Of a stretch of DNA of 64,000 nt, positions 1-64,000 are shown piece after piece. Source of the stretch: Ignavibacteriales bacterium (GTDB lineage Bacteria > Bacteroidota > Ignavibacteria > T3Sed10-11); contig PWTU01000190.1 of NCBI GenBank assembly GCA_003562775.1, positions 1-64,000 on the forward strand, read 5' to 3'. Positions within the stretch are counted from its first letter, which is position 1. The number at the start of each line of letters is the position of its first letter. The position numbers were made by a program, and so were the translations under genes. The notes under the pieces were generated by a model. It searched no databases and was not told where the DNA came from. It worked only from the letters and a program-made list of their open reading frames with translations.

Positions 1-869
1 GCAAGCGATTCGTCCTCGGTTCCGATGAACGAGAGAAGATCATCGATAGTCCAGGCGACGCAGTGGCTCTTTGCTTCGCCGGCTATGATTACGGCATCGA
101 AATTTTTCAACTTATCGATAAACGCGTTGTTTTTTTGAGCGATCTCTTTGCCGGCCTGGTCTGTCAGGATTTCGGGACCCAAAGCAGAGTAATGCTCGGT
201 AAACGGATTTTTTCCCTTCGTTACAAAGTCGGGCTGGCTATAGCGGGCAATCGAATGAAAAAATATTGCCTCCTCGACGGATGATACCAATGCATGCCCG
301 ATGCCGCCTAACATTGCGTGGTACGGCCATACGGTGAGATCGTATTTTTCTCGTTTGGCCAGTTCGCCGGTGTAATGTAATAGATGTTGCTGTCCATAGT
401 TGTTATCTATTCCGAGGATCTCCGCAATGTTCGGATTGAATTTCCATTTTCCTTCCCGGATATCTTTTTCGGTGACAAGCGTGAAAGGATCGGGATGCTC
501 GCCTTTATCGTTCGTTAAAAAAATGGAGTGGAAAATTTGAATTGCCTGATGGGTATCCAGGGTAGGCGATATGTGTGTGATGCGATTTATATTCTTGTAA
601 ATAAATTCGCATAATCGCTTGCAATCGTCGATGGCGCCGGTTCCCGACCGTCCTCCCACATATAGCTCGAATTCCGGTGTACAGAATGTATTCTGAACAT
701 CGATGGCGATTAAGCAAATTTTATATGTATCATGAGCAGCGGGTGAAATCGAATGTTCCTGTGCAAATGTTCGCGCCTCGCGTGCTCTCTCTTCGTATGC
801 AACTTTCCAAACTTTTTCGACCATTGCAGGGTCGAAATGATGCGGAAGTGGTAAATCTTTAGTATTCAT
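1..869 (-). CDS. Isochorismatase/nicotinamidase-like cysteine hydrolase, 3' end truncated by window edge
   Basis: Open minus frame from ATG at 869 to the left edge, absent from the ORF track because no stop is in the window. Translation [29 protein letters not shown]...[17 protein letters not shown]...[18 protein letters not shown] shows the IDVQNxF and SHCV catalytic motifs. Confidence 0.85.
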
Positions 870-1013
870 ATTCCGTAATCTGTTTATGAATGAAACTTTT
901 TGATCTTCGTATAAATTAATGTATTATAATTAAAATTTCAAACGGGTATCTGGAATCAATTCAGAAATTAATGTATATTAAACATCATTGTACAACAATC
1001 ATTGAGGTAAAAA

Positions 1014-1709
1014 ATGGATATTGTTGAACTTGTCCGCACCACACTGTCATATCTTTTAATCACAATTGCAGGTATCTTTGTAATCGTAAATCCTCTCACT
1101 ACTGCGTTTGCATTTATGTCGTTATTGCCGCGCGCTTCGGAACAACGGAAAAAGATGATCGCGAAACGGGCGACAAAAATTTCTACAGGGTTGTTCTTCA
1201 TATTCGCATTACTCGGCAGCGTGATCTTTCAATTATTCGGGATTACACTTGCTGCGTTTCGCATAGCGGGGGGGCTCATATTGTTCGGCATTGCAATGGG
1301 GATGATTCGCAAAAGGAACGGCGAATCCGAGGAAAGGACGAAACCGGAAGGAGAGATCACCGACGATATTTCGGTTATACCGCTTGCAATTCCGTTCATA
1401 AGCGGACCGGGTTCGATTGCGACCGTCATGATATTAACCAGCGAAGCGCCGACGTTGTATCATACATTGCTTGTTTTTTTAGCGATACTTATTACGACAA
1501 TAAGTTGTTACTACTCAATGATCTATTCAAAGGTAATTGTCCGGTATCTCGGTGATACGGGAAGGCAAATTCTTACAAAAGTATTCGGTCTGATACTTGC
1601 CGTCATCTCCGTTCAATTCGTTATTAACGGTATTGCCAATGCGTTTGTCGATTTCGGCATATTGGAAATCCCCGGTATCGATCCGGGGCCCGGTTTCGAA
1701 ACGGACTGA
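1014..1709 (+). CDS. MarC family (UPF0056) integral membrane protein
   Basis: Multi-TM protein with VNPLTTAFAFMSL and AFRIAGGLILFGIAMGMI typical of MarC. Confidence 0.85.
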   Translation: MDIVELVRTTLSYLLITIAGIFVIVNPLTTAFAFMSLLPRASEQRKKMIAKRATKISTGLFFIFALLGSVIFQLFGITLAAFRIAGGLILFGIAMGMIRKRNGESEERTKPEGEITDDISVIPLAIPFISGPGSIATVMILTSEAPTLYHTLLVFLAILITTISCYYSMIYSKVIVRYLGDTGRQILTKVFGLILAVISVQFVINGIANAFVDFGILEIPGIDPGPGFETD

Positions 1710-1734
1710 CGTTTGATCCGGTATCGATGAATAT

Positions 1735-1763
1735 TTGACAAAACGTCGATCTTTTAATATCTT
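1735..1763 (+). promoter_or_regulatory. Putative sigma70-like promoter for folB-folK
   Basis: TTGACA (1735-1740), 17 nt spacer, TATCTT (1758-1763), about 37 nt before the folB start. Confidence 0.5.
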
Positions 1764-1799
1764 CTTAAAGATTTTTATATTTATAAAAAATTACATTTT

Positions 1800-2171
1800 A
1801 TGCCCGACACAAATGTTATTCGCATAAAGAATGCGGTATTTTATGCCTATCATGGGGCGTTTCAAGATGAACAGAATCTCGGCGGCAGATTTGAGGTCGA
1901 CATCGATATGTATTGCGATTTTAAAACCGCCGCGTATGAAGATAACCTCGAAAGTACCGTAGACTACGAGAAAGTATACGCCGTAATGAAAAAGCTTGTA
2001 GAAGGAAAAAAATATTTCTTAATAGAGGCGCTGGGGTATAGAATTGCGGACGGTATTCTGGATAATTTCGATTTGATCCGGCGCGTTGATGTACGTGTGA
2101 GAAAGAATAACCCGCCCGTGCGTGGTGTAATCGATTCGGTCGAAATAGAGGTATGCCGTGAAAAGGGCTAA
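1800..2171 (+). CDS. folB: Dihydroneopterin aldolase
   Basis: 123 aa; IRIKNAVFYAYHGAFQDEQNLGGRFEVDIDM and the conserved VRVRKNNPPVRGVIDSVEIEV; overlaps folK. Confidence 0.9.
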   Translation: MPDTNVIRIKNAVFYAYHGAFQDEQNLGGRFEVDIDMYCDFKTAAYEDNLESTVDYEKVYAVMKKLVEGKKYFLIEALGYRIADGILDNFDLIRRVDVRVRKNNPPVRGVIDSVEIEVCREKG

Positions 2172-2673
2172 ATCAACACCAAAACTAAAACATACTGCAT
2201 ATATCGGGCTGGGGTCGAACCTCGGTGACCGGCAGATATTTATTGCCTACGGTATAAAACGGTTAAGCCGCATGGAAAGAACAATGATCAGGAAAGTATC
2301 GGGGTTGTATGCGACCGAACCGGTGGGTGTCCCGGATCGAACTCCTTTTTTAAATATGGTAATTCAGATAGATACCCGGCTTGATATTTTTTCTCTCCTG
2401 AAGAATCTTCAACAGATAGAGGCCGATGCCGGTCGCAATAGATCGAAGAAAAATAAATCCCGCGTTCTGGATATGGATATTTTGTTTTATGATAACGATA
2501 TTGTAAAAAAGGGTAGTGTAATTGTTCCTCATCCGGAGGTTCATAAAAGAAGATTTATGCTTCAGCCGCTGGCAGATATTGCAAGCGGTCTGGTTCATCC
2601 CGTAAAAAAGAAAACGATACAAGAACTGCTGGTCGCGTGCCCGGGAAATTACTGGGTACTAAGGTTGCCGTAA
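2158..2673 (+). CDS. folK: 2-amino-4-hydroxy-6-hydroxymethyldihydropteridine pyrophosphokinase
   Basis: AYIGLGSNLGDR, VSGLYATEPVG, RVLDMDILFYD, VPHPEVHKRRFMLQPL are HPPK signatures. Confidence 0.95.
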   Translation: MKRAKSTPKLKHTAYIGLGSNLGDRQIFIAYGIKRLSRMERTMIRKVSGLYATEPVGVPDRTPFLNMVIQIDTRLDIFSLLKNLQQIEADAGRNRSKKNKSRVLDMDILFYDNDIVKKGSVIVPHPEVHKRRFMLQPLADIASGLVHPVKKKTIQELLVACPGNYWVLRLP

Positions 2674-2713
2674 CAGTTATTAATAGTACATTATAATTAA
2701 ACAGGTAATTCCA

Positions 2714-3430
2714 TTGTCAAAAAGACAGCAAAAGACTACACAGGATCAACAAGCTCACCGGTTTGGGGGAGATGTACGTTATATTGCAATCGAAGGAGTT
2801 ATTGGCGTCGGTAAGACAAGTCTTGCAACTATGCTCGGCGAGTATTTCGGTGCACGGGTAGTGCTTGAACGGTTCGAAGAAAATGCATTTCTGGAACGGT
2901 TTTATGAAGACCCGGAGCACTACGCGTTCCAGACACAGATGTCGTTCTTATTGAGCAGGTACAGGCAGCAGCAGGAACTTTTTCAAGCCGATCTTTTTCA
3001 TAATGTTCTGATTACCGACTATATCTTTGAAAAAGACAAAATCTTTGCCTACCTTAATCTACAGGACGATGAACTCAAATTATACGAGACGGTTGTTAAT
3101 GCAATAGAAAAAAATATTCTGACGCCCGATCTCGTGATTTATTTGCAATCGAGTACCGAACGGCTGCTGGAGAATATCAGAAAACGCGGAAGGCCGTACG
3201 AAAAACATATTACCGCCGAGTACCTGAAAGACTTGAATGAAGCATACAACTATTTCTTTTTCCGATACCGGCAGGCGCCGTTGTTGATTGTAAATGCGAC
3301 GGAGATCGATTTCGTGAACAGAGCGGACGACTTTCAGGAATTACTGAAAGAAATTACCCGTGAAAATCGGTCGCCGGTCGAATACTATAATCCATTAAAA
3401 AAGAAGGGAATGCAGAAGGAGACAAAATAG
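2714..3430 (+). CDS. Deoxynucleoside kinase family protein
   Basis: YIAIEGVIGVGKTSLA P-loop, FQTQMSFLLSRYRQQQ, RGRPYE; TTG start. Confidence 0.88.
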   Translation: MSKRQQKTTQDQQAHRFGGDVRYIAIEGVIGVGKTSLATMLGEYFGARVVLERFEENAFLERFYEDPEHYAFQTQMSFLLSRYRQQQELFQADLFHNVLITDYIFEKDKIFAYLNLQDDELKLYETVVNAIEKNILTPDLVIYLQSSTERLLENIRKRGRPYEKHITAEYLKDLNEAYNYFFFRYRQAPLLIVNATEIDFVNRADDFQELLKEITRENRSPVEYYNPLKKKGMQKETK

Positions 3431-3431
3431 C

Positions 3432-3653
3432 ATGCCGTTAATCAGATATATTATTATTCTTTTACTGCTGTATATCCTCTATCGCCTGGTGAAGGCATCG
3501 CTCAGCGCTTTTTTTGTCAACCTTAAGACTCATCGTAACTACCACGATGGCAGCCGGAGCAACGTGCAGGGCGGAAAAAGTGCAGATCTTGATGATATTG
3601 AGGAAGCAAAATACGAGGAAGTAAAGGACGATGCGAAAAGCCGGAAAGATTGA
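3432..3653 (+). CDS. Small membrane-anchored protein (DUF4834-like)
   Basis: 73 aa, N-terminal TM helix plus charged tail; immediately follows the kinase gene. Confidence 0.55.
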   Translation: MPLIRYIIILLLLYILYRLVKASLSAFFVNLKTHRNYHDGSRSNVQGGKSADLDDIEEAKYEEVKDDAKSRKD

Positions 3654-3784
3654 AAGGGAATTCTAAAACAGCAAATATTTGCGAATTGTTACGAGCTTGC
3701 ATTTCACTTCTTCTTTGTTTAATTTTCCAACCGAAATAGGTTTGCCCGTAAACTCTTTAAATTTTCCAACCAGATATTTACAGT

Positions 3785-4786
3785 ATGACGAAACGATTGT
3801 TGAAAGAAGTAAAAAAGTACAAGGTGCTCGAAACCCGGATTTGCGATCTTAATCTAAAGTTTTCCGGGATTATTCTGAAGCTTATGCGTAAAGTTGCCGT
3901 CGAGTTGCGCGGTAAAGGGATCAAGTTTCGGCCGGAATATTATTACGGAACGGGATGGGGGTGTGTCGAGGGAAGCATATCGATCGAAATCCCCTTCTGG
4001 TTCGGCAACCAAACGCTGCGGGAAATTGAGGATGAGCTGAATCTCGGCGGGGTGGAGAATGAAAATGAGATTTTAATGGGACTTCGTCATGAAATAGGGC
4101 ATGCGATTATGTATGCATACCGAATTTACCGCGATCGTGAATGGGGTCGGTTATTCGGGAACATGAAAAAAGTATATCGCGATTATTACGTGTATAATCC
4201 ATGGAGTAAACGGTATGTCCGTCATCTCCCCGATCATTACGCGCAAAAACATCCGGATGAAGACTGGGCGGAAACGTTTGCGGTTTGGTTGAAACCCCGC
4301 TCCAACTGGAAAACCAAATATGCAAAAACACCGGCAAGACGAAAACTGGAATATGTCGATACGATAATGCGCGAGATCGGCAATCTGGAACCGCCGAACA
4401 CGAAGACCGATCGCGACGAACCGATAGAAAAGGTTCGTATGACGGTAGCGGAATTTTATAAATTGAATTTAACCTCACGGGTGGATAACGACGATTTATA
4501 CGGATATGTTGATGATATTAAGGCGATTTTTTCCTATAATGGGAGACGAATAAATTCATACCGTGATGCATGGAAGTTTATCCATAAGTATGCACCGTTA
4601 ATCGAAGAAAAAGTGTGTCAGTGGATTTACTATGCCGAGAGAGACACATTGCGAAAACATCTCTCACAAATCGAAAGTATCTGCCGGACGTATAAGTTAA
4701 AGATCAGGCCGGGAGACGAAGTGGAAAAAATGTCGGAGCTGACGACGCTGTTAACCTACAATATTGTGTATGATATTTATTCCTGA
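3785..4786 (+). CDS. Putative zinc metallopeptidase-like protein
   Basis: GLRHEIGHAIMYAYR (HExxH) followed by HPDEDWAETFAVWL, a layout seen in putative zinc-binding metallopeptidase families. Confidence 0.6.
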   Translation: MTKRLLKEVKKYKVLETRICDLNLKFSGIILKLMRKVAVELRGKGIKFRPEYYYGTGWGCVEGSISIEIPFWFGNQTLREIEDELNLGGVENENEILMGLRHEIGHAIMYAYRIYRDREWGRLFGNMKKVYRDYYVYNPWSKRYVRHLPDHYAQKHPDEDWAETFAVWLKPRSNWKTKYAKTPARRKLEYVDTIMREIGNLEPPNTKTDRDEPIEKVRMTVAEFYKLNLTSRVDNDDLYGYVDDIKAIFSYNGRRINSYRDAWKFIHKYAPLIEEKVCQWIYYAERDTLRKHLSQIESICRTYKLKIRPGDEVEKMSELTTLLTYNIVYDIYS

Positions 4787-4794
4787 TTATGATG

Positions 4795-4871
4795 GTGCGA
4801 CGCACTTGCCCGGGGTAGGAAGCAAATGGTTGTTCGTAGCGGTATGTTTTTATGTGAAGAGTGCGTCGCAC
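4795..4871. repeat. Perfect 12-bp inverted repeat with 53-nt loop upstream of asnS
   Basis: GTGCGACGCACT (4795-4806) and AGTGCGTCGCAC (4860-4871). Each arm is also a near-palindrome (GTGCG-A-CGCAC). Confidence 0.75.
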
Positions 4872-4906
4872 ATTTTAATAATCCATAATAACAAAACGAG
4901 AGGAAC

Positions 4907-6202
4907 ATGGGTAGAACATACATAGAAAACCTTGACAAACACATAGGTAAAGATGTAACCATCCATGGATGGGTCTATAATAAACGTTCAAGCGGTAAAA
5001 TAAAATTCATCTTAGTGCGTGACGGCACCGGCTTATTACAATGTGTGATGGTGAGGGCAGTGTTGCCGGAGGAGGTATTCGAAACCTTCGGTAAATTAAC
5101 TCAGGAATCGTCACTGAAAGTAACCGGCACGGTCAAAGAAGAACCCCGCGCACCGGGCGGTTTTGAGCTTGAGGTGAAGGAAGTTGAAATCATCAATATT
5201 GCTCAGGATTATCCGATAACCCCGAAGGAACATGGCGTTGAATTCCTGATGGACCGCCGTCATTTATGGCTGCGTTCTACCCGCCAGCATGCCATTATGC
5301 GTGTCAGGCATCATATTATAAAATCAATCCGGGATTATTTTGATGCAAACGGTTTTGTCCTTATCGATTCCCCCATTTTAACGCCGAATGCTGTTGAAGG
5401 GACGACAACTTTATTCGAAACTGAATATTTCGATCTCGGAAAAGCGTTTCTTACCCAGAGCGGCCAGTTGTACGGTGAGGCGGCTGCAATGGCGCACGGG
5501 AAAATTTATTGTTTCGGTCCTACATTCAGGGCGGAAAAATCGAAAACACGCAGGCACCTAACTGAATTCTGGATGGTTGAACCGGAGGTTGCATTCAACG
5601 ACCTGAACGATAATATGGATCTTGCAGAGGATTTTCTTGAATACATTGTTTCGTCTACATTAGAGCATAAAGCGAAAGAACTTAAAACTTTAGAGCGCAA
5701 TACTACGTATTTAGAAAAAGTGAAGAAACCTCTTCCGCGCATCACGTATGATGAAGCGGTTGAAATTCTCCGAAAGAAGGGAATCGATTTTGAATGGGGA
5801 GGAGATCTCGGCGGTACGGATGAAACGGTGATATCCGAACAATTCGATAAACCGGTTATGGTACACCGCTATCCCGCACAGGTGAAAGCGTTTTATATGA
5901 AGCGCGATCCGGAGAATGAAAAACTTGCGCTTGCACTCGATGTACTTGCACCCGAAGGATACGGTGAAATCATAGGCGGCAGTCAGCGGGAGGACGATTA
6001 CGATACCCTGGTCGAACGGATAAAGGAGCATGACCTTCCGATGGAACCGTTTGATTGGTATCTGGATCTGCGGAAATACGGCAGCGTTCCACATGCGGGA
6101 TTCGGCCTTGGTATTGAACGGACGGTTTCCTGGATTTGTGGGCTCGATCACGTGCGCGAAACGGTGCCGTTCCCGAGAATGATTTATCGAAATACACCGT
6201 AG
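4907..6202 (+). CDS. asnS: Asparaginyl-tRNA synthetase
   Basis: [26 protein letters not shown]-fold, class II motifs, [30 protein letters not shown]. Confidence 0.95.
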
Positions 6203-6240
6203 ATTAATATTACTATTGAATATTTCTTGTTGAGTAATTA

Positions 6241-7185
6241 ATGATAGAAGTAAAAAACCTATACAAAACATTTTCCACAATAAACGCAGTGAACGACGTA
6301 TCGTTCAAGGTCGATCCCGGCAGGGTCTTCGGGCTTCTCGGTCCGAACGGAGCGGGAAAGACCACAACCATCCGGATGATACTCAATATTATTTACCCCG
6401 ATTCGGGCGAGATATATTTTGACGGGAACCCGTTTAACATCGATATTCAGAATAAAATCGGTTATTTGCCGGAAGAACGCGGGCTGTACCGAAAAAACAA
6501 ATTGATGCATACCATTCAGTACTTTGCCGGTTTAAAAGGATTAGCTTCGAGAGAGTCAAAAAAGAGAGCACTCTACTGGCTGGAGCGATTTCAGCTTACC
6601 GAATATGCGAATAACAAAATTGAAGAGCTCTCAAAGGGCAACCAGCAGAAGGTACAGTTCATTATTTCAATACTTCATTCACCGCGGTACATTATACTCG
6701 ATGAACCGTTCAGCGGCCTCGATCCGGTTAATCAAATTTTATTAAAAGACATTCTCGGGGAATTAAGAAAAGAAGGTAAAATACTGATATTTTCGACGCA
6801 TCAAATGGAACAGGCGGAAAGGATGTGCGACGATGTGTGTATTATAAATAGAGGACGTGTCGTGTTATACGGTAAACTGAGTGAGGAGAAGAAAAAATTC
6901 GGAATCAATACAATATCGATTGAATATGAAGGAGACGGCGCCGTGCTCGAACGGATTGGCGGCGTAAGGCGGTCCGCCATATACAGTAATTATGCGGAAC
7001 TCGAGATTGACAACGTCGTGCAGCCGCGAACTATCATTCACGAAGCGAATAAATACCTGGATATCAGAAAATTCGAGATTAAAGAGCCGACCTTGAATGC
7101 AATTTTTCTTAAGCTGGTGGGTGCATCTGTTGAGGAGATAGAGCGGAAGGATCAGGAAGCAAAATTAGCGGAGGCAGCGATATGA
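6241..7185 (+). CDS. ABC transporter ATP-binding protein (NatA-type)
   Basis: GLLGPNGAGKTTTIRMI, LSKGNQQKVQFI, YIILDEPFSGLDP. Confidence 0.92.
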   Translation: MIEVKNLYKTFSTINAVNDVSFKVDPGRVFGLLGPNGAGKTTTIRMILNIIYPDSGEIYFDGNPFNIDIQNKIGYLPEERGLYRKNKLMHTIQYFAGLKGLASRESKKRALYWLERFQLTEYANNKIEELSKGNQQKVQFIISILHSPRYIILDEPFSGLDPVNQILLKDILGELRKEGKILIFSTHQMEQAERMCDDVCIINRGRVVLYGKLSEEKKKFGINTISIEYEGDGAVLERIGGVRRSAIYSNYAELEIDNVVQPRTIIHEANKYLDIRKFEIKEPTLNAIFLKLVGASVEEIERKDQEAKLAEAAI

Positions 7186-8429
7186 GTAAGGTGTTCGTTG
7201 TTGCAAAGTGGGAATACATAGAGAGAATTAAGAGCAAGATGTTTATTGCCTCGCTTTTTATTTTTCCCGTTATTATGGTTGCGTTTTTAATACTCCCTTC
7301 CCTTCTGGTATCCCGTGCAGAAGACAGACAAAAAATTATCGGATTGGTCGATCCGGAGAATAAACTCTCCCAGGTGCTCATTAATAAGATTGTAACCCGG
7401 TTCGAGCTCAAAGACGAACAACCGATGTACGTGATCAGAAAAATCGAAGAACCGGCTGCCGATGCCGAGACCCTTCGTATGATAGCCAATTCGCTTGTTT
7501 TTGCTGAGGACATCGAGGGTTATATTTATATCCCTCCGGATATTTTCGAAACGAATCAGTCTGAATACTATTCGACGAATGTAGGAAACGTTCAGGATCA
7601 GAATCGCTTTACTGCAGTAATACGGGATATCCTTACCGAGTTCAGATTGGAGGAACGGGGGGTTGATCCGGGGATCGTCGATGAAATAGTGAAACCCGTG
7701 CACATGCGGACTGTGCGCATTTCACCGACCGGAGATGAGCAAGAGGCCGACTTCATGACAATCTTTTTGAGTTCATATATTTTTTTAATGGCGATGATGA
7801 TGTTGATCGCTACATCGGGTCAGATATTGATTCGCAGTGTCGTTGAGGAAAAGACGAATCGGATCATCGAAGTGCTTGCGTCTTCATGTTCACCGACCGA
7901 TTTAATGGCAGGAAAGATTCTCGGATTAAGTGCGCTCGGTCTAACCCAAATCGGGCTGTACGCGTTTATGGGAATTGCTGCCGTCTGGTATTTTGGATTT
8001 GAAGGACTTGCGCTTGCAAATTTATGGCTGCTGTTGCCATACTTTATTGTCGGCTATTTATTTTATGCTGCAATATTTGTCGTCGTCGGGTCGCCGCTTT
8101 CATCGGAGCAGGAGGCGCAACAGATAGCGGGTTGGGTAGTGCTTGTTCTATTAATTCCGATGATTTTTGCAATTGTCGCGATTGAAAACCCCGATATGAC
8201 TGTTATTCGTGTGTTGAGTTTTATCCCGTTTTTCACTCCATCTTTCATGGCGTTGCGTATTCCAATCGCGATGCCGCCGACGTTCGATATTATCGTGACT
8301 CTCGGCATATTGCTGCTGTGTGCAGTAATAATGATGTGGATAGCAGGAAAAATATTTCGCGTTGCCATTCTATCGTACGGAAAACGTCCATCGATTAGTG
8401 AAATTTTACAGTGGATTAAATCAGGTTAG
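7182..8429 (+). CDS. ABC transporter permease (NatB / ABC-2 type)
   Basis: ABC-2 permease with VVEEKTNRIIEVLASSCSPTDLMAGKILG; ATGA overlap with the ATPase gene. Confidence 0.9.
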   Translation: MSKVFVVAKWEYIERIKSKMFIASLFIFPVIMVAFLILPSLLVSRAEDRQKIIGLVDPENKLSQVLINKIVTRFELKDEQPMYVIRKIEEPAADAETLRMIANSLVFAEDIEGYIYIPPDIFETNQSEYYSTNVGNVQDQNRFTAVIRDILTEFRLEERGVDPGIVDEIVKPVHMRTVRISPTGDEQEADFMTIFLSSYIFLMAMMMLIATSGQILIRSVVEEKTNRIIEVLASSCSPTDLMAGKILGLSALGLTQIGLYAFMGIAAVWYFGFEGLALANLWLLLPYFIVGYLFYAAIFVVVGSPLSSEQEAQQIAGWVVLVLLIPMIFAIVAIENPDMTVIRVLSFIPFFTPSFMALRIPIAMPPTFDIIVTLGILLLCAVIMMWIAGKIFRVAILSYGKRPSISEILQWIKSG

Positions 8430-8438
8430 TAGTATCGT

Positions 8439-8467
8439 TGCAAATGTGTCAGGGTTTCGCTATATTA
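8439..8467 (+). promoter_or_regulatory. Putative sigma70-like promoter for the nuoJKLMN operon
   Basis: TTGCAA (8439-8444), 17 nt spacer, TATATT (8462-8467), about 43 nt before nuoJ. Confidence 0.5.
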
Positions 8468-8510
8468 GAAAAACTTTTTATTACACCTTAAACCGCAGTA
8501 TATTTGACTA

Positions 8511-9023
8511 ATGACACTTGAAGAGGTATTTTTTTACTTTCTCGCCGCAGGTGCAATAGTATCTGCCCTTCTTGTTATTACGCGTAGAAATCCAATTAAC
8601 AGCGTAATATATTTAGTTCTCAACTTTTTCTTCCTTGCCGCACTGTATCTCACACTCAAAGCGCAATTTATTGCCATTATTCAGATCCTGGTATATGCAG
8701 GCGCGATAATGGTACTTTTTATGTTTGTGATCATGCTGCTTAATCTCGGTGATGAGAAACGGCTGACCGATCGCGTGACGTGGAAACAGATCGTGGCTAT
8801 TGGTCTTTCTCTTGCGTTTGTTATGCAGGTGTTGTACATCGTCGGATTTGGTGAGACTGCGGATATGAAGACCATATCCGCTCAGGCAGTTGATATTGGA
8901 ACTGTTGAGAATATAGGTAAGGAGTTATTCAGTCATTACGTACTGCCAATCGAAGCAATCTCAGTGCTGCTTGTTGCAGCGGTCGTTGGTGCAATCGTTC
9001 TTGCAAAACGTAAGTTCGATTAA
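8511..9023 (+). CDS. nuoJ: NADH-quinone oxidoreductase subunit J
   Basis: NPINSVIYLVLNFFFLAALYLTLKAQFIAIIQILVYAGAIMVLFMFVIMLLN. Confidence 0.95.
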   Translation: MTLEEVFFYFLAAGAIVSALLVITRRNPINSVIYLVLNFFFLAALYLTLKAQFIAIIQILVYAGAIMVLFMFVIMLLNLGDEKRLTDRVTWKQIVAIGLSLAFVMQVLYIVGFGETADMKTISAQAVDIGTVENIGKELFSHYVLPIEAISVLLVAAVVGAIVLAKRKFD

Positions 9024-9131
9024 TCGTGGTGCATCATCGCCGTTGATTTCAAATTGATGCCTCGTCCGGAGTTTTCCCGATTCTGTGGGATGAACCAGAT
9101 TGCCGTAATAATCATTAGATGAAGACGTAAC

Positions 9132-9434
9132 ATGATACCGTTGAATTTTTATCTTACACTCAGTGCATTATTATTTACTATCGGCGTCGTCGGTGTGCTC
9201 ACGCGTCGCAATGCAATAATTGTGTTCATGTCGATTGAATTGATGTTGAATTCGGTCAATCTTACCCTGGTTGCATTTTCTTCGTTTCTCGGCGATGCAA
9301 CGGGGCAAATGCTGGTTTTCTTTGTGATCACCGTTGCTGCTGCGGAAGCCGCTATCGGCCTGGCAATAATTATTGCACTTTTCCGTAACAAGCAAACTGT
9401 AAATATTGATGAAATTAATCTATTAAAGTGGTAA
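9132..9434 (+). CDS. nuoK: NADH-quinone oxidoreductase subunit K
   Basis: [26 protein letters not shown] and [23 protein letters not shown]. Confidence 0.96.
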
Positions 9435-9446
9435 GACACAACAGTT

Positions 9447-11375
9447 ATGTATAATCTTATTGGACTTGTCGTTCTTCTGCCGCTCATTGGCGCTGCCTGG
9501 AACGGTCTTATCGGCTGGCGTATAAAAAGCGAAAAAATAACCGGTATAATCGGCAGCGGCGTAGTCGGGATCTCTTTTATCATTTCCGTTCTGATTTTTA
9601 TCGAAATGCTCGGTCGCGAGGCGGTAAATAGAATGGAAATTATCGAATATTTTAAATGGATTGTTGCGGGCGGACTCGATACTTCGTTCGCCTATCAGGT
9701 CGATCAACTTTCGATATTAATGACCCTTGTCGTCACCGGGGTCGGTTTTCTCATCCACGTATATTCAATCGGGTATATGCATGGCGATCCCGGTTATTGG
9801 CGTTATTTTGCCTATATGAACCTGTTCATATTCGCAATGTTAAATTTGGTGCTTGCAGATAATTTTCTTCTGTTGTTCCTCGGATGGGAGGGAGTCGGTC
9901 TATGCTCGTATCTTTTAATCGGTTTCTGGTATACGAAAAAATTTACCGGCGATGCGGCGAAAAAGGCATTCATTGTCAACAGAATCGGCGATTTCGGATT
10001 TCTCATCGGGTTATTTTTAATTTTTATTATATTCGGTACCCTTAAATTCGAACCGGTTTTCCTGCAAGCATCGGTTATGGGTATAGGTGAGCCGGTGTTT
10101 TTTTGGATTACCTTGATGCTCTTTGTAGGTGCCGTCGGGAAGTCCGCGCAGATTCCTCTCTTTGTCTGGCTCCCCGATGCAATGGCAGGCCCGACCCCAG
10201 TCAGCGCACTCATTCATGCTGCAACGATGGTAACCGCCGGTGTTTATATGGTAGCCCGTTCGGCAACTCTGTATGCACTCGCACCGCTCACACTCGAGAT
10301 TGTCGCCGTTATTGGATTACTGACCGCTGTTATGGCTGCAACAATTGCCTTGACTCAAAACGACATTAAAAAAGTACTTGCGTACTCCACGGTAAGCCAG
10401 CTCGGATATATGTTCCTTGCACTCGGCGTCGGTGCGTTCTGGGTCGGTATTTTCCACGTGTATACGCATGCATTTTTCAAAGCATTGCTCTTCCTCGGCT
10501 CGGGAGCTGTGATTCACGCAATGCATCACGAACAGGATATTCAAAAGATGGGCGGATTGCAGAAGTATTTGCCGAAGACCTATATTACATTTTTGATCGG
10601 AGCGATCGCTATTGCCGGGATTCCACCGTTGGCCGGATTCTTTAGTAAAGATGAAATTTTAGCGTATGTGTGGCACGACGGCTCGGTAATTCTCTGGGTA
10701 TTTGCTGCTTTGACCGCCGGCCTCACGGCATTTTATATGTTTCGTCTCGTGAGTTTGACTTTCTGGGGGAAGCCTCGATTCAAAGAACACGGTGATAGTG
10801 CTGTACACCCTCACGAAGCACCGGCAACAATGACCATTCCGCTGATAATACTTGCGGTTCTCTCAATCGTTGGCGGATGGGTCGGCATCCCTAAAGCGCT
10901 CGGCGGCGGTCTTGCAATTAAAGAGTTTTTATCACCGGTTTTCTACCGTGCCGACAGATTACTGGCGATGCCCGAGCACGGCGTTCATTCGATCGATTAT
11001 GTTTTGATTGCAATATCGGTGGTAATTGCTGCGGCAGGTATTTATCTCGCCCGGACTTGGTATGTCAATAAACCGGACGTACCGAACCGTATTGCGGAAA
11101 AATATCGCGGCGTGTATACCGTGTTAAACAATAAATACTACGTCGATGAATTGTATGATGCGACTATAGTAAACCCGACGGTGAGAGGATCCCGCAAACT
11201 TCTCTGGCGAAGCGTTGATGTAGGTATCATCGACGGTATCGTCAACGGTCTTGCAAAACTTATTGTGGTCCTGTCGAAATACGGGCGTAGGGTACAGGTG
11301 GGTGTGGTGCAAGGATATGCAGTAGCGTTCGTTTTCGGGATTGTCTTTATTTTATTCTGGTTGATATTCAGGTAA
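9447..11375 (+). CDS. nuoL: NADH-quinone oxidoreductase subunit L
   Basis: 642 aa; FLGWEGVGLCSYLLIGFWY, PTPVSALIHAATMVTAGVYM. Confidence 0.96.
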   Translation: MYNLIGLVVLLPLIGAAWNGLIGWRIKSEKITGIIGSGVVGISFIISVLIFIEMLGREAVNRMEIIEYFKWIVAGGLDTSFAYQVDQLSILMTLVVTGVGFLIHVYSIGYMHGDPGYWRYFAYMNLFIFAMLNLVLADNFLLLFLGWEGVGLCSYLLIGFWYTKKFTGDAAKKAFIVNRIGDFGFLIGLFLIFIIFGTLKFEPVFLQASVMGIGEPVFFWITLMLFVGAVGKSAQIPLFVWLPDAMAGPTPVSALIHAATMVTAGVYMVARSATLYALAPLTLEIVAVIGLLTAVMAATIALTQNDIKKVLAYSTVSQLGYMFLALGVGAFWVGIFHVYTHAFFKALLFLGSGAVIHAMHHEQDIQKMGGLQKYLPKTYITFLIGAIAIAGIPPLAGFFSKDEILAYVWHDGSVILWVFAALTAGLTAFYMFRLVSLTFWGKPRFKEHGDSAVHPHEAPATMTIPLIILAVLSIVGGWVGIPKALGGGLAIKEFLSPVFYRADRLLAMPEHGVHSIDYVLIAISVVIAAAGIYLARTWYVNKPDVPNRIAEKYRGVYTVLNNKYYVDELYDATIVNPTVRGSRKLLWRSVDVGIIDGIVNGLAKLIVVLSKYGRRVQVGVVQGYAVAFVFGIVFILFWLIFR

Positions 11376-11383
11376 GGTAACTA

Positions 11384-12973
11384 ATGATTATTATGTTTGA
11401 AAACAATCTCCTCACATATTTAATATTCTCGCCCCTCATCGGAGCGTTGGTTCTTATGTTTTTAGAAAGATCAAAGCACAACGCAATGCGATGGGTAGCA
11501 CTGTTATCGACACTATTCACTTTTGTTCTTGCAGTGGTATTGTTTCTCAGATTCGATGCATCCGATGCAGGCTTCCAGTTTTTCAGAGAAGCTATGTGGA
11601 TCGAAGCAATCGATGTAGCATATCGTGTGGGGGTTGACGGCATCTCGCTCTTATTGGTTTTGTTGACCGCATTTATAATGCCGATATCGGTTATTGCATC
11701 CTGGTCGTCGATCAAACATCGAGTGAAAGAATACTTCGTGTTTTTGCTTTTACTTGAAGTAGGGATGATAGGCGTGTTTCTGGCGCTTGATATGTTTCTG
11801 TTTTATATTTTTTGGGAAGCAATGTTAATCCCGATGTATTTTATAATCGGTGTGTGGGGGGGCAAAGACCGTATTTACGCAGCGGTAAAGTTTTTCCTGT
11901 TTACGATGGTCGGCAGTTTGTTGATGCTCGTTGCGATCATCTGGATTGGTGTCTATGCTTCACAAACAACGGGTCATTTCACTACCGATCTTCAAATTCT
12001 ATTTGAGATCGCGCCCACTATCCCGCTTGCATTGCAATCGTGGATGTTCCTTGCGTTTGCCTTAAGCTTTTTGATTAAAGTCCCGTTGTTTCCGCTTCAT
12101 ACGTGGTTACCCGACGCACACGTCGAAGCGCCGACTGCGGGTAGTGTTATCCTTGCAGGCGTCATGCTGAAAATGGGTACCTACGGATTGATCCGCTTCT
12201 GTCTACCGTTGTTTCCGGCAGCGACATACGAATATATGACCGTTATTTGCGTTCTGGCAGTTATTGGAATAATCTACGGAGCGCTTGTAGCTATGGTCCA
12301 AACCGACGTGAAGAAACTGATTGCATACTCATCCGTTAGTCACCTCGGATTTATCGTACTCGGTATCTTTGCTCTCACCGAGGAGGCGATGCAGGGCAGC
12401 ATCATACATATGGTGAATCACGGTTTAAGCACCGGGGCGCTTTTTCTGTTGGTGGGGATGCTCTATGAACGACGGCATACGCGACTGATAGTTGATTTCG
12501 GCGGTGTTGCGAAAGTGATGCCGGTGTTTGCTGCATTCTTTTTATTTATTTCTTTATCCTCAATCGGGTTGCCGGGATTAAATGGATTTGTCGGTGAATT
12601 TTTAATACTGCTCGGTGCATTTCAGTCGCAGGCACTGGCAACATACTGGTATGCAATATTCGCCGCGACCGGTGTTATCCTTGCAGCGGTGTATATGTTA
12701 TGGATGTATCAGCGGGTAATGCTTGGCGATCTGGATAAACCCGAAAATCAAAAACTAATCGATATCAACGGACGGGAGCTCGCCACACTGGTTCCGATTG
12801 CAATATTTGTGATATGGATCGGCATTTATCCGTCTACATTTTTAAATAAGACAGAAGCTTCCGGTCGGCAGGTGCTTGAACAGGTGGAACGGGGAAGAGC
12901 AATGTACCGCACCGCACAAACGCCGGATGCGATAGAACGAGATATTTTTTCAGAACAACAGAATCGTAAATAA
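11384..12973 (+). CDS. nuoM: NADH-quinone oxidoreductase subunit M
   Basis: FYIFWEAMLIPMYFIIGVWGG, PLHTWLPDAHVEAPTAGSVILAGVMLKMGTYGLIRF. Confidence 0.96.
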   Translation: MIIMFENNLLTYLIFSPLIGALVLMFLERSKHNAMRWVALLSTLFTFVLAVVLFLRFDASDAGFQFFREAMWIEAIDVAYRVGVDGISLLLVLLTAFIMPISVIASWSSIKHRVKEYFVFLLLLEVGMIGVFLALDMFLFYIFWEAMLIPMYFIIGVWGGKDRIYAAVKFFLFTMVGSLLMLVAIIWIGVYASQTTGHFTTDLQILFEIAPTIPLALQSWMFLAFALSFLIKVPLFPLHTWLPDAHVEAPTAGSVILAGVMLKMGTYGLIRFCLPLFPAATYEYMTVICVLAVIGIIYGALVAMVQTDVKKLIAYSSVSHLGFIVLGIFALTEEAMQGSIIHMVNHGLSTGALFLLVGMLYERRHTRLIVDFGGVAKVMPVFAAFFLFISLSSIGLPGLNGFVGEFLILLGAFQSQALATYWYAIFAATGVILAAVYMLWMYQRVMLGDLDKPENQKLIDINGRELATLVPIAIFVIWIGIYPSTFLNKTEASGRQVLEQVERGRAMYRTAQTPDAIERDIFSEQQNRK

Positions 12974-12979
12974 TAACCA

Positions 12980-14407
12980 ATGGACTTCAATCCAACTGAT
13001 CTTCTTCATATACTGCCGGTGCTGATCGTCACGGTTACGGCGCTCTCAATATTAATTCTTGAAATAACGATAAAACGAGCCGAGCCGTTTGTGTTCGTAT
13101 TCAGCATACTCGGACTGATCGCGGCAGGCGTAGCCGCAATGTATCTTTATCCGGTAAGCGATACTACTGCGTTTTATGAAATGGTAAGCGTCGGCGGGTT
13201 TGCGAGCTTCTTTCACGTAGTATTTATAGTACTGACGATCTTAACGTTTTTCATCTCACGGCAATATATCGAACGGATGGGAATTTACCACAGCGAATAT
13301 TATGCGATGATTCTATTCTCGCTTGTGGGAATGATGCTGATTGCCTCGTCGCTCGATCTCTTGATGCTGTTTATAGGTATTGAATTAATGTCGGTGAGTT
13401 TCTACGTCCTTGCGGGATTTCTGAGAGCGAGATTAAGCTCCAACGAGTCGGCACTCAAATATTTTCTGCTCGGCGCATTCGCAACCGGTTTTCTTGTATA
13501 CGGAATAGCGTTAATCTACGGTGCATCCGGCACGACCAAGCTGCCGGTGATCGCAATGCAAATAGACGAGCTGTTCACCAGTACCCTTTTCTGGATCGGC
13601 GTTGCAATGCTGACGATGGGATTCTCTTTTAAAGTTGCATCCGTTCCGTTCCATATGTGGGCGCCCGATGTGTATGAAGGAGCGCCGACCACCGTCACCG
13701 CATTTATGTCAACGGCCGGAAAAGCCGCCGCATTCGCCGGATTTTTGATCGTAGTCATGTTTTCATTTGCCGGCGGCGTCGAAAAATTACATGACCTCTT
13801 CGCGATACTTGCCGTTGCATCCATGGTTGTCGGGAATCTCATTGCGATCTCCCAGCAAAATTTAAAAAGAATGCTTGCATATTCAAGCATTGCACATGCC
13901 GGCTACATGCTGATCGGATTTGCCGCAGCAAGCGAACTCGGTGTCAGCGGTGTTATGTTTTATGTGGTTGCATACGGTTTTATGAACATCGGCGCTTTCG
14001 GCGTCATTTCAATGGTTGAATATGGCGAAAATAAAAATCTGACTTTCGATGAATTCAAAGGCCTTGCAACCCGAAAACCGCTGCTGGCGGCAATGATGGC
14101 AATCTTTATGTTCTCGCTCTCGGGTATTCCGCCGTTTGCCGGTTTCTTCGGAAAATACTATATCTTCGTTGCGGCAATACAGGAAGGGTATACATGGCTT
14201 GCAATCGTCGGCGTACTTGCGAGCATTGTTGGTGTGTATTATTATATCAGGGTTATTATTTATATGTATTTTTACGACGGGGATGTTCGGCTTGAAGAAG
14301 AACCGTCATATTTAGGCGTTACTGCTTTAGTAATATCTGCAATAGCTGTTTTACAAATGGGTGTTTTTCCATCAACCGTATTGCGTTTAACGTTCGGGTT
14401 ATTCTAA
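12980..14407 (+). CDS. nuoN: NADH-quinone oxidoreductase subunit N
   Basis: FHMWAPDVYEGAPTTVTAFMSTAGKAAAFA, NLKRMLAYSSIAHAGYMLIG. Confidence 0.96.
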   Translation: MDFNPTDLLHILPVLIVTVTALSILILEITIKRAEPFVFVFSILGLIAAGVAAMYLYPVSDTTAFYEMVSVGGFASFFHVVFIVLTILTFFISRQYIERMGIYHSEYYAMILFSLVGMMLIASSLDLLMLFIGIELMSVSFYVLAGFLRARLSSNESALKYFLLGAFATGFLVYGIALIYGASGTTKLPVIAMQIDELFTSTLFWIGVAMLTMGFSFKVASVPFHMWAPDVYEGAPTTVTAFMSTAGKAAAFAGFLIVVMFSFAGGVEKLHDLFAILAVASMVVGNLIAISQQNLKRMLAYSSIAHAGYMLIGFAAASELGVSGVMFYVVAYGFMNIGAFGVISMVEYGENKNLTFDEFKGLATRKPLLAAMMAIFMFSLSGIPPFAGFFGKYYIFVAAIQEGYTWLAIVGVLASIVGVYYYIRVIIYMYFYDGDVRLEEEPSYLGVTALVISAIAVLQMGVFPSTVLRLTFGLF

Positions 14408-14411
14408 AAGT

Positions 14412-15974
14412 ATGCTACAAATAGCGTCGGCACAGGAGATGAGAGGTTGCGATGATCAGGCGATCACGGGATACGGAATTCCCGGCATCGTGTTGATGGA
14501 AAATGCCGCACGGGGAACTGCCGATGCCATGGCCGAGTATATCCCCGGTCTCACTTCAAAACATATTCTTATTGTATGCGGTAAAGGCAACAACGGCGGA
14601 GACGGCTTTGCAATTGCCCGGCATCTCATTGAACGCGGCGCTGCAGTTACCGTCGCGTCGCTCTCTCCGGTTTCTCAGATAAAAGGGGATGCACGGGTTA
14701 ATGCGGATATCATTCAGAAAATGAGCCGGACAGAATCATCGGGTGCTCTCTCGTTTGTTAAATCTATAACACGTCAGAAGCTTAAGCAAATATCAAAACC
14801 CGATATCATTGTCGATGCATTACTCGGAACAGGTTTTAAAGGTAAACTTAAACCGAAAGTTGCATCCATAGTCGAGTGGATGAACAAGCAGTCAGCGATA
14901 CGTGTTGCCGTCGATATCCCATCCGGAATCGATGCGGATACTGGCAGGAGTGAAGGTGTCACCGTGCAAGCCGATTACACGTGCACAATGGGATTGATCA
15001 AGACGGGGTTATTATTCTCGCCCGGATGCGATGCTGCGGGTAAAATAGTACGCATCGATATACAAATCCCTCCGGAAGTTTTTCGCCGTTCCGGCATTAA
15101 AACGTTTCTCGTGCAAGAGCCCGCCATTCGCTCCGTAATGCCGAAGCGGATGCTTGATGTACACAAGTATAGGGTCGGTAAAGTATTTGTTCTTGCCGGT
15201 TCTACAGGACTAACGGGTGCTGCTGCGCTTACATCGATGAGTGCGCTCAGAAGCGGCGCCGGCGCGGTTGTTCTTGGAATTCCCGCCGGTCTCAATCTTA
15301 TGATGGAAAAGAAACTAACGGAGGTTATGACATTGCCGCTGACGGACAATGGATCCGGAGTGTTGCTCGCTCACGCCTGGGAGCAGATAAAGCAGCAATG
15401 CGAATGGGCGGACGTGATTGCTGCCGGCCCCGGTTTATCACGATCCGGTGACATTAAAGAAATAATAATCCGGTTATTGGAGGAAATACAAAAGCCGATT
15501 GTACTCGACGCAGATGGGATAAATGTATTGGCGGGAAATGTTATGTTATTCAATAAACGAAATGCTCCGGTAATAGTAACGCCTCATACCGGGGAATTTT
15601 CCCGATTATCCGGGATCGATCCTTCCGATATAAATAAAGACCGGATTTCTCATGCACGAGAATTTGCAAAGAAGCATAGAATCACATTATTATTAAAAGG
15701 CGGTCCGACTATAGTTGCATCAAAGCATGGTAACCTTTATATTAACGAAACCGGAAATCCCGGTATGGCAACTGCAGGCGCGGGGGATGTTCTCACCGGA
15801 GTCATAGCCGGCTTGTGGGCGCAGGGGTTAACGGATGAAATTGCAGCTTATTGTGGAGCTTACATCCATGGTGCCGCGGGAGATAAAGCGAAGGAAAGAT
15901 ATGGAGAATTTGCTATGACCGCCGGCGACATTCAAGAAGAGTTGTTGAAGGTATTAAGGGGAATTACAGGTTGA
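14412..15974 (+). CDS. nnr: Bifunctional NAD(P)H-hydrate epimerase / ADP-dependent NAD(P)H-hydrate dehydratase
   Basis: YjeF_N (GIVLMENAARG, CGKGNNGGDGFAIARHL) plus carbohydrate-kinase-like domain (GPGLS, LDADGINVL, GMATAGAGDVLTGVIAGL). Confidence 0.94.
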   Translation: MLQIASAQEMRGCDDQAITGYGIPGIVLMENAARGTADAMAEYIPGLTSKHILIVCGKGNNGGDGFAIARHLIERGAAVTVASLSPVSQIKGDARVNADIIQKMSRTESSGALSFVKSITRQKLKQISKPDIIVDALLGTGFKGKLKPKVASIVEWMNKQSAIRVAVDIPSGIDADTGRSEGVTVQADYTCTMGLIKTGLLFSPGCDAAGKIVRIDIQIPPEVFRRSGIKTFLVQEPAIRSVMPKRMLDVHKYRVGKVFVLAGSTGLTGAAALTSMSALRSGAGAVVLGIPAGLNLMMEKKLTEVMTLPLTDNGSGVLLAHAWEQIKQQCEWADVIAAGPGLSRSGDIKEIIIRLLEEIQKPIVLDADGINVLAGNVMLFNKRNAPVIVTPHTGEFSRLSGIDPSDINKDRISHAREFAKKHRITLLLKGGPTIVASKHGNLYINETGNPGMATAGAGDVLTGVIAGLWAQGLTDEIAAYCGAYIHGAAGDKAKERYGEFAMTAGDIQEELLKVLRGITG

Positions 15975-16387
15975 ATCAAATTAGCAGAGGGTTTTGGATA
16001 TACGTTGCCCCGGCGATTTTTTACGGGTTACTTATAATAGCGGCAACCGGAACTCCCGGTGATCGTATACCATCTATTGAAATACCCGGACTTGATAAGG
16101 TCGTTCATTTCGGGATGCATTTTATTTTTGCGATGCTAATACATCGTGCGCTGTTATACCATGCGAACGGAAACCTGATCAAGTCGCGCACTTTATTTTT
16201 GACCGTTATCTTCGTGTCCGTTTTCGGAATTATTGTCGAGTGGTACCAGACATTTATTCCGGGAAGGTTCCCAACGATCGGCGACGCGATAGCTAATATA
16301 CTTGGCGCAATTGTCTATATGATACTCTATAATATTGTTTTATACCGGATATGGCCGGAACGTAAAATCCGGATTCTAAGGAACTAA
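15971..16387 (+). CDS. VanZ-like family membrane protein
   Basis: 138 aa; DKVVHFGMHFIFAMLIHRAL and EWYQTFIPGRFPTIGDAIANILGA. Confidence 0.85.
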   Translation: MNQISRGFWIYVAPAIFYGLLIIAATGTPGDRIPSIEIPGLDKVVHFGMHFIFAMLIHRALLYHANGNLIKSRTLFLTVIFVSVFGIIVEWYQTFIPGRFPTIGDAIANILGAIVYMILYNIVLYRIWPERKIRILRN

Positions 16388-16438
16388 CGGCGGAAATGCT
16401 TGTTTTAGGTAAAAGAGAACAAAATTTAAAAAAAATAT

Positions 16439-16467
16439 TTGACAAAACTGTCGAATATTAATATATT
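16439..16467 (+). promoter_or_regulatory. Putative strong sigma70-like promoter for the TonB-family gene
   Basis: TTGACA (16439-16444), exact 17 nt spacer, TATATT (16462-16467). Confidence 0.65.
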
Positions 16468-16505
16468 TTAAAAAATAAATAAGTAACTCCACACAAAACA
16501 GGGAG

Positions 16506-17171
16506 TTGGTAGCCATGAAAAAATTAAAACGAGGGAAAGTGCCTGAGGAGGACCTGCGGCTCAAGTATCCGAAGGTCCTTGAAATCAGTTTAATAATTGC
16601 AATAGCAGTGTTTATTATTGCATTTAGATTTCTACCTGAATGGGATGGTCCCGAAGGCATCGTCATAGAAGATCAGGAACTTGTCGATCTCGAAGACGTC
16701 GATATCACAAGGCAGGAGGAAAGACCGCCGCCACCGCCTCGACCGCCAATACCGATTGAAGCGCCGGGCGACGATGTGATGGACGATCTCGATTTTGCGT
16801 GGAGCGAGCTTGATATGTATGAAGACGTTCCCCCGCCTCCACCGCCGAGAGACGATGAACCGGAAGAGCAGTTCTTCCTTGCAGTTGAGGAAATGCCGGA
16901 AATTATAGGCGGAATCGAATCGATTCAGCGACGGGTTCGTTATCCGGAACTTGCTAAGCGTGCGGGCGTTGAGGGTACGGTTTATATTTACGCATTTGTC
17001 GATGCAGAAGGGAACGTTGTAAGAACCGAGATTGTCAACGATCCGGGCGCCGGTCTTGGCGATGCAGCGGCAGCTGCCGTTGCAGAGGCAAAATTCAAAC
17101 CGGGACGACAACGAGGTCAACCGGTTCCGGTGCGTGTTTCAATACCGGTTCATTTCCGGTTAGCTCGATAA
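16506..17171 (+). CDS. TonB family energy transducer; start may be ATG at 16515
   Basis: One N-terminal TM helix, proline-rich segments (PPPPPRPPIP, PPPPPPR) and TonB C-terminal domain (RYPELAKRAGVEGTVYIYAFVDAEGNV). Confidence 0.92.
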   Translation: MVAMKKLKRGKVPEEDLRLKYPKVLEISLIIAIAVFIIAFRFLPEWDGPEGIVIEDQELVDLEDVDITRQEERPPPPPRPPIPIEAPGDDVMDDLDFAWSELDMYEDVPPPPPPRDDEPEEQFFLAVEEMPEIIGGIESIQRRVRYPELAKRAGVEGTVYIYAFVDAEGNVVRTEIVNDPGAGLGDAAAAAVAEAKFKPGRQRGQPVPVRVSIPVHFRLAR

Positions 17172-17186
17172 GAAAATTCTTTCGAT

Positions 17187-17222
17187 AAGCCCCTTATGAC
17201 ACTATGATAAGGGGCTTTTTTC
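17187..17222 (+). terminator. Rho-independent terminator after the TonB-family gene
   Basis: AAGCCCCTTAT-gacactatg-ATAAGGGGCTT followed by a T-run. Confidence 0.9.
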
Positions 17223-17230
17223 TATCATTT

Positions 17231-18463
17231 ATGGAAATAGAAATTCTCTTTTTATTTTTTCTTGCGTTACTCCTCAGCTCATTGTTCTCCTTTTCGGAGA
17301 TTGCTTTCATTGTTGCAAATAAATTAAAAATCGAGGTGCGCGCGCGAAAAAAAGTACCGGGCGCCGCAACAACTCTTGCCTTTATAAAACAACCGGATCG
17401 CTTCTTTTCCACCCTCCTGGTCGGTAATAATATTGCAAATGTTGCTTGTTCCTCCATTGCAACGGCGCTATTCGGACTTTATTTTGGATGGGGAGAATTT
17501 ACCATCCTGATTATGGTTTCCGGTTCACTTCTTTTGTTTGGTGAAATAATACCAAAAACAGTCGCGCGTGATATTGCCGATTTTGTCATTATTTTGATTG
17601 CTCTTTTTATAAAATTTGTTCGTGTCATTTTATATCCTCTGGTATGGCTTTCGGAGCGTGTATCAGGGATTCTGCTTGGTATATTCAAAGTAGGATCGGA
17701 TGATGTAAAACTTTTCTTTTCACGAAGTGATATTAACCAGCTAATACGAGAAAGTAGTGAAAGCGGCGATATGGATACCGACGACGGGACAATGCTCGTT
17801 AAAGCTATATCTCTTGCCGATCAGCAGGTGCGCGAGGTAATGATTCCGCGTACAGAGATAGTTGCCATCGATCAATCGGCAACGCTGCAGGAGGTGATAC
17901 GGGTATTCCGGCGGTCCGGGTATTCACGGCTTCCGGTCTATAAAGATACGCTTGATCAGATTGTCGGTGTTACATACGCACACGATCTGTTCCAGCGACC
18001 GAGAAGTTTAAAAAACATTATACGCGAAGTTTTATTCGTTCCGGAAACCAAGAAAAGCTCCGACCTCCTGCGTGAATTCCGTCAGCGGGGCATTACCATA
18101 GCAGTTGTTGTTGACGAGTACGGCGGCACTGCAGGATTGGTTACGACGGAGGATCTTATTGAGGAGCTTGTCGGAGAGATACACGATGAATACGACGTTG
18201 AGGAAATAGTATGTGAGAAGGTGAATGATACAACATATTTACTGAGCGGACGTGTTGAGATAGACTATCTCAATGAAAAATTTCAACTCAATATCCCGGG
18301 CGGCGATTACGAAACTATTGCGGGGTATATCATGAATAGAGCCGGTACAATCCCGCAACAAGATGAAGTAGTGGAAACGGATGATTTTACGATTACTGTT
18401 TCTAAAGCGGTTAAGAATAAAATTCAATTAGTTCAACTTGAAGTCAAGAAAAATAAAGATTGA
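17231..18463 (+). CDS. CNNM/CorC-like transporter (DUF21, CBS pair, CorC_HlyC domains)
   Basis: FSEIAFIVANKLKIEVRARK DUF21, VREVMIPRTEIVAIDQSATLQEVIRVFRRSGYSRLPVY CBS, VDEYGGTAGLVTTEDLIEELVGEI. The ORF-track start at 17204 lies inside the terminator; ATG at 17231 (MEIEILFLF) is preferred. Confidence 0.92.
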   Translation: MEIEILFLFFLALLLSSLFSFSEIAFIVANKLKIEVRARKKVPGAATTLAFIKQPDRFFSTLLVGNNIANVACSSIATALFGLYFGWGEFTILIMVSGSLLLFGEIIPKTVARDIADFVIILIALFIKFVRVILYPLVWLSERVSGILLGIFKVGSDDVKLFFSRSDINQLIRESSESGDMDTDDGTMLVKAISLADQQVREVMIPRTEIVAIDQSATLQEVIRVFRRSGYSRLPVYKDTLDQIVGVTYAHDLFQRPRSLKNIIREVLFVPETKKSSDLLREFRQRGITIAVVVDEYGGTAGLVTTEDLIEELVGEIHDEYDVEEIVCEKVNDTTYLLSGRVEIDYLNEKFQLNIPGGDYETIAGYIMNRAGTIPQQDEVVETDDFTITVSKAVKNKIQLVQLEVKKNKD

Positions 18464-19500
18464 CGATAAAAATTTTGAGGTTCGTACTTTCATTAATTCC
18501 TTTATTATTGCTTTCGGGATTGACAACGCCGGACGGTGAATGGAATTTTACACCGCTTACTTCATCTGAAACCGATGCTGTCGTAGTAAATTTTACCGGC
18601 GACTGTATATTTTCCAACCACTTTGAAACCTTCATCGGCGACGATATCGAAAGCGTCTTTGCGGATGTTCCCTGGTTTGTACGTTCGGATATCAATGTGG
18701 TTAATCTCGAGCATCCGATCACAAAATATGAAAATGCCCAAGAAAAAGAGTTTACGTTTAAGATGCATCCCCGTTATCTGCCTCTGCTGCAAAAAGGAAA
18801 CATCAATGTAGTCAATGCGGCTAACAATCATATATACGATTACGGTGTGACCGGCATCGACGATACAATGTATTATCTGGATTCGATTAATGTTGCATAT
18901 GTTGGTATTGGGAAAACCTTGCAAGAAGCGCGTGAACCTGTTATATTTACAATTAAAGGGAAACAGCTCGGCTTTCTGGGATACTTTGGCGGTGCGGGAC
19001 AGTTTGCCGCAACGGATACGTCGTCGGGACTTTCCCCGAGATTTCATTTATTAATAATGAGTGATATTCGTATGTTGCGACCAAAGGTAGATTACGTCAT
19101 TGTATCTTTTCATTGGGGAGTTGAAAACGAGCATTATCCTGAAGAATGGCAGATGAAATTGGGTAGAGCGTGTATTGATGCCGGTGCAGACCTTGTCGTC
19201 GGTCACCACCCGCATGTATTGCAAGGTATCGAATGGCACAACAGCGGGATAATTGCATACTCACTCGGCAATTTCATATTTGGCGGACATCATCGTCCCG
19301 TTCACGATACTATTGTGTTGCAGGTGCTGTTTGGTGAAGATATGATAGTTCATCCGCTCCCGGTGAGAATCAACAGATGGCGCGTGACTGAATTGAATGG
19401 ACATCGAGCCGGTGCAGTCATCGACAGTTTACACGCGTATTCGCACGATTTCGACAATTGTTTTTTTAATGAGCATTGCATAAATGGGGAAGAAGAATAA
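18460..19500 (+). CDS. CapA family (poly-gamma-glutamate synthesis-like) protein
   Basis: VNFTGDCIFSNHFE, VNLEHPIT, NAANNHIYDYG, HHPHVLQGIEWHNSGIIAYSLGNFIF. Confidence 0.88.
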   Translation: MTIKILRFVLSLIPLLLLSGLTTPDGEWNFTPLTSSETDAVVVNFTGDCIFSNHFETFIGDDIESVFADVPWFVRSDINVVNLEHPITKYENAQEKEFTFKMHPRYLPLLQKGNINVVNAANNHIYDYGVTGIDDTMYYLDSINVAYVGIGKTLQEAREPVIFTIKGKQLGFLGYFGGAGQFAATDTSSGLSPRFHLLIMSDIRMLRPKVDYVIVSFHWGVENEHYPEEWQMKLGRACIDAGADLVVGHHPHVLQGIEWHNSGIIAYSLGNFIFGGHHRPVHDTIVLQVLFGEDMIVHPLPVRINRWRVTELNGHRAGAVIDSLHAYSHDFDNCFFNEHCINGEEE

Positions 19501-22500
19501 ACAAATCGGTACTCCGGATTATCTCGATAGCATACCAACTGCAATCGTTCGATGCACCAGCAGGACTGTTTATTACGCCAACAAAACTGCACATCAATAT
19601 TTTGGTAAATCACGGGGATTCCCCGTGACACTAACTGACTATTTTGGCGAATATGCCGCTCGAGAAATTCGAAGAATATTCCGGACAAAGAAAAATCAGG
19701 GATTTGTAATTTCCATCAATGACCGGGTGTTCGATGTGAAAAAGGGATATTGTCCGAAAAATTCAAATTACCGCGAGCTTCTGTTCAATGATGTGACCGA
19801 TTTACATCGTAACTTAGAAGAGGAAAAAAAAGAATCGGGAGTATTTCAAACTATTGTTGAAAATTCCGAAGACGGCATTAGTATAGTTGAGGGTGACCGG
19901 TTAATATTTGTAAACCAAAAATTTCTTGAATTATTCGGCTATTCGAGTGAGAAACAGCTTATTGGTAAACCATTTTCGGTAGTGGTAGCCCCGGAAGACC
20001 AGAAGCGGGTTCTTTCAACAAGCCGGGCGCGACAAGAGGGGCAGAATCCGCCGTTTCTGTATGATTATAAAGGCAGGAAAAAGAACGGCAGAATAATTGA
20101 TATCGAAGTAGCAGCGTCATACATACATTTCAAAGGAAAACCTGCAAGTCTGAGTTTTCATCGCGATGTTACCGAACGTAATGCCCTTGAAATGCAGTTG
20201 ATCGAGTCGGAGGAATTCCGCAAAAATGTATTCTCAAGTCTTGAGCAAGGGGTTATTGTGTTCGACGATAATTTGCGATGCCTTGACTGCAATAACCAGA
20301 TCGAATATTTTACCGGTATCGATAGCAGAGAGGCGCTTGGCATGCGCGCGTCTGAAATTTTTGAGAAATTTAAAAAAAACGGTGTGCTCGAAAAATTTAA
20401 GAACGTGCTCACCGGTACGAAAGTCTCATTCGGATACCTGCCGTATCCCCATCCGATCTCCAGGCAATCTCGCTACGCCTGGCTGTATCTTTCACCGCTA
20501 CTCAGCAGTGACGGTTCGGTACGGGGTATTGTCGGAGTATTGTCCGATCTCACCCATCAAAAATTTATGCAGGATGAGATAAAAGAGTCGGAGACGATGT
20601 TTAGAAATGTACTCGAAGCAATGGGTGATGCGCTTGTGCTTACCGATCTACAGGGCAGAGTATTTCGCGTTAATAAAGAATTTGAACGCATTACCGGATA
20701 TCGCGAGGATGAAGCGATCGGGCAAACGATACCCTATTTATGGTTTTATGAACACGATACAGCACGTTTTGTCTTATGGATATCCGAGCTGCGCAATAAA
20801 AATTACCTGCACGATTTCGATATACGCTGGAGGAGTAAGTCGGGTGATATTATTCCAGTGAGTTTGAATACAACATTATTGAAAAACAAAGAAGGTGAGC
20901 CGGTCGCGATGCTCAACATTGCACGTGATATTACCGACCGTAAGAAATTGGAGACCGAATTACAAAATCGAAATCGGGATCTCACCATCCTTGCTTCTCT
21001 GGGCAATATATATGCCTCTTCGCTTAATATAGATGAAATCGCCGATAATGTACTTGAACGCATCAAAGACCTCCGGCAGCCGGATGTATTAACGATTTCA
21101 CTCCTCGATAAACCCGCCGGAGGATTACGAATCGTTGCTGCAAAAGGTATTCCTCAAGAGAAACTTTCTTATTTATATGATGCGAATCATCCGGTTATAA
21201 AAAAATTATTTGACAATGACGATCATGCAATCATAGAAGATATCGATCAGGAATCTCCTGAGTTGTATGATTATTTTGTCAGAAAAGATCAGCGCTCGGT
21301 CGGGTTTTTCCTCCTGAAGGTAGAAAACGAAATACTCGGCATCCTGAGCGTTGGATTTGTGAATTATAATAAATTTTTCCCGGAAGATGTTGCGCTCTAC
21401 AGAAATATTGCCACACAAGTAACTATGGCGATACAGAATGCACAGCTCTATCAGAAAATTCAGAACTCCGAAGAAAAGTATCGGTTGCTCGTTGAGAAGG
21501 CGCAGGATATGGTTATCTCCCTGGATCTTGAAGGTAACTTTTCCTACGTTAGCCCGAGTGCAAAGCATCTCACCGGATATGATCCCGAAATGATCCTCAA
21601 GCAACGATTCAATCCGCGTATGATTCATCCGGGAGACTATCGTGAGATCAACGAACTAATGCGACTTGCCACAGCACAACAACCACTGGAAGAACAGTTG
21701 AGAGCGCTTGAGTTCAGGATCCGGACAAAATCAGGAAATTACAGGTGGATGTCGGCATCGTGGACTCTTATGCGTGATGAGCAAGGCCGGACGACCGGGG
21801 TGCAATGTATTTTACACGATGTCCATGAACGAAAACTTGCCGAAGAGGAGATATCACAACAGTTGGAACGGCTTCGGGTATTATACGAACTTGCTCACGA
21901 ACTTGCAGCCACACTCGACCGGAACGATATCCTTGTTACGGTATCGAAAAGCGTTACCCGTGTGCTCCCTCATCTATCGTTTGCAATTTATCTTTATGAT
22001 GAAGAGACTCCCCATATATTGCAACAAATCCTGAAGTTCGATGCGGCAGCCGGGACTCTCATAATGGATAAACCGGAATCAATACCGCTCGGGGAACCGG
22101 CATACAGACTTGAACGCCACGCGATAGAAAAACGCCGATTATGCGATATGCAAGGTGATTGGAAGAATAACCATAAGATTGTTGCCCCAATGATAATTAA
22201 GGAAAAAGTTCTCGGATTAATCGCACTTGAAGCAGACGGTACCGACTACTATAGTGAAACGCATAAGGATTTGTTTCAAACGATTGCTCATCTTGCGGGT
22301 ATTGCAATTGAACAGGCATTGCTGTATCAGGAAACGGTAGCGAAATCAGAAGAGATCCAACGGCGTAATCGTGAACTTGACGATTTTACATATGTAGTTT
22401 CTCACGATCTGAAAGAACCTCTCATCAGCATCGAAGGATACAGTAAAATACTGCTTGCCGACTACAGCGACGCGTTACAAGAAGATGGACTGGAAATGCT

Positions 22501-23038
22501 CTCATCGGTTTCACAATCGTGTAACAGAATGAAGAACCTGATTAACGAGCTGTTGACCTTATCGCGGGTAGGGCGGCTTACCGAAAGCATGTCGCCGGTT
22601 TCGATACGTGATGTGGTGAAAGAGATTCTGGAGGATCTTGAGTATACCATTAAAAAGCGGAAAGCCAGGGTAGAGGTGGAAAATAATTTACCCGTAGTTC
22701 TCGGAAACAGGGTGCATATCGTTGTACTTTTCCGTAACTTAGTGGTAAATGGTATTAAATTCAATACATCTGATCCGCCGGTGATAGAAATCGGTTGGGG
22801 CGAGGAGGATGAAATGTACCGGTTCAGCGTGTCCGATAACGGTATCGGTATTGAGCAGGAATCTTTTGATAAAATTTTTACTATATTTCATCGGTTACGT
22901 ACTGACGCTCGATTTGAAGGTACAGGCGCTGGGTTAACCATTGTGAAAAAAATTGTGGAAACACACGGTGGGAGGATATGGCTTAACTCGACGGTGGGCG
23001 AAGGGACAACGTTTTACTTTACTTTACCAAAATCATAA
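19484..23038 (+). CDS. Soluble multi-PAS/GAF sensor histidine kinase
   Basis: 1184 aa, about five PAS and two GAF-like regions by pattern, HisKA (DDFTYVVSHDLKEPLISIEGYSKIL) and HATPase (VSDNGIGIEQE, GTGAGLTIVKKIVETHGGRIW). No obvious TM helices. Confidence 0.92.
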   Translation: MGKKNKQIGTPDYLDSIPTAIVRCTSRTVYYANKTAHQYFGKSRGFPVTLTDYFGEYAAREIRRIFRTKKNQGFVISINDRVFDVKKGYCPKNSNYRELLFNDVTDLHRNLEEEKKESGVFQTIVENSEDGISIVEGDRLIFVNQKFLELFGYSSEKQLIGKPFSVVVAPEDQKRVLSTSRARQEGQNPPFLYDYKGRKKNGRIIDIEVAASYIHFKGKPASLSFHRDVTERNALEMQLIESEEFRKNVFSSLEQGVIVFDDNLRCLDCNNQIEYFTGIDSREALGMRASEIFEKFKKNGVLEKFKNVLTGTKVSFGYLPYPHPISRQSRYAWLYLSPLLSSDGSVRGIVGVLSDLTHQKFMQDEIKESETMFRNVLEAMGDALVLTDLQGRVFRVNKEFERITGYREDEAIGQTIPYLWFYEHDTARFVLWISELRNKNYLHDFDIRWRSKSGDIIPVSLNTTLLKNKEGEPVAMLNIARDITDRKKLETELQNRNRDLTILASLGNIYASSLNIDEIADNVLERIKDLRQPDVLTISLLDKPAGGLRIVAAKGIPQEKLSYLYDANHPVIKKLFDNDDHAIIEDIDQESPELYDYFVRKDQRSVGFFLLKVENEILGILSVGFVNYNKFFPEDVALYRNIATQVTMAIQNAQLYQKIQNSEEKYRLLVEKAQDMVISLDLEGNFSYVSPSAKHLTGYDPEMILKQRFNPRMIHPGDYREINELMRLATAQQPLEEQLRALEFRIRTKSGNYRWMSASWTLMRDEQGRTTGVQCILHDVHERKLAEEEISQQLERLRVLYELAHELAATLDRNDILVTVSKSVTRVLPHLSFAIYLYDEETPHILQQILKFDAAAGTLIMDKPESIPLGEPAYRLERHAIEKRRLCDMQGDWKNNHKIVAPMIIKEKVLGLIALEADGTDYYSETHKDLFQTIAHLAGIAIEQALLYQETVAKSEEIQRRNRELDDFTYVVSHDLKEPLISIEGYSKILLADYSDALQEDGLEMLSSVSQSCNRMKNLINELLTLSRVGRLTESMSPVSIRDVVKEILEDLEYTIKKRKARVEVENNLPVVLGNRVHIVVLFRNLVVNGIKFNTSDPPVIEIGWGEEDEMYRFSVSDNGIGIEQESFDKIFTIFHRLRTDARFEGTGAGLTIVKKIVETHGGRIWLNSTVGEGTTFYFTLPKS

Positions 23039-23053
23039 TACTGTAAATGAATC

Positions 23054-23494
23054 TTGAAACGAGATCTTAATATATTGCTTATCGACGATAATCCTGATCA
23101 CATTAAGATTATTATCTGGGCGTTAGAACAATCGGAAGTCAAGAATAAAGTATCGGTGATCGAAGATGCAAAGAAAGCACTTACCGTATTGGACACGATT
23201 GATACGCCGCACAGTGTTCTGAGCAGGAAGCCGGATCTTATTTTCCTGGATATGAATCTTCCGCCAATGAACGGTATGGATCTATTGCAGTATATGAAAA
23301 GTAAACCGGTTCTGAAAACGATCCCGGTGATTATGTTCAGTAGTTCGGACAGGGTTGAAGATGTGAAAAAAGCATATGAGTGTGGAGCAAATACCTTTAT
23401 AAGTAAATCGAGGGTCTTCGACGAAGTTGCACAGGCAGTAAACACTGTATGTGTCTACTGGGCAAACATTGCACAGTTATCAACTGCAAATTAA
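23054..23494 (+). CDS. Single-domain response regulator (Rcp1-like)
   Basis: NILLIDDNPDHIKIIIWALEQ, DLIFLDMNLPPMNGMDLLQYMK, VIMFSSS; no output domain. Confidence 0.92.
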   Translation: MKRDLNILLIDDNPDHIKIIIWALEQSEVKNKVSVIEDAKKALTVLDTIDTPHSVLSRKPDLIFLDMNLPPMNGMDLLQYMKSKPVLKTIPVIMFSSSDRVEDVKKAYECGANTFISKSRVFDEVAQAVNTVCVYWANIAQLSTAN

Positions 23495-23507
23495 CGAGGT
23501 GCCTATT

Positions 23508-24182
23508 ATGGAGAAACGTGACGTAAATTTATTACTCATCGAGGATAATGAGAATTTTGCCCGATTAGTGCAGATATATTTGCGCCGTTATCACGATGTA
23601 AAATTCAACATTATCTGGAAGGAAGATGGCGAACAGGGAATAACCGAATTGAAGGATAATCCCAACATCGACTTAATTCTGATGGATTATTTTTTACCGG
23701 GTCAAAACGGTCTCGATACGACATTGCAAATTCGGGATAGCGGGGTCAAAGCGCCGGTTATCTTTCTCACCGTCAATAAGGATTTTAACCTTGCATTGGA
23801 AGTGATGAAGGCGGGAGTGGCGGATTACATTGTGAAAGAAGAAATTTCAACTCCGGTTTTTCCGAAAATCATACTCGGAGTGCTTGAAAAGAAGGAACTA
23901 AAGGAAAGATTCGAAGAGCTGGAGATAAGTCGAAACCGGCTTGAAGCTCTGCAAAATCTTGCAACCGAAGTTACCTCAGAGCTCGGTCCGGTATTGAACG
24001 AAATGCGAGAAATATCCAATGAGTTGATGGAAAAGCATAAAAAAGAAAATACATCGAATTATCTGACAATTATAAACGATAGTGTTCAGCGTATTCAATC
24101 GAAAATCATAAAGTTAAAAGAAATCAGAGACGATAAAACAGTAACGTACGTAAAAGATCTGAAAATGATCGATCTATCGTAG
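23508..24182 (+). CDS. Response regulator receiver protein with C-terminal degenerate DHp-like helical domain
   Basis: MEKRDVNLLLIEDNENFARLV, IDLILMDYFLPGQNGLD. Start moved from the track's 23451 to ATG 23508 to avoid overlap with the preceding RR. Confidence 0.85.
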   Translation: MEKRDVNLLLIEDNENFARLVQIYLRRYHDVKFNIIWKEDGEQGITELKDNPNIDLILMDYFLPGQNGLDTTLQIRDSGVKAPVIFLTVNKDFNLALEVMKAGVADYIVKEEISTPVFPKIILGVLEKKELKERFEELEISRNRLEALQNLATEVTSELGPVLNEMREISNELMEKHKKENTSNYLTIINDSVQRIQSKIIKLKEIRDDKTVTYVKDLKMIDLS

Positions 24183-24235
24183 TCAGTAAAGTCGATATGT
24201 ACATATTTACATATAGTATACGAAAATAACAGAAT

Positions 24236-25087
24236 ATGAATTCTCGCATTGCAGTCGCTCAGCTCGATGTACGTGTCGGCGATATCGATTATAATTTGAA
24301 ACGTCATATAGAGTATGCTGATGAAGCAAAAGCGAACGACGCACGAATCGTAATATTTCCCGAATTGAGTCTTACCGGTTATTCCCTCCGCGATCTTGTA
24401 CACGAGGTTACACAATTGTCGTATCGCCACCACCCGCATTTTGAAAAATTGCTTGAACTCAGTAAAACTATACACATAATTACCGGTGGTGTGGAATTGA
24501 CCCCCCGCGGCAAGATACATAACGCCGTAATGCTCTTTGCAGACGGTGAGATGAAAATCGTTCATCGAAAAATTTATCTCCCGACATACGGTATGTTCGA
24601 GGAAAACAGGTATTTTTTGCCGGGTGAATCGGTGCGTTCATTTGAAACTCCCGGAGGGAGATGGGGAACACTTATATGTGAAGACATATGGCATTTGTCT
24701 TTGCCCTATCTTCTTGCCCAGGACGGCGCCGATGTAATCGTTGCGATCGCAGCAGGTCCAACCCGTCTCGGCGGCGACACAACAGGTAAACCGGCGATTG
24801 CAAATGTAAATCTGGAACATCATAGAACGTATGCCCGTCTATTGTCATGTTATTTTATTTTTTGCAATCGTGTGGGTTTTGAAGACGGCATTAGCTTCTG
24901 GGGCGGATCAACGATTATTTCACCAATGGGAACTACTATCGAACAAGCTCCGTTTTTTGACGATGCAATGATTTATTGCAATATATTGCACGAGGAAATT
25001 GTGCGTGCCCGACGCGAATCCCGCCATGCGCTCGACGAGCGTCCCGAATTCGTGCTGAAAGAGTTGAAGCGGATAACCCGCAAATAG
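24236..25087 (+). CDS. Carbon-nitrogen hydrolase (nitrilase superfamily), resembling the glutaminase domain of NAD+ synthetase
   Basis: ARIVIFPELSLTGYSLRDL (Glu), VHRKIYLPTYGMFEENRYF (Lys), WGTLICEDIWH (Cys). Confidence 0.85.
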   Translation: MNSRIAVAQLDVRVGDIDYNLKRHIEYADEAKANDARIVIFPELSLTGYSLRDLVHEVTQLSYRHHPHFEKLLELSKTIHIITGGVELTPRGKIHNAVMLFADGEMKIVHRKIYLPTYGMFEENRYFLPGESVRSFETPGGRWGTLICEDIWHLSLPYLLAQDGADVIVAIAAGPTRLGGDTTGKPAIANVNLEHHRTYARLLSCYFIFCNRVGFEDGISFWGGSTIISPMGTTIEQAPFFDDAMIYCNILHEEIVRARRESRHALDERPEFVLKELKRITRK

Positions 25088-25093
25088 AATTTC

Positions 25094-25122
25094 TTGATAA
25101 TATAGCCAAAATTTAATATTTT
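25094..25122 (+). promoter_or_regulatory. Putative sigma70-like promoter for htpX
   Basis: TTGATA (25094-25099), 17 nt spacer, TATTTT (25117-25122). Confidence 0.4.
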
Positions 25123-25187
25123 AATTAGTTTATAGAAAATATTTCTTGTTGGTAACCAATTTACATGCAGGAGGACGATAGAACGGT

Positions 25188-26039
25188 ATGAACGGTGTGA
25201 AAACAGCATTTTTTCTGACATTAATAATGGTCTTGTTTTTGCTTGTGGGACAGGCGCTCGGCGGTCAGAATGGGATGCTCATTGCATTTATATTTGCTCT
25301 TGGATTTAATTTTTTCAGTTATTGGTATTCTGATAAAATTGTGCTGAGGATGTACAAAGCAAAAGAAGTTTCACGTGCACAAGCACCCAAATTATATGGA
25401 ATGGTTGAGAAACTGGTTAAGCGGAGCGGGCTCCCTATGCCGAAAGTATATGTTATACCGTCAAGTACACCAAACGCGTTCGCCACGGGAAGAAATCCTT
25501 CCAATGCAGTGGTTGCAGTAACGGAGGGGATCGTTCGTTTGCTTAATGATGAAGAGCTTGAAGGGGTACTTGCTCATGAGCTTGCTCATATAAGAAACCG
25601 CGACATATTATTAAGCACAATTGTTGCGACAATCGTGGGCGCCATAACGTATCTTTCATTCATAGGCAGATTTGCATTTCTGTTTCTCGGGAGGGGCGGA
25701 GACCGCGATGCCGGTGCGGCAATCGGACAGCTTTTAATGCTCATCATTGCACCGATAGCAGCGGCGCTGATTCAAATGGCAATCTCGCGTGCGCGTGAGT
25801 TTATGGCGGATGCAGGCGGCGCTGAAATATGCGGTAAACCATTGGCGCTTGCAAATGCTTTGAAGAAACTTGAAAAGGGGCTTGCGCGTGCACCTATGCA
25901 GGAAGCGAATCCGTCAACCTCGCATATGTTTATTGTAAATCCGTTTCGCGGCGGCGGCGTCACCAAGTTGTTTTCAACACACCCGCCGATTCCCGAACGA
26001 GTTAAACGGCTTGAAGCGCTCGCACGCGGAAGAGCGTAA
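25188..26039 (+). CDS. htpX: Zinc metalloprotease HtpX
   Basis: [55 protein letters not shown]. Confidence 0.95.
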
Positions 26040-26057
26040 GCCGGGAAAGAATCACGA

Positions 26058-26690
26058 GTGAATAGAAATACGTTTACCGGAATATACGTTTACGTTGGAA
26101 TTGTTTTACTGTCTTTGATAATTGTATCGGGAGCGCTGCATGCGCAAACGAAACTAAAATCGAACACCGAATTGTTGCATTATGTAGTCGATAAGAGTAT
26201 CGATCAGATCACCGGCGCATTGCCGGAGACTGCACACGTTGTTGTAACGGTAAAATTTCCCGACTATGAATGGTTCATTCGTCACCGGATTGTCGATATA
26301 TTAACAGAATCGGGTTTTTCGGTCGCGGGGATCGGTGATACTGAGACCGGTGAATATTATACTTTGGAAGTGGGAGTCGAACGATTTGATGTGACGTATT
26401 CAGACGTGAAACGCCGGTCGTTTCTCGGATCCCGCGTGATGACCAGACAGGCAGACGGAGTTTTTTCCTTTCGTATTAACGGACCCGACAGAGAAAGGAT
26501 ACTAAGAATATCGGAAAGTGTTAGCGATGTAATTCCGTACGGTAGACAGGATGCCGTGGAAAATCGGGCGCTGCCGTTTACACAGGCAGCTCTACCCGGG
26601 GGTTCGTTGACCGAGCGCTATCTCGGGCCGGCCGTTATTATCGCTGCGACCGGTGTCGTTGTGTACTTATTTTTCTCGGTTCGTAGTTAA
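26058..26690 (+). CDS. Hypothetical membrane-anchored secreted protein
   Basis: 210 aa, N-terminal signal/TM and C-terminal TM segment; no family recognised. Confidence 0.65.
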   Translation: MNRNTFTGIYVYVGIVLLSLIIVSGALHAQTKLKSNTELLHYVVDKSIDQITGALPETAHVVVTVKFPDYEWFIRHRIVDILTESGFSVAGIGDTETGEYYTLEVGVERFDVTYSDVKRRSFLGSRVMTRQADGVFSFRINGPDRERILRISESVSDVIPYGRQDAVENRALPFTQAALPGGSLTERYLGPAVIIAATGVVVYLFFSVRS

Positions 26691-26702
26691 CTGAATATAT
26701 AA

Positions 26703-27590
26703 ATGATTGAAAACAGGATTTGTATGAAGCAGCGGGTTGTTTTATTTTTAAAATTGACCGGAATATTATCACTATTCATTTTCTTTATTGCGGGGTGTGG
26801 AAGACGCGACGTCACGGTTGATATGTCTGTAGAAGACCGGTTCCAGCGTGGTATGCGGATGTACGAAGAGGAAAATTATGTCAGGGCTATCGATGAATTC
26901 CGGATTGTTACACGTCAGTTTGCAGGAAGTGACTTCGCCGACGACGCACAATACTACATGGCAATGTCGTATTTTCAACGGGGGGAGTATATACTCGCTG
27001 CCAACGAGTTTGAGACGCTGGTCAATACTATGAGCGCAAGCCCTCTCGTTGCCGAGGCACAATATAAACTCGCTTTGTCTTATTATCACCTGTCTCCAAG
27101 ATACGATCTCGATCAGGAATATACGTTTAAGGCGATCGATGAGTTGCAGGCATTCATCGATTTTTTCCCGACGCATGAATTGGTGCCGGATGCCGAGCGA
27201 AAAATTCACGAACTCAATGAAAAATTAGCCCGCAAGCAGTATGAAAATGCAAAATTATATATGCGCATTCGATATTACAGGGCTGCAATTCGATATTTTG
27301 AAGTTGTGATAGAACGGTTCCATGATACTCAATATGCCGAGCTTTCGTATATCGGTAAAGTTGAGGCATTGATGGAACGAAACATGTATAATGAAGCAAA
27401 TGAAACACTACAGGGGTTTCTTCGGCAGTTTCCAAACAGTGATCAGCGTTCGCGTGCACGTACACTCGAACGCCGTATCATCTCCGCATTAAGTGACGAA
27501 GATGCCGAATCCGAACACAATAACGGACCTGCCGCCGGAAATACCGGCAATAATGAACAGTCGGACGGAGATGGATTTGAGTCACGATAA
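26703..27590 (+). CDS. bamD: Outer membrane protein assembly factor BamD (TPR lipoprotein)
   Basis: Lipobox FFIAGCGRR; YVRAIDEFRIVTRQFAGSDFADDAQYYMAMSYFQRGEYILAANEFETLV. Confidence 0.85.
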   Translation: MIENRICMKQRVVLFLKLTGILSLFIFFIAGCGRRDVTVDMSVEDRFQRGMRMYEEENYVRAIDEFRIVTRQFAGSDFADDAQYYMAMSYFQRGEYILAANEFETLVNTMSASPLVAEAQYKLALSYYHLSPRYDLDQEYTFKAIDELQAFIDFFPTHELVPDAERKIHELNEKLARKQYENAKLYMRIRYYRAAIRYFEVVIERFHDTQYAELSYIGKVEALMERNMYNEANETLQGFLRQFPNSDQRSRARTLERRIISALSDEDAESEHNNGPAAGNTGNNEQSDGDGFESR

Positions 27591-28062
27591 ACGCACTCCG
27601 AAAGATTCGCAGGTCGAAATGACCGAAATGGTATTGCCGAACGACACCAATACGCTTGGAAATATGCTCGGGGGTAAATTAATGCATCTCATCGATATCG
27701 CCGCGGCAATAGCGGGAGCGCGTCATGCGAATAAAGTCGCAGTTACGGCATCGGTTGATGAACTTAATTTTCTGCACCCGATCAAGCTTGGCGAAGTAGT
27801 GATACTGCGGGCATCGGTTAACAGGGTCTTTAATACATCTATGGAAATCGGAGTTAAAGTGTTTTCTCAAAATTTGCGTACCGGGGAATTGATACACGCC
27901 AACAGCGCGTATCTGACATTTGTAGCACTTAATGACAACGGAAAACCGTCGCGCATTGCTCCGATTTATCCCGAAAATGAGGAAGAGAAACGGCGCTATC
28001 GTGAAGCGCTTGAACGAAGAGATCGCCGTTTGCAGCATCGCAAACATCGAAAGAAATCGTGA
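27571..28062 (+). CDS. Acyl-CoA thioesterase (hotdog fold, YciA/BACH-like)
   Basis: MVLPNDTNTLGNMLGGKLMHLIDIAAAIAGARHANKVAVTASVDELNFLHPIKLGEVV. Start moved from the track's 27493 to ATG 27571 to reduce overlap with bamD. Confidence 0.88.
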   Translation: MDLSHDKRTPKDSQVEMTEMVLPNDTNTLGNMLGGKLMHLIDIAAAIAGARHANKVAVTASVDELNFLHPIKLGEVVILRASVNRVFNTSMEIGVKVFSQNLRTGELIHANSAYLTFVALNDNGKPSRIAPIYPENEEEKRRYREALERRDRRLQHRKHRKKS

Positions 28063-28065
28063 ACA

Positions 28066-30264
28066 ATGCCGGGTAAAGGGGATTTAAAACAATATCAAAG
28101 AGTTGCAGTATGCGTTCTGCTTATTACCACGGGCGTAATCATACCCCCACGTGTCAACGGTGATATTATCAGGAACGTTCCCGTTGGCCCGGTAGACTTC
28201 ATTCCTCTCCAATACAAACCGAGTAGTATGTTGGCCGCACATCCCTTGGAACGCGACGTTCAGAATCTGATTGTGACCTACACCTCACCCGTTCTGTCGA
28301 TTATCAACGGCGATGAATCTGTTACCGTCAATCTTGATCACATTCCTGCTATACTCGAACCGATGCGCAACCGGGACAAACCCGATAATCTTGTCTACGT
28401 ACCGTTGCATAAAAATGAAATCCATATTATCCGGTACGATAGGAATGAGGGAATTTTCACAACCGTTTCTGAAATGAGATTGGATAATATACCTGTTTCC
28501 CTGCGAACCGTAGATGTAACGGATAACGGACATGACGATATTTTGTTGCTGATGCAAAACACAACCGGTGTCGGTTTTATTCGCAATAACGGCAACGGCA
28601 GCTTTGAAGAAATTGAATATTTATTCGAAGAAATTCTTGTTTCTCAGTTTCAGGTAGTGGATATCAACGGTGATGGGATTAATGATTTTATTTTATTCGA
28701 TCCTGTACAGAATGCGATCCTTTTTCAGTATGGATTCGGTGATATGGTTTTTTCACTTGGACGGGTACAAAGTTTGCCTGCGCCGATTTCTTTTTTCCGG
28801 GCGCTGCCGATTGTAGAGGATTCGATATATGATCTTATAACGGTATCGCCGGAGAGGAAAGAATTCAACGTCTTTTTGGGTGATGGCCTCGGCCGGTACC
28901 GACATATACAAACCCACAAATTATCGTCAGGAAAACAATCAATTTTGTTTACAGCTCTGTTTAAAAATAACCGTCCCGATGTTGCAATGGCAGAGCAAAA
29001 CACCGGTTTGCTTCGTTTATATCGCAATAATACACTAAGGGGATATGAACCGGCCGGTATTATACAACTTTCTGCCGGTATACGCGATATCATACTTTTT
29101 AATGACGCGAAATCCGGTACAGATTATCTGTATGTACTCGACATCGATAATGACAGGTTGATTGTACTCCCGTTGCTGCCGTCAGAAGAAAATTTTTTAC
29201 CATCTAAACTTGTCCTTTCATCAGAAGCAAATGATTTGGTCTCCGGCAACTTGTTGGAGGGCCAACGACCGGAATTATATGTGCTTTGCAAAGAATCTGC
29301 GATAATATCTGTTTACTGGTACAACCGCAAGCATGAATTAAATCATTCTATGATACCCGTGCCGGGAAATCCGGACAATCTTTATATTGCACGCGGGCCT
29401 GAAGAAAAAATAAAACTCGTCGTTTCCGATCGAAAAACGGATATCATCACGATTATATCGATACACCGGGATCGAATTGAAGCGAATTTGTATGGCATTC
29501 CGGTTATGAAATCTTCCGAAGTGATCTATCTTGGAGTATCACCGGACGAACGATTTAAATTAGGGATGCTTTCTTATCCTTCCGTTCACCATACTCCGAC
29601 ACTTTCAGTTTTTGAACAGATCACCAGCGATGAATACATCGAACACACCATTACCCCGATAAAAGAAGGAGAAATTATTGCGCTTGACGTAATAGATATA
29701 ACCGGAAATGATGCGATTGATATCGTGTATATGTACCGGATGGAGAATGAGCAACAAGTGTATGTTACATCGGCATTAAACGATTCTGATTATACTTATA
29801 GAAGACAGGGAAATATATTATCACTGGAAGATTCAACCTCAACCCGTGGGTTTATCATTTCCGAAAGTACGCCGGATAATCATCTTTCATCGTTTATAAT
29901 ATATCTTGGTGAAGATGAAAATGGCAGAGGGCGCATCCGCAGGGCTACTGCCGACCGGAGCGGATTGCTAACCTGGGTCGGCGATGAGAGGAGTGTTCCG
30001 GTTATTCGATCTTTAAACGAAATTGTACCTGCACGCTCACCGGTCAGTTCATATAACGATCTGGTGTACTACAATGAGTTGACAGGCCAAATTGAAATTA
30101 TGTACACTAACGAAGACGGTACATTGCAGTCCGCAAAACCGATAAGGAAAGTTGACAATTTTTCAGCATTTACGATGTATTACGAACCAATCGAAAACAC
30201 ACGTATGCTTGTTTTAGGCGAAAAGAATAAACCATATATAAAGTTTTTGCGCATTAATGAATAA
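28066..30264 (+). CDS. FG-GAP/VCBS repeat-containing secreted protein
   Basis: VDVTDNGHDDILLLMQNTTGVGFIRNNGNGSFEE, VVDINGDGINDFILFDPVQNAILFQYGFG. Confidence 0.8.
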   Translation: MPGKGDLKQYQRVAVCVLLITTGVIIPPRVNGDIIRNVPVGPVDFIPLQYKPSSMLAAHPLERDVQNLIVTYTSPVLSIINGDESVTVNLDHIPAILEPMRNRDKPDNLVYVPLHKNEIHIIRYDRNEGIFTTVSEMRLDNIPVSLRTVDVTDNGHDDILLLMQNTTGVGFIRNNGNGSFEEIEYLFEEILVSQFQVVDINGDGINDFILFDPVQNAILFQYGFGDMVFSLGRVQSLPAPISFFRALPIVEDSIYDLITVSPERKEFNVFLGDGLGRYRHIQTHKLSSGKQSILFTALFKNNRPDVAMAEQNTGLLRLYRNNTLRGYEPAGIIQLSAGIRDIILFNDAKSGTDYLYVLDIDNDRLIVLPLLPSEENFLPSKLVLSSEANDLVSGNLLEGQRPELYVLCKESAIISVYWYNRKHELNHSMIPVPGNPDNLYIARGPEEKIKLVVSDRKTDIITIISIHRDRIEANLYGIPVMKSSEVIYLGVSPDERFKLGMLSYPSVHHTPTLSVFEQITSDEYIEHTITPIKEGEIIALDVIDITGNDAIDIVYMYRMENEQQVYVTSALNDSDYTYRRQGNILSLEDSTSTRGFIISESTPDNHLSSFIIYLGEDENGRGRIRRATADRSGLLTWVGDERSVPVIRSLNEIVPARSPVSSYNDLVYYNELTGQIEIMYTNEDGTLQSAKPIRKVDNFSAFTMYYEPIENTRMLVLGEKNKPYIKFLRINE

Positions 30265-31933
30265 AGTTATTTCATATATCACCGCGCTATTGATCTGCAT
30301 AGGATATAACCTGTCTGCGCAGTATTATTCTGACGATTATCGGCCTGATATAATTCAGATGTTAAACGAGGGAAAAAGTTTACAGGATGTGCTCTTACCG
30401 TATGAAAAATGTCTCACCGCCCCGATGATGGAAATAAAAGCGCATTTTGATAAACTTCCTCCATCGGTTCAAATGGAAGTGAATGAAATGTTTTCGTTGC
30501 CGGTGATGGAAACTTCAATGATTAGTCCGGACGGACTTTTTAAAATTCACTACGATACGTCGGCTTCGAGCCCGCACACGCCGTCGTTAATCGATGAAAG
30601 CGGGAATGGAATACCGGATTACATCGATTCAGTTGCGTCTATTTTTGATCACGTTTGGCATTATCAGATCGATGTGCTCGGCTACGAAAGTCCGTATATT
30701 GGCGATAGCGGTTGTTATCACGTATATGTGGTCAATATGCGAGTACGATTTCCCAGGCCTTCGTATGGGGCTACCATACTTTTAGAACCGGTAAGTGATG
30801 AAGATGAATATGCTACACGGTATAAAACTTATAGTTATGTCGATCACAAATACGAAGGATTTGCAACTCCCGGTTTAGATGGGCTGAGAGTAACGGCAGC
30901 TCACGAATTCCACCACGCGATTCAATTTGGGGCGTATGGGCATTCCGGTGCTGCTCACTCGCTTTTTTTCTATGAAATAACATCAACATGGATGGAAGAT
31001 GTAGTTTATCCTGATATTAACGACTATTACAATTATCTCAGACATCTGTTTGTCGAAACCCATACCAATCGTCCCTATCGAATACCGTTTTATCACAGCT
31101 CGGGTATTCATATGTATGCGCGTGCTATTTGGGGTATCATGATGGAGCGGCGATACAACCGGCACATAATGCGTGAAAAGTGGGAATATATCAGACATAG
31201 TCACCCGATTGATGCCATTGACTTGGCATTGCGAAATCACGGATCGACACTCGAGCAAGAGCTTGCCGAGTTTTATCTCTGGAAATTTTATACCGGGTCG
31301 AGAGCCCGTCCGGATAAATACTTTATCGACGGTGCGGATTATCCGATGCTGTCAAAAAAAACGCCGGTGATTCAACATCTGGGTGAATCGATGTTCAGAG
31401 ATGTCAATGTATTAATACAAACTCTGCATGTTCATGCGGTTACGGCCGGTGAACAGGATACGGTTTATTTTTTAGTGGGTAATGTTGAGAATGCGTTGAC
31501 CGATGGCGAAGAGTTTTATGAGCTGACGGTTTTCTCGGAGCGACAGCCGGATACTCTCCCAATAGGAAACGGATTATGGTATCGCCTGGAATCGAGTGAT
31601 TCGTCGGTTTGGAAAGTGTTTCCGCTTTATATGGAAACTCCCGTTGCCGATGACCGGGTATTGGTATACCCAAACCCATTTCGAACAGGGCAGGCGTCAT
31701 CCTTATCGTTTGTGATAGATACTTCAGATGAAGTTGATTTGACAATATTTTCCAGCGACATGCGCCTGGTATTCAACGATACCGTAAATCCGGAGAGCTC
31801 GTTCGATCGATCGGTCGTCCGGTGGAATGGTCTCGACAACAGGAATCGGCCGGTTGCGAGTGGTGTGTATTTGTATGTATTGCAATATAACGACGCCGTG
31901 CGAAAAGGAAAAGTAACTCTTATACGGGAATAA
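30257..31933 (+). CDS. Secreted MXAN_6640-family-like putative metalloprotease with T9SS type A-like C-terminal domain
   Basis: Signal peptide, DESGNGIPDYIDSVASIFDHVW, VTAAHEFHHAIQFG, STWMEDVVYPDINDYYNYL; C-terminal VYPNPFR...VRWNGLDNRNRPVASGVYLYVLQYNDAVRKGKVTLIRE. Confidence 0.85.
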   Translation: MNKVISYITALLICIGYNLSAQYYSDDYRPDIIQMLNEGKSLQDVLLPYEKCLTAPMMEIKAHFDKLPPSVQMEVNEMFSLPVMETSMISPDGLFKIHYDTSASSPHTPSLIDESGNGIPDYIDSVASIFDHVWHYQIDVLGYESPYIGDSGCYHVYVVNMRVRFPRPSYGATILLEPVSDEDEYATRYKTYSYVDHKYEGFATPGLDGLRVTAAHEFHHAIQFGAYGHSGAAHSLFFYEITSTWMEDVVYPDINDYYNYLRHLFVETHTNRPYRIPFYHSSGIHMYARAIWGIMMERRYNRHIMREKWEYIRHSHPIDAIDLALRNHGSTLEQELAEFYLWKFYTGSRARPDKYFIDGADYPMLSKKTPVIQHLGESMFRDVNVLIQTLHVHAVTAGEQDTVYFLVGNVENALTDGEEFYELTVFSERQPDTLPIGNGLWYRLESSDSSVWKVFPLYMETPVADDRVLVYPNPFRTGQASSLSFVIDTSDEVDLTIFSSDMRLVFNDTVNPESSFDRSVVRWNGLDNRNRPVASGVYLYVLQYNDAVRKGKVTLIRE

Positions 31934-32611
31934 ATGAATTCAATCATACTACAGCTTGAGAATATTCGTAAAGAATTCTCACGCCGGATAATCTTCGATA
32001 AGATCGATCTGATGTTGAAGAACGGAAATTCACTTGCAATTACCGGCATCAACGGATCGGGAAAATCGACGCTTGTTAAGATCATTGCGGGTATATTATC
32101 ACCGACTCGTGGTGCGTTAACATTGTCGGTAAACGGTCTTGAGTTGAAGATCGAACGATATCATAATCATGTCGGTTTTGTGGCGCCGTATATTCACATG
32201 TATGACGAGTTTTCTGCGTATGAGAATTTAAAATTTTTTGCACGTATTCGCGGGCTGACATTCGATAAACAATATGTCGATTACTTGCTCGATCGTGTGG
32301 TTTTATACGACCGTCGCAATGACGCGGTTCGTACCTATTCCAGCGGTATGAAACAACGGTTAAAATATGCCTTTGCACTATTACATAAACCGGAGGTATT
32401 AATATTTGATGAGCCGCGCGCCAATCTCGACAGGCACGGTATAGCGACGGTGTATGAAATAATGGAAGAGCATAAACCGGACGGCATTCTTATATTAGCC
32501 ACGAATGATCAGGAAGATCTTTCGTATGCGGAAACTATTCTGAACCTGGATGAGTTACGGATGGCGAAGGTTGGTGTGAAAAAAGAGCAAATTAATGTAG
32601 TGGCAAAATAA
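31934..32611 (+). CDS. ccmA: Cytochrome c biogenesis heme exporter ATPase CcmA
   Basis: ITGINGSGKSTLVKIIAG, TYSSGMKQRLKYAFALLHKPEVLIFDEP; first gene of the ccmABCDEF order. Confidence 0.88.
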   Translation: MNSIILQLENIRKEFSRRIIFDKIDLMLKNGNSLAITGINGSGKSTLVKIIAGILSPTRGALTLSVNGLELKIERYHNHVGFVAPYIHMYDEFSAYENLKFFARIRGLTFDKQYVDYLLDRVVLYDRRNDAVRTYSSGMKQRLKYAFALLHKPEVLIFDEPRANLDRHGIATVYEIMEEHKPDGILILATNDQEDLSYAETILNLDELRMAKVGVKKEQINVVAK

Positions 32612-32621
32612 TTTTAATCCA

Positions 32622-33287
32622 ATGATCCAACAAACAACGGCGGTATTTCTTAAAGACTTTCAATCTGAATTGAGAACCCGATATGCAATCAATGCACTCG
32701 TAATGTTTGTAATTACAACGTTATCGATTATCCTTTTCTCCATCGGCGGTGAACGGGTTTCGCTCGAGGTGCTTGCAGGAATGCTCTGGGTCGTTATTTT
32801 CTTCTCGGCAATGTCCGGTTTATCGAGATCGTTTGTAAGTGAGGAAGAACGTGGCACAACGATGACGCTCCAATTGTTGGCACAACCGGCGGTAGTATAT
32901 TTCGGTAAATTATTGTTTAATCTGGTGCTCATCATTTCCATCAATACACTGGTCGTTGCTTTGTATTTATTACTCATTCCTTTATTTGTCGTTCAGACGG
33001 CAAGCATTTTTTTTCTAACCCTTTTTCTCGGCAGTGTCGGATTGGCTTGTGCTTCGACCATAATTGCCGCGATAATTGCAAAAGCAAATTCCAAAGGAAC
33101 GCTTTATCCGGTGCTTTCGTTTCCAATATTGTTGCCGCTATTAATGACGGTAATGAACGCTACTAAATTGTCGCTCGACGGCGCTCCCTTTGCCGAAGCA
33201 ACCGGTGAATTTCGAGTGCTAATTTCATATTCCGTCGTTCTGATAGCGGTTTCCTGGGTACTATTTGATTATGTATGGAAAGATTGA
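32622..33287 (+). CDS. ccmB: Heme exporter membrane subunit CcmB
   Basis: FLKDFQSELRTRYAINALVMFVI, SEEERGTTMTLQLLAQPAVVYFGKLLFN, LYPVLSFPILLPLLM. Confidence 0.92.
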   Translation: MIQQTTAVFLKDFQSELRTRYAINALVMFVITTLSIILFSIGGERVSLEVLAGMLWVVIFFSAMSGLSRSFVSEEERGTTMTLQLLAQPAVVYFGKLLFNLVLIISINTLVVALYLLLIPLFVVQTASIFFLTLFLGSVGLACASTIIAAIIAKANSKGTLYPVLSFPILLPLLMTVMNATKLSLDGAPFAEATGEFRVLISYSVVLIAVSWVLFDYVWKD

Positions 33288-33474
33288 ACATGTTGCCTAA
33301 TTCCTGAGGTTTTCTTATTTTTAAAATATTTACGGACTCTGAGTTCCGATTATTGAGATTATTGAGAGAGAATTTTTAAAAAGTTCCCATTAGAGTTAAA
33401 ATTTCTGTATAATAATGTGGCACAGCGTTTGATATCATATATGTTGTAAATTTCAACATAGGAGAAAACGGGTT

Positions 33475-34188
33475 TTGAAATATAAGTTCTGGAAGATTTT
33501 TCTTGGTATTTGGTTAGCGATAGTCATAATCATTGGGTTTTCATTTGAGATTGTTGACTCACCTCAAAATTGGTATGAATTCCCGAATATACCCGGACTC
33601 GAGAACAAAGCCCGGATTATTTTTTTCCATGTTCCGACTGCGTGGATTGCAGTCGTAGCATTTTTAATGGCGATGGTCAACGGAATACGATACCTCCGGA
33701 AGAATGATCTTGAGTATGATGTACGCTCTTCATCTGCCGCCGGTCTCGGATTGATATTTTGCATCCTTGCTACGGTCACCGGTGCAATTTGGGCAAAGTT
33801 TAACTGGGGCGCATACTGGAATTGGGATCCCCGGCAAACGAGCATATTTGTACTTATGTTAATTTATGGTGCATACTTTGCCCTTCGTTCGGCGATAGAA
33901 GTTGACGAAAAGCGGGCAAGTTTGTCGGCAGTGTATGCGATTATCGCCTTTGTCACGGTTCCTTTTTTAGTGTTCATAATGCCGAGAATGATGAGCGGCT
34001 TACATCCCGGTTCGGCAAGCGATGAAGGCGCCGGGCCGGTAGTTGATTTTAGTATGGATACCACGATGTATATCGTTTTTATTGCATCTTTGTTCGGTTT
34101 TACATTGTTATATTTATGGATATATGAATTGAGAGTCCGGTTAGGTATGATAGAATTGAGGCATGAATCACTTCGGTCACAAGAATAG
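33475..34188 (+). CDS. ccmC: Heme exporter protein CcmC
   Basis: ARIIFFHVPTAWIA, WGAYWNWDPRQTSIFVLMLIYGAYFALR (WWD motif). TTG start. Confidence 0.93.
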   Translation: MKYKFWKIFLGIWLAIVIIIGFSFEIVDSPQNWYEFPNIPGLENKARIIFFHVPTAWIAVVAFLMAMVNGIRYLRKNDLEYDVRSSSAAGLGLIFCILATVTGAIWAKFNWGAYWNWDPRQTSIFVLMLIYGAYFALRSAIEVDEKRASLSAVYAIIAFVTVPFLVFIMPRMMSGLHPGSASDEGAGPVVDFSMDTTMYIVFIASLFGFTLLYLWIYELRVRLGMIELRHESLRSQE

Positions 34189-34198
34189 GAGATATTGA

Positions 34199-34339
34199 TT
34201 GGAATCATTATATGATTTTCTCGATAAGCATGATATTTATATAGTACTGGTAGTTGTGCTTGTAATCTGGTTGTTATTATATTTTTATTTATTCCGGCTC
34301 GATAAAAAAATAAGCAAAATTGAAGAAACAGGTAAGTGA
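34199..34339 (+). CDS. ccmD: CcmD family small membrane protein (not in the ORF track)
   Basis: 46-aa ORF from TTG 34199 to TGA 34339: MESLYDFLDKHDIYIVLVVVLVIWLLLYFYLFRLDKKISKIEETGK. One TM helix plus basic tail, located between ccmC and ccmE. Confidence 0.8.
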   Translation: MESLYDFLDKHDIYIVLVVVLVIWLLLYFYLFRLDKKISKIEETGK

Positions 34340-34386
34340 AAAGTTTTAGAAGATTATAATAATCAACATCGTAAAGGAGTGTCGGT

Positions 34387-34797
34387 ATGAATACAAAAGC
34401 AATCGTGGCGGGTGTTATTATCGTAATATTTCTCATTTTTGGAGCGTGGTCGTTCCTCGAGAGTAATGTTGAGTATACTGATTTCCAGTCGGCTTATGAG
34501 ACCGGACGAACCGTTCAGGTAGAAGGCACCTGGGTGAAAGAAAAAGGCGAGCGATATGATGCGAATCAAAATGAGTTTACATTTTATATGGCTGACAAAA
34601 ATGATCAGGTAGTCCGCGTAGTGCTTGAAGGTCCCCGTCCGAATAATTTTGAAATAGCCACCAGTGTCGTTGCGCGCGGCCGCTTCGTGTCGGAAGATGA
34701 GTTTCGCTCGACGAACGTGCTCACCAAATGCCCCTCAAAATATGAGGGTTCCGTTGAAGAAATGATGGGCGGCGCAGAGAAGCAATATTATGAATAA
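34387..34797 (+). CDS. ccmE: Cytochrome c maturation protein CcmE, CXXXY variant
   Basis: VQVEGTWVKEKGERYDANQNEFTFYMADKNDQVVRVVLEGPRPNNFE...VLTKCPSKYEG; Cys115 and Tyr119 at the usual HxxxY site. Confidence 0.88.
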   Translation: MNTKAIVAGVIIVIFLIFGAWSFLESNVEYTDFQSAYETGRTVQVEGTWVKEKGERYDANQNEFTFYMADKNDQVVRVVLEGPRPNNFEIATSVVARGRFVSEDEFRSTNVLTKCPSKYEGSVEEMMGGAEKQYYE

Positions 34798-34838
34798 TGT
34801 GCGTACCTGGACAGGGTGCTTATAACCAAGGAGGATAA

Positions 34839-37133
34839 ATGATAGGCAGTATTATAATTAAAATCGCATTTCTCGGAATAATAGTATCGCTTGGCGCCTA
34901 TTATCTCTCGTTTAGAAATCAAAACCAAAAGTTTCTACCCTATGCACGCGCCGGATATCATACAGCAGTTGTCGGACTTATGATCGCATCGGCAATACTT
35001 ATGTATCTTATCCTGACGCATCAATTTCAATATACTTATGTCTGGAGCTATAGCTCCACAACGCTCCCCACCGGATTGTTGGCCGCTTCGTTCTGGGCGG
35101 GTCAGGAAGGCAGTTTTCTTCTTTGGGCGCTGTTAGCAGGTTTGGTCGGAGTGTTTCTGATGTCATATGCCACCAATAAAGGATATGAAGGTCAGTTGAT
35201 GTTTGTATATTCCTTGATTGTCGGTGTACTGTTGCTGATGCTCATCGTGAAAGACCCATTTTTACGGGTCTGGCAATCGTTCCCCGGACAGGTTGAAGCA
35301 GGATTTATTCCGCCGGATGGGCGAGGTATGAACCCACTTCTGCAAAATTACTGGATGGTTATCCATCCACCGATATTATTTGTCGGATTTGCAGCTATGG
35401 GTGCAACGTATGCCTTTGCGGTTGCTGCGTTATTGAAAAAAGATTACACGCACTGGGTTCGACCGGCAACACCCTGGTTTGCATTCGGTGTGCTGTCGCT
35501 CGGGCTGGGCATAATGTTAGGCGGTTACTGGGCGTACGAGACTCTTGGCTGGGGTGGTTACTGGGCATGGGATCCGGTAGAGAATTCATCTCTTGTACCA
35601 TGGCTTATCGGACTTGCAGCGTTACATACAATGCTGGCGCAGAGACGCAGCGGGGCATTTGTGCGTACTAATCTGATACTCGGGATTTTGACGTTTGTGC
35701 TTGTTCTATATAGTACATTTTTAACCCGTAGCGGTGTTCTTGGTGCTACCTCCGTACACTCATTTGTGGAACCCGGCTGGATGGCATATATACTGTTATT
35801 GTCTTTTATCATATTCTTCGGCGGTTTCGGTTTGCTGTTGTTGTTTGTGAGAATGCGCGAGATGCCGAGCGTACCGATTGAGTATAATTATATGTCGAAA
35901 GAGTTTGCACTATTCCTGGGGTCGGCATCGCTTATTTTTATTGCATTGTTTACTATTGTCGGGACATCGTCGCCGATCATTACCAACTTGATCAAAGGAC
36001 AGGTGAGCGCTGTAGATATTTCGTTCTATGAACAAACCACCACGCCATTTGGAATTGCAGTTGCATTCCTTGCCGGATTTGCACAGATACTGTGGTGGAA
36101 ATCTTCGAAAACAAGAAATATTTTAAAGAATATGCTTCCCGCTTTGATAATTGCCGCTATTGCAACCGGGATTATGATCGTAGTCGGATTGTCAACCATT
36201 ATGATGATCCTGCTGACGTTTGCCGCCTGGTTTGTGCTGGTAGTAAATATACAAATGGCTTTCAAGATCGGACGCGGTAACCCCCGGTTTATCGGTGGAG
36301 CAGTCGCCCATATCGGCGTTGGTTTACTCTTTCTTGGATTTATTACAACTGCAATGTACGACCGCCAACAAACGATCCAACTTGTACAAGGTGAGCCGGT
36401 TGAAGCGCTCGGGTACACGTTAACCTATACCGGATATTCGCCCGCCGGCCACGAACGCTGGGCGTTTAATGTTACCGCTGAACGAAACGGCAGAACCATT
36501 AATCTTGCACCGGTAATGTATCAAAGCGATTTCAACAATAGCTTAATTCGTAATCCCGATATTGTGAACCGGTTGACATTCGATTTTTATCTTGCTCCGC
36601 TCGGCCTTGATACAAAAGAGGTTGAAGGCGTTGCAGGGAGTACACATACCCTCAATAGAGGTATAGCAAAGACATTTGAGGATTATTCTATTACCTTTGT
36701 CGGATTCGATATGGACGCCGATCGGCATATGATGGGAAGCTCGAATGAGATGGTTATCGGTGTTATGCTTGATGTTACGCACGATGGATCCACCGAACGG
36801 GTTATACCGGAAGTCGTTAATCGCGCCGGAGAAATGGATTTCAGACCCGCGATGACTTCGGATGCGGCATTACAGTTTAATATTCAATCGATACGTCCGG
36901 ACCAGGAGAACCCCGATCGCTCAAGCGTAAGAGTTGAAATCGTAAAAGGCGGAACCACCCTTACCTCATCGGGGCCTGCAAGAACGCAGGACGTGCTTGT
37001 CGTTGAGGCGAGCATTCAGCCGTTTATTAATCTGGTATGGCTCGGAACAATCGTAACTATAATTGGTTTAATTATCACGATCGTTCGCCGTGCGCGGGAA
37101 GCCAGACCGAGGGATCAGGAATCGTGGGGGTAG
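34839..37133 (+). CDS. ccmF: Heme lyase CcmF
   Basis: WAGQEGSFLLWALLAG, GGYWAWDPVENSSLVPWLIGLAALHT, RSGVLGATSVHSF. Confidence 0.95.
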   Translation: MIGSIIIKIAFLGIIVSLGAYYLSFRNQNQKFLPYARAGYHTAVVGLMIASAILMYLILTHQFQYTYVWSYSSTTLPTGLLAASFWAGQEGSFLLWALLAGLVGVFLMSYATNKGYEGQLMFVYSLIVGVLLLMLIVKDPFLRVWQSFPGQVEAGFIPPDGRGMNPLLQNYWMVIHPPILFVGFAAMGATYAFAVAALLKKDYTHWVRPATPWFAFGVLSLGLGIMLGGYWAYETLGWGGYWAWDPVENSSLVPWLIGLAALHTMLAQRRSGAFVRTNLILGILTFVLVLYSTFLTRSGVLGATSVHSFVEPGWMAYILLLSFIIFFGGFGLLLLFVRMREMPSVPIEYNYMSKEFALFLGSASLIFIALFTIVGTSSPIITNLIKGQVSAVDISFYEQTTTPFGIAVAFLAGFAQILWWKSSKTRNILKNMLPALIIAAIATGIMIVVGLSTIMMILLTFAAWFVLVVNIQMAFKIGRGNPRFIGGAVAHIGVGLLFLGFITTAMYDRQQTIQLVQGEPVEALGYTLTYTGYSPAGHERWAFNVTAERNGRTINLAPVMYQSDFNNSLIRNPDIVNRLTFDFYLAPLGLDTKEVEGVAGSTHTLNRGIAKTFEDYSITFVGFDMDADRHMMGSSNEMVIGVMLDVTHDGSTERVIPEVVNRAGEMDFRPAMTSDAALQFNIQSIRPDQENPDRSSVRVEIVKGGTTLTSSGPARTQDVLVVEASIQPFINLVWLGTIVTIIGLIITIVRRAREARPRDQESWG

Positions 37134-37176
37134 TGGATAGCTCTGTATTTTTTGGTTGATATTTCCTGTTTGTAAT

Positions 37177-37212
37177 ATCCCCGTATGTTTAATAAACGTG
37201 CGGGGATTTTTT
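37177..37212 (+). terminator. Rho-independent terminator of the ccm cluster
   Basis: ATCCCCGTATGTTTA / ATAAACGTGCGGGGAT long stem with two G:U pairs, then TTTTT. Confidence 0.85.
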
Positions 37213-37221
37213 ATATATATA

Positions 37222-37374
37222 ATAACGGCGCGGGCACTCGATGAGAACATAGAGAGTTTTTCTCTGTTAAAAAAGCTCGGATTTGAATTTATAGATAAAA
37301 CTCCATATAAAGGTAAAATTAACGGGAAATTAGGTGAATGGCAAAATTTCCGGAAGACTAATTGCTATGGTTAA
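37222..37374 (+). pseudogene. C-terminal remnant of a GNAT N-acetyltransferase
   Basis: ITARALDENIESFSLLKKLGFEFIDKTPYKGKINGKLGEWQNFRKTNCYG* has the GNAT acetyl-CoA-binding signature (N-x-x-S-x-x-LLKKLGF). No upstream domain: a terminator lies directly 5'. Confidence 0.6.
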
Positions 37375-37441
37375 ACGTATTTGTCACAAACCGCATAATT
37401 GAGAAACTTTTGAACGCTTTATGATTCAAAATTAGAGAAAT

Positions 37442-37909
37442 ATGGATCAACAGAACGTCAAAAAATCCGAAAACTCGCACGGGGAATTGAAAATATATTT
37501 CTCAGGTTCCATTAGCGGGGGGAGGGACGATGCGGATTTGTATCTTCAATTGATCCGCTGTCTCGAAAAATATGGACGGGTTTTAACCGAACACATAGGC
37601 GATAAACAAGTAACCAATCTCGGTGAGGGCAATATAACAGACGAGTCAATATATAATCGTGATATGTCGATGCTCCGTGAAGCAGATGTTTTGATCGCCG
37701 AGGTTTCAACACCATCGCTTGGCGTGGGATACGAGATTGCAAAGGCAGAGGAAATGGGTAAAAAAGTGCTGTGTCTCTATAGAACACAAATCAATAAGAG
37801 GTTATCGGCAATGATATCGGGTAATCCTCATGTACTGACCGTACGATATACGTCGTATCCCGAAGCGGCAAAATGCATCGATGAGTTTTTCAATTCGCCG
37901 GATTTATAA
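37442..37909 (+). CDS. Nucleoside 2-deoxyribosyltransferase-like / DNPH1-like hydrolase
   Basis: IYFSGSISGGRDD, GRVLTEHIG, ADVLIAEVSTPSLGVGYEIAKAEEMGKKVLCLYR. Confidence 0.85.
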   Translation: MDQQNVKKSENSHGELKIYFSGSISGGRDDADLYLQLIRCLEKYGRVLTEHIGDKQVTNLGEGNITDESIYNRDMSMLREADVLIAEVSTPSLGVGYEIAKAEEMGKKVLCLYRTQINKRLSAMISGNPHVLTVRYTSYPEAAKCIDEFFNSPDL

Positions 37910-37936
37910 AATATTGTTGCGGGTAAGGGATCTTAT

Positions 37937-38821
37937 ATGAACATTCCGGGATTACGAGGATTGAATCCTCTTACAATAGTAAGACGATCGGTTACCTATT
38001 ATCTCGAAAATGACATGCTCACCTACGCTGCCGCGCTGGCGTTTCAGGCGTTGTTTTCGATTTTTCCGTTTATGATTGTACTCATCGCAATGCTCGGTCT
38101 GCTCGACTTAATGCAATTTTTTGATTGGATACGTCAGCAGGCAGCTTTATTGCTCCCTGATGAAGCGATGAATCTGGTGGATCATGTGATTGAGGAAGTG
38201 CAACAACCGCGGGGCGGTTTGCTCTCAATAGGGTTAGCCGTCGCTCTATGGGTAGCATCTGGAGCCATGCGGGTTACAATCAATGCGTTAAATGTCGTTT
38301 ACAGAGTAAAAGAAGGGCGTCCATTCTGGAAGCTTTATCCGCTCTCAATAATTTATACACTCTGTATCGCCGCAACGTTAATCGTCGCAGCGATTTTAAT
38401 GGTTATGGGGCCACAGGCAATGCAATGGGTTGCCGAAATGGTCGGGTTAGAACAATTCGTTGTTACATTGTGGATGTGGGTGCGAATCCCGTTAGCGTTG
38501 ATGCTCCTGATGCTTACCGTGGCGTTTGTTTACTATATAGCACCGGATGTAGAACAAAAAATCCGGTTTATTACTCCCGGCTCGGTATTATCGGTCCTCG
38601 TGTGGGTATCTGCGTCGATTGGGTTCGGTTTTTATATACAAAATTTTGCAGATTATAGTGCCGTTTACGGCAGTATTGGTACCGTTGTTGTCTTAATGAT
38701 GTATTTTTATATATCAGCGGCAGTATTGTTGTTCGGCGCCGAACTAAATGCCGTCATTGAGGACCTTGTTCCTTCGGGGAAAGATCTTGGTGAAAAAAAG
38801 TTCAAGTGGCGTAGAGATTAA
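37937..38821 (+). CDS. YihY/virulence factor BrkB family membrane protein
   Basis: LTYAAALAFQALFSIFPFMIVLIAMLG, YGSIGTVVVLMMYFYISAAVLLFGAELNAV. Confidence 0.92.
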   Translation: MNIPGLRGLNPLTIVRRSVTYYLENDMLTYAAALAFQALFSIFPFMIVLIAMLGLLDLMQFFDWIRQQAALLLPDEAMNLVDHVIEEVQQPRGGLLSIGLAVALWVASGAMRVTINALNVVYRVKEGRPFWKLYPLSIIYTLCIAATLIVAAILMVMGPQAMQWVAEMVGLEQFVVTLWMWVRIPLALMLLMLTVAFVYYIAPDVEQKIRFITPGSVLSVLVWVSASIGFGFYIQNFADYSAVYGSIGTVVVLMMYFYISAAVLLFGAELNAVIEDLVPSGKDLGEKKFKWRRD

Positions 38822-38840
38822 ACCCCGAAATTCAAGGTCG

Positions 38841-39047
38841 TTACCCTACTCGATACCCCGCTTCGGTAACCTTTTGTTTTACTGCGTCGGGATTTAAATC
38901 TCGCTCGTGTGTGATCACGACGTTGTTCTCTTGATGTGATGCCGTTGCATCAATTACTCCCGGAATTGTTTTCAGCGCTTTCGCAACTGCCGCCTCACAA
39001 TGACCGCAAGACATTCCTTCAACTTTAATTGTAGTTTGCTGACTCAT
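38841..39047 (-). CDS. Candidate internally initiated CopZ-like copper chaperone, in frame with the copA 3' end
   Basis: Minus-strand ATG at 39047 preceded by AAGGAG (39059-39054) and a 6-nt spacer. Product: 68-aa stand-alone HMA domain [31 protein letters not shown]...EAGYRVG. Confidence 0.55.
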
Positions 39048-41336
39048 ATTGATCTCCTTGGAAGTCGTTTGTGGTTGATTGGTCGCAGGTGAAAATCTTT
39101 TTAAACGCAATGAATTACTTACAACCGATACCGAGCTCATTGCCATTGCAAAAGCTGCAAACATCGGATTCAATAAACCGAATGCTGCCAGCGGAATACC
39201 GGTAGTATTATATACAAAGGCCCAGAATAAATTTTGTTTAATTGTTTTAAACGTCCGTCTTGATATGGCGATCGCGTTCACAACTCCCTGCAGGTCGCCT
39301 CTTATTAATGTTATGTCGGATGCTTCCATTGCTATATCGGTGCCGCTTCCTATGGCGATTCCCAGATCCGCTTGTGCCAGAGCGGGTGCATCGTTTATGC
39401 CGTCGCCTACCATCGCAACGGTTATTCCCTCTTCCTGATATGCTCGTACGATCGATGCTTTTTGATCCGGCATTATCCCCGCTTTAAATTCATCGATGCC
39501 GACCTGTTTGGCTATTGCCTTAGCAGTTGTTTCGGTGTCGCCGGTAAGCATAATAACCTTTATACCTATCTGTTGCAACTGCCGAATTGCATCGCCGGAG
39601 TTATCTTTTATCACGTCGGCAATGCCAATCACCGAAGCCACCGAACCGTCGATTGCACTATATACGACAGTCTTCCCCCCGGATTCAAGCGCGTTGACGG
39701 TGGATTCCAGATGGCTCGTATCGATGGAGCGGGAAATTAGAAACGATTTATTACCGATGACAATTTGTTTTTTGTTCACCGTTCCGGCAACGCCGAGACC
39801 GGCATAAGAATCAAATTGCTCCGGCTCAAGCAGTTCACCATTATTTTCTATTGCATATTGAACGACTGCTCCGGCAAGCGGATGTTCGGATTTGTTTTCG
39901 AGCGATGCCGTAAAGTGGAGTATCTCTTTATCAGTATAGCTGCGGCTGACCGGTAAAAAATCAGTAACGACCGGTATACCGATCGTTATCGTACCGGTTT
40001 TATCGAATATTACTGTATGCACTGCTCTTGCTTTTTCAAGCGCTTCGCTGTTCTTTATGAGAATTCCCATCTCTGCACCTTTGCCGGTTCCGACCATAAT
40101 AGCAGTCGGTGTCGCAAGGCCGAGTGCACATGGACAGGCGATGATCAGTACGGCTACAAAGTTCAGCAGGGCGACCGTCAATCGCGAGTCTTCGGTTCCG
40201 GTAAAATACCATCCGATAAACGAAACAACGGCTATTCCAATCACTATCGGCACAAATACCGACGCAACTTTATCTACTAATTTTTGTACCGGCGCTTTGG
40301 ATGCCTGTGCATCCTGTACAAGTTTAATTATCTGAGAGAGCATGGTATCTTTACCTACCTTACTTGCAGTGTAGGTAAAGCTACCGCTTTTATTGATAGT
40401 CCCGCCGATTACCATATCGCCAGTTGATTTTTCAACCGGAATAGATTCGCCGGTAATCATTGATTCATCAACCGATGAATATCCTTTTTCGATTCGACCG
40501 TCAACCGGTATCCTTTCGCCCGGTTTGACGATAATTCGGTCGCCGACTTCTACATCTGAGATCGCAATGTCCTGTGCTGTCCCGTTGCGTAAAACACGGG
40601 CGGTTTTTGGCTGTAATCCCATTAACTTTTTAATTGCTTCGGACGTTCTCCCTTTTGCACGGGCTTCAAGCAGGCGACCGAGCAGTATCAGTGTTATAAT
40701 GACCGCCGCTGTGTCGTAATAAACATGCGGTGTTTCTCCGGCGCTCACGAAAACCGAAGGGATGAACGTCGCTGTGGCGCTATAAAAATAAGCGGCAGAT
40801 GTACCGATTGCGACAAGAGAATTCATATCGGCGGTATAGTGCTTTGTTACCGCCCAAAATCCTCTAAAAAATCTGCTGCCTCCCCAGAATAATACAGGAG
40901 TGGTGAGGACGAAAAAAATGTAATTCCAAGTTTGATGGGGCAGAGAATGAATAAAGGGGAATTTTTCCCACATCAATCCCATTTCAAAGACCGTTATCGG
41001 AATGGTGAGCAAAGCGCTCACAATAAATTTCAACTTTAAATCTGCATAATCTTTTTCACGTTGGGCGTCGCGGTCATTTTTACCTTTAATATCGGGTACG
41101 GAATATCCCGCTTTTTCTATGGCTTCTTGTATCGCTGTATCTTCCACTTTATCCGAACGGAACCGTATAACGGCATCTTCTGTTGTGAGATTGACAATTG
41201 CGTCGGAAACGCCGTCTATTGATTTCAACGCTTTCTCCACACGTGAGACGCAGCTTGCGCAGGTCATACCCGATATGGGAATTTTTGCTTGTGATATTTT
41301 TTCTTCGGACATAGTACAATTGTAACTGTTCTGCAT
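38841..41336 (-). CDS. copA: Copper-translocating P1B-type ATPase with N-terminal and C-terminal HMA domains
   Basis: [46 protein letters not shown], second [18 protein letters not shown] at the C terminus. Confidence 0.95.
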
Positions 41337-41412
41337 TTTGTTGAATTGTTTTAATATACCATCAAAAAATGATTAATACGTTACAAATTATCGTTTTTTT
41401 TGTGTAAAATTT

Positions 41413-41991
41413 TCAGGTGAGTTTATCAATGGATTTTCTCTGATTACCGACCATTTTTTTGAATTGTGTCGGTGAAAGCCCGGTAATTTGCCTGAACTGA
41501 TTTGAGAGATGTTGTGTACTGCTGTAATTAAGCCGGTATGCAATCTCGCTAAGTGTTAGCTCCTCGTATTTAATCAGTTCTTTCACACGTTCGATTTTTT
41601 GGAGTATGACATACTTCTCGATCGTAATGTTTTCAATGGATGAAAACAAGGTGCTTAGATACTTATAATCCATGCCAAGTTTTTCGGAGAGGTAGGCCGA
41701 GAGGGTGAGACGATGTGCTTCGATATTATCCTCGGTGTAGTAAAGTAAATCAATGACTGCAACTTTTATCTTCTCAACGATTTTACGCTTTTTATTTTCA
41801 AGCAGTTCAAAGCCGTTCGATTCCAGTATGTTTTTAATCTCTTCATATGTATCCGGTGCGATATCGGTTCCGATTTCTACCTCTCCCAGCTCTACGCGCT
41901 TAACGGGTAGTCCGATGTTCTCGAGCTCATCCCTCACCACGCGGATACAACGTGGGCAAACCATATTTTTGATATATAGATGAGTAGTCAT
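41413..41991 (-). CDS. AraC-family transcriptional regulator with N-terminal HMA-like metal-binding domain
   Basis: MTTHLYIKNMVCPRCIRVVRDELENIG (CxxC) and the AraC HTH LSEIAYRLNYSSTQHLSNQFRQITGLSPTQFKKM. Confidence 0.88.
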   Translation of the reverse strand: MTTHLYIKNMVCPRCIRVVRDELENIGLPVKRVELGEVEIGTDIAPDTYEEIKNILESNGFELLENKKRKIVEKIKVAVIDLLYYTEDNIEAHRLTLSAYLSEKLGMDYKYLSTLFSSIENITIEKYVILQKIERVKELIKYEELTLSEIAYRLNYSSTQHLSNQFRQITGLSPTQFKKMVGNQRKSIDKLT

Positions 41992-42083
41992 AGTTTATAA
42001 ATAAAACAATGAATGCGGGTGAAGTCGTTCAAAGGATATATAGCCATCTATGAGTTCAGACAGTTGCAAAAACATATCGTATG

Positions 42084-42548
42084 TTATAGCTTATCCAATA
42101 TCGAATTATTTATATCCATTGCATCCCTGAGATTCCGGTTAATACGAACGGCAAGGACACGGATACGCCGAAGGTTTGTTTCTTCGGCATCTAATTGTTC
42201 CTGCAAGTATTCCATTAATGGTTTGGTGTCGTTACAGATATCAAAAAGTTTGCCTATTTCTGTGGCGACCCTGGTTTTCTGTTGAGCGGTAAGAAGTGTT
42301 TCTATTTCTCTGAGTGTGAAAAGCAATTCTTTTAAATTCGTATCGATTATTGTATAATGAGCGCGGGCCACCGTTTCATTATATTTATCTTCGTCGATCA
42401 TCTGTTGTATCATAAAAGCGTGACCGCGAACCAGACGGCATTCCTCATGCAATTCTTGTATTTTTTCTTTGACCTGTGCTAAGGTGGGTAGAATCAGCAG
42501 TCCGAAAAGGATGATATAGAGTAAGTATCTTATCATTTTCCCCTCCAT
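42084..42548 (-). CDS. Hypothetical secreted helical protein upstream of the copper regulator
   Basis: 154 aa with signal peptide (MIRYLLYIILFGLLILPTLAQ) and a predicted all-helical remainder. Confidence 0.65.
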   Translation of the reverse strand: MEGKMIRYLLYIILFGLLILPTLAQVKEKIQELHEECRLVRGHAFMIQQMIDEDKYNETVARAHYTIIDTNLKELLFTLREIETLLTAQQKTRVATEIGKLFDICNDTKPLMEYLQEQLDAEETNLRRIRVLAVRINRNLRDAMDINNSILDKL

Positions 42549-42630
42549 TTAAAGTGAGTCTCCAATAACAATATATTCTCTAATTCAATAAAAAACAAAT
42601 ACCTATAGGAATTATTACATTGAAAAATAA

Positions 42631-42659
42631 TTGATTATCCAAAATTATATTTGTATCTT
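42631..42659 (+). promoter_or_regulatory. Putative sigma70-like promoter for SRP RNA
   Basis: TTGATT (42631-42636), 17 nt spacer, TATCTT (42654-42659), about 21 nt before ffs. Confidence 0.5.
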
Positions 42660-42680
42660 ACTCTATTGTAAAATTTTTTC

Positions 42681-42790
42681 AGAGAGGTCAAGTGCTGTGC
42701 AACGGTAACGTGCCGAACCCCGCCAGGCCCGGAAGGGAGCAGCGGTAGGCATTGTTTATTGTGTGACACAGCGAGCTTGGCCTCTCTTTT
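42681..42790 (+). ncRNA. ffs: Signal recognition particle RNA, small bacterial (4.5S) type
   Basis: AGAGAGGTCAAG...CTTGGCCTCTCT closing stem and the conserved apical core TGCCGAACCCCGCCAGGCCCGGAAGGGAGCAGCGGTAGGCA. Confidence 0.95.
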
Positions 42791-43014
42791 ATGTTCTATT
42801 TGAAAACTTTGGCTTAAATATTTACTTGAAACAAAACTCGATAAGTGTTACATTTAAACTAATTATATAATTTGAGGCTTTGTCAAAAAATTAAGCGTAT
42901 TAATGAAATTTTCATTCCAAATATTTATTCTAAAATTAATTGTCTTAATCGACCGCTGGGTTGCGACATATATTTTTGTTAACAACGAAGTAGCTTATAA
43001 TATTCCGTCTTTAG

Positions 43015-43067
43015 CCCGCGCGGGAGAGTTAAAATTATACTATTCTAATAGGGTGCCCGGAAGGGCA
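43015..43067 (+). promoter_or_regulatory. Candidate structured 5' leader of rng
   Basis: CCCGCGCGGG palindrome (43015-43024) and a TGCCC-GGAA-GGGCA GNRA-loop hairpin (43054-43067), directly before an SD-like GAGGA. Confidence 0.35.
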
Positions 43068-43083
43068 GAGGATTTTTGTCATA

Positions 43084-44730
43084 ATGAAAAAAGAAATAAT
43101 TATGAATGCAACCGCCAAAGAGACCCGGATTGCGATTACAGAAGACGGTCGATTGGCGGAATTGTATGTAGAAACCCCCGAAACCGAACGTATGGTGGGG
43201 GATATTTACCTTGGCAGGGTTGCACGTGTTTTACCCGGTATCAAGGCGGCGTTTATAGATATCGGTCATAAGCAGGATGCTTTTCTCCATTTTTCGGATA
43301 TTGGTAAAAATGTAGATCAATATGCGACGTTGTTCGAAGACGAAGATGCGGATGTCGATTCGGATGATGACGACGAGGAAGAATCTGTAGTTGGTAATTC
43401 CCGGCAGACCTCAACTGTGACTGCCGAGCCGACCCGAACGGCACGACGCGGGTTTAAGAGAAAACAGCACCCGCAAGAGAGAACAACGGAACCGTCCTAT
43501 GATGTTAATCTCAAAAAGGGACAGGATATCATTATCCAGATCATCAAGGAACCGGTTGCCAATAAGGGAGTTCGGGTTAGTTCCGAAGTTTCATTACCCG
43601 GAAGATACCTTGTGTTAATTCCGTTCGGGGGAGGGAGAGTCGGAGTATCGCGCAAGATTACAAACTACAAAGAAAAGCGACGCCTGCGACGTATTGTCCG
43701 GTCGTTATTACCGGGCAACTACGGTGCGATCATAAGGACCGTTGCCGATGGGCGGGACGAAAACGCGATTAAAAACGACCTGAGGGATTTGCTCGATACA
43801 TGGCAGGAGATCGAGCAAAGCGTTAAAAGCGAATCGGCGCCTACATTGCTCTATAAAGACGTGAGTACAACCTCGAGTGTGATTCGGGATTTATTCCAGA
43901 GTGATGTGGCACGCGTGGTTGTTGACTCCAAAAAACTTTACCGGGAAATAAGAACATATGTAAAGTGGTTTGCCCCGCGATTGGTGGATAAACTCGAGCT
44001 ATATCGTGGGCGCGAGCCGGTGTTTGACGTATTCGGTGTTGAAAAGGAAATAGCGAAATCGTTACAAAGAAAGGTCTGGCTGAAAAGCGGAGGATATATT
44101 ATTATCGAGCCGACCGAAGCGATGGTGGTTATTGACGTCAATAGCGGTCGATATGCTGCAAATCAGTCCCAGGAGTTGAACTCGTTGCGGACCAACCTTG
44201 AGGCGGCGCGGGAAATTGCACGTCAGGTCAGGTTACGCGACATTGGGGGTATAATCGTTATCGATTGTATCGATCTTGAGGATGAGAAAAATCAGAAAAA
44301 AGTATATGATGAGTTTAAAAAAGAATTAAGAAAGGATAGGGCTAAGTCGACCGTATACACGATGACCGAGTTGGCGCTTGTGCAGATAACACGACAACGT
44401 ATTCGGCAGAGTATATTGCACAGCTTTGCCGAGCCATGCCCGACATGCGGCGGCGGAGGTCTCGTTGCTTCGAAAATGTCAATTGTTAATCGCATTGAAC
44501 GATGGCTGAGACGAATGGCTTCGGATTCAAAAGAATTTAAGTGGACATTTTATGTAAGTCCGATTCTTGCGGATTATTTAAATGACGGCTTTTTCAGTAA
44601 ACTTATAAAACTACAATTAAAATACCGTGTCAGGTTAGTATTGCAGCCGGATTCAAATCTTGCTATTGATGAATTCAGATTCATCTCACATAAGCAGAAA
44701 AAAGATATTACGGAAAAATACATTGAATAA
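43084..44730 (+). CDS. rng: Ribonuclease G / E family
   Basis: YLGRVARVLPGIKAAFIDIGHKQDAFLHFSDI S1 domain, MVVIDVNSGRY, GGIIVIDCIDLE, CPTCGGGG zinc-link motif. Confidence 0.95.
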   Translation: MKKEIIMNATAKETRIAITEDGRLAELYVETPETERMVGDIYLGRVARVLPGIKAAFIDIGHKQDAFLHFSDIGKNVDQYATLFEDEDADVDSDDDDEEESVVGNSRQTSTVTAEPTRTARRGFKRKQHPQERTTEPSYDVNLKKGQDIIIQIIKEPVANKGVRVSSEVSLPGRYLVLIPFGGGRVGVSRKITNYKEKRRLRRIVRSLLPGNYGAIIRTVADGRDENAIKNDLRDLLDTWQEIEQSVKSESAPTLLYKDVSTTSSVIRDLFQSDVARVVVDSKKLYREIRTYVKWFAPRLVDKLELYRGREPVFDVFGVEKEIAKSLQRKVWLKSGGYIIIEPTEAMVVIDVNSGRYAANQSQELNSLRTNLEAAREIARQVRLRDIGGIIVIDCIDLEDEKNQKKVYDEFKKELRKDRAKSTVYTMTELALVQITRQRIRQSILHSFAEPCPTCGGGGLVASKMSIVNRIERWLRRMASDSKEFKWTFYVSPILADYLNDGFFSKLIKLQLKYRVRLVLQPDSNLAIDEFRFISHKQKKDITEKYIE

Positions 44731-44742
44731 GATGGTTCAGAT

Positions 44743-45846
44743 ATGAAAAAGACTCCTTTTTTTGATGCCCACGTTGCGGCAGGTGCAAAGATTGTAGATT
44801 TTAATGGTTATGCAATGCCTGTACAGTTTTCAGGCATCATTGAAGAGCATAACCGGGTACGAGCTACTGCCGGTGTTTTCGATGTCTCACATATGGGGGA
44901 GATAGAGATTGGAGGCGAAAATGCGAGGGAATTTGTTCAGTATATAACTCTCAATGATGTAACAAAAATAGCTGAAGGTCGCGCGCAATATACGGCAATG
45001 ACATACGAAAACGGCGGATTAATCGACGATTTGCTGGTATATCATCTTGGCGACAAATATATGATGGTTGTTAATGCGGGGAATAAAGAGAAAGACCTTG
45101 CCTGGATTCAAAAACAAGCTGCGAGGTTTGGCGGTGTTACTATAAAAGATATCAGCGATCAAACTGCATTGATTGCAGTGCAGGGTCCGAAATCCCGCGA
45201 GATTTTACAGCGTCTTACCGACGTGGATTTATCCGAGGTGAAGTTTTATCATTTGATAAAAGGTAAAATTGAAGATACCGAAATGATAATATCGAGAACA
45301 GGATATACGGGAGAAATTGGATTTGAATTATATTACGACGCTGCCGCTGCCGATAACATCGGTATCTGGAATACCATATTGGAAGCGGGAAAACCTGAAG
45401 ATATTGCTCCTGCCGGCCTTGGAGCGCGTGATACCTTACGGCTTGAGATGGGTATGCTGCTTTACGGAAACGATATGGATGAAGAAACCAACCCTCTCGA
45501 AGCGGGACTCGGCTGGATTACAAAATTTGAAAAGGAAGACTTTATCGGGAAGGAAGCATTGTTAAAAATGAAAGAAACCGGTGTAAAACGTAAATTAACC
45601 GGTTTCAAGATTATCGATGAGCAAATGGCACGGCGAGCTATTCCTCGCCACGGATTTACTATCACTTTGAATGGAAAAGAAATAGGGCGTGTTACAAGTG
45701 GTACTCTATCGCCTACATTGCAAACAAGTATTGCGATGGGCTATATAGACCGGGAACATTGTGATGAAGGGAATGAAGTGAAAATATCAATTCGGGGGAA
45801 AGAGATGGCCTTCTCGGTAACAAAACCGCCTTTCATACGTCGATAA
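44743..45846 (+). CDS. gcvT: Glycine cleavage system aminomethyltransferase T protein
   Basis: FDAHVAAGAKIVDFNGYAMPVQF, FDVSHMGEIEI, GYTGEIGFELY, GARDTLRLEMGMLLYGNDMDEETNPLEAGLGW. Confidence 0.96.
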   Translation: MKKTPFFDAHVAAGAKIVDFNGYAMPVQFSGIIEEHNRVRATAGVFDVSHMGEIEIGGENAREFVQYITLNDVTKIAEGRAQYTAMTYENGGLIDDLLVYHLGDKYMMVVNAGNKEKDLAWIQKQAARFGGVTIKDISDQTALIAVQGPKSREILQRLTDVDLSEVKFYHLIKGKIEDTEMIISRTGYTGEIGFELYYDAAAADNIGIWNTILEAGKPEDIAPAGLGARDTLRLEMGMLLYGNDMDEETNPLEAGLGWITKFEKEDFIGKEALLKMKETGVKRKLTGFKIIDEQMARRAIPRHGFTITLNGKEIGRVTSGTLSPTLQTSIAMGYIDREHCDEGNEVKISIRGKEMAFSVTKPPFIRR

Positions 45847-45867
45847 ACTAAATAGGGGACATAAATA

Positions 45868-46632
45868 ATGCATATAGATCTGCTGATAACACCGGTAGGT
45901 ACGAATGAGTTATTTTTTCGCGATAAAAATGTTGTTGTCATCGATGTTTTACGGGCAAGTACGTCGATAGTGACTGCCCTGAATAACGGCGCACGGGAAG
46001 TGATACCGGTTGAAAGTGTCGAAAATGCCGTAAAAGTTTCCGGTAGTCTGTTTGGTGACGTTGTTCTCCGCTGTGGTGAGCGGGAGGGGAAAACCATACC
46101 CGGTTTTAATCTCGGGAATTCTCCCCTCGAGTATTCACCCGAAGCGGTTGAAAATAAATCACTGATTTTTACGAGTACGAATGGCTCACTTGCAATGGTG
46201 ATAGCTAAATTTGCACGCCAGATAGTCGTTGCCGCATTCGTGAACATTACATCGGTTGTCGATTATTTGAAGAAACTAAACGAAGATTTTATAATACTGT
46301 GTGCAGGGAAGGAACATCATTTTTGTATCGAAGATGTCGTGTGTGGTGGAATGATAGTTCAAATGCTCGAAAAGAAAAATATCGCGTTAGACTTGACCGA
46401 TGCGGCGCAGGCCGCTCAAATTATGTACAAATCCTATAGTCGTTCTATTAATAAAATGTTGCGGAATTCGGACCATGGGCAATATCTTATTACAATCGGT
46501 TTCGAGAAAGATTTGAAGGTCTGTGCAGAAGTAGACAGTGTGCCGGTGTTGCCGGTCTTTGATAAGGGCGCGATTAAGCTGCTTAATAAGAAAGCATCGA
46601 GTACTGTTAAAAAGAGCGCAAGCACCACATGA
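45868..46632 (+). CDS. comB: 2-phosphosulfolactate phosphatase family (ComB)
   Basis: VVVIDVLRASTSIVTALNNGA, LRCGEREGKTIPGFNLGNSPLEY, IFTSTNGSLAM, CAGKEHHFCIEDVVCGGMIV. Confidence 0.88.
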   Translation: MHIDLLITPVGTNELFFRDKNVVVIDVLRASTSIVTALNNGAREVIPVESVENAVKVSGSLFGDVVLRCGEREGKTIPGFNLGNSPLEYSPEAVENKSLIFTSTNGSLAMVIAKFARQIVVAAFVNITSVVDYLKKLNEDFIILCAGKEHHFCIEDVVCGGMIVQMLEKKNIALDLTDAAQAAQIMYKSYSRSINKMLRNSDHGQYLITIGFEKDLKVCAEVDSVPVLPVFDKGAIKLLNKKASSTVKKSASTT

Positions 46633-46681
46633 TGTAGAATACGGTAAATTATATCTGGGTGGATTTTAGAATGTCGAGCGT

Positions 46682-49135
46682 ATGAAACAGGTAGTTAAAA
46701 AAAACAGGCGAGTAAAAATAAATAATGCTCGCACACGGGTGTCCCCGAAACAAAAACGTGCTGTTGCAGCAATTGCAATTACCGTAATTGGTATCCTCGT
46801 GCTGTTAAGCATCGTCTCGTATACACCGGCTGATGAGCCGATTACCGGTGTGTCCTTTTTAGAGTTGTGGAAGGTATTCGGAGGCGATCCCGATATCCAG
46901 GCGAAAGCAGATATAGCCCAAAACTGGCTTGGTCTCATTGGAGCAATTATTTCACATTTTCTCATTAATTCCGCATTTGGCTATCCGGTTATCTTTATCC
47001 CGCTCCTTATTATTATCTGGGGATGGTATATACTTCGCAGTAAAGATATTCGCAATCTCATCGTACTTACTAATTACACACTTGTCATTATTGTACTTGC
47101 TGCGACAATGTTCGGGCTTATACGGTTAATGACTGAAGAACCGTTGTTGGCAATGGATTGGTCGGGTATGGTCGGCGATTATCTTGCCAGGTCAATGTCG
47201 AATCTGATAGGTATGATTGGCAGTACTATTGTAACGCTAACATTACTTTGTATGACCATTATTTTTGTTGTCGATCTTGATCTGCAACGATCGTTTGACA
47301 GGGTGCGCCAACTCTTCGCTTTGATAGCGGTTAGGAAGAATCGCGGGGTAAGTCGTTGGCGACAGAAATCTGCTGCCCGCAAAGAAAAGCGTCGTCTTGA
47401 CAAGGAAAATCGTAAACGTGAAAGAATGAAGGCGGTAAAGGAAGAAGAAAAGGAGGGGAGAAAAAAAGACCGCCAGCCTATTTTTGTGCATGTCGATGAA
47501 GAAGAACGGGAGGAACCCGCGCAGTCGCATGTGGCCAGCTCTGATGAAGATATCGAATTAACAATCAAAGAAGGCGTACGGGAAGAAGAAGCAGATCCAA
47601 AAAAAACTCCAAAATCGTATATCGCTGTAGATGATGAAGAAGAGATAGATTATGTCTTTCCATCAATTGATCTGCTCGAACCCGGATCGGCCTCGGCTCA
47701 GGTTGACGAAGAAGAAGTAAAAACAAATGCAGAACTCCTGCAGGCAAAACTTGCTGATTTCGGCGTGGAAATTGAAAGCGTCAGTGTAACGCGTGGCCCT
47801 GTATTAACATTGTATGAACTTGTCCCTGCGGCAGGAGTTAAAATAAGTAAAATTACCAGTTTATCGAACGATCTTGCACTTGCACTACAGGCGAAGGGTA
47901 TTCGCATCCTTGCACCGATCCCCGGTAAAGGCGCAGTAGGGGTTGAAATTCCGAATCACAACCCATCGATTGTTACATTCAGAAGTGTAATCAATAGTAA
48001 AAAGTTTCATGAATCAAAATTTATGCTCCCGATGGCGATGGGTAAAACTATATCCGGTGAGATATATGTCGATGATCTTGCGCGGTTGCCGCATCTTCTG
48101 ATCGCCGGGTCAACAGGGTCCGGGAAGAGTGTTGGTATCAATACAATTATTGCAAGTTTTCTATACAGATTGCATCCCTCGGATATAAAATTCGTCATTA
48201 TCGATCCTAAAAAAATTGAATTGACGCCGTACCGTAAGGTCGATCGCCACTATCTTGCGGTATCTCCGGACATTGATGAAAAGATTGCAACCAATGCACA
48301 GAATGCAGTTACCGTATTACGGGGTGTTGAGTTGGAAATGGAACAGCGGTATGATCGACTTGCGAGTGCAGGGGTGCGGAATGTTCAGGATTATAATAAA
48401 AAAGTGGCTGCCGGTCAGATCAAATCCAGTCAAGGTGTAACGCATAAAAAGCTTCCGTATATGATTGTCATAATTGATGAATTAGCCGATTTGATGTTGA
48501 CAGCAGCGAAAGATGTAGAGGATCCGATTGCACGACTGGCGCAGCTTGCCCGTGCGGTTGGTATTCATCTAATACTTGCAACACAACGCCCGTCGGTCGA
48601 TGTAATTACCGGAGTAATAAAGGCGAACTTCTCCGCACGTATTGCGTATCAGGTAGCACAGAAAAATGATTCGCGAACGATACTTGATATGAACGGCGCC
48701 GAACAGTTAATCGGCAACGGCGATATGCTCTATCTGCCAAGCGGCAGTCCGAAACCATTGCGGTTACAGAATTCATTCTTATCAAGTGATGAAGTCGAAC
48801 GCTTAACGTCGCACATAAAAAAACAACCCGGTTATTCAAAACCGTACTATCTGCCGTCGATTGTCGAAAGAAAAAAATCGGCTTACGGCGGAGGGGACGA
48901 TGCCCGCGATGAACTATTTGAAGAAGCAGCGGAACTGGTTGTACGTCATCAACAGGGATCGGTATCGTTAATACAACGTCGGCTGAAAGTGGGATACTCC
49001 CGCGCTGCCCGGATAATAGATGAACTCGAAGCAGCGGGAATAGTCGGTCCTTTCGATGGAAGTAAAGCCCGACAAGTCCTTGTTGAAACCGACGGCGAAT
49101 TAAATGTAATTTTAGAATCACTTAAGCAATCGTAA
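46682..49135 (+). CDS. ftsK: DNA translocase FtsK/SpoIIIE
   Basis: N-terminal TM helices, acidic/basic linker, LIAGSTGSGKSVGINTIIASFLYR, VIIDELADLMLTA, RLAQLARAVGIHLILATQRPSVDVITGVIKAN, C-terminal gamma domain. Confidence 0.96.
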   Translation: MKQVVKKNRRVKINNARTRVSPKQKRAVAAIAITVIGILVLLSIVSYTPADEPITGVSFLELWKVFGGDPDIQAKADIAQNWLGLIGAIISHFLINSAFGYPVIFIPLLIIIWGWYILRSKDIRNLIVLTNYTLVIIVLAATMFGLIRLMTEEPLLAMDWSGMVGDYLARSMSNLIGMIGSTIVTLTLLCMTIIFVVDLDLQRSFDRVRQLFALIAVRKNRGVSRWRQKSAARKEKRRLDKENRKRERMKAVKEEEKEGRKKDRQPIFVHVDEEEREEPAQSHVASSDEDIELTIKEGVREEEADPKKTPKSYIAVDDEEEIDYVFPSIDLLEPGSASAQVDEEEVKTNAELLQAKLADFGVEIESVSVTRGPVLTLYELVPAAGVKISKITSLSNDLALALQAKGIRILAPIPGKGAVGVEIPNHNPSIVTFRSVINSKKFHESKFMLPMAMGKTISGEIYVDDLARLPHLLIAGSTGSGKSVGINTIIASFLYRLHPSDIKFVIIDPKKIELTPYRKVDRHYLAVSPDIDEKIATNAQNAVTVLRGVELEMEQRYDRLASAGVRNVQDYNKKVAAGQIKSSQGVTHKKLPYMIVIIDELADLMLTAAKDVEDPIARLAQLARAVGIHLILATQRPSVDVITGVIKANFSARIAYQVAQKNDSRTILDMNGAEQLIGNGDMLYLPSGSPKPLRLQNSFLSSDEVERLTSHIKKQPGYSKPYYLPSIVERKKSAYGGGDDARDELFEEAAELVVRHQQGSVSLIQRRLKVGYSRAARIIDELEAAGIVGPFDGSKARQVLVETDGELNVILESLKQS

Positions 49136-49155
49136 ACAATGTTGAAGGGAGGAAC

Positions 49156-49782
49156 ATGCGCGCAATAATCCTGAGGTTCGGTATACTTCTTGTGGGAGTG
49201 TCGATACTTTCTGCCCAGCAAAATGTTGTGCAGAATGTGCAGAGAATGTATCAAACCATTGACAATGCGGTGATAGAATATGAACAGATAGTAGAATTTC
49301 CGGTGACGCGAACGGAGCAGACCTTCGAGGGGGTAGTGTATATGATAAGACCGGATTATTATCGCATCGAATCGGAGCAACAAACAGTAGTAACCGACGG
49401 GAAAACAATTTGGTCGTACAATCCTTTTACCGAACAGGTGATTGTTGACCTTTTCAAGGATGATGAACAAATGTTTACGCCGGACCGTTTTTTATTAAAT
49501 ATTCCCGATGATTTTTATGTAACCGTCGGAGACAGAGAAAATGTAGATGGGAAGTCGCTTATATCATTGCGGCTCGTCCCGAAAGACGATCATCAGTTTG
49601 TACGCTCAATGCGTATGTGGGTTGATGAGAGCGGATGGGTTGTTCGCAAGGCAGAGGTAGTCGATCTAAATGAGAACAAGACCACGTATCGCGTCCGTGA
49701 CGTTCAAATTAATGTGGGTGTTGATATGGATTTATTTTCCTATCAACCGCCGGAAAATGCTGAAATTATAGATTTACGTTAA
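49156..49782 (+). CDS. lolA: LolA-like outer membrane lipoprotein carrier protein
   Basis: FEGVVYMIRPDYYRIESEQQTVVTDGKTIWSYNPFTEQVIVD. Confidence 0.88.
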   Translation: MRAIILRFGILLVGVSILSAQQNVVQNVQRMYQTIDNAVIEYEQIVEFPVTRTEQTFEGVVYMIRPDYYRIESEQQTVVTDGKTIWSYNPFTEQVIVDLFKDDEQMFTPDRFLLNIPDDFYVTVGDRENVDGKSLISLRLVPKDDHQFVRSMRMWVDESGWVVRKAEVVDLNENKTTYRVRDVQINVGVDMDLFSYQPPENAEIIDLR

Positions 49783-49797
49783 CAAAACCGATAACGG

Positions 49798-50886
49798 ATG
49801 ACATATCGTTTACGCACACTCACCAATTTCATAATAGGTATTATTCTCACCGGTATATTGCTTTCTGTTGCATTTCGTGGTACGGATTTTTCCGCGCTAT
49901 GGGATATAATACAAAACGTCAATTTTTGGTGGATATTAACTGCTTTTCCGCTATTGATGCTCAGCCATTATGTAAGGGCGTGGAGATGGCAGCTTTTGCT
50001 TGTTCCGGTGAAAGATCGTGTTGAGAGAAAAAATGCATTCTCATCACTGCTTATCGGATATATGACAAACAATGTTGTTCCCCGGGTCGGAGAATTTCTT
50101 CGTCCGTATATGTTGGGGAAAATTGAAAACATATCAAAGGCATCCGCGTTCGGTTCGGTATTTATCGAACGAATGATCGATTTGATATCGCTGCTTCTGG
50201 GTATCGGTCTATTGTTCGTTATATTTCAAAAAACCATAACGGATCAGTTTCCCTGGTGGGGAACGCTTATCGTGACGGTGGTCGTAATCACTATCATTGC
50301 AATAATTACAATATCGCTTCTATTGTACAAGCGGGAATTGATATTTAATATTGCAAAAATATTTTTGTTTCCTTTTTCAGATCGTATTAAACAAAGAACT
50401 GAGGAAATATTTCACTCATTCGTCGACGGAATGATGATAATACGTCAACGCAGAAATATGATATCGATTATTGTGTTGACTTTCGCTATGTGGGCTCTAT
50501 ACATTCTAACGGCATACCTTCCGTTGTTTGCGTTTGATCTGGGGGATGCTCCGATTAATATTGTAACCGGTTTTGTACTCACTATGGTGACTTCAATAAG
50601 CGTCATAGTACCGACTCCCGGAGCAACGGGATCGTATCATACATTTACCGTTGAGATGTTAACACGAGTTTACGGTATTCAGCGGGAGGTTGCCCTCGGG
50701 TATGCTACGCTTACGCACGCGGTCGGATATTTTTCCGTTATAATTGTTGGATTATGCTATGTTTTTCGTCTGAAGCTTCGGTTTCAAGATTTTCTTCGAC
50801 AGGTTGACACAGATAATCAGGACGGGGAGCCGGAAATTGATCATGTATCAGCTTCGCAATTTGATATAAAGAAACCCTATGATTAG
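49798..50886 (+). CDS. UPF0104 / lysylphosphatidylglycerol synthase TM-region family membrane protein
   Basis: LSHYVRAWRWQLLL, GYMTNNVVPRVGEFLRPYMLG, SVFIERMIDLISLL, VPTPGATGSYHTF. Confidence 0.88.
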   Translation: MTYRLRTLTNFIIGIILTGILLSVAFRGTDFSALWDIIQNVNFWWILTAFPLLMLSHYVRAWRWQLLLVPVKDRVERKNAFSSLLIGYMTNNVVPRVGEFLRPYMLGKIENISKASAFGSVFIERMIDLISLLLGIGLLFVIFQKTITDQFPWWGTLIVTVVVITIIAIITISLLLYKRELIFNIAKIFLFPFSDRIKQRTEEIFHSFVDGMMIIRQRRNMISIIVLTFAMWALYILTAYLPLFAFDLGDAPINIVTGFVLTMVTSISVIVPTPGATGSYHTFTVEMLTRVYGIQREVALGYATLTHAVGYFSVIIVGLCYVFRLKLRFQDFLRQVDTDNQDGEPEIDHVSASQFDIKKPYD

Positions 50887-51571
50887 AAGAATTGTATATA
50901 TTGTTCTCTTTGCAACAATTTGCTGGGGTTTCGCTGCCGCTCAAACAAATGGTACGAGTGATCAGACGGTTTTCGGTTACCGGTTTGGTGTCGGAGGTGG
51001 AATGGGCGTCAGTGCAATCAGCATCAATGATCTGACATCGTATTTAAATGTAATTCACGTACCGGATATAATTAATAGAGTCTCGGAGTTTAGTGCCGCC
51101 GTGGAATTTTTCGGATCATTTGATTTGTTTTTGCATACCGATTATGGGGCAGGGTTGGAATATTCCTATTTACTCGGCTCCCATACTATTGAAACCGGTT
51201 TTGGATCCAACGTATTTAGTTATTCATATCATATGCCCTTGTTGCTGGGCCACTACATTGTTGCCGGTTCGGAGTATTTTTTCAAATTCGGCGGTGGCAT
51301 TGGGTATATTCTGTCACGGTATAAAGAGGATGTGACCGAGTTCCCGGAGCCATTAATATATACCGGCGGTGGCGTCGGCGGGAAATTGCAAGCAGTTGGT
51401 CATACGCCGTTTGGTGAAAGTCTCTTCGGATATATAGGCGTAGAAATGCGTTTTGCATTACCCGGTTCAGTAACCGACGATGAAGGGAACACGCTAACCG
51501 ACGGACGCGAAGATGTGTCTCTGAATTTTTTTTCTTTTGGTCTTAAATTCGGATTAATGTTCTATTTTTAA
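50879..51571 (+). CDS. Predicted outer-membrane beta-barrel protein
   Basis: Signal peptide, alternating amphipathic strands, terminal aromatic residue (LNFFSFGLKFGLMFYF). Confidence 0.65.
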   Translation: MIRRIVYIVLFATICWGFAAAQTNGTSDQTVFGYRFGVGGGMGVSAISINDLTSYLNVIHVPDIINRVSEFSAAVEFFGSFDLFLHTDYGAGLEYSYLLGSHTIETGFGSNVFSYSYHMPLLLGHYIVAGSEYFFKFGGGIGYILSRYKEDVTEFPEPLIYTGGGVGGKLQAVGHTPFGESLFGYIGVEMRFALPGSVTDDEGNTLTDGREDVSLNFFSFGLKFGLMFYF

Positions 51572-51582
51572 AAAGGAGGGAT

Positions 51583-52398
51583 ATGTCATATTTCGATGCA
51601 TTTATTCTCGGATTGGTACAAGGATTAACTGAATTTTTGCCCGTGAGCAGTTCAGGACATCTGGTGCTCGGGCAGGAAGTACTTGGTGTTCTTCAAGCAG
51701 ATAATATTACATTTGAGGTATTTGTACATTTTGGGACCCTATTCAGCATACTTGCAATTTTTTGGAAAGATGTTCTCCGGATATTATCGTCGCTATTTAA
51801 AGGAGTTAAACAACCGTCAAAGATTTCATCATTTTTAAAGGAAGATGAACACTTCAAACTTGCCGTACTTATTGTAGTCGGTTCTATACCCGCTGCGATA
51901 ATCGGCCTCTCATTCAAGCCATACGTGGAGCGGGCTTTTTCGGATGTTAATCTTGTCGGTGTTATGCTCATGGTCACGGGTTTGGTACTATTTCTTACCC
52001 GACTTGCGAGGCCGAAACCCGATAAATTGGTCGGCTGGGGAACCGCTATATTTATCGGATTTGCCCAGGCATTAGCCGTTATGCCGGGAATTTCAAGAGC
52101 CGGGATGACTATTAGCGCCGGTCTATTTGCGGGTGTCGCACGGGAAGAAGCTGCGCGTTATTCATTTCTTTTAGCACTGCCTGCAATATTCGGAGCAACA
52201 TTACTTGAAACGTTTGAGATAACCTCAGCGCCTCTCGAAAAACAATTTATTATCGTATTGATTATCGGGACCATAGCAGCATTTATTGCCGGGTATATTG
52301 CAATCAAAACCATTTTTATTGTATTGAAACGCGATAAGTTTAGCTATTTTTCATTTTATTGTTTAACTGTAGGTTTAATTGTTATATTAGTATCATAA
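51583..52398 (+). CDS. uppP: Undecaprenyl-diphosphatase (BacA type)
   Basis: LGLVQGLTEFLPVSSSGHLVLGQ, ALAVMPGISRAGMTISAGLFAG; SD AAGGAGG. Confidence 0.96.
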   Translation: MSYFDAFILGLVQGLTEFLPVSSSGHLVLGQEVLGVLQADNITFEVFVHFGTLFSILAIFWKDVLRILSSLFKGVKQPSKISSFLKEDEHFKLAVLIVVGSIPAAIIGLSFKPYVERAFSDVNLVGVMLMVTGLVLFLTRLARPKPDKLVGWGTAIFIGFAQALAVMPGISRAGMTISAGLFAGVAREEAARYSFLLALPAIFGATLLETFEITSAPLEKQFIIVLIIGTIAAFIAGYIAIKTIFIVLKRDKFSYFSFYCLTVGLIVILVS

Positions 52399-52408
52399 AT
52401 GATCGGAG

Positions 52409-53041
52409 GTGTGTATGTTCAACAAAATTTTCTTAATCATGGCAATTGTTACATCGCTTGCGATAATCGTTGCTTGCGGACAACAAGAGAATGGAAATGA
52501 TATGGAACGGGAACAAAGAATGCCCGGTGAACCGGTAACCGATGATTCGCTTGTCGTGATTGAAACGACAAAAGGTACGATTCAAATTGAATTGTTCACC
52601 GAACAGGCGCCGAAGCATTCAGATAATTTTAAAAAGCTTGCACGCGAAGGTTTTTATAATGGTACGATATTTCATCGCGTAATTCCCGGATTCGTTGTAC
52701 AGGGCGGCGACCCGAATTCCCGGTCGGAAGATCGAGCTTTACACGGCCGTGGCGGGCCCGGCTATACGATTCCCGCGGAAATCGGTATCGACCACAAACG
52801 AAGCTATGTTGCAGCGGCGCGCCTCGGTGATCAGGTAAATCCCGAACGCGAGTCCAGCGGCAGCCAATTTTACATTTGCCTTACCGATCTTCCTAACCTC
52901 GACGGTGCGTACACCGTATTCGGACGCGTTGTCGAAGGGATGGATGTTGTCGATGCAATTGCACAAGTTGAGACGGATATGAACGATAATCCCGTCGAAC
53001 GAATTGAAATGGTACAAGTATCACTAATTCCGAAAGAATAA
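52409..53041 (+). CDS. Cyclophilin-type peptidyl-prolyl cis-trans isomerase (lipoprotein)
   Basis: Lipobox AIIVACGQQ; GTIQIELFTEQAPKHSDNFKKLAREGFYNGTIFHRVIPGFVVQGGDP. Confidence 0.94.
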   Translation: MCMFNKIFLIMAIVTSLAIIVACGQQENGNDMEREQRMPGEPVTDDSLVVIETTKGTIQIELFTEQAPKHSDNFKKLAREGFYNGTIFHRVIPGFVVQGGDPNSRSEDRALHGRGGPGYTIPAEIGIDHKRSYVAAARLGDQVNPERESSGSQFYICLTDLPNLDGAYTVFGRVVEGMDVVDAIAQVETDMNDNPVERIEMVQVSLIPKE

Positions 53042-53044
53042 ATT

Positions 53045-54532
53045 ATGAACAACCGTCAAGAATTTTTCACCTCACGGTGGGGAATGATTCTTGCGGTGAT
53101 TGGGATTGCGGTGGGAACCGGCAATATCTGGCGTTTTCCCCGCATCGTTGCACAGAATGACGGCGGATCATTTCTTATACCCTGGGTAATTTTTCTTTTC
53201 ATCTGGTCGATCCCGCTAATTATTACCGAGATCGCTATAGGTAAGAAAACACGTAAAGGAACCGTCGGAGCGCTTTCCGAGATGGCCGGAGAGAAATTCG
53301 GGTGGATGGGTGCTTTTGTCGGATTCGTTGCAACCGCTATAATGTTCTATTATGCAGTGGTGGCTGGATGGTGTATTAAATATTTATATACATCATTCAC
53401 CGGGTCAATTGTTACGACGGCGGATCATGTTGCATTATGGGATTCCTTCACGGCCGGTTATCAACCGTTGTTTTTCCATGCAATTGCAATGCTGGTCGGT
53501 GTCTATATAATTTACCGGGGTGTGGTTGAAGGCATCGAACGGTGGAATCGTATTCTTGTTCCCTCGCTGCTGGTGATGTTGTTGATACTGGCTGTACGTG
53601 CGATCACACTCGACGGTGCGATGGAGGGGATCGTCTATTTATTCACGCCGAATCTCGAGCGATTATTCGATCACCGGATCTGGCTGCAAGCGCTTACGCA
53701 AAATGCCTGGGATACAGGCGCCGGTTGGGGTTTGATCCTGACATATGCTATTTATCTCAGGAAACGGGAAGATATGGCGCTTAATGCTGCGGTAACCGGG
53801 TTAAGCAACAACTCGGTTTCGCTGCTTGCAGCTATTATCGTTTTTGCTACGATATTCGGGATCGCAGGAGCGGCGGGGGTCGAAGAGCTTGAAATCGGAA
53901 CGGGAAGCACGAACATCGGAATGGCATTTATCTTTTTACCGCAATTATTCACGCAGATGCCCGGCGGCGTCATTGTCCAAAGTTTTTTCTCCAGCATCTT
54001 CTTTTTATCACTCAGTGTCGCGGCGATTAGTTCGTTAATTTCTATGATCGAGCTTGCCGTTCGCGTTTTTATGGATATGGGATTACACCGCCGTAATGCA
54101 ATAGTAATCGTCGGTTCGTTAGGATTTCTCTTTGGAATCCCTTCAGCGCTAAGTTTGACCGTTTTTTATAATCAGGATTGGGTATGGGGCATTGCTTTGA
54201 TGATAAGCGGTGGATTTATCTCTTTTTCGGTGATTAAATACGGTGTCGATAAATTCCGGCGTGAAGTCGTCAACGGTGAGGGTTCGGATGTAAAAATCGG
54301 AAAATGGTATAATATAGTTATAGCGATTCTTATACCACTGCAGGTGATCGTGTTGATCGTATGGTGGCTTTATTCATCCACGCAATGGGACCCCGATGGC
54401 TGGTGGAATCCGTTCGGTGCTGAAACGCTCGGCACCTGTTTGTTTCAATGGGGAATCATCCTCGCATTATTTATAGGTTTCAATAAGATTATAGTCCGCC
54501 GTACTATGAATCACACAACAAAAAAAACATAA
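53045..54532 (+). CDS. Sodium-dependent neurotransmitter:sodium symporter (SNF/NSS) family transporter
   Basis: FFTSRWGMILAVIGIAVGTGNIWRFPRIVAQNDGGSFLIPW, TQNAWDTGAGWGLILTYAIYLRKREDM. Confidence 0.94.
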   Translation: MNNRQEFFTSRWGMILAVIGIAVGTGNIWRFPRIVAQNDGGSFLIPWVIFLFIWSIPLIITEIAIGKKTRKGTVGALSEMAGEKFGWMGAFVGFVATAIMFYYAVVAGWCIKYLYTSFTGSIVTTADHVALWDSFTAGYQPLFFHAIAMLVGVYIIYRGVVEGIERWNRILVPSLLVMLLILAVRAITLDGAMEGIVYLFTPNLERLFDHRIWLQALTQNAWDTGAGWGLILTYAIYLRKREDMALNAAVTGLSNNSVSLLAAIIVFATIFGIAGAAGVEELEIGTGSTNIGMAFIFLPQLFTQMPGGVIVQSFFSSIFFLSLSVAAISSLISMIELAVRVFMDMGLHRRNAIVIVGSLGFLFGIPSALSLTVFYNQDWVWGIALMISGGFISFSVIKYGVDKFRREVVNGEGSDVKIGKWYNIVIAILIPLQVIVLIVWWLYSSTQWDPDGWWNPFGAETLGTCLFQWGIILALFIGFNKIIVRRTMNHTTKKT

Positions 54533-54539
54533 TTATCCT

Positions 54540-54659
54540 ATGGAACTTGCTACTTTACTTACAATGATTTTCACACTCGGCGTTGTCTGGGGCGGATGTA
54601 TATTTGTCGTTCTGCTCGCAATGAAACGTGAGAGGATTAAAAAAGATAATGAAAAGTAG
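54540..54659 (+). CDS. MetS-like NSS transporter small subunit (not in the ORF track)
   Basis: 39-aa ORF MELATLLTMIFTLGVVWGGCIFVVLLAMKRERIKKDNEK, single TM helix with charged tail, 7 nt after the NSS transporter; overlaps the holA start. Confidence 0.75.
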   Translation: MELATLLTMIFTLGVVWGGCIFVVLLAMKRERIKKDNEK

Positions 54660-55716
54660 GAGACCGAAAAAACCTCCGCGGCTTTCAATCGATGATTTGC
54701 AGGAGGCGGTGAAACAAAATAACATTGCACCGTGCTATTTGTTTGCCGGGCCTGAGCTCTTCACGACGGATGAGGCGGTAACACTGCTATGCGACGCGAT
54801 CGTTCCGGTTGAACAGCGAAGTTTTAATTATGACGTTTTGTACGGATATGAAGTGGATGTGAACGAAGTGATAGCTCTCGCTTCGTCGTATCCGATGATG
54901 GGAGAGAAGCGGATGGTCGTGGTGAAGGAGCTCGATAAATTAAATAAATCCGATATGCTGACGTCCTATATAAAGAACCCACTCGATTCAACCGTTTTAA
55001 TTCTTATTAGTGAATCACCCGATTTCCGGAAGAATCCGTTTCGCATTTTTGATGAGAAGAGAATACTTGATTGTAAACCCGTGTACGATAATCAGGTGCC
55101 GCAATGGATAATGAAACGAGTTAAACGATACAAGAAGTCCATACTACCGGAAGCGGCGACAATGCTTGCAGCATATACCGGAACGGCTCTTCGGCAGGTT
55201 GCGAATGAACTCGAAAAACTGGATATTTATACGGCGGATCGGAAAGAAATTTCCATAGACGATGTTCATGCAGTGGTCGGAGTTACGAAGGCGTTTAATA
55301 TTTTTGAACTCTATAAAGCTATAGGATTCAAAGACGCATCGAATGCAATTAATATCCTGGACAGAATGCTCGAACGTGGTGAAAGCCCGGTGATGATAAT
55401 AACTATGCTTACGCGTCTTTTCTCACAGATAGCCAAGCTTGGCGATCTCGAATCGAAAAATGTTCCGAAACAGAAGATCGCGAGCGACTTGAAAATTAAC
55501 CCTTTTTTTCTCGATGAATATTTCGGTTATCTGAAAAAACATCCGCCGGACTCGATCGCCGGCAGATTTAAATCTTTGCTGAGTGCGGATACAGCATTAA
55601 AAACTACAAATAAAGACCCGCGCCTTATTTTATCGATACTTATATATCATCTAATGGATAAGGATACCGGTTCTCTTGATATAATTAACGAATTAGAAGG
55701 TCAGTTCATTGGGTGA
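54649..55716 (+). CDS. holA: DNA polymerase III subunit delta
   Basis: PCYLFAGPELFTTDEAV, NYDVLYG, KRMVVVKELDKL, ALRQVANELEKLDIYTA, ITMLTRLFSQIAKL. Start moved from the track's 54628 to ATG 54649 (MKSRRPKKPPRL). Confidence 0.92.
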   Translation: MKSRRPKKPPRLSIDDLQEAVKQNNIAPCYLFAGPELFTTDEAVTLLCDAIVPVEQRSFNYDVLYGYEVDVNEVIALASSYPMMGEKRMVVVKELDKLNKSDMLTSYIKNPLDSTVLILISESPDFRKNPFRIFDEKRILDCKPVYDNQVPQWIMKRVKRYKKSILPEAATMLAAYTGTALRQVANELEKLDIYTADRKEISIDDVHAVVGVTKAFNIFELYKAIGFKDASNAINILDRMLERGESPVMIITMLTRLFSQIAKLGDLESKNVPKQKIASDLKINPFFLDEYFGYLKKHPPDSIAGRFKSLLSADTALKTTNKDPRLILSILIYHLMDKDTGSLDIINELEGQFIG

Positions 55717-57265
55717 GATTCGGTCATTTTTTGATTTTTCAGGAACAGCATCTGCCGAGTGGCGTTTGTTCTTATTGATGTTAATCGGATTATTTTTATT
55801 TGTAGTGATTGCAGAAGTGCTCCGGAAGATAACATCGCTCACCGGGAATACGACGAGGAAAATAGTTCACATACTTGTCGGGATATTCGTATTTTTCGTA
55901 CCAATTCTGTTTATCTCACCGGTTCCGGGCCTTCTGATGTCGGTGCTTTTTATTTGTATGAATTATTTTTCCGTACGTTTTCGTTTGTTTAAAGGGATGG
56001 ATGATACAACCCGTCAAACATATGGTACCGTGTATTTTCCGCTTGCCTTTTTTATACTCATTCTTTTTTTCTGGAATTCTTATCCTGTTATAATTTCAAC
56101 ATCAATTCTCATTCTCGGACTTGCTGATGCGGCAGCATCTTTTGTGGGGGAAAGAGTAAGAAATCCACGGTTTTTTACTTTTACCGCTGACAGAAAATCA
56201 TTACAGGGAAGCAGTGCAATGTTCATCGTTGCATTCATTGTCACGGCAGGATGTCTTTTATGGTATCCTTTTTCAATGCCGTCCGAAGCTCTGCTTGCCG
56301 GCTCATCGGTTGCTTTTATACTTGCATTGTCGTTTGTTGTTGCATCGGTCGCTACCGTTGTCGAAGCTCTTTCCGTCAGAGGGTTTGATAATCTGTTTAT
56401 ACCGCTGAGTGCTTCGATAATATTGTATGTCGGTCTGGAAGGAGCGGGATCAATTGAAATACAATTGTTTGTCGGATTTGTCTTTGCTGCATTGATTAGT
56501 ATAGCATCGTTGCGGGTGGGTTTTCTTTCACCCAACGGCGCCGCAGCAACATTTCTGATGGCTGTGATTATATTCGGTATCGGTGGATGGAAGTGGACTA
56601 TCCCGATGCTTACATTTTTTATGCTGTCGAGTATAATCTCCAGGATGAAAAGCAAACGGAAGGAAGCCGCTGAACTTGTTTTTGAGAAATCACACCGCCG
56701 CGATATGTGGCAGGTAGCTGCAAACGGAGGTCTTGCATCGGTTTTTGTGTTATTGGAATTTATTATGCCACATCCTGTGTGGTATTTTGCTTATCTCGGT
56801 GCGGTTGCGGCGGCAACGGCGGATACGTGGGGTACGGAATTCGGAGTATCATTCAGCTCGGGAGCGAGGAGTATTATTACGTTTCGAAAAGTACCGCTCG
56901 GAACGTCGGGAGGAGTATCGATTACCGGTACCGTTGCGGGACTTGCAGGAGGTGCAATAATTGCATTAAGTGGCTACACCTGGTATCACCAGACTATAGA
57001 AATAATACCATCGTCGTTTATTCTCGTCGGGTTAATAGCCGGTTCAGGTGTTGCGGGAAGTTTATTCGATAGCTATCTTGGCGCTATGTACCAGGCAATA
57101 TACAAATGTCCGGAATGTGAAAATCTGACCGAGCGGAAACACCACTGCGGAAAACCGACAAAAAGGGTGCAAGGATTTACCTGGATTACGAATGACTATG
57201 TTAACTTTGCCTGCACATCGATGGGATCGTCCGTTGCTATTCTGTTATATTTTATGCATATCTGA
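55709..57265 (+). CDS. Fusion of phytol/dolichol kinase-like (VTE5-like) domain and DUF92 (VTE6/TMEM19-like) domain
   Basis: N-terminal NTTRKIVHILVGIFVFFVP and ILGLADAAASFVGERV...RKSLQGSSAMFIVAFIV (CTP-dependent prenol-kinase-like); C-terminal LGAVAAATADTWGTEFGV...PLGTSGGVSITGTVAGLAGG and GSLFDSYLGAMYQA (DUF92). Confidence 0.88.
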   Translation: MGEIRSFFDFSGTASAEWRLFLLMLIGLFLFVVIAEVLRKITSLTGNTTRKIVHILVGIFVFFVPILFISPVPGLLMSVLFICMNYFSVRFRLFKGMDDTTRQTYGTVYFPLAFFILILFFWNSYPVIISTSILILGLADAAASFVGERVRNPRFFTFTADRKSLQGSSAMFIVAFIVTAGCLLWYPFSMPSEALLAGSSVAFILALSFVVASVATVVEALSVRGFDNLFIPLSASIILYVGLEGAGSIEIQLFVGFVFAALISIASLRVGFLSPNGAAATFLMAVIIFGIGGWKWTIPMLTFFMLSSIISRMKSKRKEAAELVFEKSHRRDMWQVAANGGLASVFVLLEFIMPHPVWYFAYLGAVAAATADTWGTEFGVSFSSGARSIITFRKVPLGTSGGVSITGTVAGLAGGAIIALSGYTWYHQTIEIIPSSFILVGLIAGSGVAGSLFDSYLGAMYQAIYKCPECENLTERKHHCGKPTKRVQGFTWITNDYVNFACTSMGSSVAILLYFMHI

Positions 57266-57325
57266 TTAGCATATAGTATAGTTTTTATCATTCATTACCA
57301 TTACTAATATCGGAGGAGCAACGCT

Positions 57326-57994
57326 ATGGGACAGTTTAACGGTATATTCGAATCATTGAATCAATTCTGGATCGATGTCGGGGGCTTTCTTCCGAACCTA
57401 CTTGTTGCATTTGTACTGCTTATTGTCGGATGGATAATTGCGAAAGTGGTGAGGAGTATAACTATCCGGGGACTCCGGTTTCTCCGGGTGGATGTGTTTG
57501 CGGAACGCTCGGGTATTGAAGGTTTTCTGCTCAAAGGAGGAGTTCGTTTTACGGCCGTTACACTTATTGCCGCGTTAGTTTATTGGACAATATTTTTTGT
57601 TGTTTTTCTTGCGGTGTTAAATACTCTCGGTCTTGATATCGCGGCGGAGTTGTTCAATCAAATTATACTGTATATTCCCAATGTAATTGTTGCAATTGCA
57701 TTGCTTATTTTTGGAACACTCTTTGCTCAATTTATTCAAAGTGCATTATTTACCTATCTGAATAATGTGGGGGTAGGCGGTGCGCGTCTCGTGAGCGGTA
57801 TCGCAAAGTATGCTATCATCGTTTTTGTCGTCTCTATCGTGCTTGAACAACTTGCTATCGGAGGGGAAATACTCGTCTCCGCATTTCAGATAGCTTTCGG
57901 CGCCCTCTGTTTGGCTCTTGCTTTGGCTTTCGGATTGGGTGGGAGAGACTGGGCCGCACGTGTTATTGATAATGCCGCGAAGAAGGCAAATTAA
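57326..57994 (+). CDS. Conserved TM-helix protein related to small-conductance mechanosensitive channels
   Basis: 222 aa; LLIVGWIIAKVVRSITIRGLRFL, ALALAFGLGGRDWAARVID. Confidence 0.82.
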   Translation: MGQFNGIFESLNQFWIDVGGFLPNLLVAFVLLIVGWIIAKVVRSITIRGLRFLRVDVFAERSGIEGFLLKGGVRFTAVTLIAALVYWTIFFVVFLAVLNTLGLDIAAELFNQIILYIPNVIVAIALLIFGTLFAQFIQSALFTYLNNVGVGGARLVSGIAKYAIIVFVVSIVLEQLAIGGEILVSAFQIAFGALCLALALAFGLGGRDWAARVIDNAAKKAN

Positions 57995-58006
57995 CGGGAG
58001 AGACAT

Positions 58007-58855
58007 ATGATTCTGGATTGCCATGTACATATCAACAATTATTCGGATGAAACAAAAGATGCAACTGCGAACACATTCGAAGAATTACAAAACACAATGC
58101 GCAGGAATAGAATCGACGCTGCAATGATTTTGACATCGTATAAAGTTAATCCCGGCCGTCCGTCAACAAAGCAGGTAGTTCGACTCACTGAAAACCTGAA
58201 CCATATCTATGTCGTTGCGGGTATCAGCTATCTGAATTTTCATTTGGATTATCTTGTCGAATTGCGGGATTATTTAAAGGACAGAACGGTACGGGGATTG
58301 AAATTATATCCGGGATATGAGCCGTTCTACCCGAACGACGAGATCCTTCACCCCGTGTATGAGCTTGCGGAGGAGTTCGATGTGCCGGTCATGATTCATA
58401 CGGGCGACACCTATTCCCCGACAGGAAAAATTAAATACTCACATCCGATCCATGTCGATGATGTGGCCGTCGATTTTCCGAATGTGAAATTTATTATCTG
58501 TCATCTCGGGAATCCGTGGACCCGCGATACAATGGAAGTGGTATATAAAAACGAAAATGTGTATACCGATGTTTCCGGGCTTGTACTTGGTAATTTTACC
58601 GATCGGTTCGAGGTCTTTATGCGGAAACAATTGCAGGAAATGATTTTATATGGTGTTAATCCGAATCATGTGTTATACGGAACCGATTGGCCTATCTGTA
58701 CGATGGAAACGTATCTCAAATTTATCAATGAGCTAAAACTCCCGCTGGATGATAAGAAGAAAATATTCTGGGAGAACGGTGCAAAATTATTCAAACTTTC
58801 TCGATCTGATTCCCAGCTTAATAGAGGATCCATGTGGGATTTTCTGAAAACCTGA
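58007..58855 (+). CDS. Amidohydrolase family (TIM-barrel metal-dependent hydrolase)
   Basis: ILDCHVHINNY, VRGLKLYPGYEPF, VPVMIHTGDTYSP, KFIICHLGNPW, VLYGTDWPI. Confidence 0.9.
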   Translation: MILDCHVHINNYSDETKDATANTFEELQNTMRRNRIDAAMILTSYKVNPGRPSTKQVVRLTENLNHIYVVAGISYLNFHLDYLVELRDYLKDRTVRGLKLYPGYEPFYPNDEILHPVYELAEEFDVPVMIHTGDTYSPTGKIKYSHPIHVDDVAVDFPNVKFIICHLGNPWTRDTMEVVYKNENVYTDVSGLVLGNFTDRFEVFMRKQLQEMILYGVNPNHVLYGTDWPICTMETYLKFINELKLPLDDKKKIFWENGAKLFKLSRSDSQLNRGSMWDFLKT

Positions 58856-58871
58856 AATTTAAGGATATGAA

Positions 58872-59645
58872 ATGATGCAATTGAAAAATAAAATAGTTCT
58901 TATTACCGGAGCAAGCAGCGGCATAGGTAGGGCATGTGCACAGCGGTTTGCCGAAGCCGGAGCAAAACTTATCCTTGCTGCTCGAAGGAGAGAACGTCTT
59001 ATTGAGTTGGTGAATGCTATCCGGGAAAAACATGCTACTGAAGTACATATTCTCACCCTTGATGTACGCGATCAAAAAGCAGTTGAGACGAGTATCAGGT
59101 CATTACCCGATGCATGGAATGAAATAGATATACTCGTAAATAACGCCGGCTTGAGCCGGGGTCTGGATAAGTTTCACGAAGGAAAATTTGAGGATTGGGA
59201 GGAGATGCTCGATACAAATGTCAAAGGACTGCTGTATGTAAGCAGGATGGTCATTCCGGGAATGGTAGAACGCAAAAGAGGAACGATCGTAAACATCGGC
59301 TCGATAGCAGGGAGGGAAGTGTATCCAAAGGGTAATGTGTATTGTGCTTCAAAATTTGCCGTTGATGCGTTGACCAAAGGTATGCGTCTTGACCTTGTCG
59401 ATACTCCGGTTCGAGTTTGCACGGTCGATCCCGGTTTGGTGGAGACGGAATTCAGCCGGGTTCGATTTCGCGGCGATTCCGAAAAAGCTGAAAAAGTCTA
59501 TCAGGGATTAACACCGCTAACGGGAGACGATGTTGCCGATGCCGTCGTATTTGCTGCCAGCCGCCCGTCTCATGTGCAGTGTGCCGAGATATTGTTGCTG
59601 CCAACCGATCAGGCATCACCGACGGTCGTTCATAGAACAGAATAA
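58872..59645 (+). CDS. SDR family NAD(P)-dependent oxidoreductase
   Basis: VLITGASSGIGRACAQ, LVNNAGLSRG, VNIGSIAGREVYPKGNVYCASKFAV (SxnYxxxK). Confidence 0.94.
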   Translation: MMQLKNKIVLITGASSGIGRACAQRFAEAGAKLILAARRRERLIELVNAIREKHATEVHILTLDVRDQKAVETSIRSLPDAWNEIDILVNNAGLSRGLDKFHEGKFEDWEEMLDTNVKGLLYVSRMVIPGMVERKRGTIVNIGSIAGREVYPKGNVYCASKFAVDALTKGMRLDLVDTPVRVCTVDPGLVETEFSRVRFRGDSEKAEKVYQGLTPLTGDDVADAVVFAASRPSHVQCAEILLLPTDQASPTVVHRTE

Positions 59646-59660
59646 CAGAAGAGGACCAAT

Positions 59661-60032
59661 ATGCAACGCATATTTTTTATTCTCGGAGCTTCGTTTGCGT
59701 TTCTCGGTGTTGCTGCCGGCGCATTCGGTGCTCATTCATTGCGTGATATGATTTCAAGTCACTACCTCCAAATATTTGAAACTGCGGTCCGCTATCAAAT
59801 GTATCACGCATTCGCACTGATAATAACGGGGTGGGCGCTTGATAGACGGGAAAATACCTATTTTCGTTTTGCCGGCTGGATGTTTGCAATAGGGATATTT
59901 TTGTTTTCAGGTAGTTTGTATATCTTATCGTTGACCGCTGCCGGATGGTTGGGAGGAGTAACACCGTTTGGCGGCGTTTCATTTCTTGCCGGTTGGGTAT
60001 TATTGGTAGTCGGTTTTGTAAATTCGAAGTAA
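59661..60032 (+). CDS. DUF423 family membrane protein
   Basis: FFILGASFAFLGVAAGAFGAHSLRD, TAVRYQMYHAFALI, GSLYILSLT, TPFGGVSFLAGWVLL. Confidence 0.93.
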   Translation: MQRIFFILGASFAFLGVAAGAFGAHSLRDMISSHYLQIFETAVRYQMYHAFALIITGWALDRRENTYFRFAGWMFAIGIFLFSGSLYILSLTAAGWLGGVTPFGGVSFLAGWVLLVVGFVNSK

Positions 60033-60137
60033 TCATGGTTTAACTCGCCGGTCGTTTGTGATTTGATATGAAGGTAAATATAATATCATTTACTTTGTTA
60101 AATATCTTTTTTATGAATAGTAGAGGGTGCTAATACT

Positions 60138-62465
60138 ATGAAAAATTTACCAGTACTTCTGTCCTTGCTTCTCATATTTGGAATTATTTTAACTGTAAAA
60201 GCAGATGAACCTTCACGTGGTTGGCTGACGGTCGATTTAATTATGCGCGATGCGGCGTGGATGGGAATATCCCCGGGCGATGTATTCTGGTCGGAAGACG
60301 GATCGGGTATTTATTTTCGGTGGAGAACAGAGGGGGATGATGGTGATTCACTTTATGTTGTGTCCGCTGAAGGCGGTATCCCGGAACGGGTATCAATTGA
60401 AGAATTTCGAAACCTTCCGTCGCAAAGGGGCGATTATACCCGGGACCGTTCGCAGAAGGTATATGATAAGCATGGTGATATTTTTGTCTATGATGTTAAC
60501 CGGAGAACTGAACGCCGGATAACGAACACTCTCGATCGAAAATCCAATCCCCGGTTTACTTTCGGTGAGAGAAAAATAACATTCGAAAGCGGAAGCAATC
60601 TATTTATGTATGATCTTGAATCGGGCTTGCTGTCCCAGCTTACCAATATCCGCAGCGGCTCACCGGCGCAAGAGGAGGGACTTACAGAAAAGGAAGAATA
60701 CTTACGGGATAGGGAACTCGAGTTATTCGAAGTGCTGCGTGAAAGAAAAAGAAGACGTGACGAGGAGGAAGCATTTCGTGAAGCCGTACGCCCGGAGCGT
60801 CCATCACCGTATCACAGAGGAAATAAATCGGTATCAAATTTTGTGCTCTCTCCGGATGAGCGGTATATTTCGTTTGTTTTGACGGAACAGGAGCGACGCA
60901 CAAAGCCGACGGAGGTTCCGAATTACGTCACCGAAAGCGGTTACATGGAAACGATTCGAAGCAGGGCTAAAACCGGTTACCCTCAGATTACTATGTCAAT
61001 GCATATCTTTGATGCCGTCGGGGATACGGTAAGGGATATACAAGTTGATATGCTCAATAATGAAGATCGTTCCCGGAAGCCGTCGGAACTTATGTATGGT
61101 CCTGTCATCTGGTCGCCCGACGGAAAAAACGCAATATTTCAAATATTTTCTCAGGATAACAAACACGGGTGGATTGTCGGCGTCGATCCGGCAAAAGCAG
61201 CCGTAACCGATATCCTCGAGTATCAGTATGATGAGGCATGGTTAGGCGGACCGGGTATTAGAGGTTGGGGCATGCGATCATCGATCGGCTGGATGCCCGA
61301 TTCGGAACGAATTTATTTTCAGTCGGAAGAAACCGGCTATTCTCATCTGTATGTCGTCAACAAAGACGGCGCCGGTAAACGACCATTGACGGAGGGAGCG
61401 TTCGAAGTATACAGCGCGGAAATTTCCCGCGATGAAAGCGTGTGGTATTTAATTACAAACGAAAAACATTTCGGTGAACGACACCTTTACACAATGCCTC
61501 TCGAAGGCGGCGTACGCACTAAAATAACTTCGATGGAAGGGAGAAACGATGCATTTATCTCTCCGCGGGAGGATCGTATCGCGATTCTTCATTCATTTAA
61601 AAATAAAATGCCTGAGTTGTATGTTATGGATAATCAACCGGGCGCCGTTCCCGTTCGGATTACTCAATCACCGTCTGCGGAATTTTTATCATACGATTGG
61701 CGTATACCCGAACTTATCCTTTTTGAAGCACGCGACGGCGTCAAGGTTCCGGCGCGTTTATATTCTCCCGATGAACCGAACGGCGCAGCAGTCATTTTTG
61801 TCCACGGTGCGGGGTACCTGCAAAATGCTCACCGGTGGTGGAGTAGATATTTCCGCGAATATATGTTCCATAACCTGCTCGCCGATATGGGATACACCGT
61901 TCTCGATATCGATTACCGCGGTAGTGCAGGGCTCGGCCGGGATTGGCGTACGGCAATATATACACATATGGGGGGCAAAGATCTCGACGATCATATCGAC
62001 GGAGCAAACTATCTTGTCGAAGAGCACGGAATCGATCGGGATCGCATCGGAATTTACGGAGGATCCTATGGTGGGTTCATTGTGTTTATGGCGATGTTCA
62101 CGGAACCGGGTGTCTTTGCAGCCGGTGCAGCTTTGCGTCCCGTAACCGACTGGGCTCACTACGCGCACTGGTATTCTTCGAACATTCTCGATATTCCGTT
62201 TGAAGATCACGAGAATTACCGGAGAAGTTCTCCCATATACCATGCCGAAGGATTTGAAGGTTCGCTGCTCATTACAGCGCCGATGGTCGATACCAATGTT
62301 CATTTTCAGGATGTGGTCCGGCTTTCACAACGTTTGATTGAACTGGGAAAAGAGAATTGGGAAGTCGCTCTTTATCCTGTAGAAGACCATGCTTTTATCG
62401 AACCGTCAAGCTGGAAGGATCAGTACAGAAGAATTTTACAATTGTTCGAGAATACATTGCATTAG
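60138..62465 (+). CDS. S9 family prolyl oligopeptidase (DPP4-like)
   Basis: Signal peptide, beta-propeller-like repeats, RIGIYGGSYGGFIVFMAMF (GxSxGG), D..VHFQD, VEDHAF. Confidence 0.93.
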   Translation: MKNLPVLLSLLLIFGIILTVKADEPSRGWLTVDLIMRDAAWMGISPGDVFWSEDGSGIYFRWRTEGDDGDSLYVVSAEGGIPERVSIEEFRNLPSQRGDYTRDRSQKVYDKHGDIFVYDVNRRTERRITNTLDRKSNPRFTFGERKITFESGSNLFMYDLESGLLSQLTNIRSGSPAQEEGLTEKEEYLRDRELELFEVLRERKRRRDEEEAFREAVRPERPSPYHRGNKSVSNFVLSPDERYISFVLTEQERRTKPTEVPNYVTESGYMETIRSRAKTGYPQITMSMHIFDAVGDTVRDIQVDMLNNEDRSRKPSELMYGPVIWSPDGKNAIFQIFSQDNKHGWIVGVDPAKAAVTDILEYQYDEAWLGGPGIRGWGMRSSIGWMPDSERIYFQSEETGYSHLYVVNKDGAGKRPLTEGAFEVYSAEISRDESVWYLITNEKHFGERHLYTMPLEGGVRTKITSMEGRNDAFISPREDRIAILHSFKNKMPELYVMDNQPGAVPVRITQSPSAEFLSYDWRIPELILFEARDGVKVPARLYSPDEPNGAAVIFVHGAGYLQNAHRWWSRYFREYMFHNLLADMGYTVLDIDYRGSAGLGRDWRTAIYTHMGGKDLDDHIDGANYLVEEHGIDRDRIGIYGGSYGGFIVFMAMFTEPGVFAAGAALRPVTDWAHYAHWYSSNILDIPFEDHENYRRSSPIYHAEGFEGSLLITAPMVDTNVHFQDVVRLSQRLIELGKENWEVALYPVEDHAFIEPSSWKDQYRRILQLFENTLH

Positions 62466-62487
62466 AAAACACACGTAAAGGATAATT

Positions 62488-63483
62488 ATGCGAAACAGCC
62501 GGATAACAGGGATAGGGCGTCACGTACCGGATCGTGTTATTACGAATTTCGACCTTGAAAAGATGATGGATACCAGCGATGAGTGGATTCGGGAACGAAC
62601 CGGTATACAAACACGACATTGGGTGCGTGAAGGCGACACTTTATCGGGGTTAGCGTATAATGCAACAATGAAAGCGCTTGATATGGCTGGAAAGAAACCC
62701 GGTGAAATTCAATTCATAATATTTGCGAGTCTCGCGTCGGATCACGAATTTCCCGGCGGAGGATGTTTTCTGCAGAAGAAGTTGGGCATACCTGGTGTGC
62801 CGGCGATGGATATACGCAATGCGTGCAGCGGGTTTGTCTACGGACTTTCCGTTGCCGATCAGTTTATTAAAACCGGAATGTACGATACGATACTTCTCGT
62901 CGGTGCCGAGATCCAGAGTACCTCACTTGATCTCACAACCCGCGGACGCGATGTGTCGGTTATCTTCGGCGACGGAGCGGGCGCTGCCGTTATTACACCG
63001 ACGGAGAAAGAAGAAAAGGGTGTGTTGACAACCCATCTCCACGCCGACGGAACATTTGCAGATAAATTATGGGCCGATGCTCCTTCGGTTAACGATAATC
63101 CGCGTATATCGAAAGCGCTGGTTGAGACCGATCGGATTTATCCCAAGATGGAAGGACGTTTTGTGTTTAAACATGCAGTCACCCGTTTTCCCGAGGTTAT
63201 TCACGAAGCTCTTGCCGCTGCGGGGTATACGAAGGATGATCTCGATCTGGTGATTCCTCATCAGGCAAACAGGCGAATCACCGAAGCCGTAGCACATCAA
63301 TTGCAACTGGGGATGGATAAAGTGTACAGCAACATCGAACGGTACGGGAATACGACCGCTGCATCGATTCCTATTGCAATAAGTGAAGCGGTGGAGCAGG
63401 GACTGATAAAGGAAAACTCACTGGTATGTCTGGCATCTTTCGGCGCGGGATTTACATGGGCGTCAGCGTTGATCAGATGGTAG
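62488..63483 (+). CDS. fabH: 3-oxoacyl-[acyl-carrier-protein] synthase III
   Basis: TSDEWIRERTGIQTRHW, DIRNACSGFVYGLSVA, VIPHQANRRI, ERYGNTTAASIPIA. Confidence 0.96.
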   Translation: MRNSRITGIGRHVPDRVITNFDLEKMMDTSDEWIRERTGIQTRHWVREGDTLSGLAYNATMKALDMAGKKPGEIQFIIFASLASDHEFPGGGCFLQKKLGIPGVPAMDIRNACSGFVYGLSVADQFIKTGMYDTILLVGAEIQSTSLDLTTRGRDVSVIFGDGAGAAVITPTEKEEKGVLTTHLHADGTFADKLWADAPSVNDNPRISKALVETDRIYPKMEGRFVFKHAVTRFPEVIHEALAAAGYTKDDLDLVIPHQANRRITEAVAHQLQLGMDKVYSNIERYGNTTAASIPIAISEAVEQGLIKENSLVCLASFGAGFTWASALIRW

Positions 63484-64000
63484 GTCATCGTATTCATCTT
63501 CCTCCTCAGACTGACCGCGACGTTGAAGTATCGCCTTTATAAATGCAACGATTACAAGAATAGCCGCAATCAGGAAAAGGAATTGAAACATATTCCGGCT
63601 GATATAGGTAAACCACGAAACTTGCGCTTGAATATGATTTACCCAGTTATATTCGACCTGCCGCAAAGTATGTGGAAGAACTGTAGCAAATGCCCGGTCG
63701 GCAGAGGCACCGTGCCGCATTTCGTGAAGAACCTCGATCAATGCTCTTTCACCATATACATCTACAATGTTTTCAATAAAGCTTAAGCTTTGTTGATACG
63801 CGAGCATCGTTTCGCTTCTGCCTGAGGGGAAGGAAACAAGCTCGTCAAAGCGGTACAGGTTATCGCGCATCGCAGCGCTTTCAAGCACCGACCACCCCGG
63901 GTCGGTTGCCAGCTCACTGATTCCCCCTGTTACCCACTGAGAGACTCCTTCATCAAGCCAGCGGGGCAGTATATTCGAATCGATATGATGGTGCAAAACC
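63463..64000 (-). CDS. Peptidase MA/gluzincin-like membrane-anchored protein, 5' end truncated by window edge
   Basis: VLHHHIDSNILPRWLDEGVSQWVTG resembles the end of HExxH plus the WLDEG motif; C-terminal TM helix FQFLFLIAAILVIVAFIKAIL. Frame is open to the right edge. Confidence 0.75.
   Translation of the reverse strand, partial: VLHHHIDSNILPRWLDEGVSQWVTGGISELATDPGWSVLESAAMRDNLYRFDELVSFPSGRSETMLAYQQSLSFIENIVDVYGERALIEVLHEMRHGASADRAFATVLPHTLRQVEYNWVNHIQAQVSWFTYISRNMFQFLFLIAAILVIVAFIKAILQRRGQSEEEDEYDDLPSDQR

Follow-up and report, generated by a model that had tools for sequence, protein, structure and literature searches.

A Cys-type cytochrome c maturation cluster of the System I* kind with an enlarged CcmF in an Ignavibacteria-like bacterium

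Introduction

A ccm gene cluster whose heme chaperone CcmE carries a cysteine at the heme-binding position, and which ends without ccmG or ccmH, raises the question of which cytochrome c maturation system it encodes and how that system manages without the missing partners. A variant with a Cys-type CcmE, System I*, is credited in reviews, reportedly, to Allen et al. 2006 (FEBS Lett 580:4827) and Goddard et al. 2010 (JBC 285:22882). The cluster considered here lies in a window of 64,000 nucleotides (the whole stretch of DNA analysed) from an Ignavibacteria-like metagenome-assembled genome (MAG), a 4.93-Mb draft in 588 contigs that is 85% complete with 7% contamination.

A compact ccm cluster with a cysteine at the heme site of CcmE

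All genes of the cluster are on the plus strand, in the order ccmA-ccmB-ccmC-(ccmD-like)-ccmE-ccmF. The ABC ATPase of the heme-handling complex, CcmA (31934..32611), is assigned by its ABC_tran domain and its position in the cluster; it scores 116 bits with TIGR01189 (ccmA), below the cut-off of 131.6. The gene of the membrane subunit CcmB (32622..33287) matches Pfam CcmB with 67.9 bits, and ccmC (33475..34188, TTG start), whose product presents heme to CcmE, matches Pfam Cytochrom_C_asm and reaches 114 bits, below the cut-off, with TIGR01191 (ccmC). Between ccmC and ccmE is a CcmD-like open reading frame of 46 aa (34199..34339, TTG start) with one transmembrane (TM) segment and a basic tail. 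The heme lyase/synthetase CcmF (34839..37133, 764 aa) is recognized by the Pfam domains Cytochrom_C_asm and CcmF_C and by its similarity to PDB entry 6zmq (E = 2e-67). An intrinsic terminator-like hairpin of 14 pairs followed by TTTTT (37177..37207) closes the cluster, and neither ccmG nor ccmH was found near it, in agreement with the preliminary description, which had given the same gene order and noted that CcmG and CcmH/CcmI are not encoded next to it.

The 136-aa product of ccmE (34387..34797, +) has a single membrane anchor, at its N-terminus, and a domain that matches Pfam CcmE (56.1 bits against a cut-off of 24.6); its closest named relatives are from MAGs labelled Ignavibacteriales bacterium (91% identity) and Bacteroidetes bacterium (88%). 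The sequence around the heme site is STNVLTKCPSKYEGS, with the site itself reading VLTKC(115)PSKY(119). The predicted heme-site codons C115-P-S-K-Y119 occupy 34729..34743 (+). In the sequence alignment, C115 takes the place of His130 of Escherichia coli K-12 CcmE (VLTKCPSKY / VLAKHDENY) and coincides with the cysteine of PDB entry 2kct (TKCPLEH), the only PDB sequence matched, which we take to be the CcmE of Desulfovibrio vulgaris. Together with the Pfam match, the alignment with His130 bears out the earlier identification of a CXXXY-type CcmE with the site LTKC(115)PSKY(119).

The surroundings of the cluster have some features of their own. Upstream of ccmA (27493-31933 of the window) are genes for a thioesterase (4HBT) and for a DUF6055-like secreted protein, in many cases separated by the gene of an FG-GAP protein. 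This neighbourhood is kept in 9 of 23 regions from the class (L009, L011, L071, L072, L079, L080, L084, L085, and L087); it is conserved and has no obvious link to cytochrome c. Downstream, a gene for a P-type metal ATPase (38841-41336, -) adjoins one for an AraC-type regulator (41413-41991, -) whose N-terminus resembles a heavy-metal-associated domain (NMVCPRCIRVV), possibly a metal-sensing regulator.

Partner proteins in the host genome and across the phylum

The proposal of a Cys-heme variant of Ccm that lacks CcmG and CcmH is supported both by searches of the host genome and by the pattern across the class. CcmE is present in a single copy, with no second one in the 85%-complete genome, and neither CcmI nor the System II proteins ResB/CcsB had a match in it. 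A dedicated CcmG was likewise not found among its proteins, none of which exceeds the family cut-off for DsbE; the genome encodes one DsbD and several generic TlpA/ResA-like thioredoxins, which could act as reductants. No protein passes the cut-off for CcmH (25 bits), and the single match below it (22 bits) is a divergent CcmH-like domain encoded on another contig (C203), outside the cluster. Substrates for cytochrome c maturation are present: there are six CBB3-type matches, and open reading frames with five and eight CXXCH motifs lie beside or under them.

The host assembly is fragmented, and at 85% completeness and 7% contamination, absences in it carry little weight by themselves. The same pattern, however, is found throughout the class, where CcmE occurs in 283 of 294 genomes and a CcmH match of any strength in 23 (above cut-off in 10). 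Among the good-quality genomes, CcmE is present in 262 of 265 and any match to CcmH in 21 of 265. In the phylum (393 genomes), 264 have CcmE and 13 a match to CcmH, which exceeds the cut-off in 5. The CcmH matches inspected, including that of the host genome, are divergent membrane proteins encoded mostly within metal-transport islands.

The residue at the heme site is a cysteine in all 85 CcmE sequences of the phylum that cover the site (84 CPSKY, 1 CPSRY; from about 79 genomes), the only His-type CcmE in the comparison being that of E. coli. Because the sample consists of the better-scoring loci, an occasional H-type CcmE may exist in other members of the phylum. Such conservation indicates that the motif is neither a product of chance nor a sequencing error. 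Within the class, and within the phylum as far as it was sampled, a Cys-type System I* is the usual arrangement, and this cluster is no exception.

A CcmH-like protein in trans and the role of C115

The protein on contig C203 (L002, 1156-1680, -), a membrane-anchored zinc-ribbon protein, could in principle be a very divergent CcmH that works with CcmF in trans. It belongs to a family (further members in L043-L052, L064-L070, and L111-L126) whose members for the most part combine zinc ribbons at the N-terminus with a single TM helix and with one or two CcmH-like domains, in which the cysteines are arranged as CxCGxC...C.C. Relatives match Pfam CcmH with up to 36.5 bits, which makes a distant kinship with CcmH likely, and both this match and the CxCGxC cluster favour a function in trans. 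So does the second CcmF paralogue encoded immediately past the ABC gene of the same island in four regions (L112, 2-1669; L113, 1448-3823; L117, 12365-14731; L120, 11151-13490); one genome with such a paralogue (G210) also keeps a ccmF adjoining ccmE (L032). The distribution of the family points the other way: of the 294 class genomes, only about 33 gave a strong match in a search with its alignment (weaker matches fall largely within the N-terminal zinc-ribbon part), as opposed to 283 with CcmE, and no member turned up close to ccmE in any of the regions searched. The usual neighbours are RND efflux genes, a zinc-ribbon FtrD-like protein (PF10080), an FtsX/MacB-like permease, and an ABC ATPase; in the host genome they are DUF411, a TonB-type receptor, and a zinc-ribbon FtrD-like open reading frame. 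The restricted distribution, the distance from ccmE, and the location in metal islands make a general role with CcmE/CcmF unlikely, and the C203 protein, at first sight the missing CcmH, was rejected as the general partner; that it nevertheless serves the cluster as a CcmH seems quite improbable.

Even less probable, to a degree that makes it almost negligible, is a reading in which C115 carries no heme and CcmE is either a non-covalent heme binder or no longer functional. It conflicts with the strict conservation of CPSKY across the phylum, with the requirement for the homologous cysteine in the CcmE of Methanosarcina acetivorans (PMC9084895), and with the covalent binding of heme by the Cys-type CcmE of Desulfovibrio (PMC3601427).

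CcmF has an enlarged, internally duplicated periplasmic domain

The CcmF of the cluster retains the WWD stretch (WGGYWAWDPVEN) and the histidines H176, H263, H307, and H491, which are invariant among its relatives and align with histidines of E. coli CcmF. A PEKR-type motif is absent, as had been noted in the preliminary description, but its absence is not diagnostic of a variant system. At the same position, E. coli CcmF reads AEKR and that of Thermus (6zmq) reads RPRLHFY, and the control genome of the genus Thermus, the source of 6zmq, has CcmH. As E. coli (AEKR) and Thermus (RPRL) depart from the motif as well, the lack of PEKR says little, and it was rejected as a marker of the variant.

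A more distinctive feature is the C-terminal periplasmic domain, flanked by the last two TM regions (residues 507-728; 36357..37022, +), which comprises about 219 aa, compared with 99 aa in E. coli. Nearly all members of the phylum compared have 192-355 aa here; L080, with 104 aa, and L012, which is truncated, are the exceptions. Compared as profiles, the two halves of the domain match with 93% probability (P = 3.4e-7), which indicates an internal duplication. An AlphaFold prediction of the full CcmF with four sequences has a mean pLDDT of 48; the periplasmic domain alone reaches 63, a low-confidence model with a repeated strand order, which gave no match with E < 0.1 in a Foldseek search against the PDB. 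The doubled domain is a new observation for this phylum and, judged from the sequences compared, looks specific to this lineage.

No CXXC motif occurs in the CcmF alignment (the partial open reading frame of L012 aside), which means that CcmF cannot stand in for CcmH in thiol chemistry. The doubled domain may have taken over the docking of apocytochromes from the lost CcmH/CcmI, so that CcmF by itself would be a full holocytochrome c synthetase in a form of System I* particular to this lineage; this scenario is unlikely. Among the best 25 matches to plasmid-encoded CcmF, none reaches past query residue 594, and the short CcmF of plasmid systems with a CPSKY CcmE indicates that a Cys-type CcmE does not require the duplication.

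Assignment to System I* and comparison with other Ccm systems

The gene cluster ccmABCDEF is very probably an ordinary System I* cytochrome c maturation cluster. It combines a Cys-type (CXXXY) CcmE with CcmA, CcmB, CcmC, and CcmF; the best match to CcmH in the 85%-complete genome has 22 bits and a metal-transport context, and CcmH is largely absent class-wide. Neither the HXXXY-type CcmE nor the CcmH and CcmI of canonical System I are found, and the absence of ResB speaks against System II. At the level of sequence, the assignment draws on gene content, the cysteine at the heme-site position, a single CcmE, and the presence of cytochrome c substrates, along with the lack of CcmI, ResB, and a CcmH above cut-off in the host genome.

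The preliminary description had considered such variants to be known already, and the exact motif has indeed been described: CPSKY is the commonest motif of System I*, present in 25 of the 36 genomes that have the variant (PMC3601427). About one-third of the bacteria with the variant retain CcmH, whose absence is therefore not obligatory, and a Desulfovibrio system of this kind matures cytochromes in E. coli without CcmG/CcmH (PMC3601427). The present cluster is one more instance of System I*.

For the attachment of heme to the cysteine, its transfer, and the supply of reductant, we infer the following. CcmABCD would hand heme to the periplasmic side and present it to CcmE, where Cys115 would bind it covalently, presumably through a vinyl thioether. 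CcmF, with its WWD motif and conserved histidines, would take over the heme from CcmE and, with no CcmH/CcmI as partner, ligate it to the CXXCH motifs of the apocytochromes, whose cysteines may be held reduced by DsbD and the general TlpA/ResA-like thioredoxins encoded elsewhere.

The cluster shares with other members of System I* the presence of ccmABCDEF and the lack of CcmG or CcmH in the cluster (PMC3601427), but differs in its doubled CcmF domain and in belonging to a lineage outside the groups named in the 2011 review, which are delta-Proteobacteria, Chloroflexi, and Firmicutes (PMC3601427). Whereas CcmI enhances the System I* of Desulfovibrio, none was found here. The streamlined archaeal Ccm of M. 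acetivorans also has a CXXXY CcmE and no CcmH/CcmI (PMC9084895), but it lacks ccmD, has a split ccmF, and is spread over four loci, whereas ccmD and a single ccmF gene are present here in one cluster. The order of CcmABCDEF and the CcmF histidines are shared with canonical System I (E. coli ccmABCDEFGH), in which, unlike here, His130 is in place of the cysteine and CcmG and CcmH are present. Two ccm clusters on Bacillota plasmids (L164, 6538-6999 and 8967-9464; L165, 6538-6999) likewise have a CPSKY CcmE and an adjoining CcmF but, in contrast to this cluster, retain an annotated CcmH and a TlpA-family gene; their CcmF (about 660 aa) is without the extended domain. The CcmH of a Cytobacillus plasmid is without CXXC (it reads CTDSMTADYC). 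A search of plasmids with the present CcmE as query gave no matches.

Implications

No description of System I* in this phylum was found in the literature searched, which itself offers partial coverage. The enlarged CcmF provides a concrete place to look for synthetase function without CcmH. To the groups that the 2011 review lists for System I*, the results add the CcmE-bearing members sampled from a large phylum, and the strict conservation of the cysteine across their CcmE proteins indicates that Cys-based heme handover is not a rare quirk.
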